From positions 37,752 to 70,240 of the forward strand of contig WAHY01000012.1 in NCBI GenBank assembly GCA_009873635.1: DNA of 32,489 nucleotides, given 5' to 3'. Positions 1 to 32,489 of the stretch are shown piece after piece; position 1 is the stretch's first letter, and the number at the start of each line of letters is the position of its first letter. This DNA is from Nitrospinota bacterium (GTDB lineage: Bacteria > Nitrospinota > Nitrospinia > Nitrospinales > VA-1). The notes beneath the pieces were generated by a model, which did no database searches, was not told the DNA's origin, and saw only the letters and a program-made list of their open reading frames with translations. A program made the translations under genes and the position numbers.

Positions 1-455
1 TTCGTTTTTCCCTGAAAGTCAGGAATCAATGTTTCAATCTTAACGCCTGGGCACTGGTTTCGAATTGCCTTGATGGTTTGAACCCACTGACCTGCCCCGC
101 CATCTGGCAGGTCATCGCGATCCACAGAAGTTATAACCGCAAATTTTAAACCCAGCTTTGAAAGAGACAGGGCTACCTTGTCAGGCTCATCTGGGTCAGG
201 AATACTCAAGGAACCTGTAGGCACATCGCAAAACCGACAAGCCCTGCTGCAACTGTCTCCCAGGATCATAAAGGTCAAAGTGCCGGCATCCCAACAGGTG
301 CCAATATTTGGACAGGATGCAGACTCGCAAACCGTATTCAATCCACTTTTTTTTAATAGTGATTTTAATTGAAAAAATCTTGAGGTTCCGGGAAGTCTGG
401 TTTTTAACCAGTGAGGTAATCTTTTATGCTTATATTTTTTAACTGAAATACTCAT
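1..455 (-). CDS. lipA: Lipoyl synthase LipA, N-terminal part (cut by the left window edge)
   Basis: Radical-SAM enzyme that inserts two sulfurs into octanoyl groups on lipoyl-dependent enzymes. The visible 151 codons contain the LipA-specific cysteine cluster C-x5-C-x5-C (CESASCPNIGTC, about residues 41-52), which holds the auxiliary 4Fe-4S cluster. The radical-SAM C-x3-C-x2-C motif follows (CSRACRFC, about residues 67-74). Further LipA signatures are DVPTG after the cluster and ITSVDRDDLPDGGA. The start is the ATG at 455; no strong Shine-Dalgarno is visible. The rest of the barrel lies outside the window. It is divergent from lptF, with about 137 bases between the two starts. Family assignment is very secure; only completeness and the exact start are uncertain. 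Confidence 0.95.
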   Translation of the reverse strand, partial: MSISVKKYKHKRLPHWLKTRLPGTSRFFQLKSLLKKSGLNTVCESASCPNIGTCWDAGTLTFMILGDSCSRACRFCDVPTGSLSIPDPDEPDKVALSLSKLGLKFAVITSVDRDDLPDGGAGQWVQTIKAIRNQCPGVKIETLIPDFQGKT

Positions 456-499
456 TAAATTTAAAAAGGATGGAATATAAACCCGATGCCATGATGTAG

Positions 500-540
500 T
501 ATAATGTGACGAATTATAAAAAGAAACCTTTCGTTTCTTT
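500..540 (+). promoter_or_regulatory. Possible promoter -10 and leader hairpin before lptF
   Basis: A TATAAT hexamer at 500-505 lies 88 bases before the lptF start, but no convincing -35 sits at the right distance. Downstream, AAAGAAAC (520-527) and GTTTCTTT (533-540) form an 8-bp stem with a 5-base loop. This could be a leader hairpin of the lptF message or a weak bidirectional element between lipA and lptF. Seen in the sequence; function inferred. Confidence 0.3.
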
Positions 541-592
541 AATCAATAATTCCAGCCTGTTTGCAGACCATTATATTGATACACCCCGTTAA

Positions 593-1888
593 ATGATATT
601 TAAAACCATTGACAAATACATTCTCAAAGAGCTGTTAAAGATCTTCTTGATCAGCATTTTTGCCATGACAATGGTCCTCTATCTGGACAAATTCCTGTTT
701 CTTGCTGAAATGATCGTCAACCGTGGGGTTTCTTTTCTGGAAATGATAATGATGATGGTCTATATCTCCCCGGCTTTTTTTGCCATCACCATTCCCATGG
801 CAGTTCTTATGGCTTCTGTTGTGACTTTCAACCAGTTTTCAGCTAATAACGAATGGGTTGCCATGAAGTCGTGCAACTGGAGTTTTTTGGAACTCATGAA
901 GCCTGTTCTACTATTTTCATTAATTGCATATTTATTTGCCAATATCATTATGTTCCTGGCACTTCCATGGGGCAACCACTCTTATAAAGTTCTGGTGTAT
1001 GACATCATAAAGAACCGTGCCAACATTGATATTCAGCCTAATGTCTTCAACCGGGATTTCAAAAACCTGATTCTATTGGTAAAAGAACACCATCAAAACT
1101 CTTTGTTAAAAGGAGTTTTTATAGCCGACACGACCAATCCGAAAAATCCACAAATAATCACGTCTGAGCAGGGAGTGATCTTTCCAAACCCGAAAACCCT
1201 CAAAATTCAACTTAAGCTGGATAATGGAACCATTCATGAGTTGAGTAATGAAAGAGGAGATTATCAGACTTTAAATTTTGATCGTTATGACATCAACCTG
1301 AGTCTCCCAGACACGGAAAGGCTGGAAGAAGAGGCCCTTGTCGGGAACAAAGAAATGTCGTTTGCAAAAATCAAAGAAAAAATCAAGGATATGAAGGCAA
1401 AAGGGCTTCCCACCCATGGCCCTGAAGTCGAGTTGAGTAAAAAGTTTTCCATACCTTTTACCTGCCTTCTATTTGCATTTCTTGGTGCACCACTCGGCAT
1501 AAAATCAAGCCGGTCTGGAAAGTCTGGTAGCTTTGGAATTACCGTTGCCGTTATCATGATTTATTATATTGGCCTGATTATGACCCAGAACCTGGGAAGA
1601 ATCGGTAAAATTCATGCATACACTTCGGTGTGGATACCCAATATTATTCTTATTATTGTGGTTGTATATGTGGTCTACAAAATGCAAAAAGAATTGCCTT
1701 TCAAATTCGTAGATCGATTCTTAGACTTCATCATAACAGTCATGCAATTCTTCAGTAACATGTTTAGAAGAAAGAACCAAAGACCAAGCCAAAAAGTTAA
1801 AAGTGAAAAACAACCTGAAACACAACGCCCTACTTTAGAGGGAATAGATCAGCTGAGGAAAGTATCTAATCTAAACAAGCAGGACTGA
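593..1888 (+). CDS. lptF: LptF/LptG-family permease of the lipopolysaccharide exporter
   Basis: Inner-membrane subunit of the LptB2FG ABC transporter that extracts lipopolysaccharide and passes it to the periplasmic bridge. The 431-residue length and layout fit the YjgP/YjgQ family. There is a first membrane helix at about residues 13-33 and two more near 55-80 and 100-125. A roughly 160-residue periplasmic beta-jellyroll-like section follows (about 130-290). Helices then return at about 290-310, 317-340 and 345-370. The sequence TIPMAVLMASVV and the ALPWG turn resemble LptF more than LptG, but only one of the usual pair is present here, so the F/G choice is tentative. After the last helix comes a charged cytoplasmic tail (about 395-431) rich in Lys, Arg and Gln. 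The ATG start lacks a clear ribosome site. The broken CBS gene follows 28 bases downstream. Confidence 0.85.
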   Translation: MIFKTIDKYILKELLKIFLISIFAMTMVLYLDKFLFLAEMIVNRGVSFLEMIMMMVYISPAFFAITIPMAVLMASVVTFNQFSANNEWVAMKSCNWSFLELMKPVLLFSLIAYLFANIIMFLALPWGNHSYKVLVYDIIKNRANIDIQPNVFNRDFKNLILLVKEHHQNSLLKGVFIADTTNPKNPQIITSEQGVIFPNPKTLKIQLKLDNGTIHELSNERGDYQTLNFDRYDINLSLPDTERLEEEALVGNKEMSFAKIKEKIKDMKAKGLPTHGPEVELSKKFSIPFTCLLFAFLGAPLGIKSSRSGKSGSFGITVAVIMIYYIGLIMTQNLGRIGKIHAYTSVWIPNIILIIVVVYVVYKMQKELPFKFVDRFLDFIITVMQFFSNMFRRKNQRPSQKVKSEKQPETQRPTLEGIDQLRKVSNLNKQD

Positions 1889-1916
1889 TAAACAGTTCAA
1901 AGAAACGGAGAAAAGA

Positions 1917-2362
1917 ATGAAAACGGCAAGCGACATCATGACTCGGGATGTGGTCACAGTAAAAAAAGATCAACTCATAAGTGATCTTTCGAAACTATTT
2001 CTTGAAAACCATTTTAACGGGGTCCCAGTTCTTGATGAAGGTGGAAAGGTTGTCGGTGTTGTCACTCAGGGCGACTTGATTGAGCAGAACAAGAAACTCC
2101 ACATTCCTACAGTAATCGCCCTGTTCGATGCTGTCCTGTTTCTGGAAAGCGAGAAGAAGTTTGAAGATGATGTAAAAAACTGACTGGATCAAAAATTGAA
2201 GATATTTACCATAAAAACCCTGTCACCGTTTCTCCCGATACAGAACTCAGCGAAATCACTACTATGATGGCCGAAAAAGATATACACACCCTCCCTGTTC
2301 TGAATGGCGACAAACTAGTCGGAATAATCGGAAAACGTGATATCATTCGAGCCATGGCTTAA
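1917..2362 (+). pseudogene. Two-CBS-domain protein, frame broken in an A6 run (recoded or pseudogene)
   Basis: The first frame (1917-2183) encodes 88 residues forming one CBS motif: SDIMTRDVVTV, then GVPVLDEGGKVVGVVTQGDL. It stops at TGA 2181-2183. Starting at C2180, the frame one base back continues without interruption for 60 codons to TAA 2360-2362. That frame encodes the second CBS motif: KIEDIYHKNPVTVSPDTEL, then HTLPVLNGDKLVGIIGKRDI. Together they make a normal-sized stand-alone CBS pair of about 148 residues, a family that commonly senses adenine nucleotides. A GGAG ribosome site lies 6 bases before ATG 1917. One extra A in the run at 2174-2179 would restore a single frame, giving V-K-K-L-T-G. 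Possible explanations are a real mutation, a sequencing error, transcriptional slippage on the A run, or -1 ribosomal frameshifting. Confidence 0.85.
2174..2180 (+). other. A AAA AAC slippery heptamer with adjacent stop codon
   Basis: The codons GTA AAA AAC TGA place the heptamer A-AAA-AAC in the zero frame in the X-XXY-YYZ register used for -1 frameshifting. A stop codon follows it directly, and the -1 frame carries the second half of the protein. No obvious downstream stem-loop is seen. An upstream purine stretch (GAGAAGAAG, about 10-20 bases before) is only a weak internal Shine-Dalgarno candidate. Confidence 0.5.
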
Positions 2363-2574
2363 CCCTCCCTATCTCCCCAAATCAGCAAATACCCATAAAG
2401 CCCTAACCCTCTTATTTATTTGAAGACTGATAAGTCCCTAACCTGAAGTCTTTACCATTTCACAATTTATGGTTGATTATTTATAAAGAGAGAAATACAA
2501 GATAAAACTAATATATACTTATAGGGATAAAATGACGGGCTTTGTTTATTTTAGTCAAACTGACTTGATATAAG

Positions 2575-2916
2575 ATGCATTTTTCTCAAAATATGCCCTC
2601 AAGAATCTATAAAAAACCCGGGCTTACACTTTCACATGGTTCAGATGCTGCTTCGCCACAACAGGTCAAAGAACTGCAAAGGGATCTCAGGCAACTGGGC
2701 TATCTTTTCCGCGGAATCAAATGTATCGTCGGGTCATTTATTTCAGGCGGAACACCCATCAGCCACACAGGTTACTGGGAAGATAAAGAGGTGGGTAAAA
2801 TAATAGCAGAAAAACTAGCCATCGACTGGCTGAGGGTGAATAAGCGGGATAGCAAAGAAAAGACTAATGCGCGAATAAGAAACTACAAGGAACGCTACGA
2901 AATGCCAAAAACTTGA
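2575..2916 (+). CDS. Small protein with a peptidoglycan-binding-like N-terminal motif
   Basis: This is 113 residues with no signal peptide. Residues about 30-48 (QVKELQRDLRQLGYL) match the opening helix and loop of PG_binding_1-type repeats found at the start of some cell-wall hydrolases. The expected continuation of that repeat (DGxFGxxT then a second helix) is not clear: a GSF segment is followed by unrelated sequence rich in Gly, Ser and Thr, then a basic helical tail (KRDSKEKTNARIRNYKERY). It may be a shortened or rearranged remnant of a wall-binding protein, or a small lineage-specific gene. The start could be ATG 2575 or ATG 2593; neither has a good ribosome site. It converges with pyrG with no gap (stop 2916, pyrG stop 2917). 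Confidence 0.5.
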   Translation: MHFSQNMPSRIYKKPGLTLSHGSDAASPQQVKELQRDLRQLGYLFRGIKCIVGSFISGGTPISHTGYWEDKEVGKIIAEKLAIDWLRVNKRDSKEKTNARIRNYKERYEMPKT

Positions 2917-4560
<1,644 letters not shown>

Positions 4561-4584
4561 TTAACATCCTCAATAATTTCAGGT

Positions 4585-5361
4585 TCAGGGTAAAACCGAC
4601 TGTTCAGCCAGGCGCTCTTCTATAAGAGCTAAGTCTGATTCACTATCTACACCGATCGAATCCAAATCTGTTTCAACAACTTTTATACCATGTCCGTTTT
4701 CAAGTATTCTTAGCTGTTCCAGTTTTTCAATTTTCTCAAGATTAGACTCAGGCAAGCTGCTAAATTCCATCAAAAATGATTTTTTGTATGCATAAAGTCC
4801 AATATGCTTATACCAAAAAGGCTTCAAGTGATCGACTGAAGAATTTATACCATTATTATCCCTGTCCCACGGAATAGGAGCTTTAGAAAAGTATAGCGCC
4901 TGGTCAAATTTATCCACAACAACTTTAGTTATATTACGATCCAACAGTTCTTTGTGTGATTTTATCGGGATTCTTAAAGTAACCGTCGATTGAGAAATCC
5001 CTTCCAACAGAGGTTTTACGATGAGGTCAATATTTGAAGGGGGTATCAGAGGCTCATCTCCCTGCACATTCACAACGACCTCACAGTTTATATCCCGGAT
5101 CACCTCAGCAATACGGTCGGTTCCCGACTCATGGTCTGATGAAGTCATAACCGCTTTTCCACCAAACCCATTTACTGTATCCAGAATACGCGAGTCATCT
5201 GTTGCAACGATCAATTCAGACACACATTTTGTTTTACTTGCCTGTTCATATACCCATTGAATCATTGGTTTGCCTTGAATCAAGGCAAGAGGTTTGCCTG
5301 GGAAACGGGAAGAAGACCAGCGTGCGGGTATAACAGCTATAACTTTCGTGTCAGCCATCAT
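4585..5361 (-). CDS. kdsB: 3-deoxy-manno-octulosonate cytidylyltransferase (CMP-KDO synthetase)
   Basis: Activates KDO with CTP for inner-core lipopolysaccharide synthesis; the next gene in the operon makes the CTP. It has 258 residues, normal for KdsB. Signatures are VIPARWSSSRFPGKPL (about 11-26, nucleotide binding), TDDSRI, the SGTDRIAEV stretch and VVNVQGDEPLI, plus YFSKAPIPWDR and HIGLYAYKKSFL. The first of two adjacent ATGs is taken as the start because GGAAGG sits 7 bases upstream. kdsA is not visible nearby. Confidence 0.96.
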   Translation of the reverse strand: MMADTKVIAVIPARWSSSRFPGKPLALIQGKPMIQWVYEQASKTKCVSELIVATDDSRILDTVNGFGGKAVMTSSDHESGTDRIAEVIRDINCEVVVNVQGDEPLIPPSNIDLIVKPLLEGISQSTVTLRIPIKSHKELLDRNITKVVVDKFDQALYFSKAPIPWDRDNNGINSSVDHLKPFWYKHIGLYAYKKSFLMEFSSLPESNLEKIEKLEQLRILENGHGIKVVETDLDSIGVDSESDLALIEERLAEQSVLP

Positions 5362-5387
5362 AAACCAACCTTCCCCATACTCACTAC

Positions 5388-5552
5388 CTGAAAATTAAAG
5401 TCAAACAAATCGGAATTCCTGTCTTCCAGGGAAGCAAAAAACATAATTTGAATTTAAAAGGACTTCTAAAAGAAGAAACGGGAACTCAAATGACCGGTAG
5501 GCTAATGGAACAGCTAATAATGGCCTGCATTAGCCTCCAAAATGGAGAATAA
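5388..5552 (+). other. Short coding-like stretch without a proper start
   Basis: In the region upstream of kdsB, the plus strand stays open from 5364 to a TAA at 5550-5552. It reads like protein (YLKIKVKQIGIPVFQGS, later GLLKEETGTQMTGRLMEQL). The only early in-frame start candidate is CTG 5388; ATG codons come late. No family is recognised. It could be a gene remnant or a chance open frame over the kdsB leader. The remaining bases between kdsB and the CpoB-like gene show nothing else convincing. Confidence 0.2.
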
Positions 5553-5607
5553 CCTAAAACTAAATGGTCTTCAACCGATAAAAGACAAATCGATAGAATA
5601 AGGCTCG

Positions 5608-6594
5608 TTACTGAATCTGATTCAGTTGGGCAAGAATTTTACCACGTACTTCTGAGGGAGGATTCTTCTTTAAAGCACCTTCAAGGATTTCAACCGCACG
5701 GCTGGTTTCCCCTTTTTTGGAATAGGTCAGCCCTAACATATAGCGTGAGTCATGCACCTTATTGCCCCGGGGATATTTGTTTAATACTGTCTCAAACTGG
5801 AGGACAGCGTCATCATACATCTCCAAAGCGACATAATTGGTACCAATCCAAAATGCGATATTATCTTTTAATTTATTTGGGGGATTACTGAGCGCTAAAT
5901 TCTGAAACAGCAAAATAGACTCGTCATAATTCTTGCTTCTGTATGCATTCAGGGCTTTATCATACTCAGGAGGAGTCTTAACCACTGCTCTTCGCATACG
6001 CCTTTTGGTTGCCGGAGCAGCCCGTGATTTCTGCATTTTAATTCTAGCGATCTCTTCATTTAGGCGGGACACCTGTGCCTTCAGGTCCTCTACCTCCGGC
6101 TCCAGAAAGTCAGAAGAGTCTGTTACAGAAGAAACACTTCCTTCAAGCCTCTCACTCGCAGCAGTGATCTTCGGCTCCAAGGTGCTCAATATTTCTTCAA
6201 GTTCGCGAACCTTACTGATCAAAGCCTCCTGCTGGCTTTGCAGACTTTCCACATCACCTTTTAATTCATTTTTATCCGTGCGCTGATCAACACTGGCAAA
6301 ACCATCGGGGTCGTCTTCCATGAACCCGTCATCACTCGCGTCTAAATCGGAAAATTCGCTGTCTTCAGCAAAGAAATCATCCTCACCTGAATCCACTCGC
6401 CTGTCCCGTCTATCTCGTCTTTCATCACCAAAATCCATTTCATCATCTTCAGCTTCAAAAGGAAAATCTTCTTCAAAAGCCAAATCATCTTCATCTTCAC
6501 CAGCCCATGGAAGATAACTGCAACCGGAAAAAGCTAAAGAAAATATAAGCACCGCTAAAAGAAGAAGGCGCGAAAATATGTTGGTGGAAGGCAT
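5608..6594 (-). CDS. CpoB/YbgF-like TPR lipoprotein with a hyperacidic linker
   Basis: Probably an envelope lipoprotein related to CpoB/YbgF, which coordinates peptidoglycan synthesis and Tol-Pal-driven outer-membrane constriction. From ATG 6594 it has 328 residues. There is a signal sequence with lipobox FSGC (Cys about 25). An unusually acidic, low-complexity stretch follows (about 30-105; many Asp, Glu and Phe, with a DERRDRRDRR patch). A coiled coil comes next (about 110-185), then a basic linker, then TPR repeats typical of the YbgF C-terminus (about 205-328: YDKALNAYRSKNYDESILLF and two more). ATG 6594 is preferred over the upstream ATG 6606 and TTG 6609 because GGAG lies 6 bases before it. 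No tol or pal genes adjoin it here. A near-perfect promoter lies about 50-80 bases upstream. Confidence 0.75.
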   Translation of the reverse strand: MPSTNIFSRLLLLAVLIFSLAFSGCSYLPWAGEDEDDLAFEEDFPFEAEDDEMDFGDERRDRRDRRVDSGEDDFFAEDSEFSDLDASDDGFMEDDPDGFASVDQRTDKNELKGDVESLQSQQEALISKVRELEEILSTLEPKITAASERLEGSVSSVTDSSDFLEPEVEDLKAQVSRLNEEIARIKMQKSRAAPATKRRMRRAVVKTPPEYDKALNAYRSKNYDESILLFQNLALSNPPNKLKDNIAFWIGTNYVALEMYDDAVLQFETVLNKYPRGNKVHDSRYMLGLTYSKKGETSRAVEILEGALKKNPPSEVRGKILAQLNQIQ

Positions 6595-6646
6595 GTTTGA
6601 CTCCATCAAGTTACCAAAAGGAATACTACTCCTTAATAATCAATGA

Positions 6647-6681
6647 ATTATATGAGGTTGTCTATATAATGTCAACCTCAT
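6647..6681 (-). promoter_or_regulatory. Consensus sigma-70 promoter overlapped by an inverted repeat
   Basis: On the minus strand, TTGACA (6675-6670) and TATAAT (6652-6647) are separated by exactly 17 bases: a perfect match to both boxes, pointing at the CpoB-like gene. A 9-bp inverted repeat (ATGAGGTTG 6652-6660 and CAACCTCAT 6673-6681, 12-base loop) covers the -35, the spacer and the edge of the -10. With one bulged base the symmetry extends to about 13 bp. This is where a repressor would sit; the operator role is inference. Confidence 0.7.
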
Positions 6682-6747
6682 TATAAATGGATTTTTCAGC
6701 TAAATATATGTAAATTCCCCCAAATTTGGAAAGGTGAATTTCGTTTT

Positions 6748-7893
6748 TCAGGCACGGGTTCCCGACCTGTTGAGAGACACTGTTTGACTCACGATCTCGG
6801 CAGCCCTTTCAATTTCTTCCCTGGTATTACTCCAGCCTAAACTAAAACGGATTGAAGAGTTGATTTTATCTGCCGGTATGCCCATTGCTGTTAAAACAGG
6901 AGAAGGCAGTCCAGACCCCGAACTACATGCCGATCCTGTCGAAACAGCCACTCCGGCCATATCCAGACCAATGAGCAAAGTATCTCCTTCAACCCCATCA
7001 AAACCGAGGTTCAAAGTATTTGGCAGCCTGTTTTCAACATCACCAAAAACTTCGACTCCTGAAATCCGTTCAGTCACCAAATTGAGGAAGTGATCACGCA
7101 GGGAGGATAATTGTGTGGATTTCTGCAAATTCGAAAGTGCCAGTTCACATGCTTTGCCAAAACCAACTATACCAGCTACATTTTCTGTCCCCCCCCTTCT
7201 TTTCTTTTCCTGCCCCCCTCCACAAACAGGTGAAAACAAATCAGCAGTCCCTTTCCTTAGATAAAGAGCCCCAACCCCCTTTGGGCCATTCAACTTATGC
7301 GCGGAAATGGATAACATATCGATGGGCATATCTTTAACGCTAAAAGGTATCTTGCCAACACTTTGCACAGCATCCGTATGAAAGAGAACCCCTTTATTCT
7401 GCACCACATCACCCGCTTTCACAATATCCTGCATCACACCAGTCTCACTGTTGGCATGCTGCAGAGACACAAGAAGGGTCGACTCCCTTATACTGTCTGC
7501 TAATGGTTCGACCCGCCCCAGCCTGTCTACCGACAACCGGCCCACATCAAACCCCAGTTTTTCAAGTTGCAGGCAGGGGTTCAAAATGGAAGGGTGCTCA
7601 ACCTGACTTGTAACAATATGACCGACAACTTTTCCAGTGCTCAGGGCCACACCCAAAAGGGCAAAGTTATTTGCCTCGGTTCCCCCACTGGTAAAAATAA
7701 TTTCTGAGGGTGAAGCTCCAATGAGAGCGGCTACCTGCTCACGGGCTTCGTCTACCATAACCCGGGCCGACCTGCCTATAGAATGCACGCTCGAAGGGTT
7801 TCCTATCTGGCTCCGCATTACCGATGCAACGAGTTCCAGAACTTCAGGAGCCATCGGGGTTGTGGCGTTATGATCAAGATAAATTTTACTCAA
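6748..7893 (-). CDS. Cysteine desulfurase (NifS/IscS family)
   Basis: PLP enzyme that removes sulfur from cysteine for Fe-S cluster and thiolation pathways. Its 381 residues fit the NifS/IscS (class I) group. The N-terminus YLDHNATTPM is typical. Other marks are the GNPSSVHSIGR segment, TSGGTEANNFALLG, the PLP lysine in SISAHKLNGPKG, the GGGQEKKRRGGTEN loop and the active-site Cys in SACSSGSGLPS. The start is TTG 7893, with AGG 5 bases upstream; no ATG is available near the conserved N-terminus. Downstream lies the CpoB-like gene and upstream lies cysE, which makes O-acetylserine for cysteine supply, so the pair could link cysteine synthesis to sulfur mobilisation. No iscU or iscR is seen, so the exact name (nifS or iscS) is left open. 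Confidence 0.93.
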   Translation of the reverse strand: MSKIYLDHNATTPMAPEVLELVASVMRSQIGNPSSVHSIGRSARVMVDEAREQVAALIGASPSEIIFTSGGTEANNFALLGVALSTGKVVGHIVTSQVEHPSILNPCLQLEKLGFDVGRLSVDRLGRVEPLADSIRESTLLVSLQHANSETGVMQDIVKAGDVVQNKGVLFHTDAVQSVGKIPFSVKDMPIDMLSISAHKLNGPKGVGALYLRKGTADLFSPVCGGGQEKKRRGGTENVAGIVGFGKACELALSNLQKSTQLSSLRDHFLNLVTERISGVEVFGDVENRLPNTLNLGFDGVEGDTLLIGLDMAGVAVSTGSACSSGSGLPSPVLTAMGIPADKINSSIRFSLGWSNTREEIERAAEIVSQTVSLNRSGTRA

Positions 7894-7975
7894 ACTAAAC
7901 CTGTAAAAAAATAGAAGTCAGATTAAAAAGAAAGAAAAGATGTAACCTTTTAGCAAGATTGTAGCCATTGCCCCC

Positions 7976-8701
7976 CTATTGCTCAGGGTTAACGTTGGCC
8001 TCCTTTGATAGTGGAAGGGTCTCCGACTTGATAGACGCGGGATCTACTCCATTCTGTTTCAGGGTTTCCTTTAATTGACGAATTTCTTTTTCCATTTGCG
8101 GCAATCTGTCTAACATGCACTCTATAGCCCGGGCAACAGGATCCGGGAAAGACTCCAGTCCCTCATTATCTTCAACATCAGAAGAAACACCGGAAAAAAC
8201 CACTCTACCCGGAACGCCGATTACAGTGGAGTATTCTGGCACATCCTGAAGAACCACCGATCCAGAACCAATTTTCGTGTTACGACCAACGTGTATAGGG
8301 CCTAAAACTTGTGCACCGGCGCCAATCACTACATTATCAGATATAGTCGGGTGACGTTTTGCCTTTTTAGTCGCGAGTCCTCCCAATGTGACACCATGAT
8401 AGATAAATACATTGTTCCCCACCTCGGAAGTTTCACCGATCACCACTCCCATACCATGGTCAATAAAAAACCTATGACCAATTTTTGCTGCCGGGTGTAT
8501 TTCTATACCAGTTATCCACCTGGAAAACTGAGATAAAGCCCTGGCCAGGAAATTGAAACCCAAATTCCATAACCAATGCGCTAAACGGTAGCTGATCAAC
8601 GCATGAACACCGGGATACAATAACAGCACCTCGAGAAAATTCCTTGCAGCAGGATCTTTTTCGATAGCAACACTTACATCTTCTTTGATTTGACGAAGCA
8701 T
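7976..8701 (-). CDS. cysE: Serine O-acetyltransferase
   Basis: Makes O-acetylserine from serine and acetyl-CoA, the first step of cysteine synthesis. It has an N-terminal helical domain ([20 protein letters not shown]) and then the left-handed beta helix: [40 protein letters not shown], then [14 protein letters not shown]. The catalytic His is in [10 protein letters not shown], and the acetyl-CoA loop follows the RHPTI segment. ATG 8701 is chosen (241 residues): it matches the usual start of short CysE proteins, and a TATAAT lies 40 bases upstream. A longer in-frame reading from TTG 8782 would begin upstream of that -10. The roughly 55-residue tail after the beta helix is rich in Glu, Lys and Pro and is probably flexible. 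Confidence 0.93.
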
Positions 8702-8740
8702 AGTATTTGGTATGGGATGTAAACTATTGTTTATAGATTT

Positions 8741-8746
8741 ATTATA
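8741..8746 (-). promoter_or_regulatory. Candidate -10 box of cysE
   Basis: TATAAT on the minus strand 40 bases before ATG 8701; the -35 at 17 bases (TTTCCG) is poor. It supports the shorter cysE start. Confidence 0.4.
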
Positions 8747-8794
8747 TCTCACACGGGACCAGACGGAAAGCCCCCATTCCAAATAGTTTCATAA

Positions 8795-9073
8795 AAAGGA
8801 GCCAATAAAGAATATCGTACTTATTCCCTTATCAACGAGTCCACTTACAACGCGGCCAGAGAATTCATTGAGGTCAGGGAACTGGATGTTTTGAGAGTGG
8901 TCGGCAGATCGACTCCCATAAAAATATTCGAACTATTAGGAAAACAAGGCGAAACCGATGAGTCGGTCAAAAAGGTAATGCCATTTTATTTCGAGGGATT
9001 AAAAAACTATAAGCAGCGGGAATGGGAAAAAGCAAAAAAAGAATTTGAAAAGGCATTAAAAATATGGCCTTAA
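8795..9073 (+). pseudogene. Remnant: C-terminal tail of a class III adenylate/guanylate cyclase with TPR
   Basis: Reading from 8798 on the plus strand gives GANKEYRTYSLINESTYN, then EFIEVRELDVLRVVGRSTPI and KIFELLGKQGETDE. This is the end of class III cyclase catalytic domains (the LEGANKEYGT ... ELDxIRVKG ... YELL pattern). It is followed by the start of a TPR (FYFEGLKNYKQREWEKAKKEF) and a TAA at 9071-9073. The catalytic core and any CHASE2 or membrane part are missing: the upstream frame closes at TAA 8792 and the DNA there is the cysE promoter region. There is no credible start codon or ribosome site. Reading past the TAA gives DGPS, the usual continuation of this tail family, so the stop itself may be a mutation. 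The 3' end overlaps the end of scpA by 4 bases. Confidence 0.75.
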
Positions 9074-9855
9074 GATGGCCCTTCAGAGTCGAGGGTACGG
9101 TGGTACTCCTCCAAAATGGCATCCTGAGTTTCCTCATCTGCGGACTTATAGATTCGGATTGTTTCAAAGTGGCGTGTTTGCTGAACGCGCAATAGTTTAA
9201 GACGCATTAACTCCAAAATAGCAAGAAAAGTGACGATAACCTCCTGTCTGGTATTTAACACCGTAAACAGGGATTCAAACGTAACACTTTCAGAAGCGTT
9301 AAGAATTTCCATAATATGCTGAATCTGTCCCGTAACAGACATTTCTGTAATTTCAATTTCATAGTCTTTTTCAAAGGACTTTGTATCCAGAATTTTCTGG
9401 TAGGCTTTCAACAAATCAAATACCGACGCATCAACAAGTTCCCGTTCTTCAGAACTATCATCAATTTCGATCTGTCCACCACGGGCAAAAACCTGTTGCC
9501 GATCATGTTCCTTCATCCTTAACTCGAAGGCCGCGTCCCGATAGCGCTGGTATTCTTTCAGTCTGCGCATTAATTCCGCACGCGGGTCCTCTCCACTGCC
9601 CTCATCGAATTCCCCATCAACTTCTGGAGCCGGCAACAAAGTTTTTGATTTGATACGCGCCAGCTCTGCCGCCATCACCAGGTATTCACCGACCACTTCA
9701 AGGTTCAACTCCTGCATCAGCGCAAGGTAGTCCATGTACTGCCGTGTGATTTGAGCAATAGGAATATCGTAGATATCCATTTTTTGCTCTTTGATTAAAT
9801 GGAGCAATAGATCCAAAGGGCCTTCAAAAATGTCAAGCTTGCACTGATAAGCCAT
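9070..9855 (-). CDS. scpA: Segregation and condensation protein A
   Basis: Kleisin subunit that bridges the SMC dimer in chromosome condensation and segregation. It has the typical N-terminus YQCKLDIFEGPLDLLLHLI, then IPIAQITRQYMDYL, the helix LNLEVVGEYLVMAAELARIK, and the kleisin C-terminal winged-helix region (VTFLAILELMRLKLLRVQQ) near residues 205-225. ATG 9855 (261 residues) is preferred to the TTG two codons upstream. The usual partner scpB is not present on either side. The tail ends with a short acidic stretch whose last codons overlap the cyclase remnant on the other strand. Confidence 0.94.
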   Translation of the reverse strand: MAYQCKLDIFEGPLDLLLHLIKEQKMDIYDIPIAQITRQYMDYLALMQELNLEVVGEYLVMAAELARIKSKTLLPAPEVDGEFDEGSGEDPRAELMRRLKEYQRYRDAAFELRMKEHDRQQVFARGGQIEIDDSSEERELVDASVFDLLKAYQKILDTKSFEKDYEIEITEMSVTGQIQHIMEILNASESVTFESLFTVLNTRQEVIVTFLAILELMRLKLLRVQQTRHFETIRIYKSADEETQDAILEEYHRTLDSEGPS

Positions 9856-9932
9856 GGTCAACTCATTAATTCAAGGTTTCTACTTATAAACTAAGGTTAA
9901 TAATAGCAAGTTTTATTGCCAAGCTTAACTTT

Positions 9933-10667
9933 TTATATATCACCCCAAAGTGATTGCAAAAGTGCCAACGCCACCACAGGGGCCGTTTCAGCTTTAAGAA
10001 TACGGGGTCCCAGCCCTATGGTATGAAAACCGAAATCATGGACCTTCTTGATCTCATTAGAGCTGAATCCACCCTCGGGACCAATCAAAACACCTACTGA
10101 ATGCGGTGCTTTGACCAGGTTTAAATTTTTCAGGGAATAGTTTTCCTCCATTTCCCAAAAAACCAGGTTAAGGTCTCGATCATGGTTATTTTTGCAAAAC
10201 GTTTCCAAAGTACCTACTTCTTCTGCCACGAAAGGTATTTCAGTACGCCCGCATTGCTTGGCACTTTCCAGGGCAATTTTCTTCCAACGCTCGGTTTTAT
10301 TCCCAGCCTGATGCATTTTTACCACGCATCGATCTGTGGTCAAAGGAGTAACACTATAAACACCCAGCTCCACTGATTTTCTTAAGGCCGAATCAAACTT
10401 GTTCCCCCTGGTCAATGCGAGGCCCAAATGTACCTTTAAAGGAGACTCTACTTCGAATTTTTCTGACCCAACAACCTCTCCATGTATTATTTTTGCTTTG
10501 ACCTCTATCAAACGAACCGTGAGTAATTTGTCCGAGCCGCTGATCACCTTGATAGAAGCTCCAGGCTTTAACCTTAAAACAGTCCTGATATGCGAAACAT
10601 CCGAGCCGGTAAGCGTCACTTTGTCACTGACAATTTGTTCTTCAGGTACAAAAAATTTGTGGCTCAT
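9933..10667 (-). CDS. rsmE: 16S rRNA (uracil-1498-N3)-methyltransferase
   Basis: SPOUT-class methyltransferase that modifies U1498 in the small-subunit decoding region. It has an N-terminal PUA-like part (HKFFVPEEQI, then LTGSDVSHIRTVLRLKPG) and a C-terminal knotted SAM-binding domain: GVLIGPEGGFSSNEI, then LGPRILKAETAPVVALALLQ. ATG 10667 (244 residues) is chosen because it overlaps the stop of the upstream HAD gene in an ATGA arrangement, a sign of coupled translation. A TTG 12 bases upstream with AAGGA before it is an alternative. Confidence 0.95.
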   Translation of the reverse strand: MSHKFFVPEEQIVSDKVTLTGSDVSHIRTVLRLKPGASIKVISGSDKLLTVRLIEVKAKIIHGEVVGSEKFEVESPLKVHLGLALTRGNKFDSALRKSVELGVYSVTPLTTDRCVVKMHQAGNKTERWKKIALESAKQCGRTEIPFVAEEVGTLETFCKNNHDRDLNLVFWEMEENYSLKNLNLVKAPHSVGVLIGPEGGFSSNEIKKVHDFGFHTIGLGPRILKAETAPVVALALLQSLWGDI

Positions 10668-11386
10668 GCCTCCACCCAATGAATCCTTAACAAGTCTTCC
10701 AGGGACACAATTTCATAATCGGGGATGATATCTGATTTTTCTTTTTTACGGTTGATCCATGCGGTTTTCATACCCACCCCGCGCGCTCCCAATATATCCA
10801 TTGAAAGACTGTCTCCCACAAACAAAATTTCCGAGGGTTCTAATTTAAACTGGCTGATCGCAAGTTGAAAAATGGATGGATGAGGTTTGCGATAAGGAAC
10901 ACCTGAGGAATAAATAGTGAAATCAAAATATTTCTTCAAGCCAGTAGCTTCCAGCTCTTCTTCCTTCATAAAAACCGGGTTAGTGGTGTTGGAAATAATT
11001 CCCATTTTAATTCCCCACTGACTCAATTGATTGAGAACTGTGTTGACCTCGGGGAAAACCACTCGCTCTCTATAAACCTCTTTATAATAAACCTGCAAGA
11101 GTTCTGGAATTGTAACCTTTCCCTGCCATTGAATTTTGAAATAGAAAAGTAGATACTGCAAAACCTCTTCATAGCGAGCTTCTCGATGAGTTTTACGGGA
11201 TTGTTCTATCATCGGTCGAAAAAGTTCCCGGGATTTTGCCAGACAAGTTTCAAAATCCGGCAGTTCAATTTGTTTATCCCTCAGGAAGGTAAATACTTTC
11301 TCCAAAGGAGGACTGTCACCCTCTTCTCCCAAATCGACCAAAGTATGCGCCCAGTCAAAACCAATTGCTTTAAAAGGAAACCCCAT
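10664..11386 (-). CDS. HAD-superfamily hydrolase with an Asp-x-Ala motif I
   Basis: This 240-residue cytoplasmic HAD hydrolase has a helical cap (about 22-110), close to subfamily IA. Motif I is FDWAHT with nucleophile Asp11; motif II is Ser132 in GIISNTTN; motif III is Lys167 in YRKPHP; motif IV is GDSLSMD (Asp192, Asp197). The second motif I aspartate, the general acid/base of most HAD phosphatases, is Ala13 (codon GCG). A DWA motif I is known from phosphonoacetaldehyde hydrolase, but the characteristic cap lysine of that enzyme is not evident, so the substrate is left open. It is coupled to rsmE by a 4-base overlap. The start is ATG 11386, with GGTGAG just upstream and a good promoter further out. 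Confidence 0.85.
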   Translation of the reverse strand: MGFPFKAIGFDWAHTLVDLGEEGDSPPLEKVFTFLRDKQIELPDFETCLAKSRELFRPMIEQSRKTHREARYEEVLQYLLFYFKIQWQGKVTIPELLQVYYKEVYRERVVFPEVNTVLNQLSQWGIKMGIISNTTNPVFMKEEELEATGLKKYFDFTIYSSGVPYRKPHPSIFQLAISQFKLEPSEILFVGDSLSMDILGARGVGMKTAWINRKKEKSDIIPDYEIVSLEDLLRIHWVEA

Positions 11387-11445
11387 CTTCTCACCCGTTG
11401 TTGCTGTATTGCATCCCGTAAAATATGAGAGCCCATTGACAACCC

Positions 11446-11474
11446 ATTAGAAACGATAAAACCTTAACTATCAA
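11446..11474 (-). promoter_or_regulatory. Sigma-70-type promoter of the HAD-rsmE operon
   Basis: Minus strand TTGATA (11474-11469), a 17-base spacer and TCTAAT (11451-11446), each box five of six to consensus, 60 bases before the HAD start. Confidence 0.6.
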
Positions 11475-11545
11475 TGATTAAAATGATATATTTTAAATTT
11501 TCGGATCTGTGGAAACCTTCTTTGGAAACTCAAGAAAGTATGTTC

Positions 11546-11574
11546 TTGACCCTAAGCCTCATCCACTAAATAAT
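11546..11574 (+). promoter_or_regulatory. Sigma-70-type promoter of the DUF2284 gene
   Basis: TTGACC (11546-11551), a 17-base spacer and AATAAT (11569-11574), each five of six to consensus, 31 bases before the ATG at 11606. Together with the HAD promoter it makes a divergent intergenic region. Confidence 0.55.
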
Positions 11575-11605
11575 ATCAGAGCATCAATCACCATCGGGAA
11601 ATACC

Positions 11606-12145
11606 ATGACTTCAGAAAACATAAAATCCCTGCCTCAAAATATTCGCTCGAATCAAGAGCTTATTCAGGAAGCAATAGGCTTGGGTTGCACCAAAGCAAA
11701 GGTGATTTTAACAAAGACCATATCCATGGCTCATTGGATGAAGTTACAGTGCCAATATGGCTGTTCCCATTACGGTTCGCTTTTAACCTGCCCTCCCTTT
11801 GCACCCGATACAGAAGAAATGTCGGAAGTCCTTTCAGATTACGAAAAAGCCCTGCTGATAAACGCAAGTCCGGAAACAAACGTAAGAGAAATTGTGGTCC
11901 AGTTGGAAAGTCTTTTAAAAGAGAAAGGTTTCAGCAAGGCATTTGCATTATCTGCTACTCCCTGTGACTTGTGCGACCCCTGCACCATTTCAACTTGTTG
12001 TCAATATCCTGAAAAAGCCCGGCCAACCCTTCAAGCCTGCGGAATTGATGTTAATGAAACCGTCCACAATAACGGCTGGGGTGATCTTGGTAAACAGACC
12101 CCCTGTACCCCAACCCATGCTATTGGTCTGGTGCTTATAGATTAA
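11606..12145 (+). CDS. DUF2284 cysteine-rich putative metal-binding protein
   Basis: This 179-residue cytoplasmic protein is recognisable as DUF2284 by the cysteine pattern CQYGCSHYGSLLTCPPFAPD (Cys49, 53, 62). A second cluster near residues 119-133 (PCDLCDPC, then CC) and a Gly/Trp-containing C-terminal region follow. The Cys spacing suggests an Fe-S cluster or zinc site, but the biochemical function of the family is not established. The start at ATG 11606 is supported by GGGA about 6 bases upstream and by the promoter ending at 11574. It sits alone on the plus strand; the downstream DNA to 12570 holds only gene remnants, so any former operon partners appear lost. Confidence 0.85.
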   Translation: MTSENIKSLPQNIRSNQELIQEAIGLGCTKAKVILTKTISMAHWMKLQCQYGCSHYGSLLTCPPFAPDTEEMSEVLSDYEKALLINASPETNVREIVVQLESLLKEKGFSKAFALSATPCDLCDPCTISTCCQYPEKARPTLQACGIDVNETVHNNGWGDLGKQTPCTPTHAIGLVLID

Positions 12146-12187
12146 AAACCATATTTAAAAAGCATCACTTCTCAAACTTAATTGCCC

Positions 12188-12295
12188 GTGGGTTATCGCT
12201 ACGCAATCTTTGGAACAGGAAGGCAGGGCCTATATGCCGCTTATGACCTGACCCCGTTTGGATCAGCCAAGGAAGTGAAATTGGTTTCTCATTAA
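12188..12295 (+). pseudogene. Remnant: N-terminus of a saccharopine dehydrogenase-like protein
   Basis: From GTG 12188 the frame reads YRYAIFGTGRQGLYAAYDL, then FGSAKEVKLV, and ends at TAA 12293-12295 after 35 residues. This is the Rossmann beta-alpha-beta start of saccharopine dehydrogenase-family proteins (GxGRQGxAAAYDLxxFGxAxxV). The rest of the roughly 350-400-residue enzyme is absent. It is followed within about 15 bases by a different gene fragment, so a deletion joining two genes is likely. Too short to fold or act alone. Confidence 0.7.
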
Positions 12296-12309
12296 TAAAG
12301 GGATACCAG

Positions 12310-12570
12310 GTTTATGTAAGCATTTTGGTTAAGAAGGATCTCTTACATAAATTGGTCTGTGAAGGCCTAAATCAAAAAACTCCAGTTTCCAAAATTATGG
12401 AGGAATCAATCTTAGCCGTAGATATATACTTAACAATCTCTGATGCCGGGTCACTGATGCAAAAATACAATATCAACCATCTGGCTGTCACAAAAGATGA
12501 TGAGATAGCAGGAATTGTATCAATTAGAGACCTTGCTTATAAATCTAAAGAACCCGCTCAAACCTATTAA
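12310..12570 (+). pseudogene. Remnant: second half of a CBS-pair protein
   Basis: The frame is open from 12247, but family-like sequence starts near 12310. It reads VYVSILVKKDLLHKLVCEGL (end of a first CBS motif), then KTPVSKIMEES, DAGSLMQKYNINHLAVTKDD and EIAGIVSIRDLAY (a complete second CBS motif), with TAA at 12568-12570. The first CBS motif is missing. TTG 12325 could start an 81-residue protein but has no good ribosome site. It is probably the 3' half left by the same deletion that truncated the saccharopine-dehydrogenase-like gene. A short expressed single-CBS protein cannot be excluded. Confidence 0.6.
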
Positions 12571-12577
12571 ACCTCTA

Positions 12578-13813
12578 TCATTTTTCTGAAGGCCAGGACT
12601 GCTCGCCTCCAGACAGATCATCTAACTCCTGAAGTTCTTTTCCGTTAATCCCTAAAAAATAAAGAATTAATCTTAAGTCAGACTGGTTGATGCTTGCATT
12701 TGCCTGGCGTTGCACGATAGGTTTGGCGTTAAAGGCAATCCCCAATCCTGCCTTTGCCAGCATCTTAATATCGTTAGCCCCATCACCAACTGCCACTACC
12801 TGACGCAGGGAGAATCCTTCCTTTTCGGCTAGAGCAATCAATGTTTTTTCTTTGGCTTCCGCATCAATAATCTGCCCTTCCAGCTCACCAGAAACTTTAC
12901 CATTTTCTATTCTCAACTGATTTGCAACACCATAGTCCAAACCATAATTTTCGCGAATCTTATCTATAAAGAACTGAAAACCACCGCTGACCAGAGCAAT
13001 TTTATATCCAAGGTGTTTCAAAATATAAACCAGAGACTCTGCCCCCGGTGTAAGAGGTAATAAGCTGGAGAGTTGATACAGTTTTTCTACAGATAGTCCT
13101 TTTAACAATTTAACTCTTTTACGTAATGCTGATTCAAAGTCGATTTGACCATTCATAGCCTGATGTGTAATCCCGGCCATCTCCTCTCCCACCCCGGCCA
13201 ACTTTCCCAGTTCATCAATAACTTCACACTGCAAGAAAGTCATATCAGCATCGAGCACAATCAACCTTTTATTACGTCTGAAATAAGTCTCTTCCTGAAC
13301 AGCAATATCGACCCGATAATTTTCTTTAAACTTCACCAAGGCATCCAGGACATCTTCTGATGAGTGGACCTCGCGGGTTCCGATAATAAACTCCAGTGCA
13401 TGCACATCCCCTGAGCCCAATTGCTCAATACGCAGGATATTTATATCAAGCTCAGCGAAAATTCTCGTGATTTCCAAAAATCCCGTGGATGGCATGGAAT
13501 CACAGAGCAAGGTCACAACTGAACGATGGATATAAGGGGCCTCTGGCCTTATCGCTGTTTCCCAGGGATACAGAGTGGCTTTGAAATTCATTTTTTCAGC
13601 ATAACCGGATAGTGCGTCTCGAAGGGGTTGAATCTTGGCTTCATCGCACCCGTCAAGCAAAATGGATAGATTGAGTAAACCGTTAAAAACAAATTGCTTG
13701 ATATCGACTACATTGCAATGGGACTGAACTATGAATGCTAAAGTTTCAGCCAGAATCCCAGGGCGGTCTTGTGCTGATATATGAATATGCAGTTGGTTGG
13801 AAGTAGAAGACAT
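12578..13813 (-). CDS. serB: Phosphoserine phosphatase with two ACT domains
   Basis: Last step of serine synthesis, dephosphorylating O-phosphoserine. Two N-terminal ACT-like domains come first (about 5-80, HIHISAQDRPGILAETLAF; about 95-170), the usual place for serine feedback. The HAD domain follows: VLDADMTFLQCEVIDEL (DxD nucleophile pair; Met replaces the common Ser after the second Asp), LVSGGFQFF (motif II), a Lys in EAKEKT, and VAVGDGANDIKM (motif IV). The length of 411 residues fits two-ACT SerB proteins. The start is ATG 13813, three bases after the stop of the leucine-rich-repeat gene, which implies co-transcription. It feeds the same serine pool used by cysE about 4 kb away, although not in the same operon. 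Confidence 0.95.
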   Translation of the reverse strand: MSSTSNQLHIHISAQDRPGILAETLAFIVQSHCNVVDIKQFVFNGLLNLSILLDGCDEAKIQPLRDALSGYAEKMNFKATLYPWETAIRPEAPYIHRSVVTLLCDSMPSTGFLEITRIFAELDINILRIEQLGSGDVHALEFIIGTREVHSSEDVLDALVKFKENYRVDIAVQEETYFRRNKRLIVLDADMTFLQCEVIDELGKLAGVGEEMAGITHQAMNGQIDFESALRKRVKLLKGLSVEKLYQLSSLLPLTPGAESLVYILKHLGYKIALVSGGFQFFIDKIRENYGLDYGVANQLRIENGKVSGELEGQIIDAEAKEKTLIALAEKEGFSLRQVVAVGDGANDIKMLAKAGLGIAFNAKPIVQRQANASINQSDLRLILYFLGINGKELQELDDLSGGEQSWPSEK

Positions 13814-13816
13814 GAC

Positions 13817-14272
13817 TCAGATCTGCGGCTTGTAACGCCACCCTTCCTTTTTTTTACATGTCCAACCTTCATTTAACTGAAAGGTAGCCAAATTAACCAG
13901 TGTTTCAGAGTTGAATAAATATAGAATGCCTTCACCCTTTATTGGGTTTCCCTTCAGGTGCAAACGTTTAAGTTTACCGAGATATTTGGCATTGGCTAGG
14001 AACTTCAAGCCTTCATCGCTTACATTATTCTGGTTGAGGTTTAAATACTGGATATTTTCTAAAAATTCGCATTCGGTCAATAACTGAACTCCCTGATCTC
14101 CCAGGTTATTATCATCTAAATCCAGCCAACTGATTTCCCTCATTCTAGGTGACTGCCACAGTAAACGAGATTCTTCGACGCTTAGTCCTTTTCCACTCAA
14201 CATAAGCTGGTTACCTCGCAACCGGCCTTCAAAAATCTGTTCAACATTATCAAATCTAGTATTCATGTTCAT
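13817..14272 (-). CDS. Small leucine-rich-repeat (RNI-like) protein
   Basis: 151 residues, no signal peptide or membrane helix. Three to four repeats of the ribonuclease-inhibitor type are visible: ISWLDLDDNNLGDQGVQLL, IQYLNLNQNNVSDEGLKFL, and KRLHLKGNPIKGEGI (about residues 48-125). They give a short curved protein-binding surface. The tail ends in a basic aromatic cluster (CKKKEGWRYKP). Likely role: a protein-protein adaptor; the partner is unknown. The ATG 14272 start has no strong ribosome site, and another ATG lies two codons on. It is directly upstream of serB and downstream of rarA on the same strand. Confidence 0.75.
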   Translation of the reverse strand: MNMNTRFDNVEQIFEGRLRGNQLMLSGKGLSVEESRLLWQSPRMREISWLDLDDNNLGDQGVQLLTECEFLENIQYLNLNQNNVSDEGLKFLANAKYLGKLKRLHLKGNPIKGEGILYLFNSETLVNLATFQLNEGWTCKKKEGWRYKPQI

Positions 14273-14296
14273 TCGTTTTCCTCAAATTAAAACCAT

Positions 14297-14327
14297 GGTT
14301 GTGTTCTATACCACGAAGGGCACAACC
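14297..14327. repeat. Inverted repeat between rarA and the leucine-rich-repeat gene
   Basis: GGTTGTG (14297-14303) and CACAACC (14321-14327) form a 7-bp stem around 17 bases. On the minus strand TTGGTA and TATAGA lie 17 bases apart over the same place, so this may be a weak promoter with an operator, or a processing hairpin. It has no T-run and is not a good terminator. Confidence 0.3.
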
Positions 14328-14334
14328 TACCAAT

Positions 14335-15591
14335 TCATTTTTTTTCAGGTATATATTTACGATCTTTTAAAGATTTTGGTAGATACTCCTGCTCAACCGT
14401 CGAGCCAGGAAAGTCATGCGGGTACTTATAGTCCACACCAAATCCATACTTTGATTTAGCATCTTTATAATGCGTGTCTTTCAAATGATCCGGGACAGGA
14501 TAGGAATGCCCCTTATTCTGGATATCGTCCAAAGCCTTATCTATAGCGACAATCGCAGAATTATCCTTCGGAGCCTGTGCCACATAGATCACTGCCTGAG
14601 CAAGAGGTATGCGTGCTTCTGGAAATCCCAGCTTTTCCACAGAATTCGCCACAGCCTGCGCCAATATGAATGCTTGAGGGTCAGCGTTTCCCACATCTTC
14701 AGCCGCAGTGACCAACAACCTGCGAACAATAAAACGAGGGTCTTCACCCCCATCAATCAGTTTTGCCAGCCAGTAAATTGCCGCATCTGCATCTGAGCCA
14801 CGTAAACTTTTCTGGAACGCTGAGGCATGATCGTAATGTTCAGTGCCTTTTTTATCAAAAAGTGTAGATGCTTTTTGAACAACCCCCTCTACTATCTTTA
14901 GATCAACCTGTTTCAAGTTCTTCCGAACACCTATCTCATTTGCTGCTTCCAAAACATTTAGTGCACGGCGAGCATCTCCATTTGCATGACTGACAATCAT
15001 TTCTATTGCTTCTTGAGAAATTTCAATATCTGCCTCTCCCAAACCCTTTTCAGTATCATTCAAAGCTCTGTCTAGGATTTCATGAATTTGTTCCCGCCCC
15101 AAAAAGTCGAGCCGAAAAATCTGGCAACGCGATCTAAGTGAAGGTATTACCTCAAATGAAGGGTTCTCGGTTGTACTGCCGATCAAACGAACTGTTCCAT
15201 CTTCAATATGAGGAAGTACGGCATCCTGCTGGGCTTTATTAAACCGGTGAATTTCATCAATGAAGATTATTGTTCCCTGTTGATGGGTCTTCCAAAGCTG
15301 GCGGGCACATTCAATGACCTTTCTGATATCAGCGACACCGGCATTCACCGCACTGATCTCATGAAACTCGCTTTCAGTCAGTCGTGCCGCAATCCGTGCG
15401 AGGGTTGTTTTACCTGTTCCAGGTGGGCCCCATAATATGAAAGATAGTTTCGAACCAGATTCCACCAATTCTCTTAAAGGCAATCCTTCTCCGATAAGAT
15501 GCTTCTGCCCCGCAAACCCTTCCCAGTTGTCAGGGCGCAAGCGATCCGCAAGAGGTGCGGTTGGTTTTTCATAATCAGGAAATAGTTCCAT
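14335..15591 (-). CDS. rarA: Replication-associated recombination protein RarA (MgsA)
   Basis: AAA+ ATPase of the clamp-loader/RuvB-like group that acts at stalled forks and single-strand gaps. Its 418 residues are full length. Walker A is GPPGTGKTT (about 55-63), Walker B is IIFIDEIHRFNKAQQD, sensor 1 is IGSTTENPSFEV and the arginine finger is in SLRSRCQIF. The C-terminal tetramerisation part is seen as GSDADAAIYWLAKLIDGGEDPRFIVRRLLV split around residue 270, then NPFQAF-like AQAVANSVEKLGFPEARIPLA. The start is ATG 15591. It appears to be the first gene of a rarA-LRR-serB minus-strand run. Confidence 0.95.
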   Translation of the reverse strand: MELFPDYEKPTAPLADRLRPDNWEGFAGQKHLIGEGLPLRELVESGSKLSFILWGPPGTGKTTLARIAARLTESEFHEISAVNAGVADIRKVIECARQLWKTHQQGTIIFIDEIHRFNKAQQDAVLPHIEDGTVRLIGSTTENPSFEVIPSLRSRCQIFRLDFLGREQIHEILDRALNDTEKGLGEADIEISQEAIEMIVSHANGDARRALNVLEAANEIGVRKNLKQVDLKIVEGVVQKASTLFDKKGTEHYDHASAFQKSLRGSDADAAIYWLAKLIDGGEDPRFIVRRLLVTAAEDVGNADPQAFILAQAVANSVEKLGFPEARIPLAQAVIYVAQAPKDNSAIVAIDKALDDIQNKGHSYPVPDHLKDTHYKDAKSKYGFGVDYKYPHDFPGSTVEQEYLPKSLKDRKYIPEKK

Positions 15592-15709
15592 AACTAACTT
15601 TCTACTATCATCAAAAACCTCTGCCGTTCAGAGAGCGAACTCCCAACCTTAAAGGGATGTGGCTAACAGCCCAGGTGAGAATAAAAATCAACCCATAACA
15701 AACTGGAAC

Positions 15710-15925
15710 CTATGGCCCGCCAATGGATTTCAACAGGAGCTTTTCATTTAAATGCACATAAAGCGGACGAGCCCCTAACATAACCATCAACCCAATATAA
15801 CTCAACACTAAAATCATAAACAACAAACCGCCCGTACTTGAAGAGATTTCTGAAATATTTTCATGAACAAATTTGGGATAGAATGTTCCCCCCAAGAAAA
15901 ATTCTGACTCTCTATTTATATCCAC
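15710..15925 (-). CDS. Small membrane protein or permease fragment, unknown
   Basis: 71 residues with one clear membrane helix (GGLLFMILVLSYIGLMVMLG, about 33-52). An aromatic N-terminal part (FFLGGTFYPKFVHENI) precedes it and a positively charged end follows. GTG 15925 is preceded directly by an in-frame TAA and has no ribosome site. No family was recognised. It could be the C-terminal piece of the membrane protein whose N-terminal piece lies at 16973-17275 on the same strand, but this is inference only. Confidence 0.35.
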   Translation of the reverse strand: MDINRESEFFLGGTFYPKFVHENISEISSSTGGLLFMILVLSYIGLMVMLGARPLYVHLNEKLLLKSIGGP

Positions 15926-15986
15926 TTAGTAGGCGGGAGAAATAACCATCAAATTCACTGTTCATGGAACAAAACCGCCTAAGTGG
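15922..15986. repeat. Long-range inverted repeat
   Basis: CCACTTAGTAGGCGG (15922-15936) pairs with CCGCCTAAGTGG (15975-15986): 12 bp with a two-base bulge and a 38-base loop. It lies at the edge of the plus-strand two-gene patch, overlapping the start of the small minus-strand gene. It could be a cruciform, an end of a decayed mobile element, or an RNA hairpin. Confidence 0.5.
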
Positions 15987-16021
15987 CTAAAAAATAAACT
16001 CTAAATTAGATCGTTAAATTG

Positions 16022-16051
16022 TTGACTATAGCAGTAATAAATGATTAAAAT
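16022..16051 (+). promoter_or_regulatory. Sigma-70-type promoter of the two exported-protein genes
   Basis: TTGACT (16022-16027), an 18-base spacer and TAAAAT (16046-16051), each five of six to consensus, about 30-50 bases before the first start codons. Confidence 0.5.
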
Positions 16052-16082
16052 TTTTGTGGTTTTATTTTAATTTTTTGGCTAC

Positions 16083-16493
16083 ATGAGGTCATTTTTGTTT
16101 ATGAAGTTTAAAATTGTGTTTTTTGTTTCATTTTTATTACTTTTTGTTTATTCCACTAGTCTTGCAGTCACGAATGAAGTAGATAGAAATCGAAACGAAC
16201 GAGAGCGAAAGCGAGACCTAAGACCTCGACTGGAACACAATGATGCTACTAGTTATAGGGAAAAAATGCGCAAGGAACGAGAGCGGAAGCGAGAACGAGC
16301 ACCTAGATTGGAACAGCAAGACGATACCGCTGTGGCAGCAGAAACAAGTGAGGCGGTTGATGAGCTAACGGCTGAGGGGAGTGCAGTTGAGGTTAAGGAA
16401 GTCACTGGAATAGAACTCTCCGCTGAGGGGAGTGCAGTTGAGGTTAAGGAAGTCACTGGAATAGAACTATCCGCTGAGGGAAGCGGAACATGA
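16083..16493 (+). CDS. Exported basic/acidic repeat protein, unknown
   Basis: 136 residues from ATG 16083, or 130 from ATG 16101, whose MKFKIVFFVSFLLLFVYSTS is the better signal peptide (probable cut after SLA). The mature part has two imperfect basic repeats (NERERKRDLRPRLEHND and KERERKRERAPRLEQQDD). An acidic tail of two near-identical 17-residue repeats (AEGSAVEVKEVTGIELS) and a partial third ends at TGA. The arrangement of a basic then acidic, disordered-looking protein resembles no family I know. It may interact with polyanions or wall polymers; this is speculation. Neither start has a clear ribosome site. A second exported protein follows 36 bases downstream. Confidence 0.6.
   Translation: MRSFLFMKFKIVFFVSFLLLFVYSTSLAVTNEVDRNRNERERKRDLRPRLEHNDATSYREKMRKERERKRERAPRLEQQDDTAVAAETSEAVDELTAEGSAVEVKEVTGIELSAEGSAVEVKEVTGIELSAEGSGT
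16371..16483 (+). repeat. 51-bp in-frame tandem repeat, two copies and a partial third
   Basis: Copies at 16371-16421 and 16422-16472 differ at one base near the end (CTCTCC versus CTATCC). A third begins at 16473 and diverges after about 11 bases. The unit is 17 codons, so copy number can change without shifting the frame. Near identity at DNA level indicates recent duplication. Confidence 0.9.
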
Positions 16494-16529
16494 TAGTAAT
16501 TAATAAAATTTAAGATTGGAGAGTTTATT

Positions 16530-16901
16530 ATGAGAATAATAACTGGAACCATATTAATGGTATCGCTGATGATGCCTGCCGCCGTAATTGCCGAAGTAAC
16601 ACACAAGGTGTCAGGGAACGTAACAATAACAAAATACAAAGAAGGTGACCAATTTGAAATATGGTATATTGTCAGAGATAGTGACAATACGCCCCATAAG
16701 CTTTACGTAAAGCCACTTGGGATACAGGACAACGGAACGTACCCCTTCGAAATACAGTGCGATCCCGATATTGTTCAAATTATTTATAAAAACTATCATT
16801 CCTGTGAGAATGAAGTCGAACCAGCGGCTGAACTTCATTTAATTGTTAACGGTAGCCAATCCAATAAGCAGGGTCTCATCCAAGTGGTGTCTTTTGAATA
16901 A
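16530..16901 (+). CDS. Small exported protein, unknown
   Basis: 123 residues. A signal peptide (MRIITGTILMVSLMMPAAVI, cut probably after IAEA-like VIA-EV near residue 21) is followed by a compact, probably beta-rich domain. Alternating hydrophobic and polar stretches such as KVSGNVTITKY, DQFEIWYIVRDSD and HKLYVKPLGI are visible. There are two cysteines, in EIQCDP and YHSCEN, which could form one disulfide in the periplasm. GGAGAG lies about 8 bases before ATG 16530. It is probably co-transcribed with the repeat protein upstream. No family recognised. Confidence 0.65.
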   Translation: MRIITGTILMVSLMMPAAVIAEVTHKVSGNVTITKYKEGDQFEIWYIVRDSDNTPHKLYVKPLGIQDNGTYPFEIQCDPDIVQIIYKNYHSCENEVEPAAELHLIVNGSQSNKQGLIQVVSFE

Positions 16902-16972
16902 GTGAGAGCGATATAAATTTATGTGGATAAGTTTTTGCTTGCAAAGGCTGTATTTACTGGGACTCTAGGACT

Positions 16973-17275
16973 TTATAAGACGGGTTGATAAGGGGATGTG
17001 GCGGAGAGAGAAACAATCAGACTGGAAAACATAACCATCGCAAATAAAGTGATGAATACCAGGTTGACCAGTTGTACTATCAACTCATCTCCCAACCTGG
17101 AAGGGAAGCCGTCCAGATACCTGATTACCCGGTGGAAAAACCAGTAATCGCCCATTACAAACAACACTCCCAGAGTTGAAATTGAAAGTGGACGCACAAT
17201 TTTCTTTGCGCCAAATCCTTTGAAAGCATTGGCAAGGGCCTTTAACCGGTATTTCAAAAGAATGCTGCTCTGCAT
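16973..17275 (-). pseudogene. N-terminal fragment of a membrane permease (ABC-exporter-like), probably truncated
   Basis: 100 residues beginning LLKYRLKALANAFKG, a start pattern I associate with putative ABC exporter permeases of several hundred residues. A membrane helix (STLGVLFVMGDYWFF) follows, then LDGFPSRLGDELIVQLV and a second helix (LVFITLFAMVMFSSLIVSLS) before an early TAA. Two helices and an abrupt end suggest a gene cut short. The ATG overlaps the stop of the upstream hydrolase in TAATG, with GGAGG about 9 bases upstream, so it was once a normal coupled operon member. The family assignment is from memory of sequence pattern and is moderate at best; it might instead be a short intact membrane protein. 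Confidence 0.45.
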
Positions 17276-18273
17276 TATGGGTTGCCTCCTGTTTCATGCA
17301 ACTCCCTCACCCATTCCTGCACGGCATAGTCCATCCAGCGTCGGTCTCCATACAGCGTATTGCGTCTTGAAATATAGCCCATATGACCCCCATTTTTCGG
17401 CTTGTATAACATCACCTTTTCACTCTTCTCTAACAGATCAAATAAATATCCGGGAACAAAAGGGTCATCCTCAGCTGTCAAGATGGCAGTTGGCGTTTGT
17501 ATATCTTTTAAATAATGTTTGGAGCTGGACCGTTCATAATAATCATCGACATCTTTAAATCCACCAGCAGGAGCTGTATAGCTGACATCAAAATCCCAAA
17601 TTGTCTTCAAGTTTTTGAGCGGACTCATTGCGGACGGAAATTTCTCTACCAAGGCCAAAGCTTGGTTCCTGATCAATCTCATATAATATTGGTTAAAAAG
17701 TTTACAACTCCATTTTCTCGATATAATGTCACTGGCAACCCTTAAATCGACAGGTGGATTAACCGCCAGAGCGCCTATAATGTTTTTGGGAATTTTTCGC
17801 CCCTCTCCCAGATATTTTAAAAGCACGTTGCCACTCAAAGAAAATCCGACTGGTATCAGAGGCTTATTACTATTTGCCTGAACTGCAAATTCAATCATTT
17901 TACCCAGGTCACCACTGGATCCACCATTCCACAACCTTGGACTCAATCCCATACCCGGACCACAACCCAAATGATTTATCAGGAAAACTCCATAACCCCG
18001 CATCCAAAGTTTAGTGGAAATACGTTTGATATAACCCGATTCAGAGCAGCCACCCATACCATGTGCCAACAATACTACAGGCAGATTTTTATCTTTAGCT
18101 TCAATTTCGTATAAAACAGCCCTGCCCGGCCCATCAAAGCTCAACTCATGCCTTTTTCTGGAAGGAACGGGCAATTTTTGATTTCGAAGTTGAGAACCAA
18201 CAATGGTTTGAGCTATACCTCCCGGTATCCCCCAGTGTGCTTCGAATGATTCCATGAAATGTCTGTTTTTCAA
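17275..18273 (-). CDS. YheT-type alpha/beta hydrolase
   Basis: Serine hydrolase of the YheT/EMB8 group, substrate unknown. It has the oxyanion region VVLLAHGMGG (about 66-75), then NHLGCGPGMG. The nucleophile elbow is GFSLSGN (Ser145; the usual second Gly is Ser). The Asp is probably in AEDDPFVPG and the His in NGGHMGYI near the C-terminus. The start chosen is TTG 18273 (332 residues), because AAAGGAG lies 5 bases upstream; GTG 18306 is an in-frame alternative without a ribosome site. The stop overlaps the start of the truncated permease gene. No signal peptide, so it should be cytoplasmic or loosely membrane-bound. Confidence 0.85.
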   Translation of the reverse strand: MKNRHFMESFEAHWGIPGGIAQTIVGSQLRNQKLPVPSRKRHELSFDGPGRAVLYEIEAKDKNLPVVLLAHGMGGCSESGYIKRISTKLWMRGYGVFLINHLGCGPGMGLSPRLWNGGSSGDLGKMIEFAVQANSNKPLIPVGFSLSGNVLLKYLGEGRKIPKNIIGALAVNPPVDLRVASDIISRKWSCKLFNQYYMRLIRNQALALVEKFPSAMSPLKNLKTIWDFDVSYTAPAGGFKDVDDYYERSSSKHYLKDIQTPTAILTAEDDPFVPGYLFDLLEKSEKVMLYKPKNGGHMGYISRRNTLYGDRRWMDYAVQEWVRELHETGGNP

Positions 18274-18390
18274 ACTGGCTCCTTTTACGGTCAAGGTCAG
18301 ACACACTATAAGTAAGTGGAATTTTTAGCCTCTCACGAGTATCTTACAATTGTTTGATTTTGAGAACACCGATTCAAAAGAAACCGGAAG

Positions 18391-18419
18391 TTGACACTCT
18401 ATACAAGTATTGTTAAATT
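18391..18419 (+). promoter_or_regulatory. Promoter of the TPR/copper-type protein
   Basis: A perfect TTGACA (18391-18396), 17-base spacer and TAAATT (18414-18419, four of six), 33 bases before GTG 18453. Confidence 0.55.
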
Positions 18420-18452
18420 AAAAAATTCATCTTTTAAGAATATTTTACCAAA

Positions 18453-19847
18453 GTGATAACTTTTAAATTCCATAAAATTTTCAGTTCGATATTTATATTT
18501 TTGCACCTGCTTTTTCCCCTGCAGGCTTCTGCCGCCCCGAACAAAGAAGCAAAATCCCATTATCAAAAAGCACTGAAATTGAGCCAGAAAAAAGTATGGG
18601 ATCAAGCTGTAGAAGAATTCAAAGCAGCCGCCAAACTGGCTCCCGAGGACAGCCTGATTCAAGCGAATCTTGGCGTTGCCTACAGTCAAACAGGGTCTTA
18701 CAAGGAAGCACTGCTCTCATTCGAAAAAGCATTAAGGCTTGGTTATGACTCTCCAGGACTGCGTTACAACAGAGGCGTTTCCTTTGCCCGGGTTCACTTG
18801 ATTGATGAAGCCGTACAGGAGCTGGAAAAGGCCCTGAGCATGGATCACCGAATGGTAAAAGCCGAGTATGATCTGGGAGTTTTGTATAGTCTGCAGGGTA
18901 AAAGAGAGAAAGCAATTGAAAAGGTCGAGGTTTTGTTCAAGAGGAACAATAAACTCGCAAAAAAACTATTCGACCAGATTGAATCTGCTTATACCGTAGT
19001 CACTGTTGATAATGGAGGCACCTTAAAAGGTCGTGTCACACTCTCCGGCCAGGTTCCCAGAGTCCGTTCTTTTCACCTGATCCACGCTCCAAATATAGAA
19101 TACTGTTCAAGGATATCGGATGGGAGGGGGCACCGTCTGCTGTTCGACTTCACGGTTTCTAAAAACCGGGGACTGAAAGACACCATCATTCATCTTGCGA
19201 ACGTTGAAAAAGGCAAACCCTTTTCACCCAAGATGCAAACCTTTCACATCAACCGTTGCCGCGCCAACGAGTATGTGATTGGCGCAAAAAATGGTGAGAA
19301 TATCATGGTGGAAAACACAGACCCAATCCAACACGAAATCGCAACCTATGAAGTTCGAAACATATATTCGGACCAAACCAGCAACCGACCCGTACCCCCA
19401 AAATCAAGCCAGGTCCGGAGCATTTTTGCCCGCAAAGATGCGGAAAATTATATTATTAAATGTAACCTCCACCCTTTCCTGCAAACTCACGCATATTTGG
19501 TGCAAAACCCCTACTACGCTGTATCCGACTCAGAGGGAAACTTCAGTATCGACAATATTCCACCTGGAACCTATGAAGTGGTTGCCTGGCACCCCTATAT
19601 TGAAAAACAAATAGGGACTGTTACTATCCCAGAAAAAGGAGAAGCGATTATAAATTTCGAATTCAAAGGGGAAGACGAAAAACGGAAACTGTACCACGAT
19701 GACATCAAAGGTTACCGGTTCAACACCTGGTATGACAGTAAAGAAAAGTTTTATGGTGGTGAGAGAATCGATGATCCGGTAGAAGAATTACAGGCCTACT
19801 GCGACAAAGACCACCTTTGCGGTAATTATAAAGCCAGGGAAAATTGA
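18453..19847 (+). CDS. Exported TPR protein fused to a cupredoxin-like / carboxypeptidase-regulatory-like domain
   Basis: 464 residues from GTG 18453. A signal peptide (IFSSIFIFLHLLFPLQASA) is followed by about four TPRs (about 30-170; KALKLSQKKVWDQAVEEF, then LGVAYSQTGSYKEALLSFEK and others). A domain shared with two other proteins in this window comes next. Its marks are GGTLKGRVTLSGQVP, Cys in IEYCSR, EKGKPF, Cys in INRC, His in IQHEI and CNLHPFLQTH. NPYYAVSDSEGNFSIDNIPP and VVAWHPYI follow as a regulatory-like beta sandwich. The His and Cys-x2-His suggest a copper site, but the Met seen at the end of this motif in the other two is Leu here. An extra C-terminal part contains CDKDHLC, a possible disulfide or metal clip. 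Periplasmic or outer-membrane-facing role inferred. Confidence 0.75.
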   Translation: MITFKFHKIFSSIFIFLHLLFPLQASAAPNKEAKSHYQKALKLSQKKVWDQAVEEFKAAAKLAPEDSLIQANLGVAYSQTGSYKEALLSFEKALRLGYDSPGLRYNRGVSFARVHLIDEAVQELEKALSMDHRMVKAEYDLGVLYSLQGKREKAIEKVEVLFKRNNKLAKKLFDQIESAYTVVTVDNGGTLKGRVTLSGQVPRVRSFHLIHAPNIEYCSRISDGRGHRLLFDFTVSKNRGLKDTIIHLANVEKGKPFSPKMQTFHINRCRANEYVIGAKNGENIMVENTDPIQHEIATYEVRNIYSDQTSNRPVPPKSSQVRSIFARKDAENYIIKCNLHPFLQTHAYLVQNPYYAVSDSEGNFSIDNIPPGTYEVVAWHPYIEKQIGTVTIPEKGEAIINFEFKGEDEKRKLYHDDIKGYRFNTWYDSKEKFYGGERIDDPVEELQAYCDKDHLCGNYKAREN

Positions 19848-19867
19848 TCTCTCTATCGACGATCCAA

Positions 19868-20503
19868 CTAGTCAGTATTTCGCACAACGACATTTAACTT
19901 ATACTTGCTTTTGGCAAGGTTGGCAGCTGCCTGTGCTTTATATTCATCCACATACCGCCCCAAAAAAACACGGTGCCAGGTTCCACCCTGGTCGGCAAGT
20001 TCTGTCTGCGTTAAAAATGCATCAAACCCACTCTTCTGCAAACGACTTCTCAGAGACTCAGCACGTGCCTTGTCTCGAAACGAACTCACTTGAACCACAA
20101 AATCACCCTGCTCTGTAATTTCAGAAGCTTTGCTTACAGAGTTGGATTCTTTTCTTTTTTCAGGTTTTGTAGCCGGCTTAAGTTTCGCTTCTTTGTTAAC
20201 AGGATGGGTTGCCACTTTAGCTTTTGCCTTAGCCGGTGCTTTTTTCCCGGGTGAAAGCGATGTTTGCGTTAACCTGCCGTTAAGATCGACATATTGCGTC
20301 ATCGTGGAATCATTCAAGGTCTCAAAGAAAGTATAAACCGGTTTTTTGGGTGGCGGTTCTTTCAATTTTTTGCGGATGGATTCAGGTTTTACGGCTCTTA
20401 CCTTTTTAGGAGAGTCACTCTCCTGAAACTTATTAACGATGCCGGAAAAATGCAACCCCGCAAGGGTACCCGCCACAAAAACTATAACAAGGACAAATTT
20501 CAT
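19868..20503 (-). CDS. SPOR-domain membrane-anchored protein
   Basis: 211 residues from ATG 20503. One N-terminal membrane anchor (FVLVIVFVAGTLAGLHFSG, about 3-22) leads to a long Lys/Pro/Ala-rich periplasmic linker (about 30-130). The C-terminal SPOR domain (FVVQVSSFRDKARAESLRSRL, then WHRVFLGRYVDEYKAQAAA, about 137-208) binds denuded septal glycan. It is the FtsN/DedD type of layout, so a role in division or wall remodelling is likely. It lies 42 bases after the argS stop on the same strand and probably shares its transcript. TTG 20506 directly precedes the chosen ATG. Confidence 0.85.
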   Translation of the reverse strand: MKFVLVIVFVAGTLAGLHFSGIVNKFQESDSPKKVRAVKPESIRKKLKEPPPKKPVYTFFETLNDSTMTQYVDLNGRLTQTSLSPGKKAPAKAKAKVATHPVNKEAKLKPATKPEKRKESNSVSKASEITEQGDFVVQVSSFRDKARAESLRSRLQKSGFDAFLTQTELADQGGTWHRVFLGRYVDEYKAQAAANLAKSKYKLNVVVRNTD

Positions 20504-20548
20504 CAAATATGCTTACCTATTCTATTAATTCTGTCCTACGCCTAATGG

Positions 20549-22207
20549 CTACATTTTTTCTGGAGATGATATCCCCATCAACTCGAAACCATTTCGAATG
20601 GTGATACGCAATGCATCCAGAAGAAACAATCTTGCCAGTGTTAACGGTTTATCATCAGAAATAACTCGATGTCTGCTGTAATAACCATGAAATCGTGAAA
20701 CAAGATCCAGCAGATAATGAGAGATTCGGTGCACTTCCAAAGCCTGTGCGCTTTTTTCCACAACCTCTGGAAATGCCAATATCGCCCGGATCATCGCGAA
20801 CTCCTCTTCATCCTTTAAAGGAGTGAGGTCTGTATTGGATGACCTGTCCCACACCACACCTTTTTCTTCAGCGGTTCGAAATATACTGCAGATTCGGGCA
20901 TGTGCGTACTGAATATAAAATACAGGATTATCCGGTGTTTCCTTTTTAGCCAACTCAAGATCAAAATCCAAATGCGTGTCTGAACTACGCATCAGGAAAA
21001 AATAACGGGCCGCATCAACCCCAACTTCACTCACAACATCTGCCAACGTTTCAAACTCACCTGACCGGGTAGACATAGAAACTTTTTCACCTGCCCGTAA
21101 AAGGCTGACAAACTGTACAAGAAGAATCTTGAATATTTTTTTATCATACCCCATTGCCTCAAGCACCGCCTCCATGCGAGGAACATAGCCATGGTGGTCA
21201 GCACCCATAAGGTTTATGAGTTTTTTAAATCCACGGTTAATCTTGTTTTGATGGTAGGCAATGTCTGAGCAAAAATAGGTTCTTTCTCCAGTTTGCTTTA
21301 CAATCACCCTGTCTTTATCATCATTGAAAGCTGATGACTTCAACCACACGGCACCATCTTTTTCGTAGATGTGACCTTTACCCTGCAACCAATCAATGGC
21401 TTTCTCTACCGACTTATCCTCGTAAAGGGATGCTTCACTAAACCAGTTGTCAAAACCAACCCGAAAATCAGTCAGATCTTTTTCAATTCCCTTAAGAATA
21501 TTATCTTTCGCGAACTGCCTGAAAAAAGGGACACATTCCTCTTCCGGCATGTTTGAAAATTCATCACCTTTTTTCTCAAATACTTCACGTGCAATTTCCT
21601 TAATGTAGTCGCCTCGATAATGGTCTTCAGGAAATTCAATGGTCTCTCCAAGCAATTCACGGTATCGCAACCAGGTAGAGCGACCTAAGAAGTTCATTTG
21701 GTTTCCCACATCGTTCACGTAATATTCAGTGCTTAAATTATATCCGGCTTTTTTCAAAATTCTTGCCAGAGAATCTCCGACAGCAGCACCTCTGCCATGA
21801 CCAACATGCAAGGGGCCAGTGGGGTTTGCACTGACAAACTCAATCAAAACCTTTGTACCTTGCCCCGCATCAGACCTGCCAAAGTCTTTTCCCAAAGAAA
21901 CAGCATTTCTCAATCGCTCAAGAAAAAACTCAGGAGACATTTTTATATTGATGAAACCAGGTCCCGCGACTTCTACCTGACTTAGATCACCATTTTCAAG
22001 ATAACGAGTAACACTTTCAGCTATCACTTTGGGGCTTTTTCGCTCGCTCCTTGCCATCGTCATTGCAACGTTGGTTGAAAAATCTCCCATCTTCTCGTCC
22101 TTGGGTTTTTCAACCACAATTTCGGGAAACGTGGCTAACTCAAGTTCACCTGCCTGCCGGGCTTTTTCCAAAGCATTATTAATAATCTGTTTGATCTCGT
22201 TTTTCAT
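20549..22207 (-). CDS. argS: Arginyl-tRNA synthetase
   Basis: Class I aminoacyl-tRNA synthetase; 552 residues, normal length. The N-terminal Arg-tRNA-binding domain has DFSTNVAMTMAR (about 42-53). The catalytic signature is FVSANPTGPLHVGHGRGA (HIGH motif as HVGH). YYVNDVGNQM, the GADHHGYVPRM segment and a KMSKS-equivalent in KVSMSTRSGEF follow, then the DALR anticodon-binding domain (VEKSAQALEVHRISHYLLDL, with HGYYSRHRV). ATG 22207 has no clear ribosome site but fits the family N-terminus. The upstream coiled-coil gene lies 70 bases away on the same strand. Confidence 0.97.
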   Translation of the reverse strand: MKNEIKQIINNALEKARQAGELELATFPEIVVEKPKDEKMGDFSTNVAMTMARSERKSPKVIAESVTRYLENGDLSQVEVAGPGFINIKMSPEFFLERLRNAVSLGKDFGRSDAGQGTKVLIEFVSANPTGPLHVGHGRGAAVGDSLARILKKAGYNLSTEYYVNDVGNQMNFLGRSTWLRYRELLGETIEFPEDHYRGDYIKEIAREVFEKKGDEFSNMPEEECVPFFRQFAKDNILKGIEKDLTDFRVGFDNWFSEASLYEDKSVEKAIDWLQGKGHIYEKDGAVWLKSSAFNDDKDRVIVKQTGERTYFCSDIAYHQNKINRGFKKLINLMGADHHGYVPRMEAVLEAMGYDKKIFKILLVQFVSLLRAGEKVSMSTRSGEFETLADVVSEVGVDAARYFFLMRSSDTHLDFDLELAKKETPDNPVFYIQYAHARICSIFRTAEEKGVVWDRSSNTDLTPLKDEEEFAMIRAILAFPEVVEKSAQALEVHRISHYLLDLVSRFHGYYSRHRVISDDKPLTLARLFLLDALRITIRNGFELMGISSPEKM

Positions 22208-22277
22208 TCAGGCTTTAACTAATTCCGTAGTGAACAATAGGGGAAAACAGGGGTAAGACAATAGGCAGGCAACAGGG

Positions 22278-22592
22278 TTAATCTTTCCTGTTGCGAACAG
22301 CTTCCACTTCTTTTTCCATTTCTTCTTCCAGTGCTTGCTTATCCAGTCTATATCGCTCTTCTAGTTCTGCTTTTTTAGCTTCAATTTCTTCAGGGGGCAC
22401 GCGGTCCGACAACCGGCGGACTTTGTCTTGAGAACTCACATCACAGTCAGCAATCTTTGCAGCATATTCTTTTCGAATTTCTGCAATTTCCTGTTTTTGT
22501 TTTTTAGTAAGCTTTTTCTGGTTTTTAAGCTCAGGGGCCATCTTGTCAGAGCGTTCCAAACTAAGTTCCCAGGCACTTTTTAATCCCGACAT
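22278..22592 (-). CDS. Small charged coiled-coil protein, unknown
   Basis: 104 residues, cytoplasmic, almost wholly alpha-helical. It runs MSGLKSAWELSLERSD, then a Lys-rich segment (PELKNQKKLTKKQKQEIAEI) and a long Glu/Lys/Arg coiled coil to the end (KAELEERYRLDKQALEEEM). I recall similar small proteins in deltaproteobacterial and Nitrospina-like genomes, with no known function. ATG 22592 is preferred to ATG 22598 and TTG 22604 because GAGG lies 6 bases upstream. It precedes argS. Confidence 0.65.
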   Translation of the reverse strand: MSGLKSAWELSLERSDKMAPELKNQKKLTKKQKQEIAEIRKEYAAKIADCDVSSQDKVRRLSDRVPPEEIEAKKAELEERYRLDKQALEEEMEKEVEAVRNRKD

Positions 22593-22703
22593 ATCCATCC
22601 TCAAAGAAGTATTAACTTATTAATTATAAAGGAATAATCATGGAGACTCAATAGTCATTGGAATAAAGTACTTAAGTGCTCGATAAAGTCGGGATTATTT
22701 TTA

Positions 22704-23465
22704 CTACTGTGAGTTTAGAACAGGTTTAAAGTTGGATAATTTTAAAACATAAGATTGCAACACTGTATCTTCCCGTTTGATGGTCTGGTCAATTCGATGA
22801 ACCCACCAAATCCCACTGGCTTTTTTATATTTATAACGTGTGGTCTTAGAATACTCACTTCCATCTACTTCAAACCGGGAACGGCTTTCAGAAATCGCCA
22901 GCTTGCCTCCCAACTTTGAATAACTGAACTCTCCCTGCACATTTTCAGGTTCACGAGATTGTTTGAATCGCAATCTGCTAATGAGCCATCTTTTTGTATC
23001 CACCAAGAGTTTGTAGTGTTGATCTGAAGCTGTTTGAGTGAATTTTAAGACAAGGTTTTTGTTGGACAGAGTATCTACCTTACCTGAAAACCGTGAAAAC
23101 TTTTGCTGTAGTGTGAGAGGGATGATCGGTTCACTAAACTGACTGATTTGAGCTGTCAATTCCTGCTCCCTGTCTTTTGAGATATGCGATTGTCCTTTTG
23201 CCAACTCAAAGCGTCCCAATCCTTTTCGAGCTCCATCCTTCCATACAAAGTTAAAGTCAGGGTTGCGCAGAAATTTTCTGGAACTTGAAGTTACGTCCAG
23301 TTGTTCCCATTGAACTTGAACAGTAAGGATACTTAATCCCTGCTTTTGGGGATAATAATAATTCTGGTCTAAACGAGAGAGTACAGACTCAATAGACTGG
23401 CCCCAGGCAGGACTTATGAGCAGAATCATAAGAACAGGGGCAAACAGAAATTGCATTATAGGCAT
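22704..23465 (-). CDS. Exported protein, possibly LolA-like fold, unknown
   Basis: 253 residues with a signal peptide (QFLFAPVLMILLISPAWG) and a mature part rich in beta strands and basic residues. Examples are LSILTVQVQWEQLD, KNLVLKFTQTAS, WLISRLRFKQ, KLAISESRSRFEV and KTTRYKYKK. The pattern of long strands with paired aromatics resembles LolA/LppX-type sandwich proteins, but no diagnostic motif was found. It is the last gene of the barrel, haem lipoprotein and TlpA operon, 15 bases after the TlpA stop. Either ATG 23465 or ATG 23456 could be the start. Confidence 0.5.
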   Translation of the reverse strand: MPIMQFLFAPVLMILLISPAWGQSIESVLSRLDQNYYYPQKQGLSILTVQVQWEQLDVTSSSRKFLRNPDFNFVWKDGARKGLGRFELAKGQSHISKDREQELTAQISQFSEPIIPLTLQQKFSRFSGKVDTLSNKNLVLKFTQTASDQHYKLLVDTKRWLISRLRFKQSREPENVQGEFSYSKLGGKLAISESRSRFEVDGSEYSKTTRYKYKKASGIWWVHRIDQTIKREDTVLQSYVLKLSNFKPVLNSQ

Positions 23466-23480
23466 GCGATTGGTGATAAC

Positions 23481-24062
23481 CTAATTCGCACTCATAGATA
23501 AACGTTCCACTGGAGGAAGGTCTTTTATAAAGCCATCTCCTTTTAAGGATATAAAAAGATCCTGTGAGTCTGGGCTGTCCCAGGTTCGGGCACCTGAAGC
23601 ATAGCCCCGGATTTTACCCTCGGCATCAATCAGGTAGCTGGTGGGCAAACCCATGACATGGTATTTCTTCCTGACTTTCTGATCTTGATCCAGAAGCACA
23701 GGAAAAGTCAGTTTATTGCTCTTAACATATTCCTGAATTCGGTCTTCATTCCACCGGTCAATGGAAACAGCAACGACTTCAACCCCGTCTAAGGTCGAGT
23801 AAAGCTTCTGCATGGAAGCCATCTCTTCAATACATGCCCCGCACCAGGTAGCCCAGAAGTTAAGTAAAACAACATTCCCCTTAAAATCTGATAGCTTGAC
23901 ATTCTGCCCCTTCAGATTCCTGACCATAAATTCAGGTGCCTGCTGGGAAGTTTTTGGTGGCACCACCCCCATCTTATCAAAAGAAGAATGTTCCGCATAA
24001 GCCGTTGCATGCACCACCATGAATAACAAAACTATTTGCAATGACATTTTGATGGGTTTCAT
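23481..24062 (-). CDS. TlpA-type thioredoxin-like protein, exported
   Basis: 193 residues from ATG 24062, supported by GAGGAAG 5 bases upstream. A signal peptide is followed by an AhpC/TSA-redoxin fold: APEFMVRNLKGQNVKLSDFK, then VVLLNFWATWCGACIEEM with the redox pair Cys74 and Cys77, and a cis-Pro loop in VMGLPTSYLID. This is the ResA/TlpA/CcmG style. Next to a c-type haem protein it most simply serves disulfide reduction for haem attachment or copper-site maturation (inference). The tail (about 155-193) is longer than in minimal TlpA. The ribosome site of this gene overlaps the end of the upstream cytochrome gene. Confidence 0.88.
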   Translation of the reverse strand: MKPIKMSLQIVLLFMVVHATAYAEHSSFDKMGVVPPKTSQQAPEFMVRNLKGQNVKLSDFKGNVVLLNFWATWCGACIEEMASMQKLYSTLDGVEVVAVSIDRWNEDRIQEYVKSNKLTFPVLLDQDQKVRKKYHVMGLPTSYLIDAEGKIRGYASGARTWDSPDSQDLFISLKGDGFIKDLPPVERLSMSAN

Positions 24063-24072
24063 AATCACTTCC

Positions 24073-24348
24073 TCAATTTGCATTTTTGTGTAAGTAGTCC
24101 CGAATCAGCTTTTTTTCCTGAACCGGAAAATCAATATTTCTTTCCTGCATAAACCCTTCCATCATGACCAAAAGATGGTCCCACTGTTCCGGATTATGCC
24201 TTGTGGGAGCCGGTAAACCATGACACATGGTGCATCTTTCCTGGAAAAGCCTGGCACCGGGGCTCTCCGGATCGGGGATCGTTTGTGTCCCGGCGCAACC
24301 CCCCAGAAATAACGAAGCAAAAACTATCAACAACAATCCGATCCGCAC
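24073..24348 (-). CDS. Small monohaem c-type cytochrome lipoprotein
   Basis: 91 residues. A lipoprotein signal with FLGGC (Cys18) is followed by a short linker and one haem c motif, CTMCH (Cys39-His43), with GLPAPTRHNPEQW after it. A methionine-rich helix (MMEGFM) may give the axial ligand. Probably outer-membrane- or inner-membrane-tethered facing the periplasm, acting as an electron shuttle or sensor. GTG 24348 starts two bases after the barrel gene stop, and the stop lies 10 bases before the TlpA start, so these are one operon. Confidence 0.85.
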   Translation of the reverse strand: MRIGLLLIVFASLFLGGCAGTQTIPDPESPGARLFQERCTMCHGLPAPTRHNPEQWDHLLVMMEGFMQERNIDFPVQEKKLIRDYLHKNAN

Positions 24349-24350
24349 TA

Positions 24351-25487
24351 TTAAAATCCAAGTGCTTTGGGTGGATTAAACCCTTTATAACGTCTACTGT
24401 TCTTTGTTGGAACTTCGAGGTAATAACTGAACTGAACCATCCAGTTATCCGCCATTTGCGGTCCATTCAAATCCTGATGAATGGGCACGCTTGCTGTCAC
24501 TTCCATTATATGCAATGGGATGGGCTGAAATTGAACACCCAAACCAACATGTACCTTATGCCCCCCGTAATTGTTAGGGTCAAACAAAGGACTGATGTAA
24601 CCTCTATTGTTGTTCAAGTTAGCACGACCCGCTCCCGAGTTTCTTTGATCATCAGCCTCACCACTATAGGTGCCCTCATACCAGCCATTCAACTGCGCGT
24701 GAACAACTACCTTGTCATGAACCTGCTTCATGGCATAAAGGTCATATCTCAACTCCTGGGCCCGGTGATATCCCTGGCTGTTATCATAAAGATGGGTTTC
24801 CAATTGGGTATTTAATCCCCACCAGAAAGGATCTCGCGACCCCTGGTAGGTAAAACCTATAATAGGATCAACAGTACCGCTCCCCAATTGCATTTTGTAA
24901 GGAAGTAGAGTGCCATTAAAAGTATCATTAGAGTGGTTTGTGAACTTCCTGTCGATGGCGCCGGTAGGCAGTGACAAACCAAACAAAACCGACATCTGAT
25001 TTGTTGGAACCAGATTATCATTGGCATAAGCACGGTATTTACCAAGCAGGGTAATATCCCCAATACCACCGGAAGTCATCACAAAGTTATTTCCATTATT
25101 TAAATCCATATGCATGGTGTTTTCTATGTAATTGACCATTCCCATCATGGCAAAATTATCTGAGAAAGAATAAGCAGCACCAAACATGGTCATATACATC
25201 TGCATAGAAGTGGGCAGAGCAGGATAAGTGGTTCCGTTGACATTCTGACCCCCTAAGAGGTCATCATTCGAGATGTCATCGGTTCCATCACGAAGCGGCC
25301 CCATCTCCATAATCATCTGGCTGACCTTGAAGCGGAATTCCTTAGGTTCCGGTATGCCACCACCAAAAATATTTAGCGGCATATTGCCCCCACAATGGGC
25401 GCAGCATAACCCCACATAAGCCTGAGCCGCAGACACCCAAACCATCATTATTAAACCAAGGAACAATAAAACTTTTCGTTTAAGCAT
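24351..25487 (-). CDS. Outer-membrane beta-barrel (transporter-like) with an N-terminal Cys cluster
   Basis: 378 residues from ATG 25487, supported by GGAGG 6 bases upstream; the longer reading has no ribosome site. A signal peptide (VLLFLGLIMMVWVSAAQA) is followed at once by GLCCAHCGGNMPLNIFGGG (Cys28, 29, 32). The rest is beta-barrel-like, with aromatic-ended strands separated by Gly/Asn/Asp loops: MYMTMFGAAYSFSDNFAMMG, LFGLSLPTGAIDRK, HKVHVGLGVQFQPIPLHI and a terminal strand WMVQFSYYLEV. It resembles the MetA-pathway phenol-degradation transporter-like barrels. The CCAHCGG cluster could bind a metal. The first gene of the operon, behind a His/Cys-rich protein, it may take part in metal (perhaps copper) movement or sensing; this is inference. 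Confidence 0.65.
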   Translation of the reverse strand: MLKRKVLLFLGLIMMVWVSAAQAYVGLCCAHCGGNMPLNIFGGGIPEPKEFRFKVSQMIMEMGPLRDGTDDISNDDLLGGQNVNGTTYPALPTSMQMYMTMFGAAYSFSDNFAMMGMVNYIENTMHMDLNNGNNFVMTSGGIGDITLLGKYRAYANDNLVPTNQMSVLFGLSLPTGAIDRKFTNHSNDTFNGTLLPYKMQLGSGTVDPIIGFTYQGSRDPFWWGLNTQLETHLYDNSQGYHRAQELRYDLYAMKQVHDKVVVHAQLNGWYEGTYSGEADDQRNSGAGRANLNNNRGYISPLFDPNNYGGHKVHVGLGVQFQPIPLHIMEVTASVPIHQDLNGPQMADNWMVQFSYYLEVPTKNSRRYKGFNPPKALGF

Positions 25488-25606
25488 GAACATCCTCCAA
25501 AAAAAAGAGTCTGAAATAAAGGAAAAATTAGTGAACAGGCTGACAGGAAAAACGGAGACCACACTCATACAGAGCATATCTCCTAAACTTCAAACCTGCC
25601 TAAATG

Positions 25607-26035
25607 TCAAACGAGTTGTGGAGGGTGATCAATAGATCGAGGAAGATTTTGCTTTTTAAAATAAACAAAGCCTATTAACTTTTCGCAAAACTGTATTGGA
25701 ATGAAATCTTCTTGCTTATTAACTTTAAAAAAATCAAAACCTAAAGAAGAACCTGAAGAGTTGGCAGAACCTGGGTGGCTGCCACAATCAGAACGAAACT
25801 CATAATTATTGTTAGTCTCTCTAAAACCTTTATGAGGACACGGGGTATTATTAATATGCTGGTGCATTTTTAGACTACAATGCAATGGCTTTACACTATC
25901 AAGCTTTTCAAAAGGGGAAACTACATCAGAATGATGGTGATGTGCAGAACCAGCATATGCCAAAGAAGTCCAAAACAGGGTTGCAACAAGCAACAAAAAC
26001 ACCTGAAAGCACTTGGTTTTTATCCTAAGGTCCAT
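25607..26035 (-). CDS. Exported His/Cys-rich protein, unknown
   Basis: 142 residues from ATG 26035 (149 from ATG 26056; neither has a ribosome site, but the shorter gives the better signal peptide, CFQVFLLLVATLFWTSLAYA). The mature protein begins with a His cluster (SAHHHHSDVV), then HCSLKMHQH and CPHKG, and a SDCGSHPGSANSSGSS segment. These are plausible soft-metal ligands. The remaining C-terminal part has a weakly hydrophobic stretch (FCEKLIGFVYF). I recall small proteins with HCSL...CPH patterns near outer-membrane barrels in other environmental bacteria, without known function. It sits 119 bases upstream of the barrel gene on the same strand. Confidence 0.6.
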   Translation of the reverse strand: MDLRIKTKCFQVFLLLVATLFWTSLAYAGSAHHHHSDVVSPFEKLDSVKPLHCSLKMHQHINNTPCPHKGFRETNNNYEFRSDCGSHPGSANSSGSSLGFDFFKVNKQEDFIPIQFCEKLIGFVYFKKQNLPRSIDHPPQLV

Positions 26036-26116
26036 AATAACAAAAAATACACCCATTTAATATGTTTAGGTCATTAAAACCCATTTAACTCGTAAATTCA
26101 AATATAAATCAATAAG

Positions 26117-26145
26117 TTGACAAGTTGCACTTTAAGAGCTCTTAT
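26117..26145. promoter_or_regulatory. Possible promoter with 12-bp perfect palindrome in a divergent region
   Basis: TTGACA at 26117-26122, a 17-base spacer and TCTTAT (26140-26145, four of six) on the plus strand. TAAGAGCTCTTA (26133-26144) is a perfect palindrome overlapping the -10. It lies between the His/Cys-rich gene (minus) and the uracil-DNA glycosylase (plus), so a regulator here could affect either. Role inferred. Confidence 0.35.
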
Positions 26146-26282
26146 CTCATAAATCCTACAGCCAACTTTCAACCTTAGACAAACACTTATAAATAGATAT
26201 TTTTAAACGATTTTTATTCCAGAAAACTGAAGCTCTTTAGGGTTTGTGTTATTTTTAGCTGTTTGTTATTCTGGCACTTGAT

Positions 26283-26987
26283 ATGGAAACACCTAAAAGA
26301 GAGCCCCTGATAAGAGAGTTAAAAAACTATCTCATCCACTTAAAAGACATGGGATATTCAGAAATCCCCTGTGAAACAGATTTATCCATCGATATAGGCC
26401 AGGCTTCAACCAACAAAATGGCAAATAATAAGTCCCTGACTGCAGTTCAAAAAGAGCTGGGAGACTGCACCCGATGCAAACTTTCAAGCACCAGGAAGAA
26501 GATTGTATTTGGTTCGGGAAACCCAAATGCAGACCTTGTTTTTGTCGGAGAAGGTCCCGGAGCTGATGAAGACGAACAGGGTCTCCCTTTTGTTGGCAGG
26601 GCCGGGAAAAAGCTGACGGAGATCATCGAAAAGGGAATGGGGCTGAGCCGGGAACAAGACACCTATATCTGCAATATTGTCAAATGCCGTCCACCCGGAA
26701 ACCGTGATCCGGAACCAGAAGAAATTGAAGCCTGCAATCCTTTTCTGGTCCAACAACTGAAGGCCATAAAACCAAAAGTCATTGTCGCGCTCGGCAAACC
26801 AGCATCGTCAACACTTTTGGGGAGGAATGTGCCCATCACCAAGGAAAGAGGAACCTGGCACGAGTACGCAGGTATCAAGCTAATGCTAACATTTCATCCC
26901 TCTTATTTGATTCGATTTTATACTTTGGAAAATCGCCGGGCTGTGCACGAAGATATGAAAAAAGTTTTAAAAGAGTTGAAGAGGTAA
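26283..26987 (+). CDS. Type 4 uracil-DNA glycosylase (4Fe-4S)
   Basis: Removes uracil from DNA at the start of base-excision repair. Its 234 residues carry the family 4 cluster cysteines Cys62 and Cys65 (DCTRCKL), Cys135 (VKCRPPGNRDPEP) and Cys151 (EACNPF), with the expected 15-residue gap between the last two. Motif A is GEGPGADEDEQGLPFVGRAG and motif B is TFHPSYLIR near the C-terminus. The N-terminal 50 residues are a variable, charged extension often seen in this family. The start is ATG 26283; no clear ribosome site. It is the only plus-strand gene in this stretch and is unrelated to its redox neighbours. Confidence 0.95.
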   Translation: METPKREPLIRELKNYLIHLKDMGYSEIPCETDLSIDIGQASTNKMANNKSLTAVQKELGDCTRCKLSSTRKKIVFGSGNPNADLVFVGEGPGADEDEQGLPFVGRAGKKLTEIIEKGMGLSREQDTYICNIVKCRPPGNRDPEPEEIEACNPFLVQQLKAIKPKVIVALGKPASSTLLGRNVPITKERGTWHEYAGIKLMLTFHPSYLIRFYTLENRRAVHEDMKKVLKELKR

Positions 26988-26990
26988 ACT

Positions 26991-27253
26991 TTTGGCAAGG
27001 AAAACTTAGTCGCATCCTTAAAAAATATAACTATAGCAGTAACAACCTTCCTTTTCCTAAAATCACTGATAACCTGCCTAGCTCCTTATATAGAGGGGTA
27101 AGGCCCTACACGAACTTTATGCCACTTAGAGATTTCACCCATAATCACAAAAGGTGTCTAGCCCTTCTTTTTAATGCTTGATATAAAGGCCTTGGCACTC
27201 TGCTCTTCACCGAAGGAATCCAACTAAACGACCCAGACCGAAGCTATGGAAGA
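26991..27253 (-). pseudogene. Decayed SPOR-domain gene with three in-frame stops
   Basis: One minus-strand frame reads, with * for stops: SVWVV*LDSFGEEQSAKA, FISSIKKKG*TPFVIMG, EISKWHKVRVGPYPSI*, then ARQVISDFRKRKVVTAIVI. Replacing the stops (TAG 27226-27224, TAG 27160-27158, TAA 27088-27086) by the expected Gln, Tyr and a charged residue gives a standard SPOR domain (VVQLxSFxxEEQAKAFIxxLKKKGYxP ... WxKVRVGPYxS). The first two stops are single-base changes from CAG and TAC/TAT. All three lie in the same frame with no indel. The N-terminal anchor part was not found upstream; an in-frame TGA lies at 27256-27254. The 3' end is unclear near the uracil-glycosylase stop. Confidence 0.8.
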
Positions 27254-27336
27254 TCATGGAAACACCAAAAAGCAAAATACAACTCCCAATAAAAAAGAAA
27301 ATGTTTGTCGACTTTGAGTTAAAGTGTGTTTCTCCA

Positions 27337-27822
27337 TCAAAGCATTTTTTTTATGTAGGGAACTAATTGATCAGCACCAACAGCCGCAGCCCGTGCATTT
27401 AAAATGCCTTTTTGATCAATGATTAAAACGGTTGGCATGTCTCTCTGGGAATAAGACTGGTAGACCGATTTAACCGGGTCTATTAGATATGGGAACTGCA
27501 CCTTTTCTGGAAATTTACTGAGGTATTTTGCTACGGCTTCCCTGGAATCTCCATTAGTATTGATCCCCAACACCACAACTTCACCTTTATCAAATTGATT
27601 TCTGACCTTATTAAACTCCATGGCCTGGTTCATACAGGGCACGCAGATATGGAACATTCCTATTACAACAACCTTACCCTTAAAATCCGACAATGACACT
27701 TGCTGTCCTTCCATGGATTTCAAGGAAAATCCAGGAGCCGTGTCTCCCGTTGAAGGTGCTCCGGCAAAAGCAGGAACTACCGTTAAAACCATTATCAAAA
27801 ATAAAAGAATTGTTTTTCGCAT
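27337..27822 (-). CDS. Exported thioredoxin-like (TlpA/AhpC-TSA) protein
   Basis: 161 residues from ATG 27822, supported by GGAG 6 bases upstream. A signal peptide (TILLFLIMVLTVVPAFA) is followed by a redoxin fold: APGFSLKSMEGQQVSLSDFK, then VVVIGMFHICVPCMNQAM with the redox pair Cys60-Val-Pro-Cys63, and a cis-Pro segment RDMPTVLIIDQKG. The active site CVPC preceded by HI differs from the WCGAC of the other TlpA-type protein in this window, so the two are probably not redundant. It stands alone on the minus strand. The partner is probably a haem- or copper-protein assembly step in the periplasm, by analogy with the family. Confidence 0.85.
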   Translation of the reverse strand: MRKTILLFLIMVLTVVPAFAGAPSTGDTAPGFSLKSMEGQQVSLSDFKGKVVVIGMFHICVPCMNQAMEFNKVRNQFDKGEVVVLGINTNGDSREAVAKYLSKFPEKVQFPYLIDPVKSVYQSYSQRDMPTVLIIDQKGILNARAAAVGADQLVPYIKKML

Positions 27823-28288
27823 GATACACTCCATTTCATGGAATATTTAGCAGGGAAAACTGCTCTTAAAATAGGGATAATTTTCATCTCTATCTCCATT
27901 TTAGATCAGGCAAAACTATTTTGAAAGGGATTTAAAAGTGGTAAAAAATCCACCTTGTTCGAGTGAAAACTCTCCCTTGACTTGCTAAGAATTTTATACT
28001 AAAAATCAGGTGTAATCCTTTAGTTCTCTTAGGCTTTAATCTAAGATTTTTGTTCGATTCTTAAAGTTTTGATAAAAACCTTACCATTAGAGATGAGTCC
28101 TTATATCACTCAATATTTCAATAGGTTAAGTTCACTGCTAACAATCGGATTTAGACTTGGAAAAAACTTATAAATAAAAAATCGAATGCAGGCTTTTATA
28201 AAATCTCGCTTACTTCTCAAATGATATAATTATAAGTATTAGATAGATCCCTTCAAGCTGATAACTTTTTGAAATGAGGGTTTTAAGA
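27823..28288. other. AT-rich divergent intergenic region
   Basis: No coding frame or recognisable remnant in either strand; stops are frequent. A hairpin at 28027-28046 (TCTTAG and CTAAGA, 8-base loop) followed by five Ts is terminator-like on the plus strand, but no gene ends there. TTGACT at 27977-27982 is an isolated -35-like box. The region holds the promoter of the downstream plus-strand operon. Confidence 0.5.
28222..28230 (+). promoter_or_regulatory. Extended -10 promoter of the copper-type protein / three-haem cytochrome pair
   Basis: TGATATAAT is a perfect extended -10 (TG-n-TATAAT). No good -35 is present, as is common for extended -10 promoters. It lies 58 bases before ATG 28289. 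Confidence 0.5.
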
Positions 28289-29140
28289 ATGAAAAAAAAA
28301 TTGCTCCAAGTTTTGGTTACCCTATCTACCCTAATCTCCTTTTCTTTTCAGGCCATGGCCTATCAGGAAATAAATGTGCAGAACGGAGGAACAATAAAGG
28401 GTAATGCCAAGTTGACTGGTAAAATGCCATTTCCTCGAGTATATCACTTGATTCTGTTTCCAAATATTGATATGTGCGCTGAGGTTGATACTGACGATGA
28501 AATGAATAGGGTCCTTGATGATTTTAAAATCTCAGCTGATAGGGGACTAAAAGATGTGGTCATATCCCTGGAGCATGTTGAAGCAGGAAAACCTTTCGAT
28601 AAAGAGCCTATTAATATACTTTCTGAAAACTGCAAATTTTTCCCAGATGTAAGCCTTATTCGACAGGGAGAAACATTTACAGTAGATAATCAAGACGCTG
28701 TAATGCACAACAGCCAGGTATACCAGAAGGAACGAGGTAAGATTATTTTAAACATCCCCATTCCTGCAGAGGAAGTTACTGAGGGGAAAGTAACTTTTAA
28801 AAAGAATTTCAAAATCATGCAAATGATTTGTGGAATGCATGAATTCATGCAAACCTGGGGGTATAGAGTACAAAACCCCTATTACTTTAAAACTGATGAA
28901 AATGGAAACTTCAATATAGGCGATATCCCACCTGGTGAATATGTGGTCAATGCCTGGCACTACCTGATGAAACCGCAAAAAAAGAAAATAAAAATTGCCG
29001 CCGGTGAAATAATTGATTTGAGTTTTCAGTTTGATGGTGATGCAGTTGAGCGGCCTTTCTACGAAACAATCAAATCAGGACGAATCAAGAAAGATGCGGT
29101 CATTCCAGGAACCGCAAAAGGTAAAGAATTGGGGCGCTAG
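28289..29140 (+). CDS. Exported cupredoxin-like / carboxypeptidase-regulatory-like protein
   Basis: 283 residues from ATG 28289; GAGGG lies 8 bases upstream, so this start is better than ATG 28274. A signal peptide (LLQVLVTLSTLISFSFQAMA) is followed by GGTIKGNAKLTGKMP, Cys in IDMCAE, EAGKPF and Cys in SENCKF. The putative copper ligands are His in AVMHNS and the cluster CGMHEFMQTW. NPYYFKTDENGNFNIGDIPP and VVNAWHYL form the regulatory-like sandwich. It is the same family as 18453-19847 and 31794-32489. Its stop is one base before the TTG of the three-haem cytochrome, so the two form an operon and may work together in periplasmic electron transfer (inference). Confidence 0.8.
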   Translation: MKKKLLQVLVTLSTLISFSFQAMAYQEINVQNGGTIKGNAKLTGKMPFPRVYHLILFPNIDMCAEVDTDDEMNRVLDDFKISADRGLKDVVISLEHVEAGKPFDKEPINILSENCKFFPDVSLIRQGETFTVDNQDAVMHNSQVYQKERGKIILNIPIPAEEVTEGKVTFKKNFKIMQMICGMHEFMQTWGYRVQNPYYFKTDENGNFNIGDIPPGEYVVNAWHYLMKPQKKKIKIAAGEIIDLSFQFDGDAVERPFYETIKSGRIKKDAVIPGTAKGKELGR

Positions 29141-29141
29141 T

Positions 29142-31043
29142 TTGAAGTTAACAATACAACCCGATTTTACAATCAGGTATGGTGCGGCCTTTCTATGCCT
29201 TTATTTGTCGTTGGTAATTTCAATTCCTGTATGGGGGTTTAGCCCGCCGCCTTCTGAGGATATCCCCAAAAGCTTTGACTATAAAGGTAAGTCCGTAAAA
29301 CTTAAAAACCTGACCAATCCCTTCAAAAATGAACCTGAAGTCATTAAAAAGGGAGGTACTTTATACACAAAACATTGTTTCTTCTGCCATGGAGATTTAC
29401 TTGATGGCAACGGGATTTTTGGAAAGAGTTTTTTTCCACCACCTGCCGACTTCACCCGGCTAGACTCCATCCTCTCTCGACCTCAGGCTTACACCTTCTG
29501 GCGTATTATGAAAGGAGGCCAGGGACTTCCGGAAAAATATGAGCCATGGAATTCAGCCATGCCAGCCTGGGAGGGCACTCTAAGCGAAAAAGATGCCTGG
29601 AAAATCATAACCTACATTTATGAAACTGCCAGTCAAAGGCATGCCAAGCCTGGCAAACAAAGCCCACCATCTCTAGAAAGGGGGAAGCAGGTTTATCTGG
29701 ATAAATGTGCTTATTGCCATGGTGAAAAGGGCAAGGGTGATGGTCCTGCGGCAGATTATTCTATGCCACAACCGAGAAACCTGACTAAGGGACATATAAA
29801 GATACGCTCCACGCCGTTCGGGAAAATTCCAACCGATGCTGATCTTATGAATGTCATCAACAACGGGTTACGGAGTACAACCATGCCCGGCTGGAAACAC
29901 CTTCCAGAAAACGACCGTAAGAGTCTTTTGATATTTATAAAATCTCTTTCTAAAAAGTTTGCTAAATTCAAAAAAAAGGGAAAAAAACACAAGATAACTA
30001 AAGTAGGCAAAGCACCTCCCTTATCCCCGGACAGTATTGAACGGGGTAAAGACCTTTTTATGACTCAGTGCTCCGGTTGTCACGGCGTAGAAGGCAGAGG
30101 TGATGGTGTGACCACACGCCGTATTGTGGACTTTTCATCCAGCGCTATCTGGCCAAGAAACCTGAGTCAACCTTGGACGTTCAGGCGTGGCAGTACCCGA
30201 AAGGATATTTTTAAGACCCTGCGCACGGGGTTATCCACCAGTGCCATGCCAAAATTTTCTGAAAGAATTTTTAAAAATGATCAAATTTGGGATATCGTAA
30301 ATTTCGTCACGACTCTTGCGCTTCCTACTCAGCCAAAAATGAAAAGCCCCATTCATGCAAAAAAAGTGAGTGGAGAAATTTCGAACGATCTTAACGATCC
30401 CATTTGGCAAGAAACGAAAGCCAGCTTTATTCCTCTTGGAGGTCAACTACAGTCAAAACCAAAATCCTATTTCCCAACGATTCGTAATATTACTGTACGA
30501 GCTGTTCATAATAATAAAGAAGTCGCCCTGTACATTAATTGGGATGACCCATCCCTTGATCCAGCACTTAAAGAGTTTACAGAAGTTAAAGAGTCTCCTG
30601 CCCCGCCTTTACCAGATTATATGAAGGGACAAGAACCTGATGAACCACTCGAGCCTATTGTTCCAGAGTTTCCAGATGCTATTGCTGTGCAGTTTCCATC
30701 AGACCTTGATACTCAAACACCTTATTTTCTAAATGGCGATACCGATAATCAGGTTAATCTCTGGAAGTGGTCTACTGACACCAATGAAGCCGTAGAAATA
30801 CATGCTAATGGATTAGATGGACTCGTTTACCAGGAGGAGTCGGCAGTCAAAGCCAAGGCCAGTTTCAGCTTTGGCAGATATTCACTGATTTTAAAACGAG
30901 CCTTCAAGGAAGATGAAGGGGATATTGAATTCCTCACTGGAATACCAATCCCCATAGCTTTCAACGCCTGGGATGGATACCAGGAAGAAACCGGGAATAA
31001 AAAATCAGTCTCAAGCTGGTTCAAACTCTTACTCGAAGAATAA
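29142..31043 (+). CDS. Three-haem cytochrome c fused to an NXR/ethylbenzene-dehydrogenase gamma-type haem domain
   Basis: 633 residues from TTG 29142 (just after the previous stop; GGGG about 7 bases upstream). A signal peptide (about 12-34) precedes three cytochrome c domains: CFFCH (79-83), CAYCH (189-193) and CSGCH (310-314). Each is followed by a likely Met ligand (AMPAW, TMPGW, AMPKF). The C-terminal domain (about 400-633) has DLNDPIWQETKA, VALYINWDDPSLDP, DAIAVQFPSDLD and NLWKWSTD, ending FNAWDGYQEETGNKKSVSSW. That layout is typical of the haem b gamma subunits of type II molybdenum enzymes such as ethylbenzene dehydrogenase and the NxrC-like proteins of nitrite oxidisers. No NxrA or NxrB is in the window, so the electron partner is unknown. 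It could be an alternative gamma subunit or a free periplasmic electron hub. Confidence 0.85.
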   Translation: MKLTIQPDFTIRYGAAFLCLYLSLVISIPVWGFSPPPSEDIPKSFDYKGKSVKLKNLTNPFKNEPEVIKKGGTLYTKHCFFCHGDLLDGNGIFGKSFFPPPADFTRLDSILSRPQAYTFWRIMKGGQGLPEKYEPWNSAMPAWEGTLSEKDAWKIITYIYETASQRHAKPGKQSPPSLERGKQVYLDKCAYCHGEKGKGDGPAADYSMPQPRNLTKGHIKIRSTPFGKIPTDADLMNVINNGLRSTTMPGWKHLPENDRKSLLIFIKSLSKKFAKFKKKGKKHKITKVGKAPPLSPDSIERGKDLFMTQCSGCHGVEGRGDGVTTRRIVDFSSSAIWPRNLSQPWTFRRGSTRKDIFKTLRTGLSTSAMPKFSERIFKNDQIWDIVNFVTTLALPTQPKMKSPIHAKKVSGEISNDLNDPIWQETKASFIPLGGQLQSKPKSYFPTIRNITVRAVHNNKEVALYINWDDPSLDPALKEFTEVKESPAPPLPDYMKGQEPDEPLEPIVPEFPDAIAVQFPSDLDTQTPYFLNGDTDNQVNLWKWSTDTNEAVEIHANGLDGLVYQEESAVKAKASFSFGRYSLILKRAFKEDEGDIEFLTGIPIPIAFNAWDGYQEETGNKKSVSSWFKLLLEE

Positions 31044-31122
31044 GAGGCTAACAGCCGGTAGCAAAGAGTGAATTTTTTTCATACCTACTTATTTCTATAT
31101 GAGGAAAGACTCACCTTCCAAG

Positions 31123-31163
31123 ATATTTTCATTCGTAAATTTTTATTAACCGAATGAAATATC
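31123..31163. terminator. Hairpin between convergent cytochrome and FKBP genes
   Basis: GATATTTTCATTCG (31123-31136) pairs with CGAATGAAATATC (31151-31163): 13 bp with one bulged base and an AT-rich 14-base loop. It lies between two convergent genes, as expected for a shared terminator, though the T-runs are weak. Confidence 0.5.
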
Positions 31164-31170
31164 ATGTTGG

Positions 31171-31596
31171 TTAGTGTACATCAATCAACTCAACATCAAA
31201 AATCAAAGTAGCATTGGGTGGGATAACACCCCCAGCACCACGTGCACCATAACCCATAGACGGAGGTATAATAAGGGTTCGTTTGCCACCTACCATCATG
31301 CCCTTCACACCTTTATCCCAACCCTTTATCACTCTGCCGGCACCTAATGGAAATGTGAAATTGCCCGGACGATCACGTGAACTATCAAATTTTTTACCTT
31401 TAAGAGATTCAGCAGAGCCATCGTAAAGCCATCCTGTATAATGAACACTCACCATCTTACCAGCAACTGCTTCCTTACCAGCTCCTTTTTTCACATCAAT
31501 TATTTTAAAATTCTCACTAGCAATACAAACATTGACCGATATAATTAGACAAAAAGAAAACATACATAGTCTAATCAAATTTTTCATTACATTCAT
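31171..31596 (-). CDS. Periplasmic FKBP-type peptidyl-prolyl isomerase
   Basis: 141 residues. A signal peptide (LIRLCMFSFCLIISVNVCIA) is followed by a single FKBP domain. Its marks are VSVHYTGWLYDGS, KKFDSSRDRPGNFTFPLGAG, VIKGWDKGVKGMMVGGKRTL and IIPPSMGYGARG, with the C-terminal strand ATLIFDVELIDV. All the usual active-site aromatics are present (Tyr in HYTGW, Phe in KFDSS, Trp in KGWD, Tyr in MGYG). It catalyses prolyl isomerisation of exported proteins, plausibly those of this redox region. The start is ATG 31596, with GAG 6 bases upstream; ATG 31587 is possible. It is separated from the upstream copper-type gene by a strong terminator, so it has its own transcript. Confidence 0.93.
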   Translation of the reverse strand: MNVMKNLIRLCMFSFCLIISVNVCIASENFKIIDVKKGAGKEAVAGKMVSVHYTGWLYDGSAESLKGKKFDSSRDRPGNFTFPLGAGRVIKGWDKGVKGMMVGGKRTLIIPPSMGYGARGAGGVIPPNATLIFDVELIDVH

Positions 31597-31747
31597 TTTA
31601 ATCTCATAAAAAATTATTAATTTTACAACTGAAACATTATAACGAGTTTAAGAGGTGAAGATTACCAATTGAAGAATTAAAAAAATACGACATATTACTG
31701 ATCCAACTATTTGATATCTAGTAAACCCTAAATTCAAGCAAAAAAAA

Positions 31748-31777
31748 ACAGCATCGGAACGAAAGTTCCGATGCTGT
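31748..31777 (-). terminator. Strong rho-independent terminator of the right-edge gene
   Basis: A perfect 13-bp stem (ACAGCATCGGAAC, 31748-31760, with GTTCCGATGCTGT, 31765-31777) around a GAAA/TTTC tetraloop. On the minus strand it is followed by a run of Ts (31747-31739), so it ends the copper-type gene just upstream. A shorter T-run on the other side would also let it work on the plus strand. Confidence 0.92.
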
Positions 31778-31793
31778 AATTTTTTAATGATAC

Positions 31794-32489
31794 TTACTTG
31801 GCGGTCAACGTGAAATCAGCTTTCGCTGCGCCACCAGATACTGTTACCTCTGCAGTAGATTCTCCAACATACGGCTGCCATGCAGTTACTTTATACTTTC
31901 CGTCAGGAACACCATCAATGGTGAAAGATCCATCAGCACCCGTTATCGCGTAATAAGGATTCCATACTATACGAGCATCAGCTTCCATGAAATTATGTTG
32001 GTCACACTGTAAGAAAAAGTGCTTATCTTTCTTTTGTTTTAATCGGGCAATACTCTTAGTAACATCCGCAACATCACCTTTACTCGGCAAAGGCTTATTG
32101 AAAAGGGTCTTGCGGTTAGCGCCTTTAACAGAATATCCGTGTGGGTTATGTAAAATACCATCGTCCTGATTAATTACTTTTACCACACCACCTGATTTTT
32201 TCTCAGCTTTAGTGGGCTTTCGAATCACACCCATTTTTTGTTTGATATCACATTTATCAAAATCAAAAACAAATTTACCGGCATCACCCCAAGGTTTACC
32301 TGTTTCAATATTCTCTATGAATACCACGGCATTTTGAAGTTTACCACCAGCTGCTGCAACTTTCACACGTGGTCGAATTCCATCCTTGGCGTCAGGATGT
32401 GTAGAACAAAACTCAACATTCTTGCCCTTAGACAAGTCTTCCATAATCGGAGCCATAGGCTCACCTTTCAACGAAACAGTTCCTGTGAT
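31794..32489 (-). CDS. Cupredoxin-like / carboxypeptidase-regulatory-like protein, 5' part outside the window
   Basis: The frame runs open to the right edge (ITGTVSLKGEPMAPIM at the end), so the start and signal peptide lie outside. The visible 231 codons have Cys in VEFCSTHPD, ETGKPW, Cys in DFDKCD and the putative copper ligands: His in GILHNPHGYS and the cluster CDQHNFMEAD. NPYYAITGADGSFTIDGVPD and VTAWQPYVG then form the regulatory-like beta sandwich. It is the third member of the family in this window, with Met retained after Cys-x2-His. The roughly 20-residue Lys-rich insert before the Cys-x2-His (SIARLKQKKDKHFF) is longer than in its relatives. A strong terminator follows the stop at once, suggesting a well-expressed single gene or operon end. 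Confidence 0.8.
   Translation of the reverse strand: MTGTVSLKGEPMAPIMEDLSKGKNVEFCSTHPDAKDGIRPRVKVAAAGGKLQNAVVFIENIETGKPWGDAGKFVFDFDKCDIKQKMGVIRKPTKAEKKSGGVVKVINQDDGILHNPHGYSVKGANRKTLFNKPLPSKGDVADVTKSIARLKQKKDKHFFLQCDQHNFMEADARIVWNPYYAITGADGSFTIDGVPDGKYKVTAWQPYVGESTAEVTVSGGAAKADFTLTAK

Follow-up and report, generated by a model that had tools for sequence, protein, structure and literature searches.

The window (the whole stretch of 32,489 nucleotides analysed here) forms the terminal part of contig C12 in a draft genome of Nitrospinota (G000; 2.62 Mb), and two adjacent genes are encoded on its forward strand near the contig end. The first one (positions 28289-29140) codes for a cupredoxin-like protein of 283 amino acids and closes with a TAG stop ending at 29140; an in-frame ATG at 28274 is a possible start. 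The second one (29142-31043) begins with TTG and codes for a protein of 633 amino acids, a three-haem cytochrome c with a C-terminal EB_dh (gamma-type) domain. A single base separates the stop codon of the cupredoxin gene from this TTG. An earlier sequence-only reading had described these coordinates, the one-base gap, the three CxxCH motifs and the gamma-type C-terminal domain, and all of them held when re-examined.

Conservation of the gene pair in Nitrospinales

Orthologues of the three-haem cytochrome, full-length or nearly so, were found throughout Nitrospinales (families f1 to f4) in a search of 60 relatives, and the best named relatives of the protein were Nitrospinota/Nitrospina MAGs. 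A cupredoxin orthologue was located directly upstream of the cytochrome gene in all 40 Nitrospinales genomes having both genes on one contig. In three further genomes the two genes were on different contigs, each at a contig end; in two others (G011 and G052) the contig started too near the cytochrome to judge its neighbour, and one complete genome (G016) presented the cytochrome without its cupredoxin partner. Intergenic gaps varied from -4 to 71 nt, being mostly 1 nt in the genus of the window, with stop/start overlaps in others, and such short gaps and overlaps suggest translational coupling of both genes. The order-wide recurrence of the pair in these marine nitrite oxidisers, which the sequence-only reading had proposed to survey, was borne out by this adjacency, and its occurrence together with nxrABC was borne out by the source genome, where the nxr genes are located on a separate contig (C10). 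A 720-aa nxrA frame of this genome was considered as a truncation and rejected, since its interruptions are stretches reading N; a 258-aa NxrC-like protein on contig C15 was likewise discarded as part of a second molybdenum operon, its neighbours being DNA polymerase III alpha and an M16 peptidase.

The cupredoxin-like protein

The product of the first gene displays a signal-like N-terminus, a cupredoxin-like middle part and a C-terminal carboxypeptidase-regulatory-like beta domain, and it was read as periplasmic. Its putative type 1 copper ligands, His140, Cys181, His184 and Met187 (28706-28849, forward strand), form a C-x2-H-x2-M motif with amicyanin-like spacing, and these four candidate residues were invariant in the alignment of 25 orthologues (62-87% identity to the protein of the window). 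The structural model reached a pLDDT of 67.6, with low values at residues 135-162 and 182-186, around the copper site; Foldseek searches with this model gave no significant cupredoxin match, amicyanin appearing at E-values of 0.14-0.3.

Homologous cupredoxins occurred several times per genome and some of them adjoined other small cytochromes, which would agree with a carrier of general use in the periplasm, serving some other enzyme such as a nitrite reductase or a peroxidase and having no special link to nitrite oxidation. Full-length cytochrome orthologues, however, were restricted to the nitrite-oxidising order Nitrospinales among the 60 relatives searched, and we regard this explanation as very improbable.

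Other members of the wide cupredoxin family were also observed. Second copies about 60% identical to the cupredoxin of the window were found in two genomes (L214 in G032 and L216 in G013), where they adjoin several small cytochrome c genes in a row. The window itself contains a gene for a 464-aa TPR protein (18453-19847, forward strand) whose C-terminal part is cupredoxin-related and devoid of the C-x2-H-x2-M copper motif; several relatives keep this gene at a distance of 10-30 kb from the pair. In addition, bd-like oxidase clusters of a proteobacterium (L198, 6030-6794) and of a Troglogloeales MAG (L179, 5956-6678) presented a cupredoxin of this family directly after the EB_dh gene, indicating that the copper association recurs beyond Nitrospinales.

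Domains and haem ligands of the cytochrome

Conservation argues against a chance pattern: all 27 orthologues in the alignment, whose identity to the protein of the window was 46-82%, kept the three CxxCH motifs of the cytochrome (residues 79-83, 189-193 and 310-314), and the candidate distal haem ligands Met140, Met248 and Met369 were invariant among them. Hydropathy analysis revealed a sole hydrophobic stretch (residues 10-35; 29142-29246, forward strand), which we interpret as a signal peptide; according to this analysis the C-terminus of the 633-aa protein has no membrane helix, and none of the 27 orthologues has a hydrophobic stretch past its N-terminus.

The C-terminal domain matched Pfam EB_dh with a whole-protein E-value of 5e-16 (59.8 bits, cut-off 33.3), whereas the match to TIGR03477 (DMSO_red_II_gam; E-value 1e-30, 106.7 bits) remained under the curated cut-off of 169.85. 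The C-terminal domain also matched the EbdC profile (E-value 1e-11) and, both by sequence and by fold (Foldseek), the PDB entries of EbdC (2ivf_C) and Kuenenia NXR-C (7b04_C). The gamma-type fold proposed earlier for this region was therefore upheld, with one profile above and the other below its own threshold. Matches to bacterial toxins in the sequence and fold searches of the PDB were dismissed as weak chance matches. The di-haem part (residues 173-394) matched Kustc0457 (6h5l_B) with an E-value of 1.6e-48.

In Kuenenia NXR-C the axial ligands of haem b are Met155 and Lys305 (PMC8387239). Counted along the alignment, these correspond in the cytochrome of the window to Asn531 (30732-30734) and Lys621 (31002-31004), both on the forward strand. 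Asn531 was invariant across all three-haem orthologues, Lys621 was replaced by Met or Arg in some of them, and no invariant His, Met or Lys was present within the EB_dh domain across the aligned orthologues. As controls, the NxrC of the nxr operon and the di-haem paralogues of the C11/C16 type from Nitrospinales retained both Met and Lys. Haem b in the three-haem protein is doubtful because Asn stands in for its axial Met, while the Met/Lys pair persists in NxrC and in one type of di-haem paralogue, and a normal Met/Lys haem b is unlikely in the clade of the window. The domain that the sequence-only reading had taken for a haem b carrier thus has the fold without the ligand set.

The aligned positions varied outside this clade: they were mostly His/His in Proteobacterial oxidase-linked homologues, Met/Arg in Manganitrophus, and Met, Tyr, Phe or Asn together with Met in oxidase-linked proteins of Nitrospinales, which indicates that the ligands drift across the wider EB_dh family. 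His at both positions was seen in many oxidase-linked EB_dh domains (L084, L093, L163-L169, L184-L199), which suggests a bis-His haem b in those homologues.

These results bear on the possibility that the cytochrome is an alternative gamma subunit (alt_NxrC), which would dock on NxrB and be reduced by NXR directly, haem b and haems c being carried in one chain; this was the idea of the 2013 genome paper and, in essence, of the sequence-only reading. The gamma-type fold, found by sequence and by structure, and the presence of nxrABC in the source genome are consistent with such a role, as is the proposal of alternative NxrC proteins with one to three haems c for NXR in PMC3578206. In contrast, the haem b Met is gone from every three-haem orthologue, the nxr operon of relatives has a dedicated NxrC with intact Met and Lys, and neither nxrA nor nxrB was found near the pair in any of 16 neighbourhoods. 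Moreover, alt_nxrC transcripts of Nitrospira moscoviensis were several-fold under those of nxrA, nxrB and nxrC_2, and their products were judged not to belong to the core subunits (PMC6606698). On balance we consider an alt_NxrC role unlikely. A special tie to a molybdenum alpha/beta pair, in the sense of the sequence-only reading, was thus not supported by these neighbourhoods.

Gene neighbourhood and the multicopper oxidase

Upstream of the pair, a divergent TlpA/ResA-like thioredoxin gene (27337-27834, reverse strand) is a conserved neighbour, and LolCDE/LolA-like genes were conserved in many relatives. Downstream, many genomes presented a convergent gene for a 1650-aa MnxG-like multicopper oxidase, and the last gene of its operon codes for a further member of the cupredoxin family found in the window. 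The oxidase was often present in two copies and was about 75-90% identical across Nitrospinales. In the window, a second cupredoxin of this family with a CDQHNFM motif (31794-32489, reverse strand) is truncated where the contig stops; its counterpart in relatives adjoins the multicopper oxidase. The oxidase coincides with three contig ends of the source genome (C5, C28 and C12). Since the window ends within the second cupredoxin and both oxidase fragments stop at contig ends, the junction was probably lost in assembly.

The cupredoxins and the three-haem protein might serve this oxidase, passing electrons to it or receiving them from it; such a transfer could belong, for instance, to O2 reduction or to the oxidation of manganese. 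Proximity (about 10 kb or less, on the opposite strand, at many loci), the order-wide identity given above and the same-family cupredoxin closing its operon point in that direction. On the other side, the oxidase is transcribed separately and convergently, the linkage is broken in some genomes (about 80 kb apart in G017), and known MnxG-type enzymes reduce O2 unaided, no cytochrome being needed. A partnership with this oxidase is improbable in our opinion, and that the pair ties nitrite oxidation to the giant copper enzyme, thereby placing it in the respiratory chain, is a long shot; if true, the enzyme would either act as a terminal oxidase, soluble and based on copper, or oxidise manganese and feed the electrons into respiration.

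Relation to bd-like oxidase clusters

The cytochrome aligned in two consecutive parts with two separate genes of bd-like oxidase clusters. The first part (29265-29624, forward strand), comprising the CxxCH motif at residues 79-83 and distal Met140, was 41% identical to a separate membrane mono-haem cytochrome; the second part (about 29622-31040, forward strand), comprising the motifs at 189-193 and 310-314, distal Met248 and Met369 and the EB_dh domain (residues 419-630), was 34% identical to a separate di-haem EB_dh gene, with which the alignment extended over 29622-31058. Both alignments abut at 29622-29624. In other Nitrospinota families, the mono-haem cytochrome with its membrane helices and the di-haem EB_dh protein are encoded by adjacent separate genes; at one G056 locus and at those of G055 and G059, the neighbour of these genes is a cytochrome bd-like oxidase (PF01654). 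The 174-aa mono-haem pieces in these three genomes were considered as products of stop-codon readthrough, an idea that was rejected: they are ordinary separate membrane genes. The order bd-like oxidase, di-haem cytochrome, mono-haem membrane cytochrome and di-haem EB_dh protein was also found in Nitrospinales, including contig C5 of the source genome.

At 26 loci from Proteobacteria, Myxococcota and Nitrospirota the cluster also contained a bd-like gene; the remaining loci, or their contigs, start at too short a distance to judge. Homologues from Proteobacteria, Manganitrophus (L177, L179-L181) and other Nitrospinota adjoined a bd-like oxidase wherever the upstream sequence sufficed, and those of Proteobacteria and other Nitrospinota had membrane helices at both ends according to hydropathy. 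The steady neighbour outside Nitrospinales is thus an oxidase, which goes against the special link to molybdenum alpha and beta subunits that had been supposed. Beside the pair itself, no bd-like gene was found in the 16 Nitrospinales neighbourhoods searched.

In the tree, the three-haem clade was placed next to the two-gene protein of G056, whose cluster begins with an Mrp-like subunit; support was moderate (84/87) and branches were long, so that the family context, and not a firm branch, is what speaks for descent from an oxidase subunit. Most simply, the three-haem protein would be a fusion of both oxidase-cluster genes that lost its anchors, became detached from the oxidase and was paired with a copper protein. 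Proteobacterial three-haem single chains exist, so that an old fusion with later splits (fission) in other lineages may also be considered.

Proposed role of the pair

We consider it somewhat better than an even chance that the pair is a soluble periplasmic relay of high potential linking donors (NXR, by way of NxrC) to oxidases; its carriers would be copper and three haems with His/Met ligands, and the EB_dh domain would have a docking or structural role. This reading starts from what was observed directly: gene order, the fusion alignment, conservation and loss of ligands, missing anchors and co-occurrence of the genes; the cofactor content, potentials, direction of electrons and partners of the relay we infer. 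Electrons from nitrite would leave NXR at the haem b of a separate NxrC and would then be handed on by the type 1 copper protein and by the three haems c with their His/Met ligands. The final acceptor would be either the bd-like oxidase, whose genes lie elsewhere in the genome, or a different acceptor in the periplasm. The source genome holds both nxrABC and the bd-like cluster. The cytochrome would represent the fused electron-input subunits (mono-haem membrane cytochrome and di-haem EB_dh protein) of the NXR-associated bd-like cluster, having lost the membrane anchors and most likely also haem b, co-translated with an amicyanin-type cupredoxin; its degenerate EB_dh domain may have been retained for docking or structure. 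The pairing with a cupredoxin and the fusion of oxidase parts point to a relay, probably, rather than to a new kind of molybdenum-enzyme subunit. From the electron exit proposed in the sequence-only reading, the two-gene unit was retained, with periplasmic transfer at high potential as its likeliest meaning.

Comparison with known systems

Alternative NxrC proteins with one to three haems c and two cupredoxins have been described for Nitrospina gracilis 3/211, and the bd-like oxidase, an MnxG-like multicopper oxidase and cupredoxins were named there as conserved with NXR (Lucker et al. 2013; PMC3578206). As characterised in the main text of that paper, the alternative NxrC proteins combine one to three haem c sites with a DMSO-reductase-type domain and some are periplasmic, features also displayed by the protein of the window, which is very probably the orthologue of one of alt_NxrC2-4. 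The supposition that the system is little described was accordingly half right, since Nitrospina proteins of both kinds, multi-haem alternative NxrC and cupredoxins, had been reported in outline in 2013. The main text, however, mentions neither a fixed cupredoxin pairing nor the missing haem b Met nor an origin by fusion; relative to it, to PMC6606698 and to PMC10839748, the order-wide cupredoxin pairing, the invariant haem b Met loss and the fusion link to oxidase cytochromes are apparently new.

The alt_NxrC_2/bd-like_3 cluster described in Nitrospira moscoviensis (PMC6606698) differs in being membrane-anchored, encoded by separate genes and adjoining an oxidase. In Ca. Manganitrophaceae, the TO_1 and TO_2 clusters contain a bd-like oxidase and a periplasmic cytochrome b drawing periplasmic electrons (PMC9040806); TO_2 includes an Mrp-like subunit, as precedes the nearest two-gene relative (G056), whereas the protein of the window is detached from any oxidase gene. 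It is also homologous in sequence to the cytochromes of OR-N type bd-like oxidases, which occur in most Nitrospinota (PMC10839748), but lacks their gene adjacency and membrane anchors. EbdC (2ivf) and Kuenenia NXR-C (7b04) share the EB_dh/DOMON-like fold, although they hold haem b by Met and Lys and have no haem c, whereas the protein of the window has Asn for Met. The likeness to Kustc0457 concerns the di-haem c part, and Kustc0457 is a stand-alone partner of the HAO-like Kustc0458.

These results bear on the route of electrons from NXR to oxygen in Nitrospina-type nitrite oxidisers, for which one set of candidates is narrowed and a putative copper partner of the three-haem protein is now named. 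In at least one "alternative NxrC" the haem b ligands are wrong and the relatives are oxidase-linked, which argues against calling every gamma-like multihaem protein an NXR subunit.

A different arrangement was observed in MAGs of Gamma- and Alphaproteobacteria (L228, 2903-14692; L229, L230; also L164-L166, L168-L175, L186 and L199), where a three-haem EB_dh homologue and a bd-like oxidase adjoin a molybdenum large subunit of the arsenite-oxidase/iodate-reductase type. These clusters also contain a Rieske subunit and two MauG-like di-haem proteins, a composition resembling idrABP1P2, and the coupling of a molybdenum enzyme to an O2-reducing bd-like oxidase could there serve iodide or arsenite oxidation.
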